From Ilumatobacteraceae bacterium (lineage in GTDB: Bacteria > Actinomycetota > Acidimicrobiia > Acidimicrobiales > Ilumatobacteraceae): DNA of 64,000 nucleotides. Positions 1-64,000 of this stretch are shown here, in pieces. The first letter of the stretch is position 1, and every line of letters begins with the position of its first letter. The notes under the pieces are model-generated. The model did no database searches and was not told the origin of the DNA. It saw only the letters and a list, made by a program, of their open reading frames with translations. Position numbers and translations under genes: made by a program. Location of the stretch: the NCBI GenBank assembly GCA_033344875.1, contig JAWPMO010000001.1, positions 4,675,595 through 4,739,594 on the forward strand, in the 5' to 3' direction.

Positions 1-1788
1 TTCATCGACCCGACCCCCGACGCTGCCACGGCACACGCAGAACGTCGGCGATTGTTCGAGCTGCCGAGGTCGAGTTGGGCCGACTACGACGAACGGCTGA
101 TCTCCGAGGGTGGCGGCGTGTTCTCGCGGCGTTCGAAATCGATCGACCTCACGCCGCAGATGCAGGCGGCACTCGGTGTCTCCGACGAGTCGATGACCCC
201 GAACCAGCTGATCAGCGCGGTGCTCCGAGCACCGGTCGATCTGCTCTGGAACGGTGGAGTCGGCACCTACATCAAGGCCTCGACCGAGACCAACGGTGAC
301 GTCGGCGATCGCTCCAACGACGCGGTGCGCGTCGACGCGGCGACCCTTCGTTGCCGGATCATCGGTGAGGGCGGCAACCTGGGCGTGACCCAGCTCGGAC
401 GTGTCGAGTACGCCCTGAACGGTGGGTTGATCTACACCGACGCGATCGACAACTCGGCCGGCGTCGACTGCAGCGATCACGAGGTCAACATCAAGATCCT
501 GCTCGGTGCGGTGGTCGGACGCGGCGACATGACGCTGAAGCAGCGGAACGAGCTGCTCGAGCAGATGACCGACGAGGTGGCCGAACTCGTGCTCGACAAC
601 AACAAGGCGCAGACGTTGGCGCTGATGATCGCCCGGCAGCAGGGCATGCCGATGGTCAACGTGCACGCCCGGTACCTCGACCAGCTCGAGTCGGAAGGCT
701 GGCTCGACCGGGACCTCGAGTTCCTGCCGAGCGACAAGCAGATCGCCGAACGGCAGTTGAACGGCTCGGGCCTCCGCACCCCGGAGTTCGCCGTGATGAT
801 CGCGTACACCAAGAACGCGAACATCTCCGAGATCATGACGACCGACCTGCCCGACGCCCCGCTGCTCGAGCACGACGTGATCGAGTACTTCCCGACCCCA
901 CTCCGGGAGCGATTCAGGAACGACATCCTGCAACACCGGCTGCGGCGCGAGATCGCGGCGACACAGCTCGTCAATCAGATGGTGAACCTCTCGGGCATCT
1001 CCTACGACCACCGGATGACCGAGGACACCGGTGCGTCGGTGACCGACGTCGCCAGGGCGTGGTTGGTCGCCCGTGAGGTACTCGACTTCCCGGCCTGGTG
1101 GGAGGCCATCGGGGAGCTCGAACACCTGAGCGCCGACCGGCAGATGGAGCTCTATCTCGATTGTCGTCGATCGGCCGAGCGGACATCGCTCTGGTTCCTC
1201 CGTCACCGGCGCCCGCCGATCGGCATCGCCGCCGAAGTCGAGCGGTTCCGAGACGCCGTGCAGGCGGTCTCCGATGGTCTGCTCGACTGTCTCACCGGGC
1301 CGATGCGCGCCGAATCCGATCAACTCGCCGAGGAGCGGCGAGCCTGGTCGGTGCCGCCCGAACTCGCAGCTGCGTCGGCCAACTGGCGCCTGCTGCACAC
1401 CATCTTCGACGTGATCGAACTCGCCGATCGGGTCGACGTGCCGCCGCTGACCGCATGCGCCACCTACTGGGAGGTCTTCGACCGGCTCGATCTGATGTGG
1501 TTGTGGGACGCGGTCGGCACCCTGCCCCGGTCCGATCGGTGGCAGACCCAGGCTCGTGGCGCCCTGCGCGACGACCTGATGACCACGCTGGCGGAGCTGG
1601 CGGCGAGTGTGCTCGACGGGGGCGGCGGCACGGTCGACTCCTGGATCGGTGCGAACGAACGAGCCGTGCAGCGGGTGACCGCGCTGCTCACGCAGGTGCG
1701 GCGCGCCGACGCCTTCGACGTGACCAACCTGTCGGTCGCGCTGCGCCAGCTCCGCAACCTGGGGCTCACCTCACGTCACGAGGCCTGA
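1..1788 (+). CDS. NAD-specific glutamate dehydrogenase, large type (C-terminal part)
   Basis: Oxidative deamination of glutamate to 2-oxoglutarate with NAD; a cytoplasmic enzyme of the very large (about 1500-1600 residue) GdhB family. The frame is open from the first base, so the gene starts outside the window and only about 595 C-terminal codons are present. The opening residues run DPxPD, then RRLFELPRSSWADYD and a GGGVFSRRSKSI stretch, which is characteristic of the late catalytic part of this family. VDLLWNGGVGTYIKAS and GEGGNLGVTQLGR follow and fit the end of the NAD-binding catalytic domain. The rest is the helical C-terminal domain. It ends 49 bp before gltX on the same strand. Family assignment is firm; the missing N-terminus cannot be assessed. 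Confidence 0.93.
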   Translation, partial: FIDPTPDAATAHAERRRLFELPRSSWADYDERLISEGGGVFSRRSKSIDLTPQMQAALGVSDESMTPNQLISAVLRAPVDLLWNGGVGTYIKASTETNGDVGDRSNDAVRVDAATLRCRIIGEGGNLGVTQLGRVEYALNGGLIYTDAIDNSAGVDCSDHEVNIKILLGAVVGRGDMTLKQRNELLEQMTDEVAELVLDNNKAQTLALMIARQQGMPMVNVHARYLDQLESEGWLDRDLEFLPSDKQIAERQLNGSGLRTPEFAVMIAYTKNANISEIMTTDLPDAPLLEHDVIEYFPTPLRERFRNDILQHRLRREIAATQLVNQMVNLSGISYDHRMTEDTGASVTDVARAWLVAREVLDFPAWWEAIGELEHLSADRQMELYLDCRRSAERTSLWFLRHRRPPIGIAAEVERFRDAVQAVSDGLLDCLTGPMRAESDQLAEERRAWSVPPELAAASANWRLLHTIFDVIELADRVDVPPLTACATYWEVFDRLDLMWLWDAVGTLPRSDRWQTQARGALRDDLMTTLAELAASVLDGGGGTVDSWIGANERAVQRVTALLTQVRRADAFDVTNLSVALRQLRNLGLTSRHEA

Positions 1789-1837
1789 GCGCGAGGCGAC
1801 CTCCACGGTGACGGTGCAGCGGTAGCGTTTGCCCGGC

Positions 1838-3247
1838 ATGTCTGGTTCACCTCGCTATCGATTCGCCCCGTCGCCGACCGGCTTCTTCCACGTGGGCGGT
1901 GCCCGCACGGCACTGTTCAACTGGGCGCTCGCCCGTTCGACGGGTGGCACGTTCGTGCTCCGGGTCGAAGACACCGACGAGGCCCGCAATCGGCCGGAGT
2001 GGACCCAGGGCATCATCGACTCGCTCGCTTGGATCGGTATCGGTGCCGACGACCCCCACTTCGAGGGCCCGTTGTTCCAGAGCACGTACGCCTCCGCCCA
2101 CCTCGCCGCTGCCCAGCGCCTGTTCGAGTCCGGCCACGCGTACTACTGCGACATGACCCCCGACGAGATCCAGGAGCGAGCCAAGGCGGAGGCAGTGACG
2201 GGGTACGCCGGCTGGTCGCGCGACAGCGGCCTCGGCCCGGCGACCGGCAGCGTGTTGCGCTTCCGGGTCCCCGACGGCACCACGGTCGTGAGCGACCAGG
2301 TGCGCGGCGACGTCTCCTTCGACAACGACACGATCGAAGACTTCGTGCTGCTCCGTGGCAACGGGACCCCGGTGTTCATGCTCGCCAACGTGGTCGACGA
2401 CATGGAGATGGGCATCACCAACGTGGTGCGGGCCGAGGAGCACCTGCCCAATACGCCGAAGCAGCAGATGATCTGGGAGGCGCTCGGCCAGGAGCCGCCC
2501 GTGTGGGCCCATGTGCCGGTGCTCGTCAACGAGCAACGCAAGAAGCTGTCGAAGCGGCGTGACAAGGTCGCACTCGAGCAATACCGCGAGGAGGGGATCC
2601 TCGCCGACGCGATGGTCAACTACCTGATGACGCTCGGTTGGACCATGCCCGGCGCCGAAGCTGCCGGTACGGAGATCTTCCCGTGGTCCGAGATGGAGGC
2701 GGCATTCCGTCTCGAAGACGTCAACCTGTCGCCGGCGTTCTTCGACACGAAGAAGCTCGTGTCGTTCAACGGTGAGTACATCCGTCAACTGTCGGTGCCC
2801 GAGTTGGTCGAGGCGTGCGAGCCCTGGCTGCCCGCCGAGTGGGACCGGACCCGCTTCGCCGAGATCGCCCCGTACATCCAGCAGCGCCTCAACACGCTCG
2901 CCGATGCGCCCGGTGTCGTCGACTTCCTGTTCGCCGACGAGCCCGAGTTCGACGAGGCGTCGTGGGACAAGACGATGACGACCGAGTACGCGGCTCCGTT
3001 GCTCGCCGACGCGATCGACGCGTACGAGCACGCCGAGTGGAACCACGAGACGCTGAAGTCGACGCTCGAAGACGTCATGGTGCGCTACGAACTCAAGCTC
3101 GGCAAGGCGCAGGCGCCGGTCAGGGTCGCGGTGACCGGTCGCACGGTCGGTCCGCCGCTGTTCGAGGCCCTCGAGGTCATGGGGCGCGACGAGTCGTTGC
3201 GCCGCATGCGGGCCGCGTCGGCGCGACTCGACGGGTCGGACGGCTGA
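1838..3247 (+). CDS. gltX: Glutamyl-tRNA synthetase
   Basis: Charges tRNA-Glu with glutamate in the cytoplasm. The 469-residue protein opens with [20 protein letters not shown], in which FHVG is the class I HIGH-type motif. The KMSKS-type loop KKLSKR lies near residue 237, and the C-terminal half is the helical anticodon-binding domain. Length is normal for bacterial GluRS. I chose ATG 1838; a TTG three codons earlier is possible but unsupported by a ribosome site. The window also carries glnS and both tRNA-Gln(CUG) and tRNA-Glu(CUC), so this enzyme is probably discriminating. A membrane-anchored YdcF-like gene follows after 17 bp and may be co-transcribed. Confidence 0.95.
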
Positions 3248-3264
3248 GACCGCCGGGGTGGTGC

Positions 3265-3966
3265 ATGCCTGATCGCGGCTCGTACGACCCGCTGGACGAT
3301 CTCGTCGACCGGTCCGAGTCGGAGGCGACCGAGCGCGGCCCCGTCGTGTGGTGGCGCCGGCGTCCGCGCTGGTCCCGGGTCGTGCTCGGCGTGATCGGGG
3401 TCATCGGGTTGTATTTCGGCATCTCACTCGTGCAGGTGGTGCAGGCGGGTCGAGCCGACGATCGCAACCCGGTCGGCGCGATCGTCGTATTGGGTGCCGC
3501 CCAGTACGACGGCCGGCCGTCGCCCCAGCTCGGCGCACGCCTCGATCATGCGGTGACGCTGTGGGAGGCCGGCGTCGCTCCCGTGGTGATGGTGACCGGC
3601 GGCAAGCAACCCGACGATCGATTCACCGAGGCCGAGGCGGCGCGCAGGTACCTCGCAGCGCGCGGTGTTCCCGACGACGCGATCCTGATGGAAGACGTCG
3701 GTCGGACCACCTACGAGTCGCTCGAGTCTGCTGCTGAGATCCTGCTCGCCGGCGATCTCGACGAGGTCGTGCTCGTGTCGGATCCCTTCCACATGAAGCG
3801 GTCGCAGCTGATCGCCGGCGGGTTCGGACTCGACGCCCGTGTCTCGGCGACACCATCGTCGGTGGTGACCGGCTGGACGTCGGCCCGCCGTCACGTTCGG
3901 GAAGCGGCCGGGGTCGCGCTCGGACGTCTGGTCGGGTTCGAGCGACTCAGCGATCTCGTCGGCTGA
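3265..3966 (+). CDS. YdcF/SanA-family (DUF218) membrane-anchored protein
   Basis: 233 residues. A short charged N-terminus is followed by one membrane span at about residues 36-55 (RVVLGVIGVIGLYFGISLV), then a DUF218 domain. Domain hallmarks visible are AIVVLGAAQYDGRPSP near residue 72, VVMVTGGKQPDDRFTEAEA, and the late VLVSDPFHMKRS block. DUF218 proteins (YdcF, SanA) have a Rossmann-like fold and have been linked to envelope integrity or envelope polysaccharide processing; the substrate here is unknown. ATG 3265 is 17 bp after gltX, so co-transcription is likely. Two tRNA genes follow. Confidence 0.85.
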   Translation: MPDRGSYDPLDDLVDRSESEATERGPVVWWRRRPRWSRVVLGVIGVIGLYFGISLVQVVQAGRADDRNPVGAIVVLGAAQYDGRPSPQLGARLDHAVTLWEAGVAPVVMVTGGKQPDDRFTEAEAARRYLAARGVPDDAILMEDVGRTTYESLESAAEILLAGDLDEVVLVSDPFHMKRSQLIAGGFGLDARVSATPSSVVTGWTSARRHVREAAGVALGRLVGFERLSDLVG

Positions 3967-4026
3967 GTCGTCGGCCGGCAGGGTGGTGCCCCGCGGAGCG
4001 GCCGATACACTCACCGGTCGCCTCAC

Positions 4027-4098
4027 TGGGGTGTGGTGTAATTGGCAACACGACAGTTTCTGGTTCTGTTATTCAAGGTTCGATTCCTTGCACCCCAA
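4027..4098 (+). tRNA. tRNA-Gln(CUG)
   Basis: A 72-nt cloverleaf. The acceptor arms TGGGGTG and CACCCCA pair exactly, the discriminator is A, and the T arm contains GGTTCGATTCC. The anticodon loop TTCTGGT gives CUG. The stem base pair next to the loop is a U-U mismatch, as is common in tRNA-Gln. The CCA end is not encoded in full. It lies 66 bp upstream of tRNA-Glu. Confidence 0.95.
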
Positions 4099-4164
4099 CC
4101 ATCGGGCGGGCCGTCGGCTCGCCCGGTTGACATAGCTCCGGCGGTAACGTCGGAGTCGCAGCTT

Positions 4165-4237
4165 GGCCCGTTCGTCTAGAGGCCTAGGACACCACCCTCT
4201 CAAGGTGGCGGCACGGGTTCGAATCCCGTACGGGCTG
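4165..4237 (+). tRNA. tRNA-Glu(CUC)
   Basis: A 73-nt cloverleaf with an encoded CCA at 4238-4240. The anticodon stem CCACC/GGTGG closes the loop CTCTCAA, giving CUC. The acceptor pairs GGCCCGT with ACGGGCT, leaving a G-U pair at the first position. It is followed by a hairpin terminator. Confidence 0.95.
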
Positions 4238-4257
4238 CCAAGAAAACCACAAGGTCA

Positions 4258-4284
4258 GAGGCCCTCGCAAGAGGGTCTCTTTCC
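4258..4284 (+). terminator. Intrinsic terminator after tRNA-Glu
   Basis: GAGGCCCTC (4258-4266), loop GCAA and GAGGGTCTC (4271-4279) form a 9-bp stem with one G-U pair, followed by TTTCC. It sits 18 bp past the encoded CCA, as expected for the end of a tRNA transcript. Confidence 0.7.
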
Positions 4285-4433
4285 GTTCCTCGGACGATGC
4301 GATGCGGATGTGTCTCGGGCTCACGGGTCAGTAGATCGGCGTCCCGTCTGCCTCTGGCTTTTCTGCTTGCTCGGGAGCGCGGCGAGGAGTAGAACGAGGT
4401 GAACAACTCAGCGACTGATTGATCAGAGGCGGC

Positions 4434-6482
4434 GTGAACATCGTGGTCGATTCGGAACGGCGGGCCTCTTGGGCCGTCACGGTGGTCATCGGTCTCCTGG
4501 CGATCTCGTCGCTGGCGGTCGATGCTGCCGCCGCAGCGGGTCCAGGCACCGCATGGGCGTGGGGTGCCAATGACGACGGCCAGCTGGGCAACGGGTCGAC
4601 CGCGTCGCGGCTCGCGCCTGCGGCGAACGGCCTCACCGGCGTGATCGACCTGCACGGTGGCCGTGAGCACGTGGTAGCGCTGCTGTCGAACGGCACGGTT
4701 CGCACGTGGGGCGACAACGGTCAGGGCCAGCTCGGTGACGGCACGCTCACCGATCGTCGCGGCCCGACCACCGTCGGGGGTTTGACCAATGTGACCGCCG
4801 TCGAGACCGGGCACTACCACTCGCTGGCGCTGAAGTCCGATGGTTCCATCTGGACGTGGGGCTACAACGCCTTCGGCCAACTCGGAGACGGGACCACGAC
4901 CCGGAGAACCACTCCGGTGAGGGTGCTGGGTATCAGCGATGCGATCGAGATCGCGGCGGGCCGTGACATGAGTTACGCGATCCGCGCAGACGGCAGCGTG
5001 TGGGCGTGGGGGCTCAACGGCGACGGACAGCTTGGAGACGGGACGACCACGACCCGTACCTCGCCGGTGAGGGTCGGCCTGACGAACGTCGTGGACATCG
5101 CCGGTGGCCGTGACCACGGGCTCGCCGTTCGCTCGAACGGCGAGGTCTGGGCGTGGGGTTGGAACAGCTACTCGCAGCTCGGTGACGGAACGACGACCGA
5201 TCGATTGAGTCCGGTTCGGGTCGGCGGATTGGGCGCCGCGACCGAAGTCATCGCAGGAGCGCACCATTCCTATGCGCTGCTGTCGAACGGCCAGGTGTGG
5301 TCGTGGGGACGGAACTATCGGGCGGAACTGGGTGATGGCACCACGGTCCAGCGGAGCACCCCCGTGCGGGTCTCCGGGTTGGCGGGCGTCGTCGCGATCG
5401 GCAGCGGACGCGATCACGGCCTGGCGGTCCTGGCCGACGGCACATTGCGGGCCTGGGGAGACAACAGCGGCGGCCAGCTCGGCGACGGCACGGTGACTCG
5501 TCGCCTGACCCCCGTGGTCGTCCCCGGCATCAGCGGTGTCGAGGTGGTCGCGGGCGGCTCCAGCTACTCCGTGGCGCTCGCCTCGACGGGGTCGCCGCCG
5601 GCGAACCTGCCGCCGACGGCCGCCATCACGGTCGACTGCAGCGGGTTGTCGTGCGTGTTCGGCAGCACCGGCAGTTCCGACCCCGACGGCACGATTGCGA
5701 CACGCGCCTGGAATCTCGGTGACGGGACGGCATCAGGTGCCCAGTCCGTCGCGCACGTCTACGGCGAGCCAGGTTCGTACACGGTGACGCTCACCGTGAC
5801 GGACGACGAGGGCGCAGCGGGCACTGCCGCCTCCACGATCACCGTCGGCGATCCGGCCGGCGGAACGGTCGGGTATCGCGATGCCGCGTCGTCGAATGCG
5901 AACACCACGAACGCACGGGTCACGGTGCCCGGTTCGGTCCGAGCCGGCGACGTCATGCTCCTCTTCTCGACGACCAACAGCACCGCGTCCGCCTCGACCC
6001 CGACCGGGTGGACGATGCTCGGCGTTCAGACAGACGGGAGCCCCGACATCGTCTCGCGGCTCTACACCCGAGTCGCGGCCGCAGGGGATGCCGGAACGAC
6101 GGTGTCAGTGGTGACGGGTGCGCTCGCCAAGACCTCGTTGAGTCTGGTCGCCTATCGAGATGCAGCGCCCGTGGCGACCTGGGCGGTGCGGGCCGAGCCG
6201 GGTACGACAGCGTCGCACGTCACGCCGTCCGTGTCGGTCGGCGTCAGCGGCTCGACGATCGTGAGCTACTGGGCCGACAAGTCGAGCGCCGCCAGCGCGT
6301 GGACGCTGCCTGCGTCGGTCGCCGAACGGGCCCGGAGCAGCGGGGCCGGCGGTGGGCGCATCGACGCGATCACCGGCGACACAGTCGCCCGGACCGCCGG
6401 AAGCTGGGCGGGAGCCACGGCGACTGCTGCGACCACTGCGAGCAAGGCGGTGATGTGGTCGGTCGTCGTGTCTCCCGGGTGA
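4434..6482 (+). CDS. Secreted RCC1 beta-propeller protein with PKD domain
   Basis: 682 residues. A Sec-type signal peptide (hydrophobic core about 14-33, ending in a run of alanines) is followed by seven RCC1 repeats of about 50 residues, each with a WxWGxNxxGQLGDGT core (about 38-385). Next come a PKD domain (about 390-475, with DPDGTIATRAWNLGDG and YTVTLTVTDD) and a beta-rich C-terminal domain of about 200 residues that begins after SSNANTT. RCC1 propellers are binding modules; the ligand is unknown. GTG 4434 is preceded by AGAGG at a suitable distance. It is a close paralogue of the gene at 19453-21498, with the same domain order and near-identical blades. There is no C-terminal anchor, so it is probably extracellular. 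Confidence 0.85.
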   Translation: MNIVVDSERRASWAVTVVIGLLAISSLAVDAAAAAGPGTAWAWGANDDGQLGNGSTASRLAPAANGLTGVIDLHGGREHVVALLSNGTVRTWGDNGQGQLGDGTLTDRRGPTTVGGLTNVTAVETGHYHSLALKSDGSIWTWGYNAFGQLGDGTTTRRTTPVRVLGISDAIEIAAGRDMSYAIRADGSVWAWGLNGDGQLGDGTTTTRTSPVRVGLTNVVDIAGGRDHGLAVRSNGEVWAWGWNSYSQLGDGTTTDRLSPVRVGGLGAATEVIAGAHHSYALLSNGQVWSWGRNYRAELGDGTTVQRSTPVRVSGLAGVVAIGSGRDHGLAVLADGTLRAWGDNSGGQLGDGTVTRRLTPVVVPGISGVEVVAGGSSYSVALASTGSPPANLPPTAAITVDCSGLSCVFGSTGSSDPDGTIATRAWNLGDGTASGAQSVAHVYGEPGSYTVTLTVTDDEGAAGTAASTITVGDPAGGTVGYRDAASSNANTTNARVTVPGSVRAGDVMLLFSTTNSTASASTPTGWTMLGVQTDGSPDIVSRLYTRVAAAGDAGTTVSVVTGALAKTSLSLVAYRDAAPVATWAVRAEPGTTASHVTPSVSVGVSGSTIVSYWADKSSAASAWTLPASVAERARSSGAGGGRIDAITGDTVARTAGSWAGATATAATTASKAVMWSVVVSPG

Positions 6483-6518
6483 TCGTCGATACCGATCACC
6501 ACACTGACGACGCCCGAG

Positions 6519-7784
6519 CTATCGCGTGCGGGTCGGCGCCGTCGGCGTGAACGCCACCGGGAGCCGCTTGATGCCCGAGACGAGCGGGATGCCGGCCGAC
6601 TCCAACGGCACCGGCGTGCCGGTCACGTGCAGGTCGGGCAGCCGCTCGAACAGTTCGCGGAACACGACGGCGAGCTCGCGGCGGGCCAGGTGTGCACCCA
6701 GGCAGAAGTGTGGGCCGGGACCGCCGAAACCGACGTGCGGGTTGGGGGAGCGGCGGACGTCGAACTGCTCGGGGTCGTCGAACCGGCGCGGGTCGCGGTT
6801 GGCGGCGTTGTAGAACAGCACCATCCTGTCGCCGTCGGTGAACTCGTACTCGCCGAGCTGGACGTCACCGGTCGCCGTGCGCCGCATGAAGGTGACGGGC
6901 GAAGCCGCACGCACGATCTCGTCGACGGCGGTCGGCGTGACGCCGTCGACGTCGGCCTGCCAGATCGCCCGCTGATCCGGGAATCGGGACAGCAGATCGA
7001 CGCCGTGGCTGATGGCGGTCCGGGTGGTGTCGTTGCCGGCCACCGCGAGCAGCACGAAGAACGAGGTGATCTCCTCCGGGGTCAACATGTCCTCGGCGAG
7101 GTCGTTGTGGATCAGCCGTGACGTCAGGTCGTCGGTCGGGTTGGCGCGGCGTTCCTCGATCAGTTCGCCCATCAGGGTTGCGAGCGAGACGCCGGCGCCG
7201 ATCAGCTTGCCGATCACGTCGTCCTCACCGACGAACTCCGGGTCGCCGCCGCCGAGGATGATGTTGGTGGCGTCGAGGACGGTCTGGAACTCGCTGCGCG
7301 GGATGCCCATCATGTCGCAGATGATGAGCAGCGGGAACGGCTGGGAGAGCACCTCGACCAGGTCGACCTCGCCGCGTTCGCAGAACCCGTCGATCAGCTC
7401 GGTGCAGATCGTCTCGACCGAGTCGAGGACACCGGAGAGTTCGGTCGGTGTGAACGCCTTGGCGACGATCCGACGCTGGTGGGCGTGACGGGGGTTGTCC
7501 ATGTTGATGAACCCGCCGAAGAACTCGAGCATCTCCATGGGGAGGTCGAAGATCGCGGTCGCACCACGGCCCGAACAGAAGTCGTCGGGTCGCTTGCTGA
7601 TCTCGACCAGTTCGTCGTAGCGGGTGACCGCATGGAACGTGTCCATCGTCTCGGTGAACGGATTCTCGACCGTGAGCGGGATGATCGCACCCTGCTCCCT
7701 GATCTCGGCGAACTGCGCCATCCGATCCGGCATCGGTTGGTGCCAATAGTCCGGTTCGGTCAGGCGTTGCGGGGAAATGGGCAT
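6519..7784 (-). CDS. Cytochrome P450
   Basis: Haem monooxygenase of about 421 residues, cytoplasmic and dependent on redox partners not seen here. The haem ligand loop FGGPGPHFCLGAHLAR lies near residue 345, the I-helix oxygen-activation motif AGNDTTR near 238, and the helix C region (NMDNPRHAHQRRIVAKAF) near 92. Overall similarity by eye is to the actinobacterial steroid/lipid group (CYP124/125/142), but the substrate is not determinable. I chose ATG 7784 because GGAGA lies 6 bp upstream; a TTG at 7796 would sit inside that ribosome site. It is divergent from the DUF1330-SRPBCC fusion gene across about 100 bp, suggesting a shared promoter region. Confidence 0.93.
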   Translation of the reverse strand: MPISPQRLTEPDYWHQPMPDRMAQFAEIREQGAIIPLTVENPFTETMDTFHAVTRYDELVEISKRPDDFCSGRGATAIFDLPMEMLEFFGGFINMDNPRHAHQRRIVAKAFTPTELSGVLDSVETICTELIDGFCERGEVDLVEVLSQPFPLLIICDMMGIPRSEFQTVLDATNIILGGGDPEFVGEDDVIGKLIGAGVSLATLMGELIEERRANPTDDLTSRLIHNDLAEDMLTPEEITSFFVLLAVAGNDTTRTAISHGVDLLSRFPDQRAIWQADVDGVTPTAVDEIVRAASPVTFMRRTATGDVQLGEYEFTDGDRMVLFYNAANRDPRRFDDPEQFDVRRSPNPHVGFGGPGPHFCLGAHLARRELAVVFRELFERLPDLHVTGTPVPLESAGIPLVSGIKRLPVAFTPTAPTRTR

Positions 7785-7885
7785 CGATCTCTCCAAGACA
7801 GTGACCCGGAGTCGGGCTCGGAACGAGTATCGCCGTCCGGCCGCCGTGACGACGAACTCGCCGCACCCGTCCTACAGTCGAGGCC

Positions 7886-8692
7886 GTGACCGCCTACATC
7901 ATCGTCGACACCAACGTCTCCGAACCGGAGCTCTACGAGGAGTACAAGGCGCTGGCCCGGCCGGTCGCCGAGCAGTACGGCGGCGAGTACCTGGCGCGCG
8001 GCGGCGAGATGCGGATCGACGACGACGACCTGTGGACGCCGCGGCGACTCGTCGTGCTGTCGTTCCCCGACATGGCGGCGGCGAACGCCTTCCTCGACAG
8101 CGACGAGTACGCGCCGGTCAAGCAGCTCCGCCGGCAGTACGCCACGTCGACCGTGGTCGTGGTCGACGGGGCGCCGACCGCGCCCTCGACACCCGCCGAG
8201 CGCCGCATCGAGGTGCAGCGGGCGATCGCTGCCGATCCCGCCACGATCTTCGACCTGCTCCGGCGCCCCGAGGGTCACGTCGAGATCGACGCGTCCGGCA
8301 TGCTGATGTCGGCGACCGGTGAACCGGCGGGCTCCGTCGGCGACCGGTTCACCGTGCACATGGATCGCGACTCGCTGCGCGACTTCGACCTGGGCGAGTA
8401 CGACGTCGAGGTCGTGATGACGGTGTTCGAACCGGACCGCGAGATCGCCTGGACGATCGACGGTCAGCTCCAGCCGCCGATCAACCACGTGTACGGGTAC
8501 CGCCTCGAAGCGATCGACGGCGGCACGATCGTGACGTCGTACTACGACTGGTCGGAGATCCACGAGCAGTACGAACCGTTCGCGGAGACCATCTTCCCGG
8601 TCGTGTCCGAGCAGAACCTGCGTGGCACGCTCGGCATCCTCGCCCGCCGGGTCGCACCCGGCGCATCACGCCCGCAGATCGACACCGCCTGA
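7886..8692 (+). CDS. DUF1330 - SRPBCC (polyketide cyclase-like) fusion protein
   Basis: 268 residues with two recognisable parts. Residues 1-95 look like a DUF1330 ferredoxin-like domain (AYIIVDTNVSEPELYEEYK near the start and LVVLSFPDMAAANAFLDSDEY at about 54-74). Residues 108-255 look like an SRPBCC/START-fold ligand-binding domain (RRIEVQRAIAADPATIFDLL at its start, VEVVMTVFEPDREIAWTIDG in the middle, a long C-terminal helix). SRPBCC domains bind hydrophobic ligands or act as cyclases. The partner module and divergent P450 suggest handling of a hydrophobic substrate, which is inference. GTG 7886 is the first credible start. It ends 8 bp before the convergent CLCA-like gene. Confidence 0.75.
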   Translation: MTAYIIVDTNVSEPELYEEYKALARPVAEQYGGEYLARGGEMRIDDDDLWTPRRLVVLSFPDMAAANAFLDSDEYAPVKQLRRQYATSTVVVVDGAPTAPSTPAERRIEVQRAIAADPATIFDLLRRPEGHVEIDASGMLMSATGEPAGSVGDRFTVHMDRDSLRDFDLGEYDVEVVMTVFEPDREIAWTIDGQLQPPINHVYGYRLEAIDGGTIVTSYYDWSEIHEQYEPFAETIFPVVSEQNLRGTLGILARRVAPGASRPQIDTA

Positions 8693-8700
8693 GCGACCGG

Positions 8701-11202
8701 TCAGCGCGGCGCGAGGACCGGCGGCTTCGTCGGCAGACCGAGCCGGTCGTCGCTGCGGAGCGGGCTCACCCACCGTCGGGGATCGAACGGTTTCCGCGGA
8801 TCGTCGTCCGATCGCCCCTGCTCCTCGTCGTCGGGCAGCCGCCCGGACGGGTCCTTGACCGGTCCGAGCACCACGGAGATCGGCACGTGCCGGACGAACC
8901 CGGCGGTGTCGGCCCGTGCCGCCCCGATCTCGTCGTGGGAGTCGGCGTGCAGCAGCGTGTGCTGCATGTTCGCGATCAGCGGCCGCTCGGGGGCCCGGAT
9001 CTCGATGTAGCCGGAGTACGCGCCGTCGGGGAGGTCGGCCCAGCCCCGGTACACCCCGTCGAGCATGTCGTCGTGCAGGCGCAGGTCGTGCCAGGGCCCG
9101 CCGGGCCGTCGGATCCGGGCGCCGACCGTCAAGCCGGTCAGCGGTTCGACGAAGCGGGCCCCGGCACGGAACTCCACCGGACAACCGGCGCCGTGCCGGA
9201 GGGCCTCGCCGAAGACGGTGACCTCCCGATGGTCGATCGCTGCGATCGCCTTGGACGGAACGGCCGCGCCCCGGTCGAGGCGCACGCCGATCACGAGCCA
9301 CTGACCGGCCGCCGGACGCTCGATCTTGGCGAACTCGTACGGCTCGGGCCCGGCGTTCCAGGCGACGACCTCGCCCGCCGACGGATGGACCTCGTTGCCG
9401 CTCGGATCGATCAGGTACATCCAGTACGTGGCCGGCTCGCCGTGCGAGAGCGTGAACGTCGTGTTCTGAGCGCCCTTCTCGACCTCGAGCCCGAACCAGG
9501 TGTAGCGATGCGGAGCCGAACCGCGAGCGCTGACCGCCTTCTCGAAGGGGAGCAGGCCGAACTCGGCGATCAACTCGTCGAGCGACGGGCGGTCGGGTGG
9601 TGCGATGTCGTCCGCCTTGCGGGCGAGTTCGTCGAGCCGATCGTCGACCTCCTTGGTGTCGCCGCCGCCGCTTCCGGTCGTCGAGAGCATGCCGCCGCGG
9701 ATGACGGCGTTGATCTCGATCATCGCCGCCTGGATCGCTGCGGCGTCGGAACCTTCACCGGCGGTCTGCGCGGTGCCGCCGGTGTCGGACGCGAGTTCGA
9801 CCAGACCCGGCAGGTCCATCTCGGCGCCGGCGCCGACGCCGAGCGTGTGGATGTTGGTGTTGGCCGAGCGGTAGGGATCGACCGCATCGGCCACCGCGGT
9901 ACCACCCGCGTTGTGGGCGCCGTCGGTGATCAGCACGGCTGCCTGCACGCTCGCGGGCGTCGCCGGACTCGTGATCTGCCCCAAGGCGTCCAGGAGCCCG
10001 TCGACGATGTTCGTCCCACCCGCCGCGGTCTGGTTGTCGATCGTGTCGAGCTCGGCTGCCACCGCCGTGTCGCTCAGGGTGCCGAAACCGACCAGCGGGA
10101 GCTGCACGGCTGCAGCGTTGTCGTACCAGACGATCGTGAGCTGATCGTCTTCGACAGCGGCGTTCTCGATCCAGAACTTGGCGCCGGTCTGGACGCCCTG
10201 CAGCCGTGCCCCGCTGTTGCGGTTCATCGACCCGGAGCGATCGAGCACCAGTGCCAGCCGGACGTTCGGGTCGAGCTCGACCCAGGTGGGAGCGGTCCAC
10301 CCGCCCGGCATGGTCGTGTTCGCAGCGTCCGAGCTGTCGGGGTCGCCCGAGCTCAGGTTCGTGAACCCGTCGACCGCGACGATCGTCTCCCAGCAGGGCT
10401 CGCCCAGGTCGCTCTCCTGGTCGGTGTCACCGTCGGGATCGTGGTTGGCGGCCGTGCAGAACTCGGTCACTGGTTGTGGATGCGGTGTCCAGGTGCCGTC
10501 CGGCGCGAGATCGCCGGCGCTGCTCCTGCTGAACTCCATGATGCAGGCGCCCGTCGACCGGTCGCCGGTGCACTCGACGTCGTCGACCCACTGGATCGTC
10601 ACGGCCTCCCAGATGCAGTCCTGGGGGTTGTCGGTGAACGCCGACACGGTGGTGATGCGGTTGCCCACCTTCGACAGGATCTCGATCGTCTCGACCGGCT
10701 GCCCCTCGAACCGGAGGAGCGCGTTCGCCCCGGCGTAGTTGGCGTCGGGTTCGTCGTGCGAGGTACTCGTCAGCGGGATCGTGCGGTTGCCGTGACCGGC
10801 CGGCAACGTGGCGTCGGTGTCGATCCACATTCCCTCCGATCGGGCGTACTCCTCCTTGAGACCCCACACGTGATGCCCCATCTCGTGGAGGATCGACAGG
10901 ACCTGCTGCTGGGCGTACGCCGGCAGGAAGATCGCCTCGCCGGACTGCCCCCACTTGCCGTTGGTGCCGAGCGCCCGGCCCGCCGTGTCGGGGTCGAGGA
11001 CGAACTCGGCGTTGTTGGCGCCGGCGTTGTTCTCCGCGACCCAGATCGTCCCGATCCGGAGTTGCCCCTCGGTCGCGTTCCAGAGCAGCTCGGACGCCTT
11101 GCTGAACGCCCGCTGCCACCGATCCCGGTCGTCGGCGTTCATGTTGTAGTTCGCGGTGATCTGGAAGTTCAGGACCTGCCCGCTGCGATTGCCGTTCCCC
11201 AT
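8701..11202 (-). CDS. CLCA-like protein: HExxH metallopeptidase-like domain plus VWA domain
   Basis: 833 residues. The N-terminal third contains HEMGHHVWGLKEEY at about 106-119, which matches the HExxH...E zinc-protease motif of animal CLCA (calcium-activated chloride channel regulator) proteins. Also CLCA-like is a Cys-containing stretch (about 215-265) with CIMEF and VTEFCTAANH. A von Willebrand A domain follows at about 310-500, with MIDAS motif DRSGSMN and a later GGTNIVDGL. The C-terminal part is beta-rich, like the CLCA beta-sandwich region. No signal peptide is visible at the chosen ATG, which has AGAGGAAC just upstream; this is odd for such a domain set. The lipoprotein gene lies upstream on the same strand with a 79-bp gap. 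Domain assignment is good; function is unknown. Confidence 0.8.
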   Translation of the reverse strand: MGNGNRSGQVLNFQITANYNMNADDRDRWQRAFSKASELLWNATEGQLRIGTIWVAENNAGANNAEFVLDPDTAGRALGTNGKWGQSGEAIFLPAYAQQQVLSILHEMGHHVWGLKEEYARSEGMWIDTDATLPAGHGNRTIPLTSTSHDEPDANYAGANALLRFEGQPVETIEILSKVGNRITTVSAFTDNPQDCIWEAVTIQWVDDVECTGDRSTGACIMEFSRSSAGDLAPDGTWTPHPQPVTEFCTAANHDPDGDTDQESDLGEPCWETIVAVDGFTNLSSGDPDSSDAANTTMPGGWTAPTWVELDPNVRLALVLDRSGSMNRNSGARLQGVQTGAKFWIENAAVEDDQLTIVWYDNAAAVQLPLVGFGTLSDTAVAAELDTIDNQTAAGGTNIVDGLLDALGQITSPATPASVQAAVLITDGAHNAGGTAVADAVDPYRSANTNIHTLGVGAGAEMDLPGLVELASDTGGTAQTAGEGSDAAAIQAAMIEINAVIRGGMLSTTGSGGGDTKEVDDRLDELARKADDIAPPDRPSLDELIAEFGLLPFEKAVSARGSAPHRYTWFGLEVEKGAQNTTFTLSHGEPATYWMYLIDPSGNEVHPSAGEVVAWNAGPEPYEFAKIERPAAGQWLVIGVRLDRGAAVPSKAIAAIDHREVTVFGEALRHGAGCPVEFRAGARFVEPLTGLTVGARIRRPGGPWHDLRLHDDMLDGVYRGWADLPDGAYSGYIEIRAPERPLIANMQHTLLHADSHDEIGAARADTAGFVRHVPISVVLGPVKDPSGRLPDDEEQGRSDDDPRKPFDPRRWVSPLRSDDRLGLPTKPPVLAPR

Positions 11203-11281
11203 GGTCGTTCCTCTCGGTGTTCCCTCGTCGGTACTGACAGAGAGGCGCGTGCACGCCTTCAGATACGTGCGTGGCGACGAA

Positions 11282-11842
11282 TCAGCCGTCGCAGTCGGGC
11301 GACCAGATGCCGAGCTCCTGGTCGCGGGCGTCCTGCTCGGTGGATCGATACTTCGCCGGGTCGGGACCCTCGCCCGTGGAGCGCGCCAACCCGAGCGAGA
11401 GCATCACGAGCGCGAGGTCGTCGCCGGTGTCACCGACGACCGTGGCGTCGTCGATCCGGCCGTTGCGGGCTTCGGGAGGGGTGACCGTGACGGTCCGGCC
11501 GCCGCCGGTGATGAACGCGAGCGAGTCGGTCGCTTGTTGTGCGAGACAGGCGTCGCCGACCGGCACGTCGATCCCTGCGAGGGTCGCCGTGGCGCGCTCG
11601 AGCCCCTGGTGGAGCTCGAGCGTTCGGCCGTCGATCGCACTCGCGATGCGCCATTGGCGGCCGTCGACGGGTGCCGGCGGAACCTCCGCGGCGACGGCCG
11701 CGGCGCGCGGCGTCAGCACCGCCGGATCGATGGTGCCGTGGATCGGTTCGAGGGGCTCGTCGTCGGCGACCTCGGGCAGCGAGCACCCGGCGATCACCAA
11801 TGCGGCGCACATCGGCACCGCCCAACCCGTCACCGGCCTCAC
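11282..11842 (-). CDS. Lipoprotein with staphylococcal-nuclease-like fold
   Basis: 186 residues from GTG 11842. The N-terminus MRPVTGWAVPMCAALVIAGC is a short lipoprotein signal with lipobox VIAGC. The mature part contains AIDGRTLELHQG and ATLAGIDVPVGDACLAQQA, the order of elements in the SNase/TNase OB-fold (VxDGDT, then LxGIDxPE, then A). The acidic and arginine catalytic residues of true nucleases are not clearly conserved, so it may be a binding rather than a nuclease domain. It lies 79 bp upstream of the CLCA-like gene in the same direction. Longer starts up to 11926 would put about 28 non-signal residues in front of the lipobox and are less likely. Confidence 0.65.
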   Translation of the reverse strand: MRPVTGWAVPMCAALVIAGCSLPEVADDEPLEPIHGTIDPAVLTPRAAAVAAEVPPAPVDGRQWRIASAIDGRTLELHQGLERATATLAGIDVPVGDACLAQQATDSLAFITGGGRTVTVTPPEARNGRIDDATVVGDTGDDLALVMLSLGLARSTGEGPDPAKYRSTEQDARDQELGIWSPDCDG

Positions 11843-12037
11843 GGCTCCATCAAACCCGCAGCCGCTCGGCGACGCAATCACCCGAGTGGGTGCGATCGAG
11901 TGGTCCGGTTGCCTGTCGATGGGCACCGGGGCCGGGCGGGGTCATGCCGTGGTCGGCCCCGGCCGGACAACTCGTACGTTGCGCCGAGCCGGCGGCGTCC
12001 GAAAGCAGCGAAAGCGGTGAACGCGCCAACCCGGCGA

Positions 12038-13078
12038 TCAGGCCAGTCGGAAGCGAGGTGTGCCGCTCGAGGTGTGCCCGATCCGCGCGGCCGTGTGGCC
12101 GGTCGCACGCAGCTTGCGTAGCACTTCGTCGGTGTGCGCCGGGTCGATGCCGAACACGAGACCGCCGGACGTCTGCGCGTCGGCGATCAGCAAGCGGTGG
12201 ACCTGGTCGTGCGAGCCACCATCGAGGAGATCGACGCCCCACTCGAGGTTGCGGGCGCTGCCGCCCGGCATCACGCCGTCGGCGGCCAGCTCGACCGCAC
12301 CCGGCAGGAACGGCACGGCGTCGAAGTCGACGTCGACGACCACGGCGGACTCGACCGCCATCCGACCGAGGTGTCCGAGCAGCCCGAACCCGGTGACATC
12401 GGTACAACCGGTGGCGCCCGCGGCGACCGCCACCTGGGCGGCCTGATCGTTGAGGCGGGTCATCGACGCGACCGCGGCCTCGGCCGACTCGAGCGGGGCG
12501 ACGTCGCGCTTGATGGCCGTCGTGATGACGCCGACGCCGAGCGGCTTGGTGAGGATGATGTCCTGGCCGGATCGGAGCCCAGCATTGGTCAGGATGTGAT
12601 CGGGGTGGACCTCGCCGGTGACGGCCATGCCGTACTTGGGTTCGGGATCGTCGATCGTGTGACCCCCGACGATCGCGAAGCCACCGGCGGTGGCGATGTC
12701 CTGGCCACCGGCGAGCACCTCGCCGAGCAGCGTGGTCGGGAGCGCGTCGACGTTCCAGCCGACGAGGTTGAGCGCGAACAGCGGCCGGCCGCCCATCGCG
12801 TACACATCGGACACGCTGTTGGCGGCTGCGACACGGCCCCAGGTGCGCGCATCGTCGACCACCGGGGTGATGAAGTCCGCGGTGGAGACCAGGGCTCGCT
12901 CGTCGTCGAGCCGCCACACAGCGGCATCGTCACCGGTGTCGGTGCCGACGAGGAGTTCGGTGGGATGATCGGACTGCAGGTCGCGCACGACGTGCGCGAG
13001 CTCGCCGGGGGCGAGCTTGCAGCCTCAACCCGCGCCGTGGCTGAATTGTGTGAGGCGATGCGTGTGGGGTTCGTCCAT
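12038..13078 (-). CDS. selD: Selenophosphate synthetase, selenocysteine-containing
   Basis: Makes selenophosphate from selenide and ATP, the selenium donor for selenocysteine and selenouridine. The sequence downstream of 12988 encodes an obvious SelD (GTDTGDDAAVWRL, the VSTADFITPVVDD metal/ATP site, VGGHTI, CTDVTGFGLLGHLG, DAQTSGGL). Reading upstream in the same frame, ATG 13078 gives MDEPHTHRLTQFSHGAG, then an in-frame TGA at 13025-13027, then GCKLAPGELAHVV. This is the conserved SelD active-site block G(C/U)GCK, with selenocysteine at residue 18. Total length is then 346, the normal SelD length. A stem-loop follows the UGA. Divergent from the aldo/keto reductase gene. A standard gene call starting at GTG 12988 would lose the active site. 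Confidence 0.93.
12999..13017 (-). promoter_or_regulatory. Candidate bacterial SECIS hairpin in selD
   Basis: Starting about 8 nt after the UGA codon, AGCTCGCC and GGCGAGCT form a perfect 8-bp stem around a CCC loop on the coding strand. Position and compactness fit a bacterial SECIS recognised by SelB. The usual G/U-containing apical loop is not obvious. Confidence 0.5.
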
Positions 13079-13152
13079 GATTCCTCGCTCGTGCCAGCCT
13101 ACGGCCGGGCGACCTCGCGTTTCCGGACGCTGGGATCGGGTACGCCAGGAGC

Positions 13153-14019
13153 ATGACCTCCATCCACGACACGACGACCTTCCGACTCGCCGGCGGCCAC
13201 GAGATCCGCCGGCTCGGCTACGGCGCCATGCAGTTGACCGGCGATGGCGTCTGGGGCGAGCCCGCCGATCCGGTGACCGCCAAGCAGGTGTTGCGCGACG
13301 CCGTCGAGTTGGGTGTGAACTTCTTCGACACCGCCGACTCGTACGGGCCGGAGGTCAGCGAGCGGCTGATCGGCGAGGCGCTCTCGCCGTATGCCGACGA
13401 CGTCGTGATCGCGACGAAGGCGGGTCTGGTTCGACCCGGCCCGGGACAGTGGGAACCGAATGGCTCGCCCGAACACATCCACACCTCGTGCGACCGGAGT
13501 CTGGCGAGGCTCCAACTCGACCGGATCCCGCTGTATCAACTCCATCGCATCGACCCCGACGTCCCGGTCGCCGAGTCGATCGGCGCGATGCTGGAGCTGC
13601 GCGAGGCGGGCAAGATCGATCAGATCGGTGTGTCGGAGGTGACCGTCGACGAACTGCACCAGGTGCGCGAACTGTGTGACGTCGCATCGGTGCAGAACCG
13701 GTTCAACATCGCGGACCAGGACGACTGGAACGACGTGGTGGACGCCTGCGCTGCCGACGGCATCGCGTTCATCCCCTGGTTCCCGTTGGGTTCGGGCGAC
13801 CTCGGATCGACCGGGAAGGCGCTCGACGCTGTCGCTTCCGCGCACGAGACCGACCGGTACGCGGTCGCGCTGGCCTGGCTCCTGCATCGGGCGCCGAACA
13901 TCGTGCCGATCCCCGGGACGAAGTCGCCCGATCACCTGCGGAGCAATGTGTCGGCCGCCCACCTCGTCGACGAGATCACCGACGAGGAGTGGTCGACGCT
14001 CGACTCGGCCGCCGTCTGA
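13153..14019 (+). CDS. Aldo/keto reductase
   Basis: 288 residues. NADPH-dependent carbonyl reductase of the (beta/alpha)8 AKR superfamily, cytoplasmic. The catalytic tetrad is visible: Asp and Tyr in FFDTADSYGPE (about 57-67), Lys in IATKAG, and His in LYQLHRIDP. The NADP-binding C-terminal block VPIPGTKSPDHLRSNVSAA is present. ATG 13153 has no strong ribosome site; the gene is divergent from selD across 74 bp. The substrate is unknown. A GC-rich hairpin without a T tract lies between its end and the convergent LamG/PKD gene. Confidence 0.92.
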   Translation: MTSIHDTTTFRLAGGHEIRRLGYGAMQLTGDGVWGEPADPVTAKQVLRDAVELGVNFFDTADSYGPEVSERLIGEALSPYADDVVIATKAGLVRPGPGQWEPNGSPEHIHTSCDRSLARLQLDRIPLYQLHRIDPDVPVAESIGAMLELREAGKIDQIGVSEVTVDELHQVRELCDVASVQNRFNIADQDDWNDVVDACAADGIAFIPWFPLGSGDLGSTGKALDAVASAHETDRYAVALAWLLHRAPNIVPIPGTKSPDHLRSNVSAAHLVDEITDEEWSTLDSAAV

Positions 14020-14090
14020 ACGCAGCACCCGCGACCGTCTTGCGCCGGCCGGGAGACCGAACACGAGCTTGCTCCACGCGAGCAGACTCC

Positions 14091-14106
14091 CGCCGCGCTC
14101 GCGGCG
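14091..14106. terminator. GC-rich hairpin between convergent genes
   Basis: CGCCGC, loop GCTC and GCGGCG form a 6-bp perfect stem between the ends of the AKR and LamG/PKD genes. No T tract follows, so a terminator role is only possible. Confidence 0.3.
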
Positions 14107-14151
14107 AGCACATGAGTACTCCGGCGCGTGGACGGCGGAACGTCGATCTGA

Positions 14152-16857
14152 TCAGTTCGTGAGATAGCCGAACGCATCGGCGAGGAGGTGGGCGCCGGTG
14201 AGTGCATAGGCATCGATGCGCCCCTGCTCACCGATGTCCACGATCACGCCGTTGGCCCGGACGTCGCCGCCGATCGGGGCGTTGACGTTGGACGTGCCCG
14301 GCCGAGCGAGTCCGGTGGCCCACAGCGTGACATAGCCGGGCGCCGTGCTGATGTACGTCGCGTTGAGCACGACGCCGCTCGCGTCGGCAGGGATCCCGCC
14401 GACGTCGGCGATCTGGACGGTGATGGTCGAGTCGTCGGCGATCACCCCCTTGGGTCCCGGAGCAGGCTCGCTGGGACGGGTGTCGAAGATCCGGCTTGGG
14501 TCGATCGGCACGAAGAGACCGGTGGTGATCGCCGGGGCGGACGGCCCGGTGGCGTAGCCGAGCAGGTCGATCACCACGTGGGTCGACGCGTTCGAGAACA
14601 CGCGGACCTTGCCGTCGGCGCCGATGGGGACGATGACCATGTTGGCGCTCGTCTCGCCGACGCCGCTCGCGTTGACGGAGCTGGCGGTTGGTCGAGGCCC
14701 GTCGGGCCACACGGTCAAGAACGCCGGCGCGGACGGTTCGGTGATCGTCACATTGACGAGAACGGCGCCGGCTCCAGCGGGGATGGCCGAGGTGTCGGCG
14801 ATGGTGACCTCGAGTTCGCCACCGGCCGGAATGCGACCCTTCGGTCCCGGGTCGGAGCCGGGCCGGGTGTCGAGCAATCGTGTCGGCGTCTGGGTGACGA
14901 TACGACCGGAGCTGGTGGCGCCGGACGCCGTGAAGTAGCCGACGACGTCGCCGATCAGGTGGGCCTCGCGGAGGCTGTACAGACTGATCATGCCCTCGTC
15001 GCCCACGGGGACGATCGCCAGGTTCGCCCGGACGGCGCCGGGTTCGATCACGTTGAGGCTGGAGAGTTCGGTCGGACGGGGATCTCCGGTCGGCCATGCC
15101 GTGATGTAGCTCGGTGCGTCGACGGCGACCACGGTCAGATTGATCGCCACGGCGGTGATGTCCGCCGGAACCGATCCGACACCCGCCACCGCGACGTCGA
15201 TCTGCGTGCCCTCGGCGATGACGCCCTTGGGCCCGGGCGCCGCTTCGTCGGGTCGGGTGTCGAACAGCCGGAATGGCGTCACGGCGGTCAGTGCCGACGG
15301 CAGTGCCGTCGGCGGAGAGCTCGCGGCATCGTCCACGACGATCGTCTGTTCCGCCGTCGAGGTGGCGCCGTCGTCGTCGGTGACGGTGAGGGTGACGGTG
15401 TAGGTTCCGCCGGTTGTGTAGGTGTGGCTGGGGGTGGCGCCGTTGCCGGTTGTGCCGTCGCCGAAGTCCCATGACCGCGAGGTGATGACACCGTCGGCGT
15501 CCGACGACGCCCCGCTGTCGAACACACAGAGGAGGAGCCCGCACGACGAGACGAACGTCGCGTCCGGTCCCGTGTTGGAGAGCGGAGCGATCGTCTGTTC
15601 CGCCGTCGAGGTGGCGCCGTCGTCGTCGGTGACGGTGAGGGTGACGGTGTAGGTTCCGCCGGTTGTGTAGGTGTGGCTGGGGGCGGTGCCGTTGCCGGTG
15701 GTGCCGTCGCCGAAGTCCCATGACCGCGAGGTGATGACACCGTCGGCATCCGACGATGCCCCGCTGTCGAACGCGCAGGTGGTCTTGTCACACGCCGCGG
15801 TGAAGTCGGCGTCGGGAGCGAAATTGAGCGTGACCGACCCGGAGGTGGCGTCGACGGCGCCGTCGTCGTCGGTGACGGTGAGGGTGACGGTGTAGGTGCC
15901 GCCGGTTGTGTAGGTGTGGCTGGGGGTAGTGCCGTTGCCGGTGGTGCCGTCGCCGAAGCTCCAGCTCCGTGCCACGATCGTTCCATCCGGGTCGCTCGAC
16001 GAGCTCGAGTCGAAGTCGCAGTCGAGCTGGTCACAGGTGGACGTGAACGAGCCGTTCGGCGGTTCGTTCGCCGGCCCGGAACCCCCTGCCTTCTCGATCT
16101 TCACGTAGTCGATGTTGCCGTTGAAGTAGTCGCAGGAAACCTCGATCTGGTCGCACGAGTACTTCCCTCCGATCGACAACACCTTGGTGTTCGACACCGA
16201 CTGGACGAAATCGTTCGGATCGGATTTGGTGGTCTGCGCTGCCCGCACACCATCGACGAAGAGCCGAACCCGGTTCTGGGTCTTCTCGCATCGGATCGTG
16301 TGCCAGTCGCCGTCGTTCGTCTTGAACTGAGGCTCGTGCGGGGCGCTGGCGCCGAGCGTGTCGCCGTCGACATCTTTGATGAGGCACGTCATGTACCCGT
16401 TCGGCTGCTCGAACTTGAAGTATCCGCCGACCGTCGTGTTCTGCCCCTTCTGGACGATGTTTCCCCAGCTGACCGTGCTGCGGTACCTGAACTCGACAGC
16501 GAAGTCGGAGGTTCCGAAGTCGAGCGCGTCGTTGTCGGGAACGGTCACCAACCGTTCCGTGTCGGCCGGGATCTGGGTCGGCGACACTGCATTGAAGCGG
16601 TAGCCGGTGGCGCCCCCCGTTCCGACCCCCGTGCTGACCAGGGAACCGATCGACCCGTCGAGGTCGTTCGGGCCTGAATCGTCCATCTTCGCGGCGCCCG
16701 ACGACTCGTTCATCTGGTAGTTCGCGATCACCGGCATGAGGGTCGGATCCACGGCGCTGGCCGTCGACGCCGGCAGCGCAACCAAGGAGGTCAACGTGAG
16801 TGCGAGTGCGATCGCGACCCCGCTGCCGAGGTACCCACCAATTCGTTGTCCGCTCAT
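14152..16857 (-). CDS. Secreted LamG-like / PKD / RLFDTRP-repeat surface protein
   Basis: 901 residues from ATG 16857. A signal peptide (GSGVAIALALTLTSLVALPA, cleavage near ASTASA) is followed by a concanavalin/LamG-like domain (about 40-260, with IANYQMNESSG, FAVEFRYR, GDWHTIRCEKTQ and LFVDGVRAA). Three PKD domains follow (about 272-535, each with a WxFGDGTTGNG core and TYTVTLTVTDDDGA). Three tandem beta domains of about 125 residues end the protein, each opening with RLFDTRP or RIFDTRP and ending in a ...DxxGYxT motif. Such repeats are common in secreted actinobacterial proteins; function is unknown. It is a tandem paralogue of the gene at 17000-19186. Likely cell-surface adhesion or matrix, by inference. 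Confidence 0.82.
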   Translation of the reverse strand: MSGQRIGGYLGSGVAIALALTLTSLVALPASTASAVDPTLMPVIANYQMNESSGAAKMDDSGPNDLDGSIGSLVSTGVGTGGATGYRFNAVSPTQIPADTERLVTVPDNDALDFGTSDFAVEFRYRSTVSWGNIVQKGQNTTVGGYFKFEQPNGYMTCLIKDVDGDTLGASAPHEPQFKTNDGDWHTIRCEKTQNRVRLFVDGVRAAQTTKSDPNDFVQSVSNTKVLSIGGKYSCDQIEVSCDYFNGNIDYVKIEKAGGSGPANEPPNGSFTSTCDQLDCDFDSSSSSDPDGTIVARSWSFGDGTTGNGTTPSHTYTTGGTYTVTLTVTDDDGAVDATSGSVTLNFAPDADFTAACDKTTCAFDSGASSDADGVITSRSWDFGDGTTGNGTAPSHTYTTGGTYTVTLTVTDDDGATSTAEQTIAPLSNTGPDATFVSSCGLLLCVFDSGASSDADGVITSRSWDFGDGTTGNGATPSHTYTTGGTYTVTLTVTDDDGATSTAEQTIVVDDAASSPPTALPSALTAVTPFRLFDTRPDEAAPGPKGVIAEGTQIDVAVAGVGSVPADITAVAINLTVVAVDAPSYITAWPTGDPRPTELSSLNVIEPGAVRANLAIVPVGDEGMISLYSLREAHLIGDVVGYFTASGATSSGRIVTQTPTRLLDTRPGSDPGPKGRIPAGGELEVTIADTSAIPAGAGAVLVNVTITEPSAPAFLTVWPDGPRPTASSVNASGVGETSANMVIVPIGADGKVRVFSNASTHVVIDLLGYATGPSAPAITTGLFVPIDPSRIFDTRPSEPAPGPKGVIADDSTITVQIADVGGIPADASGVVLNATYISTAPGYVTLWATGLARPGTSNVNAPIGGDVRANGVIVDIGEQGRIDAYALTGAHLLADAFGYLTN
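15340..15990. repeat. Near-identical tandem DNA repeats encoding PKD domains
   Basis: Three tandem copies of a 243-249 bp unit inside the LamG/PKD gene. The segments from about 15340, 15590 and 15850 share long identical blocks, including GTCGTCGGTGACGGTGAGGG. Copies one and two are almost identical over about 180 bp. Whole repeat periods are multiples of 3, so gain or loss of a unit would keep the frame. Confidence 0.85.
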
Positions 16858-16999
16858 CCATCCGCCCCGTCGAGTGATCGGCACGAGCGTCCCCAACCGC
16901 CGCTCCGTCGCCATCACGACGATATCACCGCACAGCGTGGCGAATTCGTCAAAAGACTTGGTGATAACGAGATGTTCGGGTCGATCGCCGGAGGTTCGT

Positions 17000-19186
17000 T
17001 CAGGGCAGGAGGTACCCGACCGCATCCGCCACGACGTGAGCGGTGGTCAGCACGTACACGCCGACGCGCTGGTCGTCGCCCACGCGGACGATGGCACCGT
17101 TCGGTCTCACGTCGCCGTCCCGGTCGACGTTGACGCTGGAGGTCGTCGGACGAGACGACCCAGCCGGCCACAACGTCGCGAAGCCGGGTCCACTTCCGAT
17201 CAGGGTCACATTGAGCACGACACCACCGGCGTCGGAGGGGATCCCGGAGACGCCTGCGACTCGTGGGGTGATCGTCCTGTCGCTCTCGACGATCCCCTTG
17301 GGGCCGGCTGCCGGTTCGTCCGGCCGGGTGTCGAAGACACGACTCGGTTCGAGAGGAACGAACAATCCGGCGGTTGCCGTCTCGGCGTTGCCGTCGGTGA
17401 CCCAACCCAACACGTCGGCGACCAGGTCCACCTCCGTCGAGGAGGCGAAACGGACCCGACCGTCCGAGCCCACGGGGACGATGACCTGGTTCGCGACCGT
17501 GTCGTAAGTCCCGTTGATGTTCAGGCTGCTGGCCAACGGCCGTCGGCCGTCGGGCCACACCGTGACGTAGCCCGGTCCGGCTGCTGCCGTGGCGGTGACG
17601 TTCATCACGACCGCGGCGACCCCGACATCGGGTATTCCGGCACGTCCGAGCACTTGGGCGGTCACGGAACCACCGGCCGGAACGCGCCGTGGCGCGCCCG
17701 GAGCGGAGTCCACGCGCGTGTCGAAGAGCCGACGCGGGCGCTGCGTGATGATTCGGCCATCGTCGGACGGGGTGTCCTGAGGTCGGAAGTAGCCCGCGAC
17801 GTCACCGAGGAGATGAGCGTCGCGCAAGCTGAAGAGTGAGATCGTGCCGTCCGCATCGACGGGAACGATGACGAGATTGGCGCGCACGTCTCCGGGCACG
17901 ACGACGTTGAGGCTCGATGTGGTCGCTGCGGTGGATTCGGTGGGCGTGGCTGCGACGTAGCTGGGCGCCTCGATACCGATCGCGGCGAGATTGATCGCAA
18001 CGGCGGTCACCCCCGACGCAGGGACGCCGGCGTGCCCGGCGACCTGCACTCGAAGCGAGGTGCCACCGCGGACGACGCCCTGGTACTCGTCGGGTGACAT
18101 TCCTGGCCGGGTGTCGAACAATCGCGTCGGCGACACGGCGATGAACTTCGATGCGACGAGGGGATCGGCGGTGTCGCCGTGCTCGACGACGACGAGGCGT
18201 TCGCGCTCGGTCGTCGCTCCGTCGTCGTCGGTGACTGCGAGCGTCACCCGGTGCTCGCCGGCGAGATCGAACGCGTGCTCGACCCGGGCTCCCGATGCCG
18301 TCGCCTCCGATGCGTCGAACGTCCAGCGCGTCTCGGCGATGACGCCGTCGGTGTCGAACGAGGGTGCGCTGTCGAGTGAACACGTCAGTTCGGAACACTC
18401 GACGGTGAAGTCCGCCGTGGGAGCCTGGTTCGGTGCCTCGCCGACGTCCTTGTCGATCCGGACGTAGTCGATGTCGCCGGAGAAGTAGTCGCAGCCGACG
18501 GACTGCTGGTTGCACTCGACCTTGCCCCCGATCGTGACGTCGAAGTCGTTCGAGATCGAGCCGACCGAAGTGCGCCGGCGATCGACCACCTGTCCGTCGA
18601 CGTACATTGTGACGGCATCGCTGGAGCGCACGCATCGAAGGGTGTGCCAATCGCCGTCGGCGAGCGAGGTCGGGCCGCTGACGGCAGCTTCGTCTTGCAA
18701 GGTGCGACGGAACAGACAGGTCGGGATGCCGTCGTCGTGCTCGAGCTTCCAGTATCCGCCCGACGTCTGGCTCTGCCCCTTCTGCACGATGTTGCCGAAC
18801 CGGCGATCGGTTCGGTAGCGGATCTCGACGGCGAAGTCGTCCGAGCCCGGATCGAGGTGGGGATGATCCTCGACGACAGCCAACCGCTGTGGTCGGAGGG
18901 GGGAGGTGTCGGGCGCAGCGTACGGCCACCGGTACCCGGTCGAGCCCTGGTGCGACGTCGCGGTCACGATGTCGCCGCCGATTCGGCCATCGAGACCGAA
19001 GGGTCCCGAGTCGCGCATGACGGCTGCGCCCGCGCCCTCGTTCATCTGGTACGAGGCGACCGTCTGGATCGCTGCTCGTGCGACGGGTGCCGTCGAGAGC
19101 GTGATGGCGCCGACCATCGTCAGACACGCGACGGAGAGGATCGCAGCACGAGACCGTTGGGGGCGAGCGAGATGCATGTGTGTCAT
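17000..19186 (-). CDS. Secreted LamG-like / PKD / RLFDTRP-repeat surface protein (paralogue)
   Basis: 728 residues from ATG 19186 (ATG 19177 and 19216 are alternatives; none has a clear ribosome site). The signal peptide ends near APVARA. A LamG-like domain (about 38-250) opens with QTVASYQMNEGAG and carries FAVEIRYRTDRRFGNIVQKG, almost the same as its neighbour. It has one PKD-like domain (about 260-340) instead of three, then three RLFDTRP beta domains. It ends 142 bp before the start of the similar gene downstream on the same strand, so the two probably arose by duplication and then differed in PKD number. Cysteines in the LamG part (CDYF and partners) are shared. Function unknown; extracellular. 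Confidence 0.82.
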   Translation of the reverse strand: MTHMHLARPQRSRAAILSVACLTMVGAITLSTAPVARAAIQTVASYQMNEGAGAAVMRDSGPFGLDGRIGGDIVTATSHQGSTGYRWPYAAPDTSPLRPQRLAVVEDHPHLDPGSDDFAVEIRYRTDRRFGNIVQKGQSQTSGGYWKLEHDDGIPTCLFRRTLQDEAAVSGPTSLADGDWHTLRCVRSSDAVTMYVDGQVVDRRRTSVGSISNDFDVTIGGKVECNQQSVGCDYFSGDIDYVRIDKDVGEAPNQAPTADFTVECSELTCSLDSAPSFDTDGVIAETRWTFDASEATASGARVEHAFDLAGEHRVTLAVTDDDGATTERERLVVVEHGDTADPLVASKFIAVSPTRLFDTRPGMSPDEYQGVVRGGTSLRVQVAGHAGVPASGVTAVAINLAAIGIEAPSYVAATPTESTAATTSSLNVVVPGDVRANLVIVPVDADGTISLFSLRDAHLLGDVAGYFRPQDTPSDDGRIITQRPRRLFDTRVDSAPGAPRRVPAGGSVTAQVLGRAGIPDVGVAAVVMNVTATAAAGPGYVTVWPDGRRPLASSLNINGTYDTVANQVIVPVGSDGRVRFASSTEVDLVADVLGWVTDGNAETATAGLFVPLEPSRVFDTRPDEPAAGPKGIVESDRTITPRVAGVSGIPSDAGGVVLNVTLIGSGPGFATLWPAGSSRPTTSSVNVDRDGDVRPNGAIVRVGDDQRVGVYVLTTAHVVADAVGYLLP

Positions 19187-19452
19187 GTGGGAGCCGTGGC
19201 GCTCGGGACGAGCCATCCGGTACCACGGAGGTAACCGGAGGCGTCGCACTCTAAACGGCGCGGGGCGAACTCGCCGACGGAACCGGCGGCAAGTTGATGG
19301 CGGAGCCGCGAATCCCACACAACGTGACGATCGCGCTCTGTTCGGCACGAACAGCGCGCGGTCGGGTGGCAGTTGCTCCGCCGGCCTCCGTCAACTAGAA
19401 CAGACCTTGAGCGGACGAGCGGAGTCCGGTCACGACGGTGGGAGGGACCGAC

Positions 19453-21498
19453 ATGCGGGTTGCGGCGAGGCGGAAGCGCCGATCGGGGTTGGTGACGGCG
19501 CTCGGCGTCGTCGCTGCGTCCACGGCGCTCATGGTGGCAGTACCGGTGTCTGCGGCGTCCGGACCGGGTTCACCCGCCACGATGGGAGCGAACGGAAGCG
19601 GCCAACTCGGCGACGGTACGAACAACGATCGTCGTTCGGCCGAGGTCATCGACCTCTCCGGTGTCACCGATCTCCACGGCGGTCGCGAGCACGTGATCAC
19701 GCTGCTCGCCGACGGAACCGTGGCGACGTGGGGCCGGAACAACCAGGGGCAGATCGGCGACGGGACGCGCACCGACCGATCGAGCCCGAGGGTGGTCTCG
19801 GGCCTCTCGGGGATCGTGGCGGTGGAGACGGGCCATTACCACTCGCTCGCACTCGACGACGACGGCCGGATCTGGTCGTGGGGCTACAACGCATTCGGCC
19901 AACTCGGTGACGGGACCACGACCCGGCGTCGGACACCGGTACGGGTGCAGGGCATCGACGACGCGGTCGCGATCGCCGCCGGACGCGACATGAGCTACGC
20001 CATCCGCAGCAACGGCACGTTGTGGGCGTGGGGGCTCAACGGCGACGGTCAGCTCGGAGACGGAACCACCTCCACCCGGACCACGCCCGTGCGTGTGGGC
20101 AACCTGACCGACGTGGTCGAGGTCGCCGGTGGTCGCGACCACGGACTCGCCGTCCGTGCGAACGGTGAGGTCTGGACGTGGGGTTGGAACCGTTTCGCTC
20201 AGCTCGGTGACGGCACGACCACCGATCGCACGAGCCCGGTCCGGGTGACGGGTATCTCGGCGGCGACCAGCGTGATCGCGGGAGCACATCACTCCTACGC
20301 TCTGCTCCAGAACGGCCAGGTGTGGTCGTGGGGGCGCAACTATCGCGCCCAGTTGGGTGACGGGACGACGGCCCAGCGCAGCCGCCCGGTGCGCGTGGGC
20401 GGCGTCTCGAACGCGGTAGAGATCGGCAGCGGGCGAGATCACGGTCTCGCCGTACTGGCCGACGGCACGGTTCGAGCGTGGGGCAACAACCAGGCAGGAC
20501 AGCTCGGCGACGGCACCCTGACACGTCGCCCCAACTCGATCGCGGTGCCGGGGCTCGACGATGTCGAGGTCGTCGGTGGAGGCGCCGACTATTCCGTTGC
20601 GTTGGTGTCGAGTGGTGGAACGCCGCCACCGAACCAGCCGCCCGACGCGGCGATCTCGGCGAACTGCGCCGGGCTGTCGTGCAGTTTCACGAGTGCCGGC
20701 AGCAGTGATTCCGACGGGTCGATCGTCGCCCGTTCCTGGTTGTTCGGTGACGGCGCGTCCGGCACGGGGGTCGCTCCCGATCACGATTACGGCGCCTCGG
20801 GGTCGTACCTCGTGACGGTGACGGTCACCGACGACGACGGTGCGACCGATTCGGCGTCGACCACGGTGTCGGTGTCCATCCCGACCGGCTCGGCGCCCGC
20901 GTTCCGCTCGGCAGCCTCGTCGAATGCGAACACGACCTCCGCCGACGTCACCGTTCCGGGATCGGTCGCGTCGGGCGACCTGCTGCTGCTGTTCGTGACG
21001 ACGAACACGGTCACATCGGCCTCGACCCCGGCCGGCTGGACGCTGCTCGGCTCCCAGGCCGACGGGTCCATGATGTCACGCCTCTACTCGCGGATCGCCG
21101 GGCCCGGGGTCGCAGGCTCGATGGTCGCGGTCGACCTCGGCACGCGGACGAAGACCGACATGAGCCTGGTGTCGTATCAAGACGCGGTCGTGGCCGACTG
21201 GGCGGTGCGGGGCGAACCGGGCAACACGGCGTCGCACACGACGCCGTCGATCGGCGTCGCCGCCCCCGATTCGTTGGTCGTGAGCCACTGGGTCGACAAG
21301 ACGAGCGACCCCACGTCGTGGTCGCTGCCCGTCTCGGTCGTCGGGCGCGTCGACAGCGTCGGATCCGGCGGCGGCCGGATCAACTCGATCACCGGCGACT
21401 CCGCCGTCGCGACCGGGACATGGCCGGGTGCGACCGCGGTCGCGGTCAACCCGGCGAGCAAGGCCGTCATGTGGTCGGTGGTGGTGTCGCCGACCTGA
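19453..21498 (+). CDS. Secreted RCC1 beta-propeller protein with PKD domain (paralogue)
   Basis: 681 residues from ATG 19453, which has GGGAGG 7 bp upstream. A signal peptide (LVTALGVVAASTALMVAVPV, cleavage near SAASG) leads into seven RCC1 blades; the first lacks the WxW core, reading ATMGANGSGQLGDG. A PKD domain (about 395-480) and the same approximately 200-residue C-terminal beta domain as the gene at 4434-6482 follow (SSNANTT, GWTLLGSQADGS, SKAVMWSVVVSPT). It is divergent from the LamG/PKD pair across about 270 bp, consistent with coordinated expression of a surface-protein cluster. Ligand and role are unknown. Confidence 0.85.
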   Translation: MRVAARRKRRSGLVTALGVVAASTALMVAVPVSAASGPGSPATMGANGSGQLGDGTNNDRRSAEVIDLSGVTDLHGGREHVITLLADGTVATWGRNNQGQIGDGTRTDRSSPRVVSGLSGIVAVETGHYHSLALDDDGRIWSWGYNAFGQLGDGTTTRRRTPVRVQGIDDAVAIAAGRDMSYAIRSNGTLWAWGLNGDGQLGDGTTSTRTTPVRVGNLTDVVEVAGGRDHGLAVRANGEVWTWGWNRFAQLGDGTTTDRTSPVRVTGISAATSVIAGAHHSYALLQNGQVWSWGRNYRAQLGDGTTAQRSRPVRVGGVSNAVEIGSGRDHGLAVLADGTVRAWGNNQAGQLGDGTLTRRPNSIAVPGLDDVEVVGGGADYSVALVSSGGTPPPNQPPDAAISANCAGLSCSFTSAGSSDSDGSIVARSWLFGDGASGTGVAPDHDYGASGSYLVTVTVTDDDGATDSASTTVSVSIPTGSAPAFRSAASSNANTTSADVTVPGSVASGDLLLLFVTTNTVTSASTPAGWTLLGSQADGSMMSRLYSRIAGPGVAGSMVAVDLGTRTKTDMSLVSYQDAVVADWAVRGEPGNTASHTTPSIGVAAPDSLVVSHWVDKTSDPTSWSLPVSVVGRVDSVGSGGGRINSITGDSAVATGTWPGATAVAVNPASKAVMWSVVVSPT

Positions 21499-21544
21499 TC
21501 CGGCCGGTACGTCCAGGGTCCCCACGTGGTGGCAGGATTGCTCC

Positions 21545-24500
21545 ATGACGACGGTCGATCCGAAACTTTTCAGCCAGATTCGTTACCGGTGCATCGGCCC
21601 GTCACGCGGCGGTCGCGTGGTGGCCGTCGCCGCCGACCCGGTGAAACAGAACGTGTTCTACTTCGGCGCCGTCGCCGGCGGGGTCTGGAAGTCGGACGAC
21701 GCCGGCCAGTACTGGGAGAACATCACCGACGGCTCCCTGGGTACCTCGTCGATCGGGGCGCTCGCGGTCGCGCCGTCCGATGGCAACGTGATCTACGCCG
21801 GCACGGGTGAGACCACGATCCGGCTCGACATCACCCATGGCGACGGCATGTACAAGTCGACCGACGGCGGTGCCACGTGGCACCACATCGGGTTGACCGG
21901 CACCCGTCACATCGGCGAGATCCGGGTGCACCCGCACGATCCCGACACCGTCTACGTCGCCGCGCTCGGCCACGCGTCGATCGACAACCCCGACCGAGGG
22001 CTGTACCGCACCAGGGACGGCGGTGAATCGTGGGAGCGCGTGCTGTACGTGAGCGACCGTGCCGGCGCGGTCGATGTCGCGCTCGATCCGAACAACCCAC
22101 GGATCCTGTTCGCCACGATCTGGCAGGCGCGCCGCACGTTCTGGTCGATCGACTCCGGCGGCCCCGACTGTGGTCTGTGGCGGTCGAAGGACGGCGGCGA
22201 CACCTGGGAGGACCTCAGCGCGAAACCCGGTCTGCCCGTCGGCACGCTCGGCAAGATCGGCGTCTCGGTCTCTCAGGCGAGGCCCGGTCGTGTCTTCGCG
22301 ATCGTCGAAGCCGAGGGGCGCAAGCGCGGCCTGTACCGGTCGGACGATCACGGCGAGACCTGGGAGCAGGTGTCCGCCAAGCCCGAACTCCAGTGGCGGC
22401 CCTGGTACTACATGCACGTCATCGCCCATCCGACCGATCCCGACACCGTCTACGTGATGAACATGAAGGCGTGGAAATCGATCGACGGCGGCAAGACCTT
22501 CGAGGAATGGCTGACGCCCCACGGCGACAACCACGCGCTCTGGATCGATCCGTCACGGCCCGAACGCATGATCGGCTGCGACGACGGCGGGGCGTGGGTC
22601 TCGCTCAACGCCGGCGAGTCGTGGTCGTCAATCTACAACCAGCTGACGGCGCAGTTCTACCACGTCGCCACCGACGACCAGTATCCGTATCTCGTCTACG
22701 GCTCGCAGCAGGACAACTCGTCCATCGCCGTGCCGAGTCGGACCAACAAGGGTGCGATCAACTGGGCCGACTGCTACCCACCGGGCACAGCGGAGAGCGG
22801 CTACGTGGCGCCCAAGCCAGGTGACCCCAACATCGTCTACGTCGGCGCGATCGGGAGTTCTCCGGGTGGCGGCGACGCACTCCAGCGCTACGACCACCGC
22901 ACCAAGCAGATCCAGCTCGTCAGCGTGTGGCCCGAGGCGTACCACGACGGCAACACGGCCGAGGTCCGATTCCAGTGGACCTACCCGATCGTGTTCTCGC
23001 CGCAGGACGCGAACACCCTCTACGCGGCCGGCAACCAGGTGTTCCGGTCACGCGACGAGGGACACAGCTGGGAGCCGATCAGCCCCGACCTCACCTACGC
23101 CGACCCCGACACGATGGGCGTGTCCGGACCCCTCACGATGGACACCGCCGGCGCCGAGATGTACGCCACGGTGTTCTCGCTCATGGCGTCGAAACATGAG
23201 CAGGGGGTCCTGATGGCCGGCTCCGACGACGGGCGGGTCCACGTCACCCGCGACGACGGCGGCGAATGGACCGAGGTGACACCTCCCGACCTGCCGAAGT
23301 TCTCCCAGGTCACGATGATCGAGGAGTCGCGGCACCGCGCCGGCACCGTGTACATGACCGTGGCCCGTCACAAGATGGGTGACGACGGCGCGTACGTCTA
23401 CCGGAGCCCCGATCTCGGAGGCTCGTGGACGCGCATCGACGCCGGCATCCCCGACCAGCACTTCTGTCGCGTGATCCGGGAGGACCCGCAGCGACCGGGG
23501 CTGCTCTACCTCGGGACCGAACTCGGGATCTGGTGCTCGTTCGACGACGGAGCCAACTGGCAGTCGTTGCAGTGCAACCTGCCCGTCACCCCGGTGTACG
23601 ACTTCGTCGTGAAGGACGACGATCTCGTGGTCGCGACGCACGGCCGGTCGTTCTGGATCCTCGACGATCTCACCCAGCTCCGCCAGATCTGCGACGACGT
23701 GCAGGGCGCCGATCGGTACCTGTTCAAGCCGCACGACACCGTCCGGACGCCGCCCGATCTGTTCGGCTCGTTCTGGGGCGAGCCGGGCGGGAAGAACTAC
23801 CACGTCACGATCGGTCAGAACGCCACGTACTACGTCGACGAGGACGAGACCGGGTACTCCCGCAAGCGCGTGATCGACGGGGGCGACGACATCGAACGAG
23901 GGGTGCGGATCACCTACTTGCTGGCCGACGACCAGACCGGCACCGCGACCCTGACGATCAGCGACGCCGACGGGAACGAGATCGAGACCTTCACCAGTGA
24001 CGTCCCGTCGGACAAGAAGGAGCGAGCCGGCAACCGGTACATCCATGCCGAGCAGGGCATGAACTCGTTCCTGTGGAACATGAACCATCGGAGCGGCGTG
24101 AAGATGGTCGACACCGAGTACCACGGTCGCCCCGAGGGGCCCCTGGCGATGCCGGGTACGTACCAGGTGACGCTGGCCGTCGGCGACTGGACGATGACCC
24201 AGAGCTTCGACCTGATCAAGGACCCCAGGGTCACCACCAGCGACGAGGACCTCGCCGAGCAGTTCGACCTGATGCTGCAGATCCAGACGAAGTTGTCGGA
24301 GGTGGCGACCGCCGTCAACAGCATCCGTGGCATCCGGAGACAGCTGACCGACTGGACGGCCCGGCTGGCGGGCGACGACGGCAGCGGCGAAACAGCCGAC
24401 GCGATCACCTCCGCATCGGCGCTCGGCGACGCACTCACCACGATCGAGCACGAACTCGTCCAGGTCGAGCTCACGTCCGAAGGCGACTCGCTCAACTACC

Positions 24501-24709
24501 GGGAGATGCTCTTCGAGAAGCTCGGCGCGCTCGCCCCGGTGGTCAGCAGCGCCGACGCGCGGCCGACCGTCCAGTCACACCGGGTGTACGACAAGCTGGC
24601 GGGGCAGGTCGACGCGCAACTCGCCGCGCTGCGATCGGTGATCGACGGCGATCTGGCCGCCTTCAATCGCCGTCTCGCCGACCTCGACCTGCCCATCGTC
24701 GGCGTCTGA
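21545..24709 (+). CDS. Sortilin/VPS10-like BNR-repeat beta-propeller protein
   Basis: 1054 residues. At least ten Asp-box (BNR) repeats of the form (S/T)xDxGxxW are visible: KSDDAGQYW, KSTDGGATW, RTRDGGESW, RSKDGGDTW, RSDDHGETW, KSIDGGKTF, RSRDEGHSW, RSPDLGGSW and others. These cover about residues 5-720 and imply one or two large propellers. A beta-sandwich-like segment (about 790-900) and a helical C-terminus (about 915-1054) follow. Proteins of this type are usually annotated as glycosyl hydrolase-like or sortilin-like, and the biochemical function is unproven. There is no signal peptide at ATG 21545, preceded by AGGA; longer in-frame starts would run into the RCC1 gene. A TSUP permease gene follows. 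Confidence 0.82.
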   Translation: MTTVDPKLFSQIRYRCIGPSRGGRVVAVAADPVKQNVFYFGAVAGGVWKSDDAGQYWENITDGSLGTSSIGALAVAPSDGNVIYAGTGETTIRLDITHGDGMYKSTDGGATWHHIGLTGTRHIGEIRVHPHDPDTVYVAALGHASIDNPDRGLYRTRDGGESWERVLYVSDRAGAVDVALDPNNPRILFATIWQARRTFWSIDSGGPDCGLWRSKDGGDTWEDLSAKPGLPVGTLGKIGVSVSQARPGRVFAIVEAEGRKRGLYRSDDHGETWEQVSAKPELQWRPWYYMHVIAHPTDPDTVYVMNMKAWKSIDGGKTFEEWLTPHGDNHALWIDPSRPERMIGCDDGGAWVSLNAGESWSSIYNQLTAQFYHVATDDQYPYLVYGSQQDNSSIAVPSRTNKGAINWADCYPPGTAESGYVAPKPGDPNIVYVGAIGSSPGGGDALQRYDHRTKQIQLVSVWPEAYHDGNTAEVRFQWTYPIVFSPQDANTLYAAGNQVFRSRDEGHSWEPISPDLTYADPDTMGVSGPLTMDTAGAEMYATVFSLMASKHEQGVLMAGSDDGRVHVTRDDGGEWTEVTPPDLPKFSQVTMIEESRHRAGTVYMTVARHKMGDDGAYVYRSPDLGGSWTRIDAGIPDQHFCRVIREDPQRPGLLYLGTELGIWCSFDDGANWQSLQCNLPVTPVYDFVVKDDDLVVATHGRSFWILDDLTQLRQICDDVQGADRYLFKPHDTVRTPPDLFGSFWGEPGGKNYHVTIGQNATYYVDEDETGYSRKRVIDGGDDIERGVRITYLLADDQTGTATLTISDADGNEIETFTSDVPSDKKERAGNRYIHAEQGMNSFLWNMNHRSGVKMVDTEYHGRPEGPLAMPGTYQVTLAVGDWTMTQSFDLIKDPRVTTSDEDLAEQFDLMLQIQTKLSEVATAVNSIRGIRRQLTDWTARLAGDDGSGETADAITSASALGDALTTIEHELVQVELTSEGDSLNYREMLFEKLGALAPVVSSADARPTVQSHRVYDKLAGQVDAQLAALRSVIDGDLAAFNRRLADLDLPIVGV

Positions 24710-24739
24710 TCATCCGCCCGTCCGCCGGCGCCACCCGTC

Positions 24740-25459
24740 ATGACCGTCCTGACCGCGATCGTCGCGCTCGTCCTCGTCTACGTGTCGTTCACGATCTCCG
24801 CGTCGGCGGGGCTCGGCGGCTCGTTGCTGATGGTGCCGACGCTGGCGCTGTTCCTCGGCTCGAAGGAGGGCGTCGCGCTCGCTGCGCTGCTGCTGGCCAG
24901 CAACAACGTGATGAAGATCTACGCGTACCGGCGCACCCTGCCGTTCCGGGCGGCTGCGCTGATCGTGGTGCTCATCGTCGTCGGCGCGGCGATCGGCTCG
25001 ACCCTGCTCGTCAACGCACCGGACTGGGCCGTGACGATCGGCATCGTGGTGATGTTCATCGGGTCGGTGATCGCGGAACGATTCCGGCTCGAGCGGCTCC
25101 GAACCGGGTTCGCTCCGTTCCTCGCGTTCGTGTCAGGAGCGTCGAGCGGCTTCTCCGGCACGTCGGGGCCGCTCAAGGGTGTGGCGATCCGGAACCTCGA
25201 CCTCGACCGCCGTCACTTCGTCGGAGCGGCGTCGCTCGCCTCGTTCGCCGGCGATGCCACCAAGACGGCGATCTTCGCCGACGCCGAGCTGCTGGGACGG
25301 ACCTCGGTGCTGACCGCCGTCGCCGCGGTGCCGCTGATGGCGCTCGGCACGTGGACCGGTTCGTCGATCAACGCGAAAGCGGGGGAGCGGACGTTCGCCG
25401 CCCTGTTCTGGACCGTGATGGCCGGCTACAGCGTGCGGCTGTTCATCCTGCTGGCGTGA
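24740..25459 (+). CDS. TSUP-family (TauE/SafE) membrane transporter
   Basis: 239 residues, hydrophobic throughout with about seven to eight membrane spans. The first segment contains SASAGLGGSLLMVPTLALFL, the glycine-rich motif of TauE/SafE (PF01925) permeases, and the second half repeats the pattern (SGASSGFSGTSGPLKG). Family members export or import sulfur-containing organic anions, sulfite or related compounds; the substrate here is not inferable. It lies 30 bp after the sortilin-like gene. Its stop codon lies inside a large inverted repeat shared with the convergent thioesterase gene. Confidence 0.88.
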   Translation: MTVLTAIVALVLVYVSFTISASAGLGGSLLMVPTLALFLGSKEGVALAALLLASNNVMKIYAYRRTLPFRAAALIVVLIVVGAAIGSTLLVNAPDWAVTIGIVVMFIGSVIAERFRLERLRTGFAPFLAFVSGASSGFSGTSGPLKGVAIRNLDLDRRHFVGAASLASFAGDATKTAIFADAELLGRTSVLTAVAAVPLMALGTWTGSSINAKAGERTFAALFWTVMAGYSVRLFILLA

Positions 25460-25608
25460 TCGCGAGTTGTGCCAGGAGGATCAGCGGATAGGTCGCTCCG
25501 CTCCGTTTCATTCCGCTGATTCCTCCCCGTATCCATTGCGAGTGTCGAGCGGCCAGATTCGGCAGAGCCTCACCTATCCGCTCGACCTCCAGGCACAACT
25601 CGCGATCA
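25457..25608. repeat. 152-bp palindromic element between convergent genes
   Basis: Arms 25457-25493 and 25572-25608 are inverted copies 37 bp long, differing at about four positions. They start TGATCGCGAGTTGTGCC and end AGCGGATAGGT, with about 78 bp between. The outer ends contain the stop codons of both flanking genes (TGA 25457-25459 on +, TGA 25606-25608 on -). It could act as a bidirectional terminator or be a MITE/REP-like element. Confidence 0.85.
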
Positions 25609-26460
25609 GTCGGACCGGCGGAACTTGCGGAGCAGCACCTGCTGGGCGAACGTCGCGACCTGAACGCCGGACCGGCTGATGATGTCGCCGGTCACGAGAC
25701 CGCGCCCGCCCGACAGCCCGTGCGAGCGGGTCTCGAACCAATGCCACTCGCCGGGATCCGCCGGTCGATGGAACCACATCGAGTGGTCGAGGCTCGCGCC
25801 CTGGAAGATCTTCCGGTCGGCCGTCGTGCCGGTGAAGTCGGGATGCGGTGACCTGGCCGCCCGCGACGGCGCCGCATCCGACACGAACGTCAGCCCGCAC
25901 ACGCGATCGACCGGGTCGTCGTCGAGCTCGGCGTCGAGACGGATCCAGTGGCCGATGCCGCCGTCGGCAAGTTGCACCGACTTCCGTCCGATCAGGGCGC
26001 CCCACGACCCGTCCTCGAGCGTCGGGTCGTCGGGAGCCGGAGCGTCGTCGGGCACGTCGCACAGCTGCACGTCGGCTTCGTCCTCGCCCACCTGGAACGA
26101 CACCGACAGGTTCAGGATCGCGCCGGCCGATTGCCGGGCGACCACCTGGCGGGTGCTGAACGACCGGCCGTCGCGGAGCCGCTCGACCTCGTACCTGACC
26201 GGCTCGCCGTGCGAGCCGGGCCGGATGAAGTACGAGTGCAGCGAGTGTGCCGGCCGATCCGCTTCGACGGTGAGCGCTGCCGCCTTCAGCGCCTGTGAGA
26301 CGACCTGGCCCCCGAACAGCCGACCACCCCAGGGGTAGCGGGTCGCGATGCCGACGAACGTGTCGGGACCATGTGGCTCGAGGGCGAGCAGCTCGCGGAA
26401 CTCGATGTCGGTGATGTCGGGGACGTGCACCGTGGCAGTCTCGCCGTTGACCCGCGACAT
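25606..26460 (-). CDS. Acyl-CoA thioesterase II (TesB family)
   Basis: 284 residues; hydrolyses acyl-CoA to free acid and CoA in the cytoplasm. Double hot-dog protein: the first domain carries TRYPWGGRLFGGQVVSQAL (about 40-58) and HSLHSYFIRPG. The second carries the TesB signature SLDHSMWFHRP (about 230-240), with the active-site Asp. ATG 26460 is preferred over an in-frame TTG two codons earlier. It is divergent from the LLM oxidoreductase with only 16 bp between start codons, so the promoters must overlap the genes. Its stop codon is inside the palindromic element. Confidence 0.92.
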   Translation of the reverse strand: MSRVNGETATVHVPDITDIEFRELLALEPHGPDTFVGIATRYPWGGRLFGGQVVSQALKAAALTVEADRPAHSLHSYFIRPGSHGEPVRYEVERLRDGRSFSTRQVVARQSAGAILNLSVSFQVGEDEADVQLCDVPDDAPAPDDPTLEDGSWGALIGRKSVQLADGGIGHWIRLDAELDDDPVDRVCGLTFVSDAAPSRAARSPHPDFTGTTADRKIFQGASLDHSMWFHRPADPGEWHWFETRSHGLSGGRGLVTGDIISRSGVQVATFAQQVLLRKFRRSD

Positions 26461-26476
26461 CGGCAAGGCTGGGCGG

Positions 26477-27286
26477 ATGCGACACGCGCTGACGATCCCG
26501 CCCTACGGAGATTTGGCCGACCCGGCCGCGTTGGTCGAGGTCGCGGTCGCCGCCGAGCGCTCCGGATGGGACGCCGTGTTCCTCTGGGACCACGTGCTGC
26601 GCCGTCCCGACGACCCGCAGGAGACCGCCGACCCGTGGGTGGCCATGGCGGCGATCGCCGTCGCGACCGAACGCATCCGGATCGGTCCGATGGTCACGCC
26701 GATCACCCGGCGTCGGCCGATCAAGCTGGCTCGTGAGACCACCACGCTCGACCACCTGTCCCGAGGGCGCCTGACGCTCGGGCTCGGGCTCGGCGTCGAC
26801 ACCACCCGTGAACTCAGCGCGTTCGGCGAGGTCGTCGATGCGCGTGAACGTGGCGAGCGCCTCGACGAGGGCGTCGAGTTGCTGTGCGCGTTCTGGTCGG
26901 GTGACGAGGTCGACTTCCACGGCGAGCACTTCATCGCCGATCGCGTGACCGTGCTGCCGAGGCCGTATCAACGCCCACGCATCCCCCTGTGGTTCGCTGC
27001 TCGTGGCGGGGCGACGAAGCCGGTGCGGCGTGCCGCGCGCTTCGACGGGCTCTTCCCGATCGAGGTCGACGACGACGCGCTCTCCGAGATGCTCCGGATC
27101 GTCCGGGAGGAGCGCGGCTCGCTCGACGGGTTCGATGTCGTCGTCCGCCCGGTCGACGCTGCGCAGTACGGGCGATTCGCGGACCTCGGGGTCACGTGGG
27201 CGATCACCGGGCCGGACCCCGGCGATCCGGGCGTGCTCGAACTGGCGTCGACCGACCCGACCGTCGTGTTCGGGGTCGACCGATGA
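26477..27286 (+). CDS. LLM-class (luciferase-like) flavin-dependent oxidoreductase
   Basis: 269 residues, TIM-barrel bacterial-luciferase-like fold that uses F420 or FMN. Typical blocks are VEVAVAAERSGWDAVFLWDH (about 22-41), MVTPITRRRPIKLARETTTL, SRGRLTLGLGLGVD and IPLWFAARGG. Length is at the short end of the family. ATG 26477 has GGGCGG just upstream. The stop overlaps the ATG of the next gene (ATGA), so translation of the two is coupled. Substrate and cofactor choice cannot be read from the sequence. Confidence 0.88.
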   Translation: MRHALTIPPYGDLADPAALVEVAVAAERSGWDAVFLWDHVLRRPDDPQETADPWVAMAAIAVATERIRIGPMVTPITRRRPIKLARETTTLDHLSRGRLTLGLGLGVDTTRELSAFGEVVDARERGERLDEGVELLCAFWSGDEVDFHGEHFIADRVTVLPRPYQRPRIPLWFAARGGATKPVRRAARFDGLFPIEVDDDALSEMLRIVREERGSLDGFDVVVRPVDAAQYGRFADLGVTWAITGPDPGDPGVLELASTDPTVVFGVDR

Positions 27287-27960
27287 ACGAGGCCTTCGCC
27301 GGCGACAAGAAGCAGGGTCAGTCGTTGCTCGGACCGGTCGAGCGCCGGTTCATCGACTGGGCCGTCCCCAGGATCCCCGGCCCGATCATGAGCCACCACC
27401 TGACGTCCGTGACGCTCCTGTGGTCGGCGGGCACCGTGCTGTTCGGCTGGTTGGCCACCGGCGATCGTGCGTGGCTCCACGGCGTGTCGGTGATGGTGTT
27501 CGGGCAGTGGTTGACCGACTCGCTCGACGGCACGCTCGGCAAGTACCGCAAACAGGGCCTGGTCAAGTGGGGGTTCTACATGGACCACTTGCTCGACTTC
27601 CTCTTCGCCGGTTCGATCGTGATCGCCTACTCGTTCCTGGTCGACGCCGAGTGGCTCGAGTTCCTGTTCCTGCTCCTCCTGCTCGTGACGTGCGCGACGA
27701 TGGCGGTCTCGTTCCTGTCGTTCGCGGCCACCAACCAGTTCCAGATCGCCTACTACGGCATCGGTCCGACGGAGATCCGGATCGGCTACATCGCGCTCAA
27801 CACGCTCGTGGTCTTCGCCGGCACCGACATCTTCAGCTGGGGCGTGCCCGTGGTACTCGCCCTCAACGTGGCCGCGTTCGTGATGATGGCGGCGCAGACG
27901 AGCAGCAACCTCTGGCGGATCGACCACGACGCAAACGTCGACGGCGCGCCGCGGCCCTGA
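27283..27960 (+). CDS. CDP-alcohol phosphatidyltransferase-like membrane protein
   Basis: 225 residues with about five to six membrane spans. The catalytic signature of the CDP-alcohol phosphotransferase family is recognisable at residues 79-105: D-SL-DG-TL-GK, then nine residues, G-FYM-D-HLL-D. The canonical form is DGxxAR, so Ala-Arg is replaced by Gly-Lys. The four acidic residues that bind metal are kept. The enzyme would transfer a phospho-alcohol from CDP to an acceptor in phospholipid synthesis, but the altered motif leaves the substrate open. It starts inside the stop of the LLM gene (ATGA) and ends 9 bp before the convergent metH. Confidence 0.85.
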   Translation: MNEAFAGDKKQGQSLLGPVERRFIDWAVPRIPGPIMSHHLTSVTLLWSAGTVLFGWLATGDRAWLHGVSVMVFGQWLTDSLDGTLGKYRKQGLVKWGFYMDHLLDFLFAGSIVIAYSFLVDAEWLEFLFLLLLLVTCATMAVSFLSFAATNQFQIAYYGIGPTEIRIGYIALNTLVVFAGTDIFSWGVPVVLALNVAAFVMMAAQTSSNLWRIDHDANVDGAPRP

Positions 27961-27969
27961 GCGATCAGG

Positions 27970-30900
27970 TCACGACGGCTGGTAGGCGAGGATCGTGCCG
28001 AGCAGCCGCTCGGTCTCCTCGACCGTGAGCCCCTTGCGTTCGGCGTACGACTCGACCTGATCGCGCTGGATGCGTCCGACCGCGAAGTACTTGGCGTCGG
28101 GGTGGGCGAAGTACAGCCCCGACACCGATGAACCGGGCCACATCGAGTACGACTCGGTGAGCTCGACGCCGATCCGCGTCTCGGCCTCGAGCAGTTCGAA
28201 GATCGTGACCTTCTCCGAGTGGTCGGGCTGGGCCGGATAGCCGGGGGCCGGGCGGATCCCGCGGTACGCCTCGGCGATCAGCTCCTGCGGCGTGAGCGAC
28301 TCGTCGGGCGCGTAGCCCCACAACTCGCGTCGAACCTGAGCGTGGGTTCGCTCGGCGAGGGCCTCGGCGACCCGATCGGCGAGGGCCTTGACCAGAATCG
28401 ACGAGTAGTCGTCGTTCGCTGCCTCGAACCGCTCGGCGATCGCGACCTCTTCCGGTCCGGTCGTGACCGCGAAGGCGCCGACGTGGTCGATGGTGTCGGC
28501 GGCCGGGGGAGCGATGAAGTCGCCGATCGACAGGTTCGGCTTACCGTCGCGCCGCTTGAGTTGCTGGCGGAGCCCGTGCAGGCGGCGGCCGTGCTCGGAC
28601 AGGAGGATGTCGTCGCCGTCGCGATGTGCCGGCCAGAAGCCGACGACCGCGCGCGGGAGGAACCACTGCTCGTCGACGATGCGGTCGAGCATGCGCCGGG
28701 CGTCGTCGAACAGCGATGTCGCCGTGTCGCCCATCGAGCTGTCGGTGAGGATGGCGGGGTAGCGGCCACGCAAGCCCCAGGCATGGAAGAACGGTGTCCA
28801 GTCGATGTACTCGACGAGGTCACCCACGTCGATGCCCTCGATGGTTCGGGGTCCGGTGAACGTGGGGGCGACGAGGATCGAGGGATCGCAGTCGAACTCG
28901 CCCGCGTTGACCCGGGCCTCGTCGAGCGTCAACCGGTTGCGTTCGACTTCGGCCCGTTCGTGGGAGGCGATGACGCGGGTGTACTCCGCGTCGAGGTCGG
29001 CCAGGAACTCGCCACGCTGACCGGGGTTCAGGAGCTTGGAGATGACCCCTGCAGCCCGGCTGGCGTCACCGACGTGCACGACCGGACCGCCCTCGTACGC
29101 CGGGGTCACGCGCAGCGCCGTGTGGATCCGGCTCGTGGTGGCGCCGCCGACGAGGAGCGGCACGGTGAATCCCTGACGCTGCATCTCGGAGGCGACGTTG
29201 ACCATCTCGTCGAGCGACGGCGTGATCAGCCCGGAGAGGCCGATCACGTCGGCACCGCAATCTCGGGCGGTGTCGAGGATCGTCTGGGCGTGCACCATCA
29301 CACCGAGATCGATGATGTCGTAGTTCGCGCATCCGAGCACGACGCCCACGATGTTCTTGCCGATGTCGTGGACATCGCCCTTCACGGTCGCCAGTACGAC
29401 GGTGCCGTTGGAGTTGTCGGCGATCGAGCCGCCCGCGGCGATCGCCGCTTCGCGCTCGGCTTCGAGGAACGGGGTGAGGTACGCGACCGCCTGCTTCATG
29501 ACGCGGGCCGACTTCACGACCTGTGGCAGGAACATCTTGCCGGAACCGAACAGGTCGCCGACGATGTTCATGCCGTCCATCAGCGGGCCCTCGATGACCG
29601 AGACGGGCGAGGCCAGGCGGACGCGTGACTCCTCGACGTCGGCCTCGATGAACTCGGTGATGCCGTTGACGAGCGAGTGCTCGAGCCGCTTGTCGACGTC
29701 CCAGTCACGCCATTCCTGACCGATCCGCTCCTTCACGGACGCGCCGTCGCCGACATAGTCCGTCGCTGCGTCGAGCAGACGTTCGGCTGCGTCGGACCGG
29801 CGGGCCAGCACGACGTCCTCGCACAGCTCGCGCAGCTCGGGCTCGATCTGCTCGTAGACCCCGAGCTGGCCGGCGTTGACGATGCCGAGCCGCATGCCGT
29901 TCGAGATCGCGTGGTAGAGGAACACCGAGTGCATCGCCTCGCGAACCCGTTCGTTGCCGCGGAAGGCGAATGACAGATTGGAGACGCCGCCCGAGATGTG
30001 GGAGTGCGGGTAGCGGCGGCGCAGCTCGGCGGTCGCCTCGATGAAGTCGAGGCCGTACCGATCGTGGTCGGCGATGCCGGTGGCGATCGCGAAGATGTTC
30101 GGGTCGAAGATGATGTCATCGGCGGGGAAGTCGAGTTCGCTGCGCAGCAGTTCGAACGCCCGGCTGCAGATCTCGATCTTGCGCTCGGCGGTGTCGGCCT
30201 GGCCGTCCTCGTCGAACGCCATGACGATCACGGCAGCCCCGTGGTCTCGGCACACCCTCGCCTGCTCGAGGAACTGGTCGACGCCCTCCTTCATCGAGAT
30301 GGAGTTGACGACCGCCTTCCCCTGGACGCATTCGAGCCCGGCCTCGATCACCTCGAACTTCGACGAGTCGATCATCACGGGCACGCGGGCGATGTCGGGC
30401 TCGGCGGCGATCAGGTTGAGAAACGTGACCATCGCCTGCTCGGAGTCGAGCAGGCCTTCGTCCATGTTCACGTCGATGATCTGGGCGCCGTTCTCGACCT
30501 GTTGCCGAGCGACGTCGAGCGCCTCGGCGAACTCGCCGTTGGTGATCAGGCGGCGGAACTTGGCCGAACCGGTGACGTTGGTGCGTTCACCGACGTTCAC
30601 GAACGGCACGTCGGCGGTGAGCGTGAACGATTCGAGACCCGAGAGCTGCAGGCGCGGCGCGCGTTCCTCGACACGTCGGGGGGCAAGCCCGTCGACGGCG
30701 GCGGCGATCTGCTCGATGTGGGCAGGGGTGGTGCCACAGCAGCCGCCCACGATGTTGACGAACCCGGATTCGGCGAACTCGCCGATGATGGCGGCGGTGT
30801 GTTCGGGCGTCTCGTCGTACTCGCCGAGGGCGTTCGGCAGGCCGGCGTTCGGGTACGCGCACACCAGCGTGTCGGCAAGCGTGGCGATCTCCTGGATGTA

Positions 30901-31665
30901 CGGTCGCATCTCGGCGCCACCGAGGGCGCAGTTGAGACCGACCGACAGGGGCTGCGCGTGTCGGATCGACTGCCAGAACGCGCCGACGGTCTGGCCGGAC
31001 AGCGTCCGTCCCGAACGGTCGGTGATCGTGCCCGAGATCATCAGCGGCGTGGAATGTCCGGTCTCGGCCGCATGGCGCCGCGCCGCCCAGATCGCAGCCT
31101 TGGCGTTGAGCGTGTCGAACACGGTCTCGACGAGGAGCACGTCGGCGCCGCCCTCGACCAGGCCGGCGATCTGCTCGCGATAGGCCTGGGCCAGCTCCCG
31201 GAACGTGAGCGCTCGGTAGGCCGGATCCTCGACGCGGGGCGAGAGCGACAGGGTGATGTTCGTGGGTCCGAGCGCACCGGCGACCCAGCGTGGCCGTCCG
31301 TCGGCCTGCTGAGCGTCGTCGGCCATCTCGCGGGCGAGTCGGGCGCCGGCGACGTTGAGGTCGTGCACCAGTGCTGCGTCGTCGAGGCCGTACTCGCGCT
31401 GGGCGACGGTGGTCGACGAGAAGGTGTTGGTGGTGATGATGTCGGCGCCGGCAGCGAGGTAGCTGCTGTGGAGGTGCCGGACCGCGTCGGGCTTCGACAG
31501 GATCAGGAGGTCGTTGTTGCCGGCGAGCGAACGCCCGTGGTCGGCGAACCGGTCGCCGCGGAGGTCGTCCTCGGTGACGCCGAGCGCCTGGATCTCGCTG
31601 CCGCTCGCCCCGTCGAGGATCAGGATCCGCTCGTTCGCGACCTGCCGCATGGTCTCGACGCTCAT
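27970..31665 (-). CDS. metH: Cobalamin-dependent methionine synthase
   Basis: 1231 residues; transfers the methyl group of 5-methyltetrahydrofolate to homocysteine through methylcobalamin. All four modules are present in order. The homocysteine-binding barrel (about 1-330) has zinc ligands in LNCALGG and GGCCGTTP. The pterin-binding domain (about 350-620) has [15 protein letters not shown]. The B12-binding domain (about 650-890) has [15 protein letters not shown], where His is the lower cobalt ligand. The activation domain (about 905-1231) has the late [11 protein letters not shown] and YFAVGRI blocks. The start ATG overlaps the stop of metF. Its product pair with metF closes the folate-to-methionine step. 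Last gene of the operon. Confidence 0.97.
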
Positions 31666-32510
31666 GCCGACACCGTCGCCAGGCGGTCGCAGACCGCGAG
31701 CGCAAGTTCGGAGCGGTTGAGCGTGTACAGATGCACGTGTTCGACCCCGTGCGTCGTCAGTTCCCTGATCTGGGTTGCCGCGAGGTCGGCGGCGAGTTCA
31801 TGCGTCGCCGCCCGGTCGTCGTCGAGGCCGTCGAAGCGTCGGGCGATCGCCGCCGGCATCGTGGCACCGCAACGTGCTGCGAACCGGGCGACCGCCGGGA
31901 ACGAATGGATCGGGAAGATGCCCGGGACGATCGGCACCTCCACGCCTCGGGCGCGGACCCGACGCAGGTAGTCGACGAAGTGACCGTTGTCGAAGAACAT
32001 CTGGGTCATCGCCCGGTCGGCGCCGGCGTCGACCTTCGCGGCCAACACGTCGAGGTCGTGATCGTCGGTCGGTGACTGCGGGTGGCGCTCGGGGTACGCC
32101 GACACCGATACCGAGAGATCGCCGCGACGCTTGATGGCGGCAACGAGGTCGGCGGTTGAGTGGAAACCGTCGGGGTGGGGTTCGTAGGGGGCATCGATGC
32201 CGCCGGGCGGGTCACCGCGGAGCGCCACGATGTGATCGACACCGAGGTCGAGGTACCGGTCGATGACCGCATCGACGTCGGCCCGCGACTGGCCGACGCA
32301 GGTGAGGTGGGCGGCGATCGGCGCCGACGTGGACGACCGAACTACGTCGATGGTGTCGAACGACCGCTGCCGGTCGGATCCACCCGCGCCGTACGTGACC
32401 GAGATGTAGGCCGGGTCGATGTCGTCGAGTCGAGCGACCGCCTCCGAGAGGGTGCGAAGCCCGGCGTCGGTCTTCGGCGGGAACACTTCGAAACTGACCG
32501 AGAGCGTCAT
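31662..32510 (-). CDS. metF: Methylenetetrahydrofolate reductase
   Basis: 282 residues; reduces 5,10-methylene-THF to 5-methyl-THF with FAD, feeding MetH. The barrel hallmarks are visible: SFEVFPPK at the start, [13 protein letters not shown] (about 35-47), [22 protein letters not shown] and [10 protein letters not shown]. Length is normal for a bacterial MetF. Its start overlaps the stop of the SahR-like regulator and its stop overlaps metH (both ATGA), so the three genes form one translationally coupled operon. Confidence 0.96.
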
Positions 32511-33535
32511 GATGCGGCTTCCTTGCTGGGCGCGAGTGCGGGGTCGTCGGACCGTTCGGCACCGGTCCGGGTGTCAATCCCGGTCCAGAGCGAGACGGTG
32601 AGGAGTTCTTCGTCGGTTCGTTCGACGCCGAGCGGTGGTTCGACGACGCGGACCGGCCCGATCGCCAGGCCCGCCTGTTCGAGCCAACCCACGAGGGTGT
32701 CGGACCGGATGCCGAGTCGCCGGTGGGCGTGATCGGAGCGCAGGAACTCGAGCGAGTGCGGGGCGAAGTCGACGATGAGCAGTCGTCCACCCGGAGCGAG
32801 CAGGTGTGCTGCTTCCCGGATGGCTCGGGCCGGGTCGTCGAGGAAGTGGAGGACCTGGTGGATGATGACGAGGTCGAAGGCGCCGCGCTCGAGCGGCGGG
32901 CTGTACACGTCGCCCTGGCGGAGATCGACCCGCCGCACCTCGGCCCGTTCGAGGTTGGCGCGGGCGACCGCCAGCATCGTGTGGCTGCTGTCGAGCCCGA
33001 CGGCGCGCTCGATCCGCTCGTGGGCGACCAGCTGGAGCATCCGACCGGTGCCGGTACCGAGGTCGAGGACCGAGCGGTAGTCGTGGTCGCCGATCGTGTC
33101 GAGGATCGCCGCCTCGACGTCGTCGTCGGTGGCGTGCAGCGAGCGGAGTTCGTCCCAGTGTTTGGCGATCGCGGTGAAGTACTGCTGCGCCTCGGCGGAC
33201 CGACGACCCCGCACCTGTTCGAGGCGGTCGAGGTCGGCGGCGCCGACCGGGTCGTGGGGATCGGTATTGGCGGTGACGTCGGCGACGAGGGCGCCGATCG
33301 GTCCCCGCGTGGTCAGTTCGAAGAACGCCCGTGTGCCCTCGCGGTGCTTGTCGACGACCCCGGCGTCGGCCAGGAGCTTGAGGTGCCGAGAGATCCGGGG
33401 CTGTGACTGCCCGAGGATCTCGGTCATGTCGGTGACCGTGAGTTCACCGTGTTGGAGCAAGAGCACGATGCGCAGTCGTGTCTCCTCCCCGATCGCCCGG
33501 AGCACGTCGAGCATCGCCGAACTGGACAGTCCCAT
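32507..33535 (-). CDS. ArsR-type HTH plus SAM-methyltransferase-like regulator (SahR-like)
   Basis: 342 residues. Residues 1-95 are an ArsR/SmtB winged helix (AIGEETRLRIVLLLQHGELT, then ILGQSQPRISRHLKLLADAG as recognition helix). Residues about 130-300 are a class I methyltransferase-like domain with the SAM motif VLDLGTGTGRMLQLVA and VIIHQVLHFLDDP. No metal-site cysteines are evident. This architecture matches SahR, described in proteobacteria as an S-adenosylhomocysteine-responsive repressor of methionine-cycle genes. Its place as first gene of a metF-metH operon supports the same role here by inference. An AT-rich palindrome lies just upstream of its start and may be its operator. Confidence 0.85.
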   Translation of the reverse strand: MGLSSSAMLDVLRAIGEETRLRIVLLLQHGELTVTDMTEILGQSQPRISRHLKLLADAGVVDKHREGTRAFFELTTRGPIGALVADVTANTDPHDPVGAADLDRLEQVRGRRSAEAQQYFTAIAKHWDELRSLHATDDDVEAAILDTIGDHDYRSVLDLGTGTGRMLQLVAHERIERAVGLDSSHTMLAVARANLERAEVRRVDLRQGDVYSPPLERGAFDLVIIHQVLHFLDDPARAIREAAHLLAPGGRLLIVDFAPHSLEFLRSDHAHRRLGIRSDTLVGWLEQAGLAIGPVRVVEPPLGVERTDEELLTVSLWTGIDTRTGAERSDDPALAPSKEAAS

Positions 33536-33544
33536 CCGGCAACC

Positions 33545-33564
33545 ATATAAGGATATCTACATAT
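33545..33564. promoter_or_regulatory. AT-rich palindromic operator candidate upstream of sahR-like/metF/metH
   Basis: ATATAAGGATATCTACATAT is a near-palindrome centred on GATATC, 10 bp upstream of the regulator start and on the opposite side from the ABC exporter. It stands out as AT-rich in a GC-rich background. A likely autoregulatory site for the ArsR-type repressor. Confidence 0.55.
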
Positions 33565-33693
33565 ACGCAAGAGGTGCGTCGGGCGGGTCCTTGGCCACTT
33601 GCGCACGCCGGCGGGTTTCGGCGACGATCGAGGGGTGTCACACCGGAACCGCTCAGCGAACTCGGGACCGCGTCCTCCGAGGGGGCGATCGCT

Positions 33694-34626
33694 GTGACCC
33701 CGCCCGCGCCCGGCCACCGGCTCGGCGTCGAGCACCTGACGAAGCGATACGGCGACCACACCGTCGTCGACGACCTGACCTTCGACGTGCCGCCGGGGCG
33801 GGTCACCGGCTTCCTCGGGCCGAACGGTTCGGGCAAGTCGACGACGATGAAGATCGTGCTCGATCTCGCCGCGGCCGACGGTGGTCGCGCCCGGATCGGC
33901 GGTCACCGTTACCGCGAGCTTCCCGAACCCTCCCGCACGGTGGGCGCGCTGATCGAGACCGACGCATTCCATCCCGGCCGCAGCGGGCGCAACCACCTTC
34001 GGGTCCTCGCCGACGCGACGGGTGTCGATCAGCGTCGGGTCGACGCCGTTCTCGACGAGGTCGGGCTCGCCGATGCAGCCGATCGTCGTGCCGGCGCCTA
34101 CTCGCTCGGTATGCGCCAGCGGCTCGGTCTCGCGGCTGCCCTCCTCGGCGAACCACCGGTGCTGATTCTCGACGAGCCCGGGAACGGCCTCGACCCGCAG
34201 GGCATTCGCACCCTTCGGAATCTGCTGCGCGACCGCGCCGCCCGAGGCGGGACGGTCTTCGTGTCGAGCCACCTGCTCGCCGAGATCGAACATCTGGCCG
34301 ATGACGTCGTGGTCATCGATCAGGGCCGACTCATCGCGCACGGCCCGCTGGCCGAGCTCCGCCGCGCGTCGATGCTGGTGCGGAGCTCCGATGCGAGCGG
34401 GCTCGCCCGGGTGCTCGAGGCGGCTGGGGCGACGACCGAGACCGAGGGTACCGACGGGCTGATCGTGAGCGGGATGGAGAGCGATGAGATCGGCGATCGT
34501 GCGTTCGCCGGCGGCATCGCCGTCCACGAACTCACGAGGCGCGCCGGCTCGCTGGAGGAACTGTTCCTCGACTGGACCGCACACGCGTCGGCCGACCAAC
34601 CGTCGGCCGCGGAGGATCCGGCATGA
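33694..34626 (+). CDS. ABC transporter ATP-binding protein
   Basis: 310 residues. Walker A is GPNGSGKST (about 44-52), the ABC signature is the variant YSLGMRQRLGLAAALL, Walker B is VLILDEPGNGLDP and the H-loop is VSSHLL. The first three match drug/antibiotic exporter ATPases of the DrrA/CcmA type. GTG 33694 is preceded by GAGGGGG. The stop overlaps the ATG of the permease gene, giving a two-gene exporter. Divergent from the sahR-like operon, with about 160 bp between; the substrate is unknown. Confidence 0.92.
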   Translation: MTPPAPGHRLGVEHLTKRYGDHTVVDDLTFDVPPGRVTGFLGPNGSGKSTTMKIVLDLAAADGGRARIGGHRYRELPEPSRTVGALIETDAFHPGRSGRNHLRVLADATGVDQRRVDAVLDEVGLADAADRRAGAYSLGMRQRLGLAAALLGEPPVLILDEPGNGLDPQGIRTLRNLLRDRAARGGTVFVSSHLLAEIEHLADDVVVIDQGRLIAHGPLAELRRASMLVRSSDASGLARVLEAAGATTETEGTDGLIVSGMESDEIGDRAFAGGIAVHELTRRAGSLEELFLDWTAHASADQPSAAEDPA

Positions 34627-35375
34627 GCACGCGTTCGTCTCGTCTCGTCCGCTCCGAGCTTCGCAAGCTCACCACCACCAAGATGCCGCTCGCGTTCCTC
34701 GCCGTGCTCGTCGTGATCGCCGGACTCAACGCGTTCGCGGTGGTCGCCGGAACCGACATGGATGGCAGCAAGGCATTCATCTCGACGGCCGCCGACCAGC
34801 AGTCGCTGATGGCCTTCGCGTTCAACGCCTTCGTCGGCGCCGGCCTGTTCGGCGCGATCGCCGTCGCTCGAGAGTACGGGCACCACACGGTCATCCCGAT
34901 GTTCCTCGCCTCGCCACGTCGATCCCGTGCCGCGTTCGCTCAGTTGGTCGCTGTCGCCGTCGGAGGTTGTGTGATGAGCTTGATCGGTGCGGCGCTCACC
35001 GTCACCGCCGTCGCGTTGGCGATCCCGACCACCGAGTACGGCTTCCTCGTCTCGGCCGGTGGCGTCGCCCGCGTGATCGGGGCCTCGGGGCTCGTCGGCG
35101 CGGCTGGAGCGGTGCTCGGGGCCGGCATCGGCACGATCGTCCGCAACGTCGGTGGCGCGGTCACGCTCACGTTCTTCACGTTCATGATCGCGCCGGGGCT
35201 CATCGTGCAGATCGCCGGCGGGACGGCGTCGTGGATGCCGGCGACGCTAGCCAACGTGCTCTCCGGCACCGTCGACGACGTGAGCCCGCCCGCCGCGTTG
35301 CTCGCGATCGCGGTCTGGGCCGCGATCCCTGCGGCGATCGGCCTGGCTGTCGTGGAGCGGCGTGATGTCGGCTGA
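34623..35375 (+). CDS. ABC-2-type transporter permease
   Basis: 250 residues with about six membrane spans, arranged as in ABC-2 permeases: the first span after RKLTTTKMPLAFLAVLVVIA, a large extracytoplasmic loop at about 42-55, and further spans at about 60, 105, 145, 180 and 228. Translationally coupled (ATGA) to the ATPase upstream. Together they form a simple exporter; an antibiotic-type substrate is possible but unsupported. Confidence 0.87.
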   Translation: MSTRSSRLVRSELRKLTTTKMPLAFLAVLVVIAGLNAFAVVAGTDMDGSKAFISTAADQQSLMAFAFNAFVGAGLFGAIAVAREYGHHTVIPMFLASPRRSRAAFAQLVAVAVGGCVMSLIGAALTVTAVALAIPTTEYGFLVSAGGVARVIGASGLVGAAGAVLGAGIGTIVRNVGGAVTLTFFTFMIAPGLIVQIAGGTASWMPATLANVLSGTVDDVSPPAALLAIAVWAAIPAAIGLAVVERRDVG

Positions 35376-35402
35376 GCGTTCCGTCTCGACGGCCCGGTTC
35401 AG

Positions 35403-35606
35403 CTAGTGCCGTTCGTTGCCGCGTCGGTAGTTGCCGGTCGCCCGCGCCATCAGGTGCTGCGCTTGGTCGACTGACGCTGACGCGAGTCGGTCGAGCAGCC
35501 GTAGGGCGGCCCGGCCTCGCACGACGGTGACGACCCGGCCGTCCCGACCGATCGCGACCTCGCCGTTCTTGCGCGCCGTCCAGGTGAACCCGGTCGGCGG
35601 CGGCAT
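35403..35606 (-). CDS. Small conserved hypothetical protein downstream of glnS
   Basis: 67 residues from ATG 35606, one base after the glnS stop, so almost certainly co-transcribed with it. The sequence reads like a small basic domain: TARKNGEVAIGRDGRVVTVVRG, then AALRLLDRL, and a terminal ARATGNYRRGNE. The GNYRRGNE tail looks conserved, recalling small actinobacterial hypothetical proteins. No known catalytic motif and no assigned function. Confidence 0.65.
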   Translation of the reverse strand: MPPPTGFTWTARKNGEVAIGRDGRVVTVVRGRAALRLLDRLASASVDQAQHLMARATGNYRRGNERH

Positions 35607-35607
35607 G

Positions 35608-37311
35608 TCAGCCCTGGCGCTTCTGGATGTTGGCCCACTCGTCGCGCAGGCCGACGGTGCGGTGGAACAGCATCGGTTCACGCGGGTCGTGCGCGAAGTA
35701 GCCGATCCGTTCGAACTGGACGACCTCGCCGGGAGCGGTGTCGGCGAGTGCGGCCTCGACCCGGCAGTCGGTGAGCAGCTCCCTCGAATTGGGATCGACG
35801 TCGTCGAGCGGGTCGCCGGTCGCCTCGCCGGGCACCTCGGCCGAGAACAGCCGCTCGTACAGCGCGACGGTGGCCGGCACGGCGTGGGCCGCGGAGACCC
35901 AGTGCATCGTCGACTTCACCTTGCGGCCGTCGGGGGCGGATCCGCCTTTGGTGTCGGGGTCGTAGGTGGCCAGCACCGTGGTGACGTTGCCGTCATCATC
36001 GGCTTCGAAGCCGGTGCACGTGACCAGGTAGGCGCCGCGAAGACGCACTTCCCGGCCGGGGGTGAGTCGGAAGTACTTCGGCGGCGGGTCGGCCCGGAAG
36101 TCGTCCTGCTCGATGAACAGCTCGCCCGAGAACGCCACCGAGCGCGTGCCGTCGGCCTCGTTCTCCGGGTTGTTGGTGACCTCGAAGTACTCGACGACCG
36201 GGTTGCCGTCGGCGCCGGTCGGCCAGTTGGTGAGTTGCAGTTTCACGGGATGCAACACCGCCATGCGCCGCTGCGCGGTGCGGTTGAGCTGGGTTCGCAC
36301 GAACGACTCGAACAGTTCGACCTGGTGGCGGCTGTTGGTGCGAGCCAGGCCGATGAACCGGCAGAACTCGCGGATTGCCGAAGCGGGGTAGCCGCGCCGA
36401 CGCATGCCGCGCAGCGTCGGCATGCGCGGGTCGTCCCAGCCGTCGACGATGCCGTCGGCGACCAGCTTGGCGAGCTTGCGCTTGGACGTGATCGTGTGGG
36501 TGAGCTCGAGCCGGGCGAACTCCGTCTGGCGAGGCTGCTCGTGGGGGAGTGGGAGCTGCTCGAGGAACCAGTCGTACAGCGGGCGGTGGCTGTCGAACTC
36601 GAGCGTGCAGAACGAGTGCGTGACGCCCTCGATCGCATCGCTCTGGCCGTGCGCCCAGTCGTACGTGGGATAGATCACCCAGGTGTCGCCGGTGCGGTGG
36701 TGGTGGCCACGCCGGATGCGGTACATGACGGGGTCGCGCAGCTGCATGTTCTCGTGCTGCATGTCGATCTTGGCCCGCAACACCTTGGCGCCGTCGGGGA
36801 ACTCGCCGGCCCGCATCCGACGGAACAGGTCGAGATTCTCCTCGGGGGTGCGGTCGCGGTGTGGCGATTCGATGCCCGCGTTGCCGTAGCCGCCCCGCTG
36901 GGCCCGGATCGTGTCGCCGTCCTGGTCGTCGACGTACGCCTTGCCGTCGGTGATCAGCAGTTCGGCCCAGTCGGCGAGCTGTTCGAAGTAGTCGCTCGCG
37001 TAGAGCGGTTCGCCGACCTCGTAGCCGAGCCAGGTCACGTCGTCGATGATGCCGTCGACGAACGAGGTGTCCTCGGTGTCGGGATTCGTATCGTCGAACC
37101 GCAGGTTGCAGACACCGTCGAAGTCGGCGGCGAGGTCGTAGTCGGCGGTGATCGCCTTGGCGTGACCGATGTGGAGGTAGCCGTTGGGCTCGGGCGGGAA
37201 CCGGGTCTGCACCCGGCTGAACACGCCGTCGGCGAGGTCGCGCTGGACCAATTCCCGTACGAAGTCGGTACTCGTTCGGTCCGCGCTGGTGTCTGGATCG
37301 GGCGTCGCCAT
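35608..37311 (-). CDS. glnS: Glutaminyl-tRNA synthetase
   Basis: 567 residues; charges tRNA-Gln directly with glutamine. Class I hallmarks are FPPEPNGYLHIGHAKAI (HIGH motif near residue 40) and, later, the KMSKS-type SKRKLAKLV. GlnRS-specific blocks are DDTNPDTEDTSFVDGI, YPTYDWAHGQSDAIEGVTHS and the C-terminal two-barrel anticodon domain. ATG 37311 is the first start compatible with family length. It is divergent from hrcA across 74 bp. Most actinobacteria rely on GatCAB amidation instead, so the gene is notable. The cognate tRNA-Gln(CUG) is also in the window. Confidence 0.96.
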   Translation of the reverse strand: MATPDPDTSADRTSTDFVRELVQRDLADGVFSRVQTRFPPEPNGYLHIGHAKAITADYDLAADFDGVCNLRFDDTNPDTEDTSFVDGIIDDVTWLGYEVGEPLYASDYFEQLADWAELLITDGKAYVDDQDGDTIRAQRGGYGNAGIESPHRDRTPEENLDLFRRMRAGEFPDGAKVLRAKIDMQHENMQLRDPVMYRIRRGHHHRTGDTWVIYPTYDWAHGQSDAIEGVTHSFCTLEFDSHRPLYDWFLEQLPLPHEQPRQTEFARLELTHTITSKRKLAKLVADGIVDGWDDPRMPTLRGMRRRGYPASAIREFCRFIGLARTNSRHQVELFESFVRTQLNRTAQRRMAVLHPVKLQLTNWPTGADGNPVVEYFEVTNNPENEADGTRSVAFSGELFIEQDDFRADPPPKYFRLTPGREVRLRGAYLVTCTGFEADDDGNVTTVLATYDPDTKGGSAPDGRKVKSTMHWVSAAHAVPATVALYERLFSAEVPGEATGDPLDDVDPNSRELLTDCRVEAALADTAPGEVVQFERIGYFAHDPREPMLFHRTVGLRDEWANIQKRQG

Positions 37312-37356
37312 CGCCCACCAGTATGGAGCGTTCGTCACGGAACGCCGCGCCTGGTT

Positions 37357-37383
37357 CCAGCACTCGGTATCCTCGATTGCCAA
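37357..37383 (+). promoter_or_regulatory. CIRCE-like operator upstream of hrcA
   Basis: CCAGCACTC (37357-37365), a 9-bp spacer and GATTGCCAA (37375-37383) match the CIRCE consensus TTAGCACTC-N9-GAGTGCTAA at 7 of 9 positions in each half. The site ends 2 bp before the hrcA start codon, as expected for HrcA autoregulation. Confidence 0.65.
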
Positions 37384-37385
37384 CC

Positions 37386-38381
37386 ATGCTCGATGACCGC
37401 AAGACCGCCATCCTCCGTGCCGTCGTGCAGGAGTACATCGCCACCGCCCAGCCGGTGGGATCGTCGCACATCGCCAACTCGGCCGACATCAACGTCTCGT
37501 CGGCCACCGTTCGCAACGACATGGCCGCGCTCGAGTCCGAGGGATACCTCATCCAGCCGCACACGTCGGCCGGTCGCGTGCCGACCGATCTCGGCTACCG
37601 GTTCTTCGTCGACCATCTCGCCTCGCCGAGGCAGGTCGACGACGCGACCACCAAGACGGTCGGCGAGTTCTTCGACGTCGCTCACGGGCGTCTCGAAGAG
37701 ATGCTCCATCACACGAGCGACCTGCTGACGCGCCTGACCAACAACGCCGCCGTCGTGCTCGGGCCGAAGGCCGACGCCGCGACGATCCGGAGCGTCCAGC
37801 TCGTCCGGCTGTCCGCCGGTGCCGCGACCGCGGTGTTCGTGTTCAGCAACGGCGGGGTCGAGAGCGAGATCGTCGAGATCGACGACGAGACCTCCGACGC
37901 AGCCCTGGCGGCGGCGTCGGTCCACCTGGCCGGCACGCTGGTCGGCGGCACGCTGGCCGATCTCGACGCCGTCCCGCCGACGGGGAGCGCCAGCGCCGAC
38001 ACCGTCTGCAACGCGGTGGTCGAGGCGATTCGTGTCAGCGCTGCGGACGACCACGTCTACGTCGGTGGCGCGTCCACCGTCGCCGCCAGTTTCGAGGCGG
38101 TCGACGTGGTCCGTCAGGTCCTGCACACGCTCGAGCAGCAGTTCGTCGTCGTGTCGCTGGTCCGTGACATCGTCGACCGCGGGATGTCGGTCGCCATCGG
38201 GGTCGAGCACGGCGTCGAGCCGCTCTCCGCCTGTTCGGTGGTCGTGGCGCCCGTCGTCGTCGACGGCGAACATCTCGGATCGGTCGGCGTGCTCGGCCCG
38301 ACCCGCATGAACTATCCACAGGCTCTGGCAACGGTCGACTTCGTGAGCGATCGCCTGGGCCGCCGACTCGGAGAGGGCTGA
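37386..38381 (+). CDS. hrcA: Heat-inducible transcription repressor HrcA
   Basis: 331 residues. The N-terminal winged helix is typical: LDDRKTAILRAVVQEYI, GSSHIA, then NVSSATVRNDMAALESEGYL and the PHTSAGRVPTDLGYR signature (about 58-72). The C-terminal ligand/dimerisation domain is complete to the family end (GPTRMNYPQALATVDFV). HrcA represses chaperone operons by binding CIRCE, and a CIRCE-like site lies just upstream. The stop overlaps the ATG of dnaJ by one base (TGATG). Confidence 0.96.
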   Translation: MLDDRKTAILRAVVQEYIATAQPVGSSHIANSADINVSSATVRNDMAALESEGYLIQPHTSAGRVPTDLGYRFFVDHLASPRQVDDATTKTVGEFFDVAHGRLEEMLHHTSDLLTRLTNNAAVVLGPKADAATIRSVQLVRLSAGAATAVFVFSNGGVESEIVEIDDETSDAALAAASVHLAGTLVGGTLADLDAVPPTGSASADTVCNAVVEAIRVSAADDHVYVGGASTVAASFEAVDVVRQVLHTLEQQFVVVSLVRDIVDRGMSVAIGVEHGVEPLSACSVVVAPVVVDGEHLGSVGVLGPTRMNYPQALATVDFVSDRLGRRLGEG

Positions 38382-39523
38382 TGGCCGCCGACTACTACGA
38401 CCTGCTCGGGGTCGATCGATCCGCGAGCGCCGACGAACTCAAGAAGGCGTACCGCAAACGCGCCCGGGCGGTGCATCCCGATGCCAACCCCGACGATCCC
38501 GAAGCCGAAGCGCAGTTCAAAGAGCTGTCCAAGGCCTACGCGGTGCTGTCCGACGACCAGCAGCGCGCTCGGTACGACCAGTTCGGCGAAGCCGGCGTCG
38601 GTGGTGCGGGCGGCGGCGGTGCCAACTTCGACGACATGTTCGGCGGCGGCGGGCTCGGCGACATCTTCGACGCGTTCTTCGGCGGTGGCGGCGGTGGCAA
38701 CCCGTTCGGCGGTGGCGCTCGGCGCCCGACCGGGCCGCCGCGCGGGCAGGACATGGAGGTCGCGGTCGCGATCACGTTCGAGCAATCGGTGTTCGGCGAC
38801 CAGGTCTCCGTCGACCTGAAGCTGCCGCAGGCGTGCGACACCTGCGACGGGTCGGGGGCCGGCGAAGGCACCCGACCGGTCACGTGTTCCGAGTGCAGCG
38901 GTTCCGGACAGGTCCGGCGCGTGCGGCAGAGCGTGCTCGGCCAGATGGTGTCGTCGAGCCCGTGCCCGCGCTGCGGCGGCCTGGGCGAAGTGATCACGAC
39001 GCCGTGCGAGACCTGCCGCGGCGAGGGGCGGGTCACCGCCGACAAGACCTACACGATCGACGTGCCGGCCGGCGTCGTCGACGGGAGCACCCTGCGGCTG
39101 ACCAGGCGCGGTGCCGCCGGACCCCGTGGTGGGGCTCCCGGTGATCTGTACGTGCACCTGCGCGTTCGACCCCACGACCGCTACCGGCGTGATGACGACG
39201 ACCTCGTCACCGAGGTGCCGATCTCGATCGCACAGGCCGCGCTGGGGACCTCGGTCAAGCTCGAGACGCTCGACGGCGACGAGGACCTCGCGGTCCCGGC
39301 GGGCACGCAGCCCGGGCACCAGTTCGTGCTCAAGGGGCGTGGCGTCCCCCGCTTGCACGGCCGAGGACGCGGCGACTTGCGGGCGATCGTCGCAGTCGAG
39401 GTGCCGACGAAACTGACGTCGGAGGAGTCCGATCTGCTGCGGACCTTCGCCGAGGGTCGGGGCGAAACGGTCGGCGAGGGCGGGTCGAGCCTGTTCTCCC
39501 GCATCAAATCCGCATTCACGTGA
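38381..39523 (+). CDS. dnaJ: Chaperone protein DnaJ
   Basis: 380 residues; Hsp40 co-chaperone that stimulates DnaK ATPase. The J domain (1-70) carries HPD in RAVHPDANPDD. A glycine/phenylalanine-rich linker (about 72-115) is followed by four zinc-finger repeats: CDTCDGSG, CSECSGSG, CPRCGGLG and CETCRGEG. The substrate-binding C-terminal domain is complete. Directly coupled to hrcA; the hrcA-dnaJ-rsmE order is common in actinobacteria and other bacteria. Confidence 0.97.
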   Translation: MAADYYDLLGVDRSASADELKKAYRKRARAVHPDANPDDPEAEAQFKELSKAYAVLSDDQQRARYDQFGEAGVGGAGGGGANFDDMFGGGGLGDIFDAFFGGGGGGNPFGGGARRPTGPPRGQDMEVAVAITFEQSVFGDQVSVDLKLPQACDTCDGSGAGEGTRPVTCSECSGSGQVRRVRQSVLGQMVSSSPCPRCGGLGEVITTPCETCRGEGRVTADKTYTIDVPAGVVDGSTLRLTRRGAAGPRGGAPGDLYVHLRVRPHDRYRRDDDDLVTEVPISIAQAALGTSVKLETLDGDEDLAVPAGTQPGHQFVLKGRGVPRLHGRGRGDLRAIVAVEVPTKLTSEESDLLRTFAEGRGETVGEGGSSLFSRIKSAFT

Positions 39524-39533
39524 CCGGGCTGCC

Positions 39534-40205
39534 ATGAGGGCCGAGGTGCTGCGCGCCGCCAGCGCTCACGTGCTGGTCGACGACGTCGCCACGCCGGCGC
39601 TGTCCGACGACGACGCCCATCACGTGTTCCGTGTGCTCCGGGTCCGGCCGGGTGAGACCGTCACGGTGACCGACGGTGCCGGACGATGGCGCGCCTGTCG
39701 TGCGGCTGATCGCCTGCTCGAACCGGTCGGGGAGATCCACGACGTCCCTCGGCGAGCGAGACCGCTCACGTTGGCGTGCACGATTCCGAAGCAGGACCGA
39801 CCCGAGTGGATCGTGCAGAAGCTGGTCGAGTTGGGCGTCGACCGGATCGTGTGGCTGCACGCCGAGCGATCGGTCGTGCGGTGGAACCCCGAACGGGCCG
39901 AGCGTCACCTCGCGAAACTGCGGCGGGTCGCGGCCGAGGCACTCCAGCAGTCGCGCGGCGTGTGGCTGCCCGAGATCACCGGACCGGTGTCGACGCTCGA
40001 GGTGCTGCCGAGTGCGGCTGCTGCCGAGCCGGGCTCCCCGCCGATCGGGGCCGGCGACACGATCGTTGCGATCGGCCCGGAGGGCGGCTGGTCGCCGTCG
40101 GAACTCACCGCCGCTGCGTCGACGGTGTCGTTCGGCGACACGGTGTTGCGGGTCGAGACGGCGGCGATCGTCGCGGCAGCCCGAATGGTCATGCACGCAG
40201 AGTGA
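39534..40205 (+). CDS. rsmE: 16S rRNA m3U1498 methyltransferase
   Basis: 223 residues; SPOUT-class enzyme that methylates N3 of U1498 in 16S rRNA. The N-terminal PUA-like domain has DDDAHHVFRVLRVRPGE. The SPOUT domain has KQDRPEWIVQKLVELGVD, then EALQQSRG, and the SAM-binding knot IAIGPEGGWSPSEL-type block with LRVETAAI. ATG 39534 lies 10 bp after dnaJ, in the same operon. Confidence 0.94.
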   Translation: MRAEVLRAASAHVLVDDVATPALSDDDAHHVFRVLRVRPGETVTVTDGAGRWRACRAADRLLEPVGEIHDVPRRARPLTLACTIPKQDRPEWIVQKLVELGVDRIVWLHAERSVVRWNPERAERHLAKLRRVAAEALQQSRGVWLPEITGPVSTLEVLPSAAAAEPGSPPIGAGDTIVAIGPEGGWSPSELTAAASTVSFGDTVLRVETAAIVAAARMVMHAE

Positions 40206-40296
40206 AATACAGCCGAGTCGAGTGGTCGAAATGCCACGTTCGGCGTCCAAGCGTGCTAATTTTGCGTGACCACATGTTGGAGGGCGAGGAGCTGAG

Positions 40297-40806
40297 GTGG
40301 ACTTTCAAGAAGATGCCGACGATGCCGGCTACAGCGTCCAGGTCGGAGAACGCCTGCGGGCGATCCGCAAGCAGAAGCGCTTGTCGCTCCACGACGTCGA
40401 AGCGCAGTCCGAGCAGGAGTTCAAGGCATCGGTGCTCGGGGCGTACGAGCGAGGCGAACGAGCGCTCTCCCTGCCGCGCCTCGATCGCCTGGCGCAGTTC
40501 TACCGGGTGCCCGTCGATCAGTTGCTGCCTCGTGGTGACAACACGCCGATGGGTAACGAAGACGGCACGACACCGCGACCGAAACTCGCGATCGACATTT
40601 TGAAGCTCAGTCAGCTGTCGGGTGCGCCCTTCGAGATGCTGACCCGCTTCATGCGGATGATCCAGGTGCAGCGCCAGGACTTCAACGGGCGGGTGCTGAC
40701 GATCCGCGCCGACGACAAGCGAGCGATCGCGGCGATGCTCGACATCCCGGTCGATCAGGTCGCCCTGCGGCTCGAAGCACTCGACCTGGTGTTCCGACCC
40801 GCCTGA
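40297..40806 (+). CDS. BldD-like HTH regulator with c-di-GMP-binding motif
   Basis: 169 residues. The N-terminal XRE-type HTH (about 14-78) closely follows Streptomyces BldD in pattern: ERLRAIRKQKRLSLHDVE, then LGAYERGERALSLPRLDRLA and FYRVPVDQLLP. The C-terminal domain contains R126-Q-D128, eight residues, then R137-A-D-D140. This matches the BldD c-di-GMP signature RxD-x8-RxxD. BldD represses developmental genes when bound to a c-di-GMP tetramer. The organism type suggests a role in surface or life-cycle control, but targets are not visible. GTG 40297 has GAGGAG 6 bp upstream. Confidence 0.88.
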   Translation: MDFQEDADDAGYSVQVGERLRAIRKQKRLSLHDVEAQSEQEFKASVLGAYERGERALSLPRLDRLAQFYRVPVDQLLPRGDNTPMGNEDGTTPRPKLAIDILKLSQLSGAPFEMLTRFMRMIQVQRQDFNGRVLTIRADDKRAIAAMLDIPVDQVALRLEALDLVFRPA

Positions 40807-40823
40807 CCTGATTCACTGACCCG

Positions 40824-41894
40824 ATGGCCGCCCCGGCGGCGCCCTTCGGCGTCTACATCCATGTCCCGTTCTGCGCATCGAAGTGTGACTACTGCGCGTT
40901 CGCGACCTGGACCGACCGGCACCATCTGACCGACGCGTACCTCGCTGCGCTGCGCAGCGACATCGAACGGGCGCTCGACGAGGGGATGCCGACGGCCACG
41001 AGCATCTTCGTCGGGGGCGGTACGCCGTCGATGGTCGACGGTGAGGCGCTCGCCGAGGTGGTCGGTCTCGTGCCGGTCACGTCCGACGCCGAGGTCACGG
41101 TCGAGTGCAACCCCGACAACGTCACCGACACCCTGCTCGAGAGCTATCGCCGCGGTGGGGTCAACCGGGTCAGCCTCGGGGTGCAGTCGATGTCGTCGCA
41201 CGTGCTCGGCGCGCTCGGTCGACAACATGATCAGCGCAACGTCCGGCTCGCCGTCGACGCGATCCGCCGCGTGGGGATGGCGTCGTTCAACCTCGACGTG
41301 ATCTATGGCGCAGCAGGCGAGTCTCTCGACGACTGGCGGCACACGGTCGACGCGATCGTCGAACTCGACCCGCCGCACGTGTCGGCGTACGCGCTGACGA
41401 TCGAGGCCGGCACACCACTGGCCGACCAACCCGACCGGCACCCCGACGACGACGACCAGGCGGACAAGTACGAACTGGTCGACGACCGCCTGGTCACGGT
41501 CGGCCTGTCGAACTACGAGATCTCCAACTGGTCGCGGCCGGGGCACGAGTGCCGCCACAACGTGCTGTACTGGCGGCAACAGAACTACCGGGGGTTCGGG
41601 TGCGCCGCCCATTCGCACCACGACGGTCGGCGCTGGTGGAACGTGCGCACGCCCGACCGCTACATCGACCTGGTCGAGCGCGGTGAGTCGACCGAGGCGG
41701 CGGGGGAGACGCTCGACGAGGCGACCCGACGGTTCGAGCGGCTCGAACTCCAACTCCGGATGCCGGAGGGTGTGCCGGTCGACGCTCTCGACGGCGATGA
41801 GCTGCCGGGTCTGGTCGAGCGACACGACGACCGATGGGTGTTGACCCGGCGCGGCCGACTGATGGCGAACGACATCAGTACCCGACTGAACTAG
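40824..41894 (+). CDS. hemW: HemW-like radical SAM protein (coproporphyrinogen-oxidase-like)
   Basis: 356 residues. The radical SAM cluster motif CASKCDYCAF (about 17-26) opens the protein after YIHVPFC. FVGGGTPSM, VTVECNPDN, RVSLGVQSM and the late LSNYEISNWSRPGHECRHN are typical of HemW. Historically annotated as oxygen-independent coproporphyrinogen III oxidase; HemW is now viewed as a haem chaperone. The length fits HemW rather than HemN. It is 17 bp after the BldD-like gene and overlaps the convergent oxygenase gene by 4 bp. Confidence 0.93.
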   Translation: MAAPAAPFGVYIHVPFCASKCDYCAFATWTDRHHLTDAYLAALRSDIERALDEGMPTATSIFVGGGTPSMVDGEALAEVVGLVPVTSDAEVTVECNPDNVTDTLLESYRRGGVNRVSLGVQSMSSHVLGALGRQHDQRNVRLAVDAIRRVGMASFNLDVIYGAAGESLDDWRHTVDAIVELDPPHVSAYALTIEAGTPLADQPDRHPDDDDQADKYELVDDRLVTVGLSNYEISNWSRPGHECRHNVLYWRQQNYRGFGCAAHSHHDGRRWWNVRTPDRYIDLVERGESTEAAGETLDEATRRFERLELQLRMPEGVPVDALDGDELPGLVERHDDRWVLTRRGRLMANDISTRLN

Positions 41895-42919
41895 CCGCCG
41901 TCCGCGACCGCGGCGAACAATTCGGGGAAGACGCGGGAGACCTTCGACATGAGATAGTCGCCGTAGCGCCCGGACCACGCCTGGAGGCTTGCACCGTCCC
42001 ACCGACGCTCGGCGTCGTCGGCCGGAGCGGTGCCGTCGAGTGGGAGCGGCACGACCTGGGCATCCCACGACGGATCGAAGAAGTAGGGGAACGACAGCCG
42101 CGTGCGACCGCTCGTGTTGCGGACGCGGTGCGGCGTCGACCGGTACCGACCCTCGGTGAGCCGGTCGAGCATGTCGCCGAGGTTGCACACGAACACGCCG
42201 GGCTCGGCCGGGACGTCGAGCCAGCGCCCGTCGGGTGTCCGGACCTCGAGTCCGCCGGCGTCGTCTTGAGCGAGCAGCGTGAGGAGTCCGTAGTCGGTGT
42301 GTTCGCCGACGCCCCATTCGTCGGTGACGTCGTTGTCGTCGAGCGCCGGGTATTGGAAGATCCTGAACAGTACGGTCGGGTCGCTGGTGACGTGGCGTTC
42401 GAACCAGTCGGCGGGCAGGCCGAGGCCGAGTGCAATCCCCTGCATGACCGCATCGGCGACCGTGCGCACCGCGGCGAGCCAGTCGTCGACCGTCTGGCGC
42501 AGTTCGCCGTCGGGGAGGAGGTTGCGGCCGTGCAGCGGTGCGCCGGTCATGACCAGCGGGTGATCGTCCGCATGGTCGATGCCGACGTACAACCCCTCCT
42601 TGCGGTCGGGGCGGCCGGAGGTGATCTCGCCACGCAGTGGGAACCAGCCGCGCCAGGCCGCGCCGGCGTTGGCCATCGCGAACGGCTCCTTGTCGTGGTC
42701 AGACCGGGCGAAGAATGCCCTCGCAGCGCGGTCGAGATCGGCGAGCAGCCCCGGGTCGACCCCGTGGCCGGTCACTCGGAAGAATCCGAGTTCGCGGCAC
42801 GCGCGGTCGATCTGAGTGGCCACATCTGCGGTGTCGGTGCCGGGTGTCAGGAGGGGTGCGACATCAATCGTCGCGAGCCGCTCGATCGGGGTCGAGTCAG
42901 GGTGTGAGCCGGGGTTCAC
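41891..42919 (-). CDS. 2-oxoglutarate/Fe(II)-dependent oxygenase, isopenicillin N synthase-like
   Basis: 342 residues. The N-terminal DIOX_N segment (ATIDVAPLLTPGTDT, CRELGFFRVTGHGVD) is followed by the jelly-roll core. Iron ligands are visible as HxD in GEHTDYGLLTLL (about 216-227) and the distal His in STPHRVRNTSG. The cosubstrate-binding RLSFPYFF follows. The family includes plant-type hydroxylases and isopenicillin N synthase; the substrate cannot be told. The start is GTG 42919 with a weak ribosome site. It is divergent from tRNA-Val. Confidence 0.9.
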   Translation of the reverse strand: MNPGSHPDSTPIERLATIDVAPLLTPGTDTADVATQIDRACRELGFFRVTGHGVDPGLLADLDRAARAFFARSDHDKEPFAMANAGAAWRGWFPLRGEITSGRPDRKEGLYVGIDHADDHPLVMTGAPLHGRNLLPDGELRQTVDDWLAAVRTVADAVMQGIALGLGLPADWFERHVTSDPTVLFRIFQYPALDDNDVTDEWGVGEHTDYGLLTLLAQDDAGGLEVRTPDGRWLDVPAEPGVFVCNLGDMLDRLTEGRYRSTPHRVRNTSGRTRLSFPYFFDPSWDAQVVPLPLDGTAPADDAERRWDGASLQAWSGRYGDYLMSKVSRVFPELFAAVADGG

Positions 42920-42944
42920 GGCTGGTATCGTACGTGCCCGCTGA

Positions 42945-43018
42945 GGGCGTATGGCTCAGTTGGTTAGAGCGCATCCATGACACGGATGAGGTCGGGGGTT
43001 CGATTCCCTCTACGCCCA
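42945..43018 (+). tRNA. tRNA-Val(GAC)
   Basis: A 74-nt cloverleaf. The acceptor GGGCGTA pairs with TACGCCC. The anticodon stem CATCC/GGATG closes the loop ATGACAC, giving GAC. The T arm is GGGGGTTCGATTCCCTC. It marks the left boundary of the accessory region; tRNA 3' ends are common integrase attachment sites. Confidence 0.95.
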
Positions 43019-43026
43019 CCGAAAAA

Positions 43027-43053
43027 CCCCAGGTCATAGACCTGGGGTTTATT
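43027..43053 (+). terminator. Intrinsic terminator after tRNA-Val
   Basis: CCCCAGGTC, loop ATA and GACCTGGGG form a perfect 9-bp stem (43027-43047), followed by TTTATT. It starts 8 bp after the tRNA. Confidence 0.85.
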
Positions 43054-43845
43054 GGTTGGCTGCCAGCTGCTCGTCGGGAGTGAGTCAGTTGGTGAGTTGC
43101 AGCGCAGTCCGGACAGCGCAGTCCCCGCAGCCCCGCCCGTGACCGGACGCCGCTTCTCGCGAGCGCGAAAACCGATGCTCGGGCTATTCGCTGTTGTCGA
43201 TGACGTCTTTGAGTTGTCGTTGAAAGTGCGACGTCACGCTTGGGTAGACGCGATAGTCAAAGTGCGCCGACGTGCCTGGCCGCGATGCGGCGCGCCGGTC
43301 CTCGTTCAGAGTGTCGTTACGTGTGCCGATATCGAGTGCCCACCAACGGCACGTATCTCTAGGCCGGTTTGGGTGTTCTCGATGTAGCGGGCGGGGGACT
43401 TGATGTGTGTAGTGGACGCGTTATCTCTAGCGCGTCTCCGACGCATCGCGTATCCGTTCCCACTCTTTGCCGCCCTTTCGTGCGGGCCATCGGCCGACTT
43501 GGAGAATGTCGACGACATGTCCACGACGCACAGCACCTGGTCAGACCCGTTCAGGGCGCCGGACTCGAGATAGCGGCACTTTGTGGCGAGGCCCACGGCC
43601 TCCCTCCGACGTCGTTATGTGGCAGTCGCTAGCCGGGTTGTCGCTACCACAGTTCGCCGGCGGTGCGGCGCGGATCTGAACCTACCGGTCCGCGACTGTC
43701 GCGCTGGTCCGACGAGTCGATCGGCCGATCGAAAGTCGAGAGTGCCGTGCTGTGCGGGTGTATTTCGCCGGAGGCACTGCCGGTGGCTGCAGTGGCTAGT
43801 TGGGTGTCGCAGCTGTCCGGGCCGAGGCCGGAAGCTGTGAGGTCG
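43054..43845. other. Gene-poor stretch with degenerate sequence
   Basis: No intact gene is supported. Codon pattern and G+C are visibly less regular than in the core. One + frame around 43180-43390 encodes WPRCGAPVLVQS and RPVWVF, faintly like the zinc-binding start of ISL3-type transposases, then ends. The 20-bp segment at 43331-43350 recurs with three changes at 43846-43865 in the integrase remnant. The stretch is best read as decayed mobile DNA. Confidence 0.4.
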
Positions 43846-44021
43846 ATCGAGTGTCCACCCACAGCCTTCGTCGCGGATTCGTCACCGAATGCCGTCACCA
43901 TCACATCGCCGCCGGGCACATCCGCCGTGTCACTGGCCACCGCAACCTCAACACCCTCTTGGGCTACGACGCACCTCTCGAACACCTCATGCGACCACTC
44001 CACCAAGCCGGATGGTGGTAG
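43846..44021 (+). pseudogene. 3' remnant of a tyrosine integrase
   Basis: About 58 codons survive: STHSLRRGFVTECR, then HIRRVTGHRNLNTLLGYDAP and a short tail ending QAGWW. HSLRRGF corresponds to the HxxR box, TGHRNL to the GH box and the Tyr of LLGY to the catalytic tyrosine of tyrosine recombinases. Everything upstream of this box (the N-terminal domain and the first catalytic Arg) is missing, and the frame upstream is interrupted by stops. It lies 0.8 kb from tRNA-Val, the likely attachment site of the element it came from. Confidence 0.75.
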
Positions 44022-44069
44022 GGGTCTATCCCCCGCCCGCCCATCGCGGAGGTGGCCTACAGTTCCTGG

Positions 44070-44309
44070 ATGACAACTGAGGCTGAACTTCCGAACCCGA
44101 AGATCGTCGTGTACGAGCGTCGCGACGCAAGCAACAAGCCGACCGGAGAGTACGGCTGGCGGCTCCGTGCGGACAACGGGAATATCATCGCGACCGACGG
44201 CGGTCAGGGCTACAAAGACCGGGAGTTCACGGCGCGGATGGCTGAACGGATCATCAAAGACGGCGAGTTCTCCGACGCACCGATCCATCACATGTATCCG
44301 AAAAAGTAG
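44070..44309 (+). CDS. DUF1508 (YegP-like) small protein
   Basis: 79 residues from ATG 44070 (GTG 44052 is an alternative). The core GEYGWRLRADNGNIIATDGG, followed by GYKDREFTARMAERI, matches the DUF1508 pattern (W/F-x-x-RL-x-NGxxIA-x-Y). These are small beta-beta-alpha proteins of unknown function, widespread and often found on mobile DNA. GGAGG lies upstream. It ends 60 bp before the convergent NACHT gene. Confidence 0.75.
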   Translation: MTTEAELPNPKIVVYERRDASNKPTGEYGWRLRADNGNIIATDGGQGYKDREFTARMAERIIKDGEFSDAPIHHMYPKK

Positions 44310-44369
44310 GATGGCCCGATCGTCGGGATGAGTTCTGGCCAGTCGGCGGCAGGAAGAGCGCTCGGGAAA

Positions 44370-46094
44370 CTAGGCGGACGGTGGTCTCGGCGGGCGGCCG
44401 AGCACCCGGACCGTGAAGTCCCATGGAGCGGTGTAGGTGATGGGTTCCCCCCAGAGGTCTGTGCATGTGAAGTACACCCGGTCACCCCTGGCTGCCTCCG
44501 GCGTGTCCTTGATCACCAATTTGATCGCGGCGCGTACCGCCTTCATGGCCACCAGCCCGTCGTACACGATGACGTCATGAGTGCCCGAGATGGTTGTGAG
44601 TCGTAGCACTGCATGTCCCAGCTCAGGGGTCGCTTTGAAGCGAGGGCGTTCCTGTACGAGCCGACGCAGGTACTGGTGGAGCGGCGCCAGGTCGTCTGGC
44701 GACCGTTCGAACATGTCGGCGATGCTCCCGAGGGTGCCGGAAGCGTCTGACGAGAGTGCCGTCGCGACCGCTACCAATTCGGGGTGCGTTGGCAACTCGG
44801 CAATCAAGTCGCGAGTCCGACCTCGAGCGAGGTAGTCGCCGGCGAGGAACTCCTGGATCGACAGGTGCGAGAACTCGTACTCGAGGCCGACCTTCACGAC
44901 GAGGCCGGTATGCGATTCGATCTCGCGCACGATCTGGCGGGTCTGTTGCTTTGGTAGGCCGTAGGTCGGTGCGATGTCACGCATAACCGCGGTTAGGTTC
45001 TCGTCGCCAAACCTGATGAGGTCGTCTTGGTAGAGCTGATAGGCGACCTCGCTCAGCATCTCCATCTTCTCGTCGGGTCCGAACCCGGCGTACGCGGATG
45101 ATCGTTGCACACTGCGGGTTTCGTCCCAGTCCTGAAGCACGAGCCGCACGATCGTGCGGCAAAGGTCGACCCGCCTGTCCGGCACCGCACCTTGTCGCTT
45201 GAAGGCGGTCACCATGTGAGCCAAGAACAACGGCCGATCCGCGAGCTCGGCGGCTGCGCCGCCCTGCGCCGCGACCGCTTCATGGAAGCGTTCGGCCTCC
45301 TCAGCAGAGAGCCAACCAGCGACCGCGGCCCTGATCTGCGTCCCTGTCAGAGGCAGGATCTCCACCGGCTTGAAGTGAGCACCGAGACTCTCCGCGTACG
45401 CCGCGGAGCGGCACGACACGATCATCTTCGAGTTCGTCAGACCCCGGGTCAACTGGACGAGTTGCATCTCCAGCCGTGATCGATGGTTCGACTTCACCTC
45501 ATCGAGACCATCCACCAAGATGAGCGCCCCTTGCGCCAGCAGGTGGCGGATCTCAATCTCGGGATCGTCAACCAGCGCAGCGACCCTCTCCTTAACGCCA
45601 GTGATATCGGCCAGCACCGGATAGAGCCCCCCTCTCCAATCGCGTTCGCGGCAGACGATCAGGATCACGAACTGGAACCAGTCGGGATCTCCACTCGGCG
45701 CCTCAAGCGCCACCTCGCGGGCAAGGCGCCGCAAGGTGGTCGTCTTGCCTGCTCCTGGATCCCCCAACACAGCGAAATCGCCCTCGTCAAAGAGCAGCTC
45801 CAACTCCTCGAGCGCTGGGCTGCCAGCGCCACCGAGTCGTCGGGGAATCGATCTGAGATGCAGACCGATAGTCGGCGCATCCGTCGGCAGATGAACCAAG
45901 CTGGAGGGAAGATGCGACTCCTCACACCACCGGACGACTTCGACATGGTGCATCGCGAGTCGTCCACCCACCGCATCGATGAACCGACCGCGCTCTCGCC
46001 GTCGGTCTCTACCTTTCCGGTCCTGCCACGCCGGCAGGACGGTGCCGAGGAACTGAACGATCGCGGCGCTCAGCTGCATCGCTCCATCGGTCAT
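44370..46094 (-). CDS. NACHT-domain STAND NTPase
   Basis: 574 residues from ATG 46094, which has GGAG 8 bp upstream; a longer frame to 46193 is possible. Residues 1-90 are a helical effector-like segment (MTDGAMQLSAAIVQFLG first). The NACHT domain has Walker A GDPGAGKTT (about 111-119) and Walker B LILVDGLDEV (about 191-200), with the sensor region MIVSCRS. A winged-helix/helical part follows, with FSHLSIQEFLAGDYLA (about 400-415). The C-terminus (about 480-574) is a short sensor-like region without LRR or TPR. STAND NTPases of this type include anti-phage bNACHT proteins. A defence role is plausible here but unproven. Confidence 0.8.
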   Translation of the reverse strand: MTDGAMQLSAAIVQFLGTVLPAWQDRKGRDRRRERGRFIDAVGGRLAMHHVEVVRWCEESHLPSSLVHLPTDAPTIGLHLRSIPRRLGGAGSPALEELELLFDEGDFAVLGDPGAGKTTTLRRLAREVALEAPSGDPDWFQFVILIVCRERDWRGGLYPVLADITGVKERVAALVDDPEIEIRHLLAQGALILVDGLDEVKSNHRSRLEMQLVQLTRGLTNSKMIVSCRSAAYAESLGAHFKPVEILPLTGTQIRAAVAGWLSAEEAERFHEAVAAQGGAAAELADRPLFLAHMVTAFKRQGAVPDRRVDLCRTIVRLVLQDWDETRSVQRSSAYAGFGPDEKMEMLSEVAYQLYQDDLIRFGDENLTAVMRDIAPTYGLPKQQTRQIVREIESHTGLVVKVGLEYEFSHLSIQEFLAGDYLARGRTRDLIAELPTHPELVAVATALSSDASGTLGSIADMFERSPDDLAPLHQYLRRLVQERPRFKATPELGHAVLRLTTISGTHDVIVYDGLVAMKAVRAAIKLVIKDTPEAARGDRVYFTCTDLWGEPITYTAPWDFTVRVLGRPPRPPSA

Positions 46095-46863
46095 GCGCAG
46101 AGCTCCGCTGATGTCCCATCCATGTTCACCAGCATGGCACCATGCACATGGCGTGCCGATGGAGATCACAGAAGCCGCGGCGAGCGCGGCCACTTCCGAG
46201 CATTGACGTCGTCAACACGCTCGAGTTCGAGCGACCAGTCAGGTCGTGCTTCCGGGCTTCCTTCTCCGGTCGGCTCGCGCTGGCCGGACGAGGTCTGGAG
46301 GCAACGAGTCCGAACAAAGCAGCGGCCGCGACGGCAGCCGCCACGCCGCTAGACTTGCACCGGCCCAGGACCGGCGATAGAGGACAACATAGGTTCCTCG
46401 ACGGAAGCAGAAATCTGGATTTGCTACAAGCCCCCCGCCCCGACGTACGTTGAGAGTGGCGAGAGGAGGGCGATGCGCAGTCATCGATTCGGACCACTTC
46501 GCCCTTCGCGCAATCGTGAGCAGTCCGACCATCACCGGCCGAGCGGATCCAGGCGCTTCGCGCGCCGGCGAGGTAGGACTGCCGCCCGCACGCTCTGATC
46601 GGCCACCACCGTCGCTCTTTCAACCGGCGTTGTGGGGCAGTCTGCCCACCGTGACGGCCGCGTGTTAGGTGACACCGGGGACAACCTCCGCCGAGAGCTA
46701 CACGAAGCGACCAGAAGTGGTGTGCGTGCGAACCGACTCGCGGAACTCCGTACCGGCCTCGACGAGTCGACGAGTGCGCCGAACGATGAACGCAGGCTCG
46801 GGGCGACAGGTTCCCGCCCCGGTCCGTCTGCTTGAGCGGTCTTCCGCGTGGCAGGCTGGGCAG
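46095..46863. other. Intergenic stretch between NACHT and membrane-protein genes
   Basis: 769 bp without a supportable gene. It contains the 5' region of the NACHT gene (lower G+C than the core) and one copy of the paired direct repeat at 46627-46675. Several open frames exist but none has a plausible start, ribosome site or recognisable domain. Confidence 0.5.
46627..46675 (+). repeat. Paired direct repeat, copy E
   Basis: Half-sites GCGTTGTGGGGCAG (46627-46640) and GTGTTAGGTGACAC (46662-46675), 35 bp apart. Weaker match in the second half. Confidence 0.55.
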
Positions 46864-47673
46864 GTGGACGGGGAGGGTAGTGAGGCGGACGGTCCTGCGG
46901 CGCCGATCGCGGTGGCCGGTGTGGCGGTTGGGATCGGTGCCGGGCTGGTTCTCGTCTGGTTCACGATGGTGCCGCCACACGCTGTGGGCACCGCCTGGCG
47001 CGTAGTCGGCGTTCTGCTCGTCGTGGGCGCCGGATGGGTCCGGTATCGAGTGCACTACGTTCGGATCGCGGTCGGGTCGTGGCGGTCTCTGTTCTGGGGA
47101 GTCCTCACCGCTGTGCTGCTTGTGGGCTATGCGTTGCTGTATCCCGGGGTGGGAGTCGAGTTGTTCGCAATGCTCGTCGTCGGCGTCTTCGCGGCGTGGT
47201 TCGTGGCCGTACTGGTCGTCATCGCTTTCCGATTCCGTGAGCATCGGGCAGATGCGGTGGCAGGATCACTCGCGATTGTCGTGGTTGGTACGACCGCGCT
47301 GCTTTTCGGGGCCACGCCTGGGCGTCAGCTTCGGTTGCTCACCGTTCAAGATCGGTATGAGTCTGCGATCGCTTCCGGTCGGGTGGGTGATGAGGCCGGT
47401 ACGTCAGACGGGGACCTCGCGGCATGGGTGTGGGTGGATGGCCACAACTCGGCCGTTGCTGGTGTCGTTTTCGATCCTGCCGACAATCTTGTTGAGCGAT
47501 CGAGCGCTTCGGCCTTGACCGTCGGATCGGTCGGGCAGGTGGCGGACTGTAGCCGCCTCCAGGAGACCTGGTTTTGGTGCGACTTCGAGTTCGATCCTGA
47601 CTCAGACAGCTCCTCGGGAACATCCGCGGCGAGATCGGCAAGGACGCGCCTCTCACCGTCGGCCGGACTCTGA
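46864..47673 (+). CDS. Multi-span membrane protein of unknown function
   Basis: About 269 residues if GTG 46864 is the start; upstream frame continues but lacks membrane-like or coding character. Five to six hydrophobic spans lie in residues about 15-150 (VAGVAVGIGAGLVLVWFTMV, VVGVLLVVGAGW, LFWGVLTAVLLVGYALLYPG, LFAMLVVGVFAAWFVAVLVV, SLAIVVVGTTALLFGA). A soluble C-terminal part with two cysteines (CSRLQETWFWCDF) follows. No family recognised. Located between repeat copies E and F. Confidence 0.6.
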   Translation: MDGEGSEADGPAAPIAVAGVAVGIGAGLVLVWFTMVPPHAVGTAWRVVGVLLVVGAGWVRYRVHYVRIAVGSWRSLFWGVLTAVLLVGYALLYPGVGVELFAMLVVGVFAAWFVAVLVVIAFRFREHRADAVAGSLAIVVVGTTALLFGATPGRQLRLLTVQDRYESAIASGRVGDEAGTSDGDLAAWVWVDGHNSAVAGVVFDPADNLVERSSASALTVGSVGQVADCSRLQETWFWCDFEFDPDSDSSSGTSAARSARTRLSPSAGL

Positions 47674-47781
47674 GCGGCCAGCGCACCAGCAGCCCGAAGC
47701 CACCCAACACTCGGTCGAGGGCGAGCAGAACGATGCGAACCGTCAGTTGCCCACCACAAACGCGACATCAGCGCACTCCCG

Positions 47782-47831
47782 GCGTTTGGTGGCACCCACG
47801 AAGAGCGTCGGAGGCGCGCGTTATGTGTCGA
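47782..47831 (+). repeat. Paired direct repeat, copy F
   Basis: Half-sites GCGTTTGGTGGCAC (47782-47795) and GCGTTATGTGTCGA (47818-47831), 36 bp apart, in the gap between the membrane-protein and lipoprotein genes. Confidence 0.5.
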
Positions 47832-47957
47832 CTGAGCGAGTACCGACGTGCCGATACCGGAGGTTCGCGAGTCGACCTGACAGATGTCGTTCTGCTCCAG
47901 AGCGCTTGACGTTCGACGCCCTGGGAACTCCAAGCGACGCTGTAGCGTCGAACGGTG

Positions 47958-48713
47958 ATGAGGACGTTCTCCAGCTTGGTCGTGCTGGCGTCGACGTCGC
48001 TAGTCGCAGCATGTGGCTCCGACTCCGGTTCCTCGACCGCTCAGCCGTCCAACCTGGGGACCGACGTGAGTGAGTCGATTGTCGTAGTTGGTTCTGACGA
48101 GAGTTCATTTGCTGGTCTTCGGCTGCAAGAAGAATTGCTGGAACGGTACGGTTCGCGCTTCCACAGTACGGTGCTGGCCGATGATTCCTTGTCGATCACA
48201 CTGGCGCCGGAAGAGGCAGACCTCGCCGCAGAACTCAAAGCCGAGTTTGGTCGACACGTGAACCTCACGGTGGGATTATTGCCGTTCCCGCTGGACGCAG
48301 CGTCGCCGGTCTGTGGTGAACGCCCCACATCAACAGACGAGGCGCCGCTATCGGTACGGTTGGAGATGCCGGATGAACCTGTTGACGCAGGTGGCGCCGT
48401 GCCCGCTCGACTAACCGGCGTCGTCACCAACGAAGGAAGAGATCCCGTTGAACTCTTGATCGGATACCTCAGCGCCGTAGTCCTCCAAGACGACCGCGTC
48501 GTGAACGGCAACGGCTTCTCAGTGCCCGAAGGCGCTGTTGAGATCGAACTAGCACCGGGGTCCAGCGAGGAAGTCGAGGTCTTACTGTCGACGGCAAGTT
48601 GTGACCCTGACATCGGATACGTGTTGCCTGCAGGGAGATATCCGGTAGTCGCCGTGCTAGGGACGCCCGAATACGTGGTTGTGTCTCCGCCCGTGGACAT
48701 CACCGTCAGCTGA
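47958..48713 (+). CDS. Lipoprotein of unknown function
   Basis: 251 residues (ATG 47958; GTG 47955 one codon earlier is equally possible). The signal RTFSSLVVLASTSLVAAC ends in the lipobox LVAAC at the modified cysteine. The mature part is acidic and has two sections: an alpha/beta-like stretch (about 38-105, ESIVVVGSDESSFAGLRLQE) and a beta-sandwich-like stretch (about 125-250) with two cysteines (SPVCGER and TASCDPDIG). No known family recognised. Probably anchored outside the membrane. Confidence 0.75.
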   Translation: MRTFSSLVVLASTSLVAACGSDSGSSTAQPSNLGTDVSESIVVVGSDESSFAGLRLQEELLERYGSRFHSTVLADDSLSITLAPEEADLAAELKAEFGRHVNLTVGLLPFPLDAASPVCGERPTSTDEAPLSVRLEMPDEPVDAGGAVPARLTGVVTNEGRDPVELLIGYLSAVVLQDDRVVNGNGFSVPEGAVEIELAPGSSEEVEVLLSTASCDPDIGYVLPAGRYPVVAVLGTPEYVVVSPPVDITVS

Positions 48714-49049
48714 TGTCGAGACGAGCGGTGGTCACCAGATCGATCGCCTGACAATGAGCAGGCGTGAGCGACCAAACGACTCGATCCGTAGCGGTACCCG
48801 CTGAGCATCCGTCGTGTCGAGCGCACCAACTGGGCGAGTCAGACGAACAACCGCGGCCGTCCCGTGACGCTCGGTTCGACGCCCGTCTTGCGACCGCGAA
48901 CCGGCGGTCGGGGGCACTTGTCACGCTCACCCAGCCGCGCGTTCTGGGACACCTGGGCGATCGGCTACGGGTCTGTGGTTCGCGGCGTTTTGGGTCACGT
49001 GACTGGTCGCGTCCGTGGCGGTCTTAGATGATCGGCCGGGGCGGCGGCG
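48714..49049. other. Intergenic region between lipoprotein and Kelch-protein genes
   Basis: 336 bp. No gene is supported. The right half carries repeat copy A with three half-sites (48904-48998). The left part shows nothing recognisable. Confidence 0.5.
48904..48998 (+). repeat. Paired direct repeat, copy A (three half-sites)
   Basis: GCGGTCGGGGGCAC (48904-48917), GCGTTCTGGGACAC (48939-48952) and GCGTTTTGGGTCAC (48985-48998), spaced 35 and 46 bp. The middle site, extended to GCGCGTTCTGGGACAC, is identical over 16 bp to the second half-site of copy B, 3.8 kb away. GACCGC/GCGGTC also forms an inverted repeat at 48892-48909. Confidence 0.7.
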
Positions 49050-50903
49050 TCAGTCTGTTGTTGATGGTGGCGTCCAGGTCCAGATCTCGTTGAGGAGTCG
49101 GCCTTGCTCGCCTGTCCAGTCTTGTCCGCCGTACACGACCAGGCTGCGTTCGCTGTTCGTGATCGATTCGCCATCGGTTGGAGCGCCGGGGCGAGCGGGG
49201 ATTTCGATCCATTGATCGGTTGTGGTGTCGCGTGCCCATCCGTATGCGTACTCGTAGGTTGCATCGTTGTCGGCCAGGATGCCGGCCATGTCGTTGCGCC
49301 ATGAGTCCGATGCGGGCGGTTGCGGGAAGTCGGCCCACGTGTCGGTGGCAGGGTCGTACACACCGCCTTGGACAGACGGTCCGAAGTGGGGGTTGAGGTA
49401 GTAGCCGTCGTCGCCAGCCCAGACTTGGTAGCCGGCCGCGTTCGAGGCGGTCAGTTCGGTCCATGTCTGGTTGTCGACGTCGAGCACGGCGCCGAGTTTG
49501 GATGGCGCATCACCGTCGATGGGGCTTCCGAACACGAAGATCTGCTGACCGGTGCCGAGGACGAATCGGTCGTAGACCGCAGGGAGCGGGTCGTCGGGGA
49601 GCGGCTCCCAGCCGGAATCGTCCACCAGGCGATAGTCGGGTGTCTCGCCCTGTTCGTCGCTGCTGTTGAATGCGATCACCGTGCCGTCGGACAGGCTGGT
49701 GAGCATCGGCGACGCGAGCCGATCGGGGGTTGGGAGGATGTCCCATGCGTCGTCGGCGCTGCGATACCGGAGGATCGGGTTCTCGTTGGCGCATGCCGAG
49801 TCGCCGACGCATGCCGCTGTGACGTACAGATCGCCCCCGCTCGTGGTCGAAGCGCCTGCGACGATGGGAACCGGCGCATCCGCGATCGGCGTCCACTGGT
49901 CGGTCCCCGGGTCGTAGATCGCACCGTCGACAAACCTCGTGACGTCGTCGACGACGCACTCTGCAGCGGGTGGGCAGAGGAGTTCCCATCCACCAGTCAC
50001 GACCAGGCGTCCATCGAGATCGGCCACGATCGCGGCGGAACGAGCGCTCAGTGGAGGATCAGGTAGCTGTCGCCATCCGCTCACCGACGGTGCCTCGACA
50101 CTGTCCGGCGTTTCGGTGGATGATCCCGTTTGCACGACGGAGATCGAGTGTTGCACGTAGGCGAGCTCTCTGAACTCGCCCTCGGCGCACGCGTCGACGC
50201 GCGCTGCAAGGGCGTCGTCAACGAGCAGATGCTCGAGCATCTCCGGAGATCCGAACCCGCCACCTGCCGACAGGGTTGATCCGGGCGGGATCCGGGTCCC
50301 ATCCGGGCCGACGACCTCCTGCGCTTCAGCATCCCATGTCGTGCCGAAGGGCCACAACACGGCGGTTCGCAACCCGGGCGCGCCCCCGCCGACGAAGAGA
50401 CAGTCACCGTCGCGCACCAAAACTCCTTCGATCCGAGCGTCCTCGCCGCCTGACATCGGCGGGCCCGGACCAAACATGACCGGCCCATCGACACCTCCCG
50501 CGAAGTCTGACGCAACTGTTGCATCAGGTTCGGTCGTCGTCTCGCCCGGCTCGATCGAGGTCGGCGCGGTGGTCGCCGGCGGGTCGGTCTCCCCGGGAGC
50601 GTTCGAGGCGCCCGGCGCTGTCTCTTGCGTCGAAGCAATCGAAGGCACGGAGGCGTTGCCGTTTTCGGATCTCAACGCTCCGCTCACCACCAACGCGGCC
50701 GTGCCACCGGCGATCAACGTAACTGCGGCCGCTACGGCAAGGCCACGCGGCCAGCGCGCATCCTTCTGCAACCCGGCAGCCGGCGCCGGGCCGCTGCGGA
50801 CAGCGCGGAGTTCCGCTTCGGTGTCGAGGTCCGAGAAGCTCGCGATCAGATGCTCAGACGCATCGACCAGACGGGCCTCGACCGTGGCGTCGTTGTCGTT
50901 CAT
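49050..50903 (-). CDS. Single-span membrane protein with Kelch-like extracellular propeller
   Basis: 617 residues. A cytoplasmic N-terminus of about 50 residues (ELRAVRSGPAPAAGLQKDA) precedes one membrane span (about 53-76, GLAVAAAVTLIAGGTAALVV). A Ser/Thr/Pro-rich linker (about 80-145), a beta-rich segment, and Kelch/galactose-oxidase-like repeats follow (about 275-610; VSGWRQLPDPPLSARSAAI, GAIYDPGTDQWTPIADAPV, GGVYDPATDTWADFPQPP). It starts inside the stop codon of the ECF sigma gene (ATGA overlap). That position is typical of an anti-sigma factor, but the short cytoplasmic part has no clear zinc-finger anti-sigma motif. Confidence 0.82.
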   Translation of the reverse strand: MNDNDATVEARLVDASEHLIASFSDLDTEAELRAVRSGPAPAAGLQKDARWPRGLAVAAAVTLIAGGTAALVVSGALRSENGNASVPSIASTQETAPGASNAPGETDPPATTAPTSIEPGETTTEPDATVASDFAGGVDGPVMFGPGPPMSGGEDARIEGVLVRDGDCLFVGGGAPGLRTAVLWPFGTTWDAEAQEVVGPDGTRIPPGSTLSAGGGFGSPEMLEHLLVDDALAARVDACAEGEFRELAYVQHSISVVQTGSSTETPDSVEAPSVSGWRQLPDPPLSARSAAIVADLDGRLVVTGGWELLCPPAAECVVDDVTRFVDGAIYDPGTDQWTPIADAPVPIVAGASTTSGGDLYVTAACVGDSACANENPILRYRSADDAWDILPTPDRLASPMLTSLSDGTVIAFNSSDEQGETPDYRLVDDSGWEPLPDDPLPAVYDRFVLGTGQQIFVFGSPIDGDAPSKLGAVLDVDNQTWTELTASNAAGYQVWAGDDGYYLNPHFGPSVQGGVYDPATDTWADFPQPPASDSWRNDMAGILADNDATYEYAYGWARDTTTDQWIEIPARPGAPTDGESITNSERSLVVYGGQDWTGEQGRLLNEIWTWTPPSTTD

Positions 50904-51421
50904 GTCGCTTCCTCCGACAGCACTCGGCGCAGTCGCTTGCGGGCCTTGTGGAGCGTGGTCTTCACCGTTCCCTCATGGACCCCCATCTCTTCGGCCACGT
51001 CACTGATGGAACGATCCCCGATGTAGAACAATGCGACGGCGGTTCGTTGCCGCTCGGGCAGCGACGCGACCGCCGCCCACATCTCGCCGTCCAGCGACAT
51101 CTCGTCGGCCGCGGCGTCGCCGGCAATGCGACTCGCGAGTTCGGACAAACGACGGCGCCGCACGCCGAGGTGTCGCCCGTGATCGTGCACCAAGTTGACG
51201 ACGACCCGACGCGTCCATCCCCCGGGACGCTCCAGCCGACCCACACGATCCCACTCCTGGTAGGCGCGAGTCAGTGCCTCCTGTGCAACGTCACGACCGG
51301 TTTCTCGATCACCGCACAACGCGGTCGCGAGCGCCGCCAACCGCTGATGCTCGGCGCGGAAGAACGCGTCGAACGACACGCCACCACCCGAAACAGTTCG
51401 TGCTTCGTCCACCATCTCCAT
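50900..51421 (-). CDS. ECF-type RNA polymerase sigma factor (SigE-like)
   Basis: 173 residues. Region 2 (about 20-85) reads AFFRAEHQRLAALATAL, then DVAQEALTRAYQEWDRV and the typical GGWTRRVVVNLVHDH. Region 4 (about 115-170) reads LPERQRTAVALFYIGDRSIS, then VAEEMGVHEGTVKTTLHKAR, a standard HTH. Similar in layout to the actinobacterial SigE/SigK-like (SACE/ECF41-independent) proteins. It is the first gene of a two-gene unit with the membrane Kelch protein, which may control its activity. Confidence 0.93.
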   Translation of the reverse strand: MEMVDEARTVSGGGVSFDAFFRAEHQRLAALATALCGDRETGRDVAQEALTRAYQEWDRVGRLERPGGWTRRVVVNLVHDHGRHLGVRRRRLSELASRIAGDAAADEMSLDGEMWAAVASLPERQRTAVALFYIGDRSISDVAEEMGVHEGTVKTTLHKARKRLRRVLSEEAT

Positions 51422-51609
51422 CCCAGAATCACACGTCCCACACCCCGAACGGGTTGACTCCCTTTCCCAAAAAGCTCGATACCGCGCTGTGGCCCTTCAG
51501 CGGCGCTTGCGCCGTCCACTACATACACCCGACGCTGCAAGCACCACCCTGGCCAATCACCACCCCAGGGGTGCGCTCGCAGCGCGCGGCCTCCAGCCGG
51601 CGTTCTCGA

Positions 51610-51623
51610 ACGGTCCGGGTCAC
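51610..51623 (+). repeat. Single repeat half-site, copy H
   Basis: ACGGTCCGGGTCAC, two mismatches from GCGGTCCGGGGCAC of copy C. It overlaps the stop codon of the DUF5990 gene. No convincing second half-site. Confidence 0.35.
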
Positions 51624-52066
51624 TCGTTCACGACGGACCAGCTGACCGCCGGTGGGTCAACTCGAGCACACCGTGGACCGCCGTCGTGGCCGGTGAGATC
51701 GATGTCCGCCACGAGTGTGCCGCCTGTGCGCGCTGACTCGATCAGGTCCGGTTCGACACAGTTGAGCATCAACTTGGCTCGCCGGAACATCTCGAAGCTT
51801 CCGTCGGGCCCTACTTCACCCCAGGTGAGGTAGACGAATCTGTCACCTGTTTTGCCCTGGACCTCGGGACCTCGGAAGTCGACCGAACCGTTGCGGTCGA
51901 CCACGTCGACAGAAATGTCCCATCGCGCCCGATCAGCATCGGCGCGTACGAGCGAAACGGGTTCGCGGCGCTGCTGGACACCGACATGGACGTTGTTCAT
52001 CGGTGTACCGTCTGCATGGCAGAACGTGCGCCCCGGCAGATTCGTGCCCACCATCGAAACCCGCAT
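51620..52066 (-). CDS. DUF5990 family protein
   Basis: 148 residues from ATG 52066. Opens MRVSMVGTNLPGRTF and continues NVHVGVQQRREPVSLV, RWDISVDVV, VDFRGPEVQGKTGDRFVYLT and FEMFRRAKLML, the sequence pattern of the actinobacterial DUF5990 family. Function unknown. A longer frame to 52123 adds about 19 residues without a ribosome site. It lies upstream of the sigma/Kelch unit on the same strand, but with about 200 bp between them. The ORF ends inside repeat copy H. Confidence 0.75.
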   Translation of the reverse strand: MRVSMVGTNLPGRTFCHADGTPMNNVHVGVQQRREPVSLVRADADRARWDISVDVVDRNGSVDFRGPEVQGKTGDRFVYLTWGEVGPDGSFEMFRRAKLMLNCVEPDLIESARTGGTLVADIDLTGHDGGPRCARVDPPAVSWSVVNE

Positions 52067-52209
52067 GGAGACATGTTCGCACGGAGCCGATCGGCGCATC
52101 CGCGTCCCGGCGGTTGGTGTCACCCCCCGACCATGTCAGCGACGGAAGTTATGTGGCATCGCCGGTGCGAGCGGAGACAGTCGTGCCGATGCCGCGCTTG
52201 CACCGTGAG

Positions 52210-52605
52210 ATGATGCAGCCGATGAGAGCGGCATCGACCTTCATTGCGGTACTCGCCGCGGCTGCACTGCCGGTTGTCGTCACGGCGTGTGCCGGCAACG
52301 GCGTCGATGCGCTCGCCATGATCGAAACCGAGCCAGGAATCCTCGAGCTGACAACAACATGCGCAGATGGTCTGTCGGCCGACGTCGAGGAAGCGGTCGA
52401 TGAGGTGCGCATCACGGACCTCCAGGGGGACGCCATCGATGGCGACTGCAATGGACTGCTCAGAATCGAGCTGACCGCACCACTTCAGGACCGACAAGTC
52501 GTCGTCGGCGGCGAGCGCTGGGTCGACTTGCCGGCGACATGTCCGTGGGGAGTGATCGGGCCGCCGGACCTCGGCGAGCGTCTGGAGTCGTGCGCATCGG
52601 AGTGA
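52210..52605 (+). CDS. Small secreted lipoprotein of unknown function
   Basis: 131 residues from ATG 52210 (ATG 52213 and 52222 are alternatives). The signal ends in the lipobox VVTAC. The mature part is about 105 residues, with four further cysteines (TTCADG, DGDCNG, ATCPWG, ESCAS) that could form two disulphides. Pattern suggests a small beta domain; no family recognised. Followed by repeat copy B. Confidence 0.65.
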   Translation: MMQPMRAASTFIAVLAAAALPVVVTACAGNGVDALAMIETEPGILELTTTCADGLSADVEEAVDEVRITDLQGDAIDGDCNGLLRIELTAPLQDRQVVVGGERWVDLPATCPWGVIGPPDLGERLESCASE

Positions 52606-52705
52606 GCGCGAAGCCAGGCAGAACGTCGGTCGACGAGACCCCGCCTCGGACGCCAAGCCAGCAGACGGTGCCATGACGAGCCTCTCGTCAAGCGCCCTCC
52701 ACCCG

Positions 52706-52755
52706 GCGGTCTGGGGCACTCGCACCCGTCATCACCACCGCGCGTTCTGGGACAC
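52706..52755 (+). repeat. Paired direct repeat, copy B
   Basis: GCGGTCTGGGGCAC (52706-52719) and GCGTTCTGGGACAC (52742-52755), 36 bp apart; the two differ at two of 14 positions. The best-preserved copy. It lies in the gap between two lipoprotein genes in convergent orientation. Confidence 0.75.
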
Positions 52756-52836
52756 ACGCGCTCCGGATCGTGCCGTTTCGGACGTGGCGACAGAACATTC
52801 TGTTTCGACGTGAGGTAGTGGACCGAGTTGGCCGCG

Positions 52837-53487
52837 TCAGGCTTGGGCCGACTCTCCCAGGGACATCACGATGAGCAGTCCGCTCGCGCAGTGGATCACG
52901 GCCTTGCCGGATGCTGGAGATGACGGAGCGTCTTCTGTTTCGCGTTCGAACGTGAACCCGACGTGGTACGTGCCATCGCGCGAAAACTGCGAACTGATGT
53001 CGTCGAGAGAGATCTGTCGCTGCTTGGAGTGTTCATCCGCGATGTAGGGCTCCAGGGAGTCGCGGTCGTATGGGCTCCACGCTTGGGCCGACGAGACGCG
53101 ATCTGGCGGGTTCGAGAACCATTCGAACGCGGGCTCCTCGGCGAAGAAGGCTGCAGCCTCGGACGCTTCTCCCTCCGAATAGTGTTCGAAGAATCCTGAG
53201 ATCGTTTGCTCAGGATCTACACCGTCGCACCGAAGCGACTCATGGATGCTGTCTGGGGCAATCGTACTGTCTGGGGCAATCGTACTGTCTGGGGCAATCG
53301 TGCTGGCGAGGGCAATCGTGCTGGCGGGGGCAGTCGTGCTGGTCGGGGCGATTGTGCTGGCCGAGGAAGCAGTCGACTCCCCAGCCGGCCCATCGGTGCA
53401 GGACGCAACGAGCACGACGCTGGTACAGACGGCCAGCCACGTCGATGGTGCTGGACGGTGCGTCGTTGCGGCTGATCGAGAGGTCAT
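52837..53487 (-). CDS. Lipoprotein with hexapeptide tandem repeat linker
   Basis: 216 residues from ATG 53487. The signal ends in lipobox LVASC (LAVCTSVVLVASC). Directly after the cysteine, a low-complexity linker of repeated STIAPD/STIAPA hexapeptides spans about 38-79, encoded by an 18-bp tandem repeat. The C-terminal domain (about 85-216) contains TISGFFEHYSEGEASEAAAF and a later FSRDGTYHVGFTFERE, with two cysteines. It resembles secreted NTF2/SnoaL-like folds, but this is only a guess from pattern. Convergent with the gene at 52210. Confidence 0.72.
   Translation of the reverse strand: MTSRSAATTHRPAPSTWLAVCTSVVLVASCTDGPAGESTASSASTIAPTSTTAPASTIALASTIAPDSTIAPDSTIAPDSIHESLRCDGVDPEQTISGFFEHYSEGEASEAAAFFAEEPAFEWFSNPPDRVSSAQAWSPYDRDSLEPYIADEHSKQRQISLDDISSQFSRDGTYHVGFTFERETEDAPSSPASGKAVIHCASGLLIVMSLGESAQA
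53249..53374. repeat. 18-bp tandem repeat, seven units
   Basis: Unit CTGTCTGGGGCAATCGTA from 53249; the first three units are identical except for one base, the next three diverge and the seventh is degenerate. It encodes the hexapeptide linker of the lipoprotein on the minus strand. The unit length is a multiple of 3, so copy number can change without frameshift. Confidence 0.92.
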
Positions 53488-53960
53488 CAAGTCACGTCAC
53501 AACCTTGCATCCCCGTCCGACACCGCCCAGAACCGTCCCGTTCCATCAACCAGCGTCCTTCCAACCGACGATAGTCGCCGGCCGGAACACGCACCGGCCG
53601 CAGAGCCGGCGGTCCGGGGCAGCCTTGCTTCCCCGTTCTCGTCGCGCGGCCTGGGGCACTTGCCGATCGCCAAGCGGGGTGTAGCCGGGAGTGGCGGAGA
53701 TTCTGTCCGATCCGCGACGGCTGGCGGTCAAGCCAGTTCACGTGTCGCCGAACCGTGCAGCGGTTCTCGATGGTTGTTGGGTTGATCGTCGAGCAGCGTG
53801 GGGCTGGTTCTGCCGAGCGTGCTTGGGAACGGCGGTCGGGGTGGTGGTGTCGGACGGGAGTGGAGACTGTTCGTCGTTCTTGCCTGCTGTCGTACCGTGT
53901 CTGAGGTGATGTCGTGCTCGTGTTCGAGGTCGTCTGCCCGCGAGCCGTTCGGGGTGTCGG
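53488..53960. other. Intergenic region between lipoprotein and double-propeller genes
   Basis: 473 bp with no supported gene. Repeat copy C lies at 53609-53659. The remaining open frames are shadows of the neighbouring coding regions or have no credible start. Confidence 0.5.
53609..53659 (+). repeat. Paired direct repeat, copy C
   Basis: GCGGTCCGGGGCAG (53609-53622) and GCGGCCTGGGGCAC (53646-53659), 37 bp apart. Confidence 0.65.
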
Positions 53961-56360
53961 ATGACTGATGATGCTTCCGATGGGCACATCGAGATCGAGT
54001 TGGTCGATCGCACACTCGAGTCCTCCGGTCGTTCGTCTCGTGACCTTGCTGCGACGTCGACCACCGTCGATGACGATGCTGAAGGCGCACCGATCGGGAG
54101 GGTGTGGCGTCGTACTGCCGCTATCGCGATAGCAGCCGGAGTCGTCGGCGTGCTCGTGGGTTGGGTGATCTGGGCGAGCGGTGACGGCGATTCGTCCTCG
54201 CCGGCGACAACCGTGTTTGCTTCCGATTCGAGTTCCATGACGGTTGCAGCGCCGGAGGCGGCACCGGTGTCGCCGGCACCGACAACGACCGAGGCAACGT
54301 ATGTCCAACAGGCGCTCACGGTTGGCGAGGTCGAGGTGAGTTCGACGGTTGCGGGGCTGCCGTATGAGGTCGTTGTTCTCTCCTCTGAAGGCGAGTTGCG
54401 GAGGATGGATCTCACCACTGGTCGCTGGGTCCAATCCGAACCAGTCGGCGGCGAGCATGTTGTTGCCGGCAACGGGTGGATCCTCGTCGGGAACGGCCGG
54501 GACGCCGACTTGTACCGAGGCGGCAGCGTTCAGGCCTCGATCGATGTCGATCTGTCACGGGCCTGGCTCGACCCGGCCGGGGACACTCTGTGGGTGGGCG
54601 ACGAGGAGTTGGGACAGGGACGAGCCGGAACGGTCGCCGAGCTGCGCCCAGATGGCACGGCGACGGGTCGGACGATCGAGCTGCCGGCCATGCCGTCCGC
54701 GATCGATCACACGGGAGCGTTCGTCGTCAATACAGCGGCCGGCTCGCAGCTCGTCGGCCTCGACGGGGCGACCGAACTCTCGGAGGATCCCGTGGTCGCG
54801 CTCGGACCGACTGCTGTCATCTCGGTCGGTTGCGACAACGGCGCCTGCGGCTACTCCGTGATCGACCGAACCGATGGACAACAACGCCGCCTCGACCTCG
54901 ACCAGGACTTCGACGTGGCCCCCGTCGACCTCGGCGCCTTTTTGTGGGGCGAAGTCTCGCCCGACGGACGGTGGGCAATCATGACGATCACCTACAACGA
55001 GACGAATGAGTCCGGCGAGCGCTCCACATGGGCGCAACCCGCGGCGATTGAGCTGGAAACCGGCAGGACCGTCGTCCTGGCGAGCGAGTCGAGCCCGCAC
55101 GTGGCGCACCCACATTGGACAGCTGACTCACGCTTCGCGTTCTTGCCGCTCGACCCGACGCAGGAGAGCGCATCCCCCGGCGATGTCGCCGTGTTCGATA
55201 CCGACACAGAACAACTCGTCCCACTTGCCAACACCGCTCCAACGAGCGGGAACATCATCGAACTGAACGTTCGACCAATTGGCTGGGCAGACAGCGAAGC
55301 GCCCGCGCCGGTTGTGACAACAGATGACGTCGACGAGGACCCATCGCTTCCGCCGCCGGAATCTTCGACTGTCGAGACTGGCACCGTTCCAGCGATGGTT
55401 GCCGTGGAGGAGTTCATGGTCGATGATCGACTCGCGGGCCTTCCGTTCGAGATTGCAGCAGTGCGAAGTGACGGGACGTTGGTGCGCCTCAACTTCGTCA
55501 CCGGTGAGCGGAGGTTCGCTTTCGCTTCGGTGGCCCTTGATGGTGTCGTTGCACATCGAGGCGGGGTACTGCAGCTCGGCGGCGCCGATTCGGTCTTTCA
55601 CTCCGACAGCGGTGGCGTGCACCGGGCGCAGCTGAGCGACGAGACCTCGGTGTTCCATGCGCCCGGGTCGGGGATCGTGTGGGCGTTCGACGATGCGCTC
55701 CTCGCAGGACTGCCCGGCGAGATGACGATGCTCGACACGACCGGCAACCTCACCCACCGCACCGTCGAGGTGCCCGGTCCGCCGATCGCGGTCGACCGGG
55801 CGGACAACTGGGTCGTGACCGTTGCCGGCAATACGTACACGGTGACCGCCGACGGCGCAACCGATCTGCTCACATCCGGTTCGCTGGTGGCACTCGGCGA
55901 AACGGTCGCGATTGCCAAGGAGTGCGACGAAGCCGACGTATGCGGGTACGTGAGGATCGACCGGGATACCGGGGAACGCGGACCATCGTTGGTTCCGTCG
56001 TCGGTTGCGTTGCGGCTCGCCACACGCGGCGAATCGATCTCCCCGGACGGCCGGTTCGCGATCACCATGGCCAGCTACCGTGAGCCCACCAGGAACGGCG
56101 ACGCGGTGTTCGATGCCGCCACTCTTGTCGATCTCGATCAGGGCACCGCAGAACGTCTCACACTGGCGCTCGACAACCCGGTCCTCGACGTGTACTGGAC
56201 ACCGGACAGCAGCTTCGCCTTCTTCGAGACGTACGGCGTGATCGTTGCGTTCGATACCGCTTCACAAGAGATAATCGACGTCACGCAGCGACCGACACCA
56301 CTCCCCGGCGAGAATCGCTTCGTCGGGTTCGACGTGCGCAGTGCCGACCTCGTGTTCTGA
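53961..56360 (+). CDS. Membrane-anchored double beta-propeller (WD40-like) protein
   Basis: 799 residues. About 50 cytoplasmic residues are followed by one membrane span (about 52-72, AAIAIAAGVVGVLVGWVIWA), a Ser/Thr-rich linker, and two homologous halves. Each starts with VEVSSTVAGLPYEVVVLSSE or the equivalent MVDDRLAGLPFEIAAVRSDG. Each continues with LxxMDLTTGxWVQSEP-type, ATELSEDPVVALGPTAVISVG- or DLLTSGSLVALGETVAIAK-type blocks, and ends with SPDGRWAIMTITYNE or SPDGRFAITMASYRE. The halves correspond to about 108-410 and 480-790. It is a duplicated propeller probably facing the outside. No recognised function. Confidence 0.82.
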   Translation: MTDDASDGHIEIELVDRTLESSGRSSRDLAATSTTVDDDAEGAPIGRVWRRTAAIAIAAGVVGVLVGWVIWASGDGDSSSPATTVFASDSSSMTVAAPEAAPVSPAPTTTEATYVQQALTVGEVEVSSTVAGLPYEVVVLSSEGELRRMDLTTGRWVQSEPVGGEHVVAGNGWILVGNGRDADLYRGGSVQASIDVDLSRAWLDPAGDTLWVGDEELGQGRAGTVAELRPDGTATGRTIELPAMPSAIDHTGAFVVNTAAGSQLVGLDGATELSEDPVVALGPTAVISVGCDNGACGYSVIDRTDGQQRRLDLDQDFDVAPVDLGAFLWGEVSPDGRWAIMTITYNETNESGERSTWAQPAAIELETGRTVVLASESSPHVAHPHWTADSRFAFLPLDPTQESASPGDVAVFDTDTEQLVPLANTAPTSGNIIELNVRPIGWADSEAPAPVVTTDDVDEDPSLPPPESSTVETGTVPAMVAVEEFMVDDRLAGLPFEIAAVRSDGTLVRLNFVTGERRFAFASVALDGVVAHRGGVLQLGGADSVFHSDSGGVHRAQLSDETSVFHAPGSGIVWAFDDALLAGLPGEMTMLDTTGNLTHRTVEVPGPPIAVDRADNWVVTVAGNTYTVTADGATDLLTSGSLVALGETVAIAKECDEADVCGYVRIDRDTGERGPSLVPSSVALRLATRGESISPDGRFAITMASYREPTRNGDAVFDAATLVDLDQGTAERLTLALDNPVLDVYWTPDSSFAFFETYGVIVAFDTASQEIIDVTQRPTPLPGENRFVGFDVRSADLVF

Positions 56361-56494
56361 AGACTTCGTCGACCGCCGTGACACGCAACTGGTGGCTCCT
56401 CGGGAACGGACCAATCCTGACGTCGCACCTTCACGGAATGAACGAGCCGACGATCGGGTCACGAACCTCGAAGTCCCGACGGCGACCGAACGCG

Positions 56495-56710
56495 TCATTC
56501 GGCCGAAGAAGGTAGTGGTGCGTGTTGGCCCGTCTCGTCGCTCGATCGACCGGTGTCTCTGGCAACGGGCCAGATGCTGTCCTGAATCGCCATGAGCTGC
56601 TTGGCGTCCGCCTGACAGCTGGTACAGACGACTATGTCGCGTGCCGGGCTCCACGAACCAGGCCTGCCCACCTTGTTGCAAACGGCGCACGCGACCGGAG
56701 TTCCAGACAC
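56495..56710 (-). CDS. Small zinc-ribbon-like protein (uncertain)
   Basis: 71 residues from GTG 56710, which has AGGA 8-9 bp upstream. It carries CAVC (about 8-11) and CTSC (about 29-32) with PARDIVV between, a likely Cys4 zinc ribbon, then ADAKQLMAIQDSIWP and a polar tail. No family recognised. A longer frame to 56758 would start inside repeat copy D. The reading is supported mainly by the cysteine pairs. Confidence 0.45.
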   Translation of the reverse strand: MSGTPVACAVCNKVGRPGSWSPARDIVVCTSCQADAKQLMAIQDSIWPVARDTGRSSDETGQHAPLPSSAE

Positions 56711-56744
56711 GCCCGCATCCTCGCGCGTCGGCGTCCTCGACCCG

Positions 56745-56794
56745 GCGTTCCGGGGCACTCCGTTCGTGGATGTCTGCCGTACCTTCTGGGATGC
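56745..56794 (+). repeat. Paired direct repeat, copy D
   Basis: GCGTTCCGGGGCAC (56745-56758) and ACCTTCTGGGATGC (56781-56794), 36 bp apart. CTTCTGGGATGC recurs exactly, inverted, in copy G. Confidence 0.6.
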
Positions 56795-56809
56795 CCGAGC
56801 GAACCACGA

Positions 56810-57202
56810 TCAGGGCTCGAGCCGCTCCACGGTGGCGACGCGGTCGATTGCTCGATCGAACGATGCAACCCGGCCGACGCCGGTACTCTCGGCGCACGCC
56901 ACCAGGTAGGCCTCGGCGAAGTCGAGACGGTCGATCTCGTAGACCTCGACGGCACGGAGCAACAGCGCCGGGTCGACGGTGATGACCGAACGCATCGTGA
57001 TGAGCGAGCGCATCGCGGCGGCGACCTGTTCGCGGGGTGCGTCGTAGAACGACTCGAGCACGTACACGGTTTCCGCCACGATCAGGTCGGCCAGAAACAG
57101 GTGCGTCGAATCGGCGAGAAACGCCGTGGCGCGCGCCGCCATCTCCGGGGGGTCGGCTGTGAGGTGACGGACGAGGATGTTGGTGTCGACGAACGCCGTC
57201 AC
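56810..57202 (-). CDS. PIN-domain (VapC-like) toxin
   Basis: 130 residues from GTG 57202. Opens TAFVDTNILVRHLTADPP with the first PIN acidic residue in VDTN. The other acidic residues lie in VAETVYVLE (about 44-52), DFAEAYLVA and ASFDRAID. PIN toxins are ribonucleases that cut tRNA or rRNA, and the four acidic residues are present. The start overlaps the stop of the AbrB-like gene (GTGA), so toxin and antitoxin are coupled. Confidence 0.88.
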   Translation of the reverse strand: MTAFVDTNILVRHLTADPPEMAARATAFLADSTHLFLADLIVAETVYVLESFYDAPREQVAAAMRSLITMRSVITVDPALLLRAVEVYEIDRLDFAEAYLVACAESTGVGRVASFDRAIDRVATVERLEP

Positions 57203-57447
57203 CGGCGCGCCGTTGCTCGGTCGGCGTGGGTCTTCCGAATCACGTCGTCCCACGCGGCATTCCGCTTGGCGGCGGGAACGGCAATGCTGCCCGCGAGCGA
57301 CAGAAAGTCCGGAGTGCGTGCGAGCACGGCTCGGTGTCCTTCGACGCGGAAGATGACGTCGTCGCCTTCGTCGAGGCCGAGCGCGTCACGAACGCTCTTC
57401 GGAACGGTCAACTGCCCTTTCGAACTGATCTTCGCGGTGATCTCCAA
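57199..57447 (-). CDS. AbrB/MazE-type antitoxin
   Basis: 82 residues if TTG 57447 is the start, which has AAGGAGG just upstream. Opens MEITAKISSKGQLTVPKSVR in the AbrB/SpoVT swapped-hairpin pattern, followed by LGLDEGDDVIFRVEGHRAVL. The C-terminal tail (about 50-82) likely binds and blocks the PIN toxin. It is the upstream gene of the pair, as usual. Toxin-antitoxin pairs are common stabilisers in accessory DNA. Confidence 0.85.
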   Translation of the reverse strand: MEITAKISSKGQLTVPKSVRDALGLDEGDDVIFRVEGHRAVLARTPDFLSLAGSIAVPAAKRNAAWDDVIRKTHADRATARR

Positions 57448-57795
57448 CTGGTCCTCCTTACCTGGGGTCAAATGTAAGGATATCGGGCAGCGCCACGCGC
57501 ACCGCGCCCTCGATCCGGCGTTGGGTGATGGTCGCTGTTGCGATTGGGGGACGCACGATATGGGACACCTCGCCGCCCGCGTACGTGCCGTTCACGAGCA
57601 CGTGCGGCCCCAGCCTGCGGTGGGGAATATGCTCGGGTTCGTGTTGGCGATCGCCAGTGCGACTCGACCCAGGAGGCCCTTGATGGACACCACTCACTTC
57701 AGTTCCGACACCCTTGCTGTGACGATTTCTGCCAAGGACTGAACGACATCGGCTCGCAGCCGGGGCAATCACTTTCCTGAATCAAAGGAGTGACA
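57448..57795. other. Intergenic region between TA pair and GNAT gene
   Basis: 348 bp. No gene is supported; it should hold the promoter of the toxin-antitoxin pair (leftward) and of the GNAT gene (rightward). An AT-richer segment near 57465-57487 (TGTAAGGATATC) is a possible antitoxin operator. No repeat copy is recognised here. Confidence 0.4.
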
Positions 57796-58212
57796 ATGCC
57801 TCACGGCAACATCACCTACTCGTGGCGTGAATCCTTCACGAACCACGAGATCCATCAACTTCACGCAGCCGCATTCGAAACCCCACTCTTTGACGAGTCC
57901 GAGTGGGACTGGGTAGAACAAACCGAACGACACAGCCTCGGCTGGGTCGTTGCCCGAGACGGTGACCGGTTCATCGGTTTCGTCAACGTGCTCTGGGACG
58001 GGCTTGTCCATGCGTTCATCGAGGACGTCATGGTCGATGCCGACTACCGCCACCACGGCGTCGGCGTCGCCCTTGTCCATGCAGCGCGCGACGGCAGCAC
58101 CTCTGCAGGCTGCGAGTTCCTCCACGTCGGCTTCGACGAGGATCTAGCGTCGTTCTACATCGACGCATGTGGGTTCCAGCCCACGCTCGGCGGCTTGATG
58201 GAACTGACGTAA
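57796..58212 (+). CDS. GNAT-family N-acetyltransferase
   Basis: 138 residues from ATG 57796 with AAAGGAG 5 bp upstream. The acetyl-CoA loop region reads IEDVMVDADYRHHGVGVALV (about 75-94), the Q/RxxGxG/A motif being RHHGVG. ARDGSTSAGCEFLHVGF and ASFYIDACGFQPT complete the fold. Substrate unknown; GNAT enzymes are frequent cargo of accessory and cassette-type regions. Confidence 0.9.
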   Translation: MPHGNITYSWRESFTNHEIHQLHAAAFETPLFDESEWDWVEQTERHSLGWVVARDGDRFIGFVNVLWDGLVHAFIEDVMVDADYRHHGVGVALVHAARDGSTSAGCEFLHVGFDEDLASFYIDACGFQPTLGGLMELT

Positions 58213-58218
58213 CCGACC

Positions 58219-58258
58219 GGGGTCGAGCGACGAGCATCCAAGCTCATCGCTCGACCCC
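58219..58258. terminator. Strong hairpin after GNAT gene
   Basis: GGGGTCGAGCGA and TCGCTCGACCCC form a perfect 12-bp stem, extended by GAGC/GCTC after a one-base mismatch, with a 6-nt loop. It starts 6 bp past the stop codon. No T tract, but very stable. Confidence 0.7.
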
Positions 58259-58303
58259 GATCAGAACGTTCGCAAGGACAGCTTCAGGACCCGCACATAG
58301 CCG

Positions 58304-58374
58304 GCATTCTGGTCACGGCCGACCGTCACATAACGCGCAGCCGATCATCCGTGTAGCCGCATCCCAGAAGTGCC
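58304..58374. repeat. Repeat copy G (direct plus inverted half-site)
   Basis: GCATTCTGGTCAC (58304-58316) matches the direct half-site less one base. CGCATCCCAGAAGTGCC (58358-58374) is an inverted half-site whose reverse complement shares CTTCTGGGATGC with copy D. Confidence 0.45.
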
Positions 58375-58445
58375 GATGATGGGCACCCGATATCGCCCCG
58401 CGTAATCCCGTTCCGGACGGAGACGGCCGCGCCACACTGCGGTCC

Positions 58446-59450
58446 TTATGCCGGTGATGTTGTCAAGTGGGTCTGGTAGAGCTGGTCGACTTTGTCGGCG
58501 GCGGCGAAGTATTCGTCGGCGACGGTGCGGTCTGCGATGCGGGCGTAGACGAGGGTCATGCGCATCGATCGGTGCCCCAACATCGCGGACACAGCTTCGA
58601 GGCTCATGCCGTTGTTGATCGACTGCGTCGCGAGCGTGTGACGCAATTGGTGGGGATGGACGTGGCCGATCCCGGCGATCCGGGCGCAGGCTTTCACGAC
58701 GCGACGAACGACGTCGACGGACAGTGGCCTGCCCTTGTTCGAGATGAGCTGGCCGGTGTCGTTCGGGCCGTTCCAGGCCAGCCAGTCCCGGTGCAACTCG
58801 ATCAGCGAGGGATGCAGCGGGACGTAGCGATCGGTGTGGAGTTTGCCGACCGGCACCCGCAGCCAGTTCGTCTCGTTCATCTTCACGATGGCGTCGTCGG
58901 TGAGCTCACAGAACTCGGTGACGCGCAGTCCGGTGCGGGCCAGCATCTCGACGATGAGTCGTCGTTGTGGATCAAGTCGGACTGCGGCGGCCATGAACTT
59001 GGCGGCCTGGTCGTCGTCGAGGAACTTCGGAAGCGGCTCGTCCATCTTGGGAAGGTCGGTCCACATGATCGGGTTCCTCGTCGGTGTGTCGGGATGGTCC
59101 CATTCGATGAGCCGCTCGATGACAACGCGCAGCATCGACAACCGAAGATTGATCGTCGACTTCTTGAGCGGCTGGCCGTGCTGGTTCTCACGGGTGGCGA
59201 GCCAGAGCTTGTAGTGCTCGATGTGTCGACGGTTGACCTGTCGCAGCGACACGACGGCGGGGTCGTGGTCGATGATCCAGCTGGCGAACAATCGCAAGGC
59301 GACATCGACCGAGTTGATCGTGCCCGGTCGAGCGGTCACCGAAATCTGATCCATGTAGCTGCGGGCAGTCGCAGCGAGGACCGGAGCGTGTGCGCCGATG
59401 CGTGCCCAGCGCTCGTCGACGGGCTCGTGTTCGATCGCGAGCATGGTCAT
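58446..59450 (-). CDS. Tyrosine recombinase (second of a tandem pair)
   Basis: 334 residues. SAM-like N-terminal DNA-binding domain (about 20-130), then the catalytic domain. Catalytic residues are visible: R176 in ARTGLRVTEF, K203 in VGKLHTDRYV, H267 and R270 in HPHQLRHT, H293 in LGHRSM and Y302 in LVYARI. All are in place, so it is probably active. It starts inside the stop of the upstream recombinase (ATGA). The pair recalls the TnpA/TnpB recombinases of Tn554-type elements, which work together. Transcribed toward the repeat-bounded gene array. Confidence 0.93.
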   Translation of the reverse strand: MTMLAIEHEPVDERWARIGAHAPVLAATARSYMDQISVTARPGTINSVDVALRLFASWIIDHDPAVVSLRQVNRRHIEHYKLWLATRENQHGQPLKKSTINLRLSMLRVVIERLIEWDHPDTPTRNPIMWTDLPKMDEPLPKFLDDDQAAKFMAAAVRLDPQRRLIVEMLARTGLRVTEFCELTDDAIVKMNETNWLRVPVGKLHTDRYVPLHPSLIELHRDWLAWNGPNDTGQLISNKGRPLSVDVVRRVVKACARIAGIGHVHPHQLRHTLATQSINNGMSLEAVSAMLGHRSMRMTLVYARIADRTVADEYFAAADKVDQLYQTHLTTSPA

Positions 59451-60490
59451 GACGCCACGACCTGGCGGCCGAGTGCAGCCTGGGCATCAACGGCTTGAGC
59501 TGCACGTATGTACTCGCCGGCGAGCCAATCGTTGGCGAGGTGCAGGTAGATCTGCGTTGCTGAGATCGAGCGGTGACCGGCTTGGGCTTGGAGTGCTTCG
59601 AGTGCCATGCCGGCCTCGCGGAGCCGGGTGAAACAGGTGTGGCGCAGCTCGTGACACGTCGCATGCTCGAGCCCGGCACGCGTGCGCGCACCCAACATGA
59701 TCTCATCGAGCCCCTTCGCCGTGAGCGGGCGGCCACGGTTGGGTCCTTTCAACACGACGAACACGAACGGCGTCTCCGCGTCCGCCGGTCGCTCGTTGTC
59801 CAGATAGCGGCGGAGCGTGTCGAAGAAGCGCGGCGAGATCGGCACGATGCGTTGATGGCCGCCCTTGCCGTCAGCGATGAACAAGCGGCGTTCACCCCAA
59901 CGAATGTCCTGGAGTCGCAGGCCGAGCACTTCGCAACGCCGCAGACCGGCGAGCAGCATCGCGTCGATCATCGCCCGATCCCGCTCCTTCCGGAGCGCTC
60001 CGACCAACTTGTTCACGTCGTCGTGATCGAGGATCTGTGGCAGGTGTCGGATCGGTCGGACCAGTGGGATCACACGTCGGTCGCGGGTCACGGGGGCACG
60101 CACTGGCATGCCGCGCTGCACCGGGTTGTGGTCGAGTTCTCCGAGTGCGACGAGGTGCGCATAGAACCCCGCGAGCGTCGACAGGCGACGTCGGATCGTC
60201 GACAACGCCAACCCGTCGGACTGGTCCATCGGGACCACCGTCGCATGGGCCGAACCGGTCCGCTGCACGCGGATGAACTCGAGCACGTGACGGCGTCGGA
60301 CGTCGAGCGGGTCGACGTCGATGACGGTGAAGAACACCTTCAAGTCGTAGACAACCGCCAACGTCGAGTTCGGTCGAAGCCGCGCATGCACCGACTCGAG
60401 ATAGTCGTCGACGAGCCGGTGGCCGAGGGTCGGGGCGACGCGCGAACCCGGGTCAGGAAGCGTCAGCTTCGGAAACGAAATGGGCTTCAT
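59447..60490 (-). CDS. Tyrosine recombinase (first of a tandem pair)
   Basis: 347 residues. N-terminal core-binding domain (about 25-125), then catalytic residues R184 in AGLRRCEVLGL, K209 in ADGKGGHQRIV, H280 and R283 in CHELRHT, H306 in AGHRSIS and Y315 in QIYLHL. Complete and probably active. It resembles Xer/phage-type integrases in its catalytic part and differs clearly from its partner, so the two genes are not a recent duplication. Start ATG 60490 lies 137 bp from the divergent ABM gene. No excisionase gene is visible nearby. Confidence 0.93.
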   Translation of the reverse strand: MKPISFPKLTLPDPGSRVAPTLGHRLVDDYLESVHARLRPNSTLAVVYDLKVFFTVIDVDPLDVRRRHVLEFIRVQRTGSAHATVVPMDQSDGLALSTIRRRLSTLAGFYAHLVALGELDHNPVQRGMPVRAPVTRDRRVIPLVRPIRHLPQILDHDDVNKLVGALRKERDRAMIDAMLLAGLRRCEVLGLRLQDIRWGERRLFIADGKGGHQRIVPISPRFFDTLRRYLDNERPADAETPFVFVVLKGPNRGRPLTAKGLDEIMLGARTRAGLEHATCHELRHTCFTRLREAGMALEALQAQAGHRSISATQIYLHLANDWLAGEYIRAAQAVDAQAALGRQVVAS

Positions 60491-60627
60491 GTGATCCTCC
60501 GATCACGCCCGCTGCACCATCGTCACCGACGGAACAAGCAGGCGGGTGGATCACCGACATATCTACCCAAGCCGAGTGCCCGATAATCCCAACTCCGCGT
60601 AGCAGTGAACGATGCTAGAAACGGCCG

Positions 60628-60915
60628 ATGATCATCGTCGCAGGCTTTCTCCGGGTCGATCCCGATCAACGCACGAGCTATCTCGAAGATTGCGAGGGAG
60701 TCATTCGGGCGGGTCGTGCCGCGGCCGGCTGCATTGACTTCCATCTGTCCGCTGACCCCCTCGAGTCAGACCGAATCAACATCTTCGAGCGATGGGATTC
60801 AGCTGAGTCCGTCGAGACGTTCCGTGGATCGGGGCCGAGCGAGGACCAACAGGCGACCATTACCGAGGCGAACGTTCTACAGCACGAGATCGCCAGCACC
60901 ATCTCGTTGACCTGA
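60628..60915 (+). CDS. Antibiotic-biosynthesis-monooxygenase (ABM) domain protein
   Basis: 95 residues. IIVAGFLRVDPDQRTSYLED at the start, then CIDFHLSADPLESDRINIFE and RWDSAESVETF in the ABM dimeric alpha-beta-barrel pattern. Members include cofactor-free monooxygenases and IsdG-type haem-degrading proteins, and many are uncharacterised. ATG 60628; ribosome site unclear. Divergent from the recombinase pair. Confidence 0.8.
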   Translation: MIIVAGFLRVDPDQRTSYLEDCEGVIRAGRAAAGCIDFHLSADPLESDRINIFERWDSAESVETFRGSGPSEDQQATITEANVLQHEIASTISLT

Positions 60916-60932
60916 CGTCGGGCAACCCTGGC

Positions 60933-61449
60933 GCACACTTCGCCACGCAGAATCACCAGGGAATAGCCGATCGCGTGACCGGCTTCGGCCCAATCGTGGC
61001 GCGAGATAATGCTGGTCGTCTATCCGGAGGGTCTCAGCTCACGCGCTCACTCCACCGTTCTTGCCTCACCATTCTCCGGCGTAGTGATGCCGAAGCGAGG
61101 CGGCGCTCGCAGGCGGAGTAGGACGGCCGCACCCGCTGCGACCGACCCTGACACGATCGCGAAGGTCAATCTGGTCGACGCACTCCAAGTCTCGTTCGCG
61201 AACACCGGCACCGCGAACCGCAGCCAAACTATTGCAGCGAGCAACCCGATCCATGACAAGAGGCCTGTCCGGTTGAAAGAAGCCAAGAAGAGCACGATCA
61301 CGACGAGTACCGAAAAGTACCCAACAATTTTGACAATGCTGTCCAACGTCGAAACCCCAAAGGCCATCGTAACGAGCCATCGTCGCGATCAAGCTACGCC
61401 GAAGGCCGGACTTGATCGTTGGAAGCGGCACACTTCGCCACGCTGAATC
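60933..61449 (+). repeat. 22-bp direct repeat pair flanking a small membrane-protein gene
   Basis: GCACACTTCGCCACGCAGAA followed by TC at 60933-60954, and the same with one change (A to T) at 61428-61449. The copies are 495 bp apart and lie on either side of the small gene at 61047-61367. Span listed covers both copies. Confidence 0.75.
61047..61367 (-). CDS. Small three-span membrane protein
   Basis: 106 residues. Three hydrophobic spans at about 10-30 (IVKIVGYFSVLVVIVLFLAS), 34-52 (LLSWIGLLAAIVWLRFAVPV) and 67-87 (FAIVSGSVAAGAAVLLRL), then a polar tail. No family recognised. Start ATG 61367 has no clear ribosome site. The frame on the opposite strand has no such pattern, so the minus strand is taken as coding. 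The gene sits between the two copies of a 22-bp direct repeat. Confidence 0.6.
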   Translation of the reverse strand: MAFGVSTLDSIVKIVGYFSVLVVIVLFLASFNRTGLLSWIGLLAAIVWLRFAVPVFANETWSASTRLTFAIVSGSVAAGAAVLLRLRAPPRFGITTPENGEARTVE

Positions 61450-61551
61450 CTGGCGCTAACCGACGACGACGCGCCGCACTGCGGCCCAAGCAGCGCACCC
61501 GGCAATCCCGCGGCGGAGCCGCCGATTCGTTCCGAGAGCGTAGGCGCAGAT

Positions 61552-62963
61552 GGGACTGTCAGATCCGCGGTGTAACTGGTCTGGCCTGAAACGCTGAGCG
61601 ACCCGCTCGGCGAGAAGGACAGGCAACGATGACAGACCATGATGTGGCGGTGGCGACACCGTCGGACGACACGAATGAGCAGCGGCCGGATCGGTCGCTC
61701 GCGGAGCAGCTCGTCGACCAGGCCAAAGCCGACGGGCGCAGCCTCGTCGGGCCGGGAGGCTTGCTCGCGGATCTGACCAAGCAGGTCCTCGAGACCGGGT
61801 TGGAGGTCGAGATGGACGACCATGTCGGCTATCCGAAACACGCCGTCGAGGGCCGCAATCACGGCAACAGCCGCAACGGGACGCGTTCCAAGACGGTGAT
61901 CACCGAGATCGGTCCGATCGAAGTTGACGTGCCCAGGGATCGTGACGGCACGTTCGAGCCGTTGACGGTGCGCAAGGGTCAGCGCCGGCTCGACGGGGTC
62001 GACTCGATGGTGATCTCGTTGACTGCGAAGGGGCTCACGACCGGTGAGATCGAAGCCCACCTGGCCGAGGTGTACTCGACGAACATCAGCCGTGAGACGA
62101 TCTCGAAGATCACCGACCGGGTGCTGGGCGAGCTCGCCGACTGGCAGAACCGGCCCCTCGACCGGGTGTATCCGGTGGTGTTCATCGACGCGATCGTGGT
62201 GAAGATCCGCGACGGCCAAGTCGCCAACCGGCCCGTGTATGCAGCGATCGGTGTGACCGTGGATGGTCAACGCGACATCCTCGGGTTGTGGGTCGGCACC
62301 GGCGGCGAAGGCGCCAAGTACTGGCTCCAGGTCCTCACCGAGATCAAGAACCGTGGCGTCGACGACGTGTGCATCGTCGTCTGCGACGGGTTGAAGGGTT
62401 TGCCGGAGTCGATCGAAGCGACCTGGCCGTTGGCGATCGTGCAGACCTGTGTGCTGCACCTGCTGCGCAACACGTTCCGGCTCGCCAGCCGCAGAGACTG
62501 GGACAAGATGGCCCGCGACCTGCGACCCGTGTACACCGCCGTCAACGAAGCCGACGCAGCAGCACGCCTCGACGAGTTCCACACCATCTGGGGCAACCGC
62601 TACCCGGCCATCAAGACGCTCTGGGCGAACGCATGGGCCGAGTTCGTGCCGTTCTTGGACTACTCACCCGAGATCCGCCGAGTGATCTACTCGACCAACG
62701 CGATCGAGTCGCTCAACGCCAGGTTCCGGCGGGCGACCAGGGCGCGTGGGCACTTCCCCAACGAGCAGGCCGCCATGAAATGCCTCTACCTCGTGGTCCG
62801 TTCGCTCGACCCGAAAGGCACCGGCCAAGAGCGATGGATGAACCGCTGGAAGCCCGCCCTCAACGCCTTCGCGATCACCTTCGAAGGCCGCCTCTTCTGA
62901 GGCTCTACGATCCCCAACAACAATGACCAGCCAGATCAGTTACACCAACGATCTGACAGTCCC
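61552..62963 (+). mobile_element. IS256-family insertion sequence
   Basis: 1412 bp. Left end 61552-61585 and right end 62930-62963 are inverted repeats of 34 bp that share GGGACTGTCAGATC, GGTGTAACTG and TCTGGC, with five differing bases. They enclose one transposase gene. No 8-bp target duplication is seen (GCGCAGAT left, GTCCACGC right). Confidence 0.92.
61629..62900 (+). CDS. IS256-family (Mutator-type) transposase
   Basis: 423 residues, full length for the family. DDE-type catalytic residues are visible: D in VVFIDAIVVK (about 180), D in VVCDGLKGLP (about 255) and E in STNAIESLN (about 355). The family signature IVQTCVLHLLRNTFR follows the second Asp. ATG 61629 is preceded by AAGGA. No frameshift or stop is seen, so the element may be active. 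Confidence 0.96.
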   Translation: MTDHDVAVATPSDDTNEQRPDRSLAEQLVDQAKADGRSLVGPGGLLADLTKQVLETGLEVEMDDHVGYPKHAVEGRNHGNSRNGTRSKTVITEIGPIEVDVPRDRDGTFEPLTVRKGQRRLDGVDSMVISLTAKGLTTGEIEAHLAEVYSTNISRETISKITDRVLGELADWQNRPLDRVYPVVFIDAIVVKIRDGQVANRPVYAAIGVTVDGQRDILGLWVGTGGEGAKYWLQVLTEIKNRGVDDVCIVVCDGLKGLPESIEATWPLAIVQTCVLHLLRNTFRLASRRDWDKMARDLRPVYTAVNEADAAARLDEFHTIWGNRYPAIKTLWANAWAEFVPFLDYSPEIRRVIYSTNAIESLNARFRRATRARGHFPNEQAAMKCLYLVVRSLDPKGTGQERWMNRWKPALNAFAITFEGRLF

Positions 62964-63126
62964 GTCCACGCAGAAGTACTCCGACGCTGCACCACTGGGT
63001 GTGGAGCAGGTGATGGATGTCGGCGTAGGACCGGCCCAACCTCATGCTCGGCATCGGGAGCAGCGGCTCCAAGTCGGTGATCTCGGTCAGGCTCTCCAGG
63101 TACTCGACCTCGATGCGCTCGTTCAC
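62964..63126 (-). pseudogene. Gene fragment truncated by the IS256 element
   Basis: GTG 63126 has GGAGG 4 bp upstream. The reading frame MNERIEVEYLESLTEITDL, then LLPMPSMRLGRSYADIHHLL, runs for about 54 codons and hits the right end of the IS. No matching 3' part is convincing on the other side of the IS. Family not recognised; helical, with a LTEITDLEPL stretch. Confidence 0.55.
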
Positions 63127-63256
63127 AGTGCCTCCTCATCGCGAGGGACTCTCCCTCCTACTGCTGAGGTGTCGAACTCCTGCTTCCCACAGGGGCGAGG
63201 ATCAGTTGCACTTGCAACGACCATCCATAGCCGAGGACGGCTCTAAGGCGAGGACG

Positions 63257-63499
63257 TTATTCATCGTCGAAGCGCAGGTCGTACCGGCGGTAGCGGTCAG
63301 GCCGCTCTCGCCATCCGTTGACGCTCGTGACGTAGCGCACCGTCCCGTCGGACCGGAGGCTCGCAACGCCACCGGCGGTGAGATGTCCAATTGTTGGGGG
63401 CAGACGGTTGACGGTTCTGACGGTTGTGGTGCCATCGTCCAAGGTCGCCTCCACTACCACGTCGGTATCGGTTCCGTTGATGTTGAGTGATGCGCTCAT
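63257..63499 (-). CDS. Small hypothetical protein
   Basis: 80 residues. Reads as a small beta protein (SASLNINGTDTDVVVEATLD, then VRTVNRLPPTIGHLTAGG and GTVRYVTSVNGWRERPDRYR). No family recognised. Start ATG 63499, ribosome site unclear. Coding is suggested only by the clean frame and its composition. Confidence 0.45.
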   Translation of the reverse strand: MSASLNINGTDTDVVVEATLDDGTTTVRTVNRLPPTIGHLTAGGVASLRSDGTVRYVTSVNGWRERPDRYRRYDLRFDDE

Positions 63500-63865
63500 G
63501 ACTGACGATCATGATCGGTTCACCCTTATCAAATCCACACCCCCGGTCTCTCGCTCACTCGATTCCTCGCGTGCGGCGTGGGGAATGCGACTGTTGCGCA
63601 GGCGGGGCACGACCCGTCATCGCTCCTTTCGCCCTTTGCGGGTTACTAGCAAATTCGAGACGTGCCCCTCGGCACCTATATGAGGCAGCCGTGCCGTCAG
63701 TCTGTCACCTGTCATCGGATGGTTCGCATCCAGCAGCCGAGGCTCTACTGTGACGACCGGGGAGGTTGTCCCTGGAGCGATGGTGTAGGCGTCCGCCGTT
63801 GAGGTGAGGCCCCTTTGGGAGTCGTGGGTCTTCCACAACTCACCGACTCCAACAAGGAGGGACTC
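63500..63865. other. Intergenic region before the IS481-like transposase
   Basis: 366 bp. No gene is supported. The right part should hold the left end of the IS481-like element, but its inverted repeat cannot be set without the other end. Confidence 0.4.
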
Positions 63866-64000
63866 GTGACCCACGCTAGGACCCAGCACCCGAACGCGAG
63901 GCTGACACCGCGCCATCGCGGCACCATGGTCAGCTGCGTCGTCGATCGAGGCTGGACGATCGAGATGACCGCCGAGCGGTTCTCCAGGTCGATTCCAAGA
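63866..64000 (+). CDS. IS481-like transposase, N-terminal part
   Basis: GTG 63866 with AAGGAGG 5 bp upstream. The 45 codons present read MTHARTQHPNARLTPRHRGT, then VDRGWTIEMTAERFSRS, in the pattern of the N-terminal helix-turn-helix of IS481-family transposases (xNARLTPxxR, VxxxGWxxxxxAxxF). The gene runs off the end of the window, so whether it is complete is unknown. Confidence 0.75.
   Translation, partial: MTHARTQHPNARLTPRHRGTMVSCVVDRGWTIEMTAERFSRSIPR

What the first reader, a model, noticed from the sequence alone, without database searches (positions are those of the whole stretch)
8701..11202. Bacterial CLCA-like protein with HExxH and VWA domains
HEMGHHVWGLKEEY closely matches the active-site stretch of animal CLCA proteins, and a Cys-rich block with VTEFC and a VWA MIDAS domain follow in CLCA order. 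CLCA homologues in bacteria are little described. The absence of an N-terminal signal peptide makes its location a puzzle.
Basis: partly seen in the sequence, partly recalled or inferred. Interest (0 to 1): 0.6.

Follow-up and report, generated by a model that had tools for sequence, protein, structure and literature searches.

The report
Leaderless CLCA-like bacterial metalloprotease
A bacterial gene, probably actinobacterial, encodes a probable zinc protease built like the animal mucus protein CLCA1 (protease, cysteine-rich block, then a ligand-binding domain) but with no recognisable export signal; it is a rare, distant relative of a family whose bacterial members were already described in 2013.

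Summary
The ORF at 8701-11202 (-) is real: 833 aa, ribosome site, purifying codon pattern, and one full-length relative found (62%, MAG contig JAAELU010000006.1). The HExxH stretch, cysteine block, VTEFC and MIDAS-type VWA are all present. The CLCA link is supported but limited. It rests on the cysteine block before the VWA: 22.1 bits against CLCA1, reached by 0 of 1000 shuffles and 0 of 2792 decoy ORFs. NCBIfam's CLCA model TIGR00868 matches residues 244-494 (59.7 bits, cut-off 900.85). Pfam's CLCA_N is sub-threshold (13.7 of 25.6 bits), level with peptidase M64. The part upstream of HExxH and the C-terminal third show no clear similarity to CLCA1. So it is a distant CLCA-type protein, not a member by Pfam's definition. 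Most likely it is a cytoplasmic zinc protease whose VWA docks a partner; this is inferred. Contractile-injection cargo is unlikely: neither carrier genome matched eCIS-core or sheath families. Bacterial CLCAs were described in 2013 (PMC3650047); its table lists no Actinobacteria. Structure prediction failed (pLDDT 30). Modest interest.

The parts
8701..11202 (-). CLCA-like protein, 833 aa, whole gene
   Evidence: ORF; full-length relative L003 at 62%; codon-position pattern
11210..11215 (-). Shine-Dalgarno-like GAGAGG, 7 nt before ATG
   Evidence: sequence
10588..11202 (-). N-terminal zincin-like region, residues 1-205, no signal peptide
   Evidence: HExxH; CLCA_N 13.7 bits and M64 13.9 bits, both below cut-off; hydropathy
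10846..10887 (-). active-site stretch HEMGHHVWGLKEEY, residues 106-119
   Evidence: collinear with CLCA1
10291..10587 (-). cysteine block, residues 206-304 (C211, C220, C249, C270; VTEFC)
   Evidence: 22.1 bits against CLCA1, 0 of 1000 shuffles, 0 of 2792 decoy ORFs; global z 8.1
9703..10272 (-). VWA domain, residues 311-500; MIDAS DRSGS at 321-325, T397, D427
   Evidence: PF00092 E 4e-11; TIGR00868 244-494; MIDAS residues assigned by eye
8701..9702 (-). linker and C-terminal region, residues 501-833 and stop, no family assigned
   Evidence: residues 505-833 have no Pfam or NCBIfam match; 52% identical to the relative over 561-800

Best explanation
It is a distant bacterial relative of the animal CLCA proteins: a zinc metalloprotease domain (HExxH with a conserved EEY), a CLCA-type cysteine block and a metal-dependent (MIDAS) VWA domain, followed by a C-terminal region of unknown family. 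Inferred mechanism: the VWA binds a partner protein through a divalent cation, and the zincin domain cleaves that partner or another copy of itself, as CLCA1 and CLCA2 cleave themselves. Without a signal peptide it most likely acts in the cytoplasm, where the four conserved cysteines would more plausibly bind a structural metal than form disulphides. Shown: the gene, the motifs, their conservation in a second genome, and the cysteine-block similarity. Inferred: protease activity, location, metal binding by the cysteines, and substrate.
For: H106, E107, H110, E117, E118, Y119, the MIDAS residues (D321, S323, S325, T397, D427) and C211, C220, C249, C270 are identical in the one full-length relative found, L003, with a purifying codon pattern. 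TIGR00868 (CLCA) gives 59.7 bits over 244-494, against 46.9 when only residues 311-833 are scanned; the relative matches it over the same span, 46.8 bits. Cysteine block against CLCA1: 22.1 bits, 0 of 1000 shuffles (best 9.9), 0 of 2792 decoys (best that is not a fragment of this gene 9.1); global z 8.1 and 8.7 for the two proteins. The order is collinear with CLCA1: 101-129 to 151-179, then 222-483 to 223-460. CLCA2 self-cleavage needs zinc and the HExxH glutamate (PMC10669480, passages); the CAT/Cys+VWA piece is the more active form of CLCA1 (PMC6851300, passages).
Against: Pfam CLCA_N is below its cut-off and no better than M64, and a PF08434 search of the own genome at E up to 10 did not report this gene. 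The relative's whole sequence gives M64 and VWA families but not CLCA_N. Two phage-type zincins chosen by motif score higher on the N-domain profile (17.6, 15.9 bits) than CLCA1 (4.6). Upstream of HExxH there is nothing against CLCA1 (120 of 1000 shuffles as good). C-terminal pieces: 98 of 1000 for 561-660, 4 of 1000 for 661-760, no global signal. Some other VWA proteins match the VWA better than CLCA1 does. No CLCA chain was among the solved-structure matches (2, 6). No structure was obtained. There is no activity, location or substrate evidence.
Confidence: 0.58

Rival explanations
1. It is not a CLCA relative: an unrelated zincin (M64- or phage-zincin-like) and an ordinary bacterial VWA came together independently, and the order only mimics CLCA.
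For: N-domain scores M64 and CLCA_N alike; upstream of HExxH no CLCA1 signal; motif-selected phage-type zincins score up to 17.6 bits on the N-domain profile against 4.6 for CLCA1; some other VWAs of the phylum match better than that of CLCA1.
Against: The cysteine block matches CLCA1 with 22 bits, in the right place between protease and VWA. None of 2792 decoy ORFs, which include the fetched VWA proteins and the motif-selected phage-type proteins, reached that score. The 2013 survey reports no detectable homologues of that block in known proteins (PMC3650047, section 7).
Confidence: 0.17
2. It is cargo of a contractile injection system (eCIS): leaderless, with VWA and HExxH, loaded into the particle and delivered to another cell.
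For: VWA domains occur in eCIS loci and an HExxH domain, DUF4157, is an eCIS core domain (PMC8213781, passages); a same-genus and a same-family genome do carry eCIS-core and sheath matches.
Against: Neither carrier genome has a PF13699 (eCIS core) or PF04984 (sheath) match at E up to 0.001: 0 of 2 carriers, against 2 of 2 non-carriers searched. The ten neighbouring frames scanned show no injection-system or phage family. G664 is a MAG and may be incomplete.
Confidence: 0.04
3. Its protease site is idle and it is a VWA scaffold with a structural metal site.
For: Many CLCAs have substituted sites (PMC3650047, abstract and section 7); no substrate is known here.
Against: H, E, H and EEY are intact in both proteins.
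Confidence: 0.15

Closest known systems
Animal CLCA proteins (CLCA1/CLCA2; NCBIfam TIGR00868, Pfam PF08434)
   Same: Order HExxH domain, cysteine block with VxEFC-like motif, MIDAS VWA; W and EY after HExxH shared with CLCA1
   Different: No signal peptide; CLCA_N below cut-off; about 50 more residues between HExxH and the cysteine block; C-terminal region not recognisably CLCA
Prokaryotic CLCAs of Lenart et al. 2013 (PMC3650047)
   Same: Rare and scattered; typical architecture repeated in some of them
   Different: Those were found by CLCA_N similarity; the table lists Chloroflexi, Synergistetes, Proteobacteria and Thermococcus, no Actinobacteria. Their sequences were not compared here
IgA peptidase M64 (PF09471)
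   Same: Active site HExxHxxxxLxDEY (paper) like ours HEMGHHVWGLKEEY; equal sub-threshold score
   Different: No match outside residues 102-126; no VWA in M64 that I recall
CLCA_X phage/plasmid zincins (PMC3650047, section 8)
   Same: HExxH zincin core
   Different: Consensus HExxHxxxD; the paper says almost none contain known domains. Not compared by profile here

Membership tests
CLCA (Pfam PF08434 definition) | CLCA_N domain over the curated cut-off (25.6 bits) | tested here: not met
   13.7 bits, E 0.044, residues 104-135 only, when residues 1-310 are scanned alone; not listed for the whole protein at E up to 1
CLCA | HExxHxxxGxxDEY active site | tested here: inconclusive
   Window HEMGHHVWGLKEEY (D to E); relative HELGHHLWTLSEEY (G to T, D to E)
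CLCA | Cysteine-rich block between protease and VWA | tested here: met
   22.1 bits against CLCA1 (recalled sequence), 0 of 1000 shuffles, 0 of 2792 decoys
CLCA | VWA with MIDAS after the cysteine block | tested here: met
   PF00092 E 4e-11; MIDAS residues conserved in both proteins
CLCA | Beta-sheet-rich and FnIII C-terminal domains | tested here: inconclusive
   No Pfam/NCBIfam match in residues 505-833; 98 and 4 of 1000 shuffles as good for the two pieces; no global signal
CLCA | N-terminal signal sequence | tested here: not met
   No hydrophobic N-terminus, same start in the relative; no dedicated predictor used
CLCA | Zinc-dependent self-cleavage | not testable with these tools
   Needs protein
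CLCA (NCBIfam TIGR00868) | Score over the subfamily cut-off 900.85 | tested here: not met
   59.7 bits, E 1.2e-16
Peptidase M64 | PF09471 over its cut-off of 26 bits | tested here: not met
   13.9 bits
eCIS cargo | Carrier genome encodes an eCIS | tested here: not met
   No PF13699 or PF04984 match in G000 or G664

The most novel reading that the evidence does not exclude
A deep, leaderless bacterial lineage of the CLCA architecture that works in the cytoplasm. Because its protease domain has diverged almost beyond recognition from that of human CLCA1 while its two known bacterial copies stay 62% identical, the protease-Cys-VWA design could be older than animals, with transfer from bacteria to animals rather than the reverse proposed in 2013.
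Probability: 0.2. Interest if true: 0.6.

Novelty: new variant of a known kind. Interest (0 to 1): 0.36.

Why it matters
Human CLCA1 modulates airway and gut mucus, yet the family's origin and the role of its cysteine block are unclear. A divergent bacterial version in which mainly the cysteine block and VWA remain recognisable, and which has no signal peptide, could show what the minimal CLCA machine is and might be simpler to study. It also bears on whether bacterial CLCAs came from animals.

Tried and rejected
Structure: AlphaFold2 on the full protein and on the N-domain with the two-sequence alignments gave mean pLDDT 29.7 and 30.0, so no fold search was run. Solved structures by sequence: VWA matches only, 2 and 6, none named CLCA; none for the N-domain at E up to 10. 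Mobile origin: the whole protein gave one plasmid and one phage match, both over the VWA; the window's N-domain gave none in plasmids and one of E about 2 in phages; the relative's N-domain one of E about 2 in plasmids; viral contigs gave no relative by protein. PADLOC: no match in 3 sequences. PHROGs: VWA region only. Shared neighbourhood: 13 window genes against L003 and four SelD-bearing loci of 18-20 kb; besides the gene itself (L003 only), SelD and PKD matches nothing was shared. Recent transfer by composition: not supported, GC 69.6% and GC3 91% lie within the range of the 16 other genes looked at. eCIS cargo: rejected. RNA elements at 8000-14200: none in Rfam at E up to 1. Promoter-like sites at 8500-13200: none. 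Animal-type CLCAs on plasmids as intermediates: none at E up to 0.1 with the recalled CLCA1 N-part. L003's isolate name and accession prefix: nothing useful in papers. A tree with other bacterial CLCAs was not possible because none was fetched. Decoy note: one decoy (L039_763) is a fragment of the window gene and was set aside in reading the tops, not in the counts; the decoys include phage-type proteins fetched for their motif.

Full report
What is there. The reading frame 8701-11202 on the minus strand encodes 833 aa. It starts with ATG behind GAGAGG. There is no ATG, GTG or TTG further upstream in frame. Its GC (69.6%) and third-position GC (91%) lie within the range of 16 other genes of the window. 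The same stretch is open on the plus strand (865 aa), but no antisense frame is kept open in the relative (12, 14 and 30 stops).

Relatives. A pattern scan of the species genome collection, which finds close relatives only, gave 13 pattern matches and one relative: L003, contig JAAELU010000006.1, titled 'MAG: bacterium isolate Bpl_13', 62% identical in the best segment, residues 1-806 matched. Elsewhere the gene is rare. With the whole protein, only the own genome matched at E up to 1e-10 among 298 of the order. Among 396 of the phylum, 10 others matched at E up to 1e-6, all over the VWA region. With the two-protein profile A1, 15 others of 396 in the phylum of L003's genome matched, again over the VWA region. 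Of the VWA hits whose frame holds the motif D[RKQL]S[GA]SM, only the window gene and L003 have an HExxH upstream; several hits lack that motif and were not examined this way. With the N-domain alone (profile A2), only the own genome matched among 396 of the phylum, and only L003's genome among 70 chosen as its relatives, itself included. The samples overlap, are drawn from larger groups, and only a few candidates per genome were scored in the larger searches. L003's genome G664 appears to be in the window's phylum, since its phylum sample returned loci at the same contig places; this is inference. The window's family includes a genome whose contig is 4,830,181 bases, a length I recall for Ilumatobacter coccineus; the label actinobacterial rests on that recall.

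Conservation. The two proteins share the start MGNG, HExxH with EEY, four cysteines in the block and the MIDAS residues. Identity is 71% for residues 1-194, 70% for 195-310, 66% for 311-500, 53% for 501-560 and 52% for 561-800. Codon positions differ by 29, 24 and 56% (803 codons).

Tests of the CLCA link. Pfam on the whole protein: three VWA families over cut-off, a sub-threshold VWA_CoxE, and M64 at 12.2 bits; CLCA_N not listed at E up to 1. Pfam on residues 1-310: M64 13.9 bits and CLCA_N 13.7 bits, both sub-threshold. A six-frame PF08434 search of the own genome at E up to 10 gave one 6.9-bit match elsewhere and not this gene. NCBIfam: TIGR00868, the CLCA model, 59.7 bits over 244-494, against 46.9 bits when only residues 311-833 are given, so about 13 bits come from the block before the VWA; that block alone (residues 240-310) gave no NCBIfam match. 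PF08434 over cut-off was found in 0 of 396 genomes of the window's phylum; two weaker matches were below it. Profiles of the two bacterial proteins against pieces of it gave: cysteine block (195-310) 21.4 bits, 0 of 1000 shuffles as good; VWA 38.9, 0 of 1000; N-domain (1-243) 5.5, 1 of 1000; C-terminal region (501-800) 1.6, 7 of 1000; full length 47.9, 0 of 1000. Finer pieces, shuffles as good of 1000: upstream of HExxH 120, active site 0, after it 5, cysteine block (206-304) 0, 561-660 98, 661-760 4. Decoy ORFs as good of 2792: 167, 23, 3, 0, 112 and 4 (one decoy is a fragment of this gene). Global alignment z-scores (window; relative, cut at the window's residue numbers): cysteine block 8.1; 8.7, VWA 15.9; 9.5, N-domain before the block 0.7; 3.3, post-VWA 0.4; -0.9. 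So the relationship is firm in one contiguous stretch (cysteine block plus VWA), compatible at the active site, and undetectable upstream of it and in the C-terminal third at this depth.

Caution on motifs. HE[ILMV]GHHxW occurs in 27 stretches of viral contigs. In the printed stretches none has EY at the CLCA position; none matched the cysteine-block profile, one gave a weak VWA match (7.4 bits), and several matched the N-domain profile, best 17.6 and 15.9 bits, more than CLCA1's 4.6. They were chosen by the motif, which inflates this, but the active-site motif is clearly weak evidence for CLCA. The VWA is not specific either: other VWA proteins score up to 58.8 bits with the whole-family profile, CLCA1 38.9 with the VWA piece and 47.7 with the whole profile, cysteine block included.

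Surroundings. Neighbours are a P450, a DUF1330/polyketide-cyclase protein (convergent), a small putative lipoprotein upstream on the same strand, selenide-water dikinase SelD, and an aldo/keto reductase. In L003 the nearest scanned genes are an MFS transporter, an aldo/keto reductase fragment and an RTX-repeat/esterase protein. No shared neighbourhood was found. PF13699 (eCIS core) and PF04984 (sheath) match in the two non-carrier relatives searched (G006, G134) but not in the two carriers (G000, G664).

Literature. Lenart et al. 2013 (PMC3650047; outline with abstract, passages, sections 7 and 8 read) describe bacterial and archaeal CLCAs, their patchy spread, and propose transfer from animals. 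Their table names Chloroflexi, Synergistetes, Proteobacteria and Thermococcus. A search for CLCA with Actinobacteria, metalloprotease and HExxH listed only the eCIS paper; searches for work on bacterial CLCAs (listings only) showed no other survey by title. Most subscription papers are not in that library. CLCA2 and CLCA1 biochemistry come from passages of PMC10669480 and PMC6851300; the eCIS paper PMC8213781 was seen as passages.

Interpretation. Best reading: a distant CLCA-type protein, by architecture and cysteine block, that fails the Pfam definition. It works like a CLCA if its zincin is active, which is untested. The missing signal peptide, shared by both copies, suggests a cytoplasmic role and metal binding by the conserved cysteines; the 2013 paper postulates for CLCA that the DEY glutamate may bind a second zinc as in M64 (section 8). 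This is inference.

Noticed in passing
window 12038-13078 (-): SelD (selenide, water dikinase) looks like a selenoprotein itself: an in-frame TGA at 13025-13027 reads HGAGUGCKL, upstream of the GTG start at 12988 that a plain ORF search gives.
   Followed up: partly
window 4419-6482, 14152-17025, 17000-19348: Large repeat proteins: RCC1 repeats with a PKD domain, and two PKD/laminin-G proteins lying head to tail; perhaps surface proteins.
   Followed up: no
window 8887-11484 (+): Antisense open frame of 865 codons over most of the gene, a high-GC artefact not kept in the relative.
   Followed up: yes
window 11282-11926 (-): Small putative lipoprotein (AGC lipobox by eye), 79 bases upstream of the CLCA-like gene on the same strand; no Pfam match at E up to 0.001.
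   Followed up: no
L033, L037 (G006); L032, L034-L036, L038 (G134): Same-genus and same-family genomes carry eCIS-core and sheath matches, but the window's genome gives no match to either family.
   Followed up: partly
L057-L083: 27 viral-contig stretches encode HE[ILMV]GHHxW; they may be CLCA_X-like zincins, but their family was not tested.
   Followed up: partly
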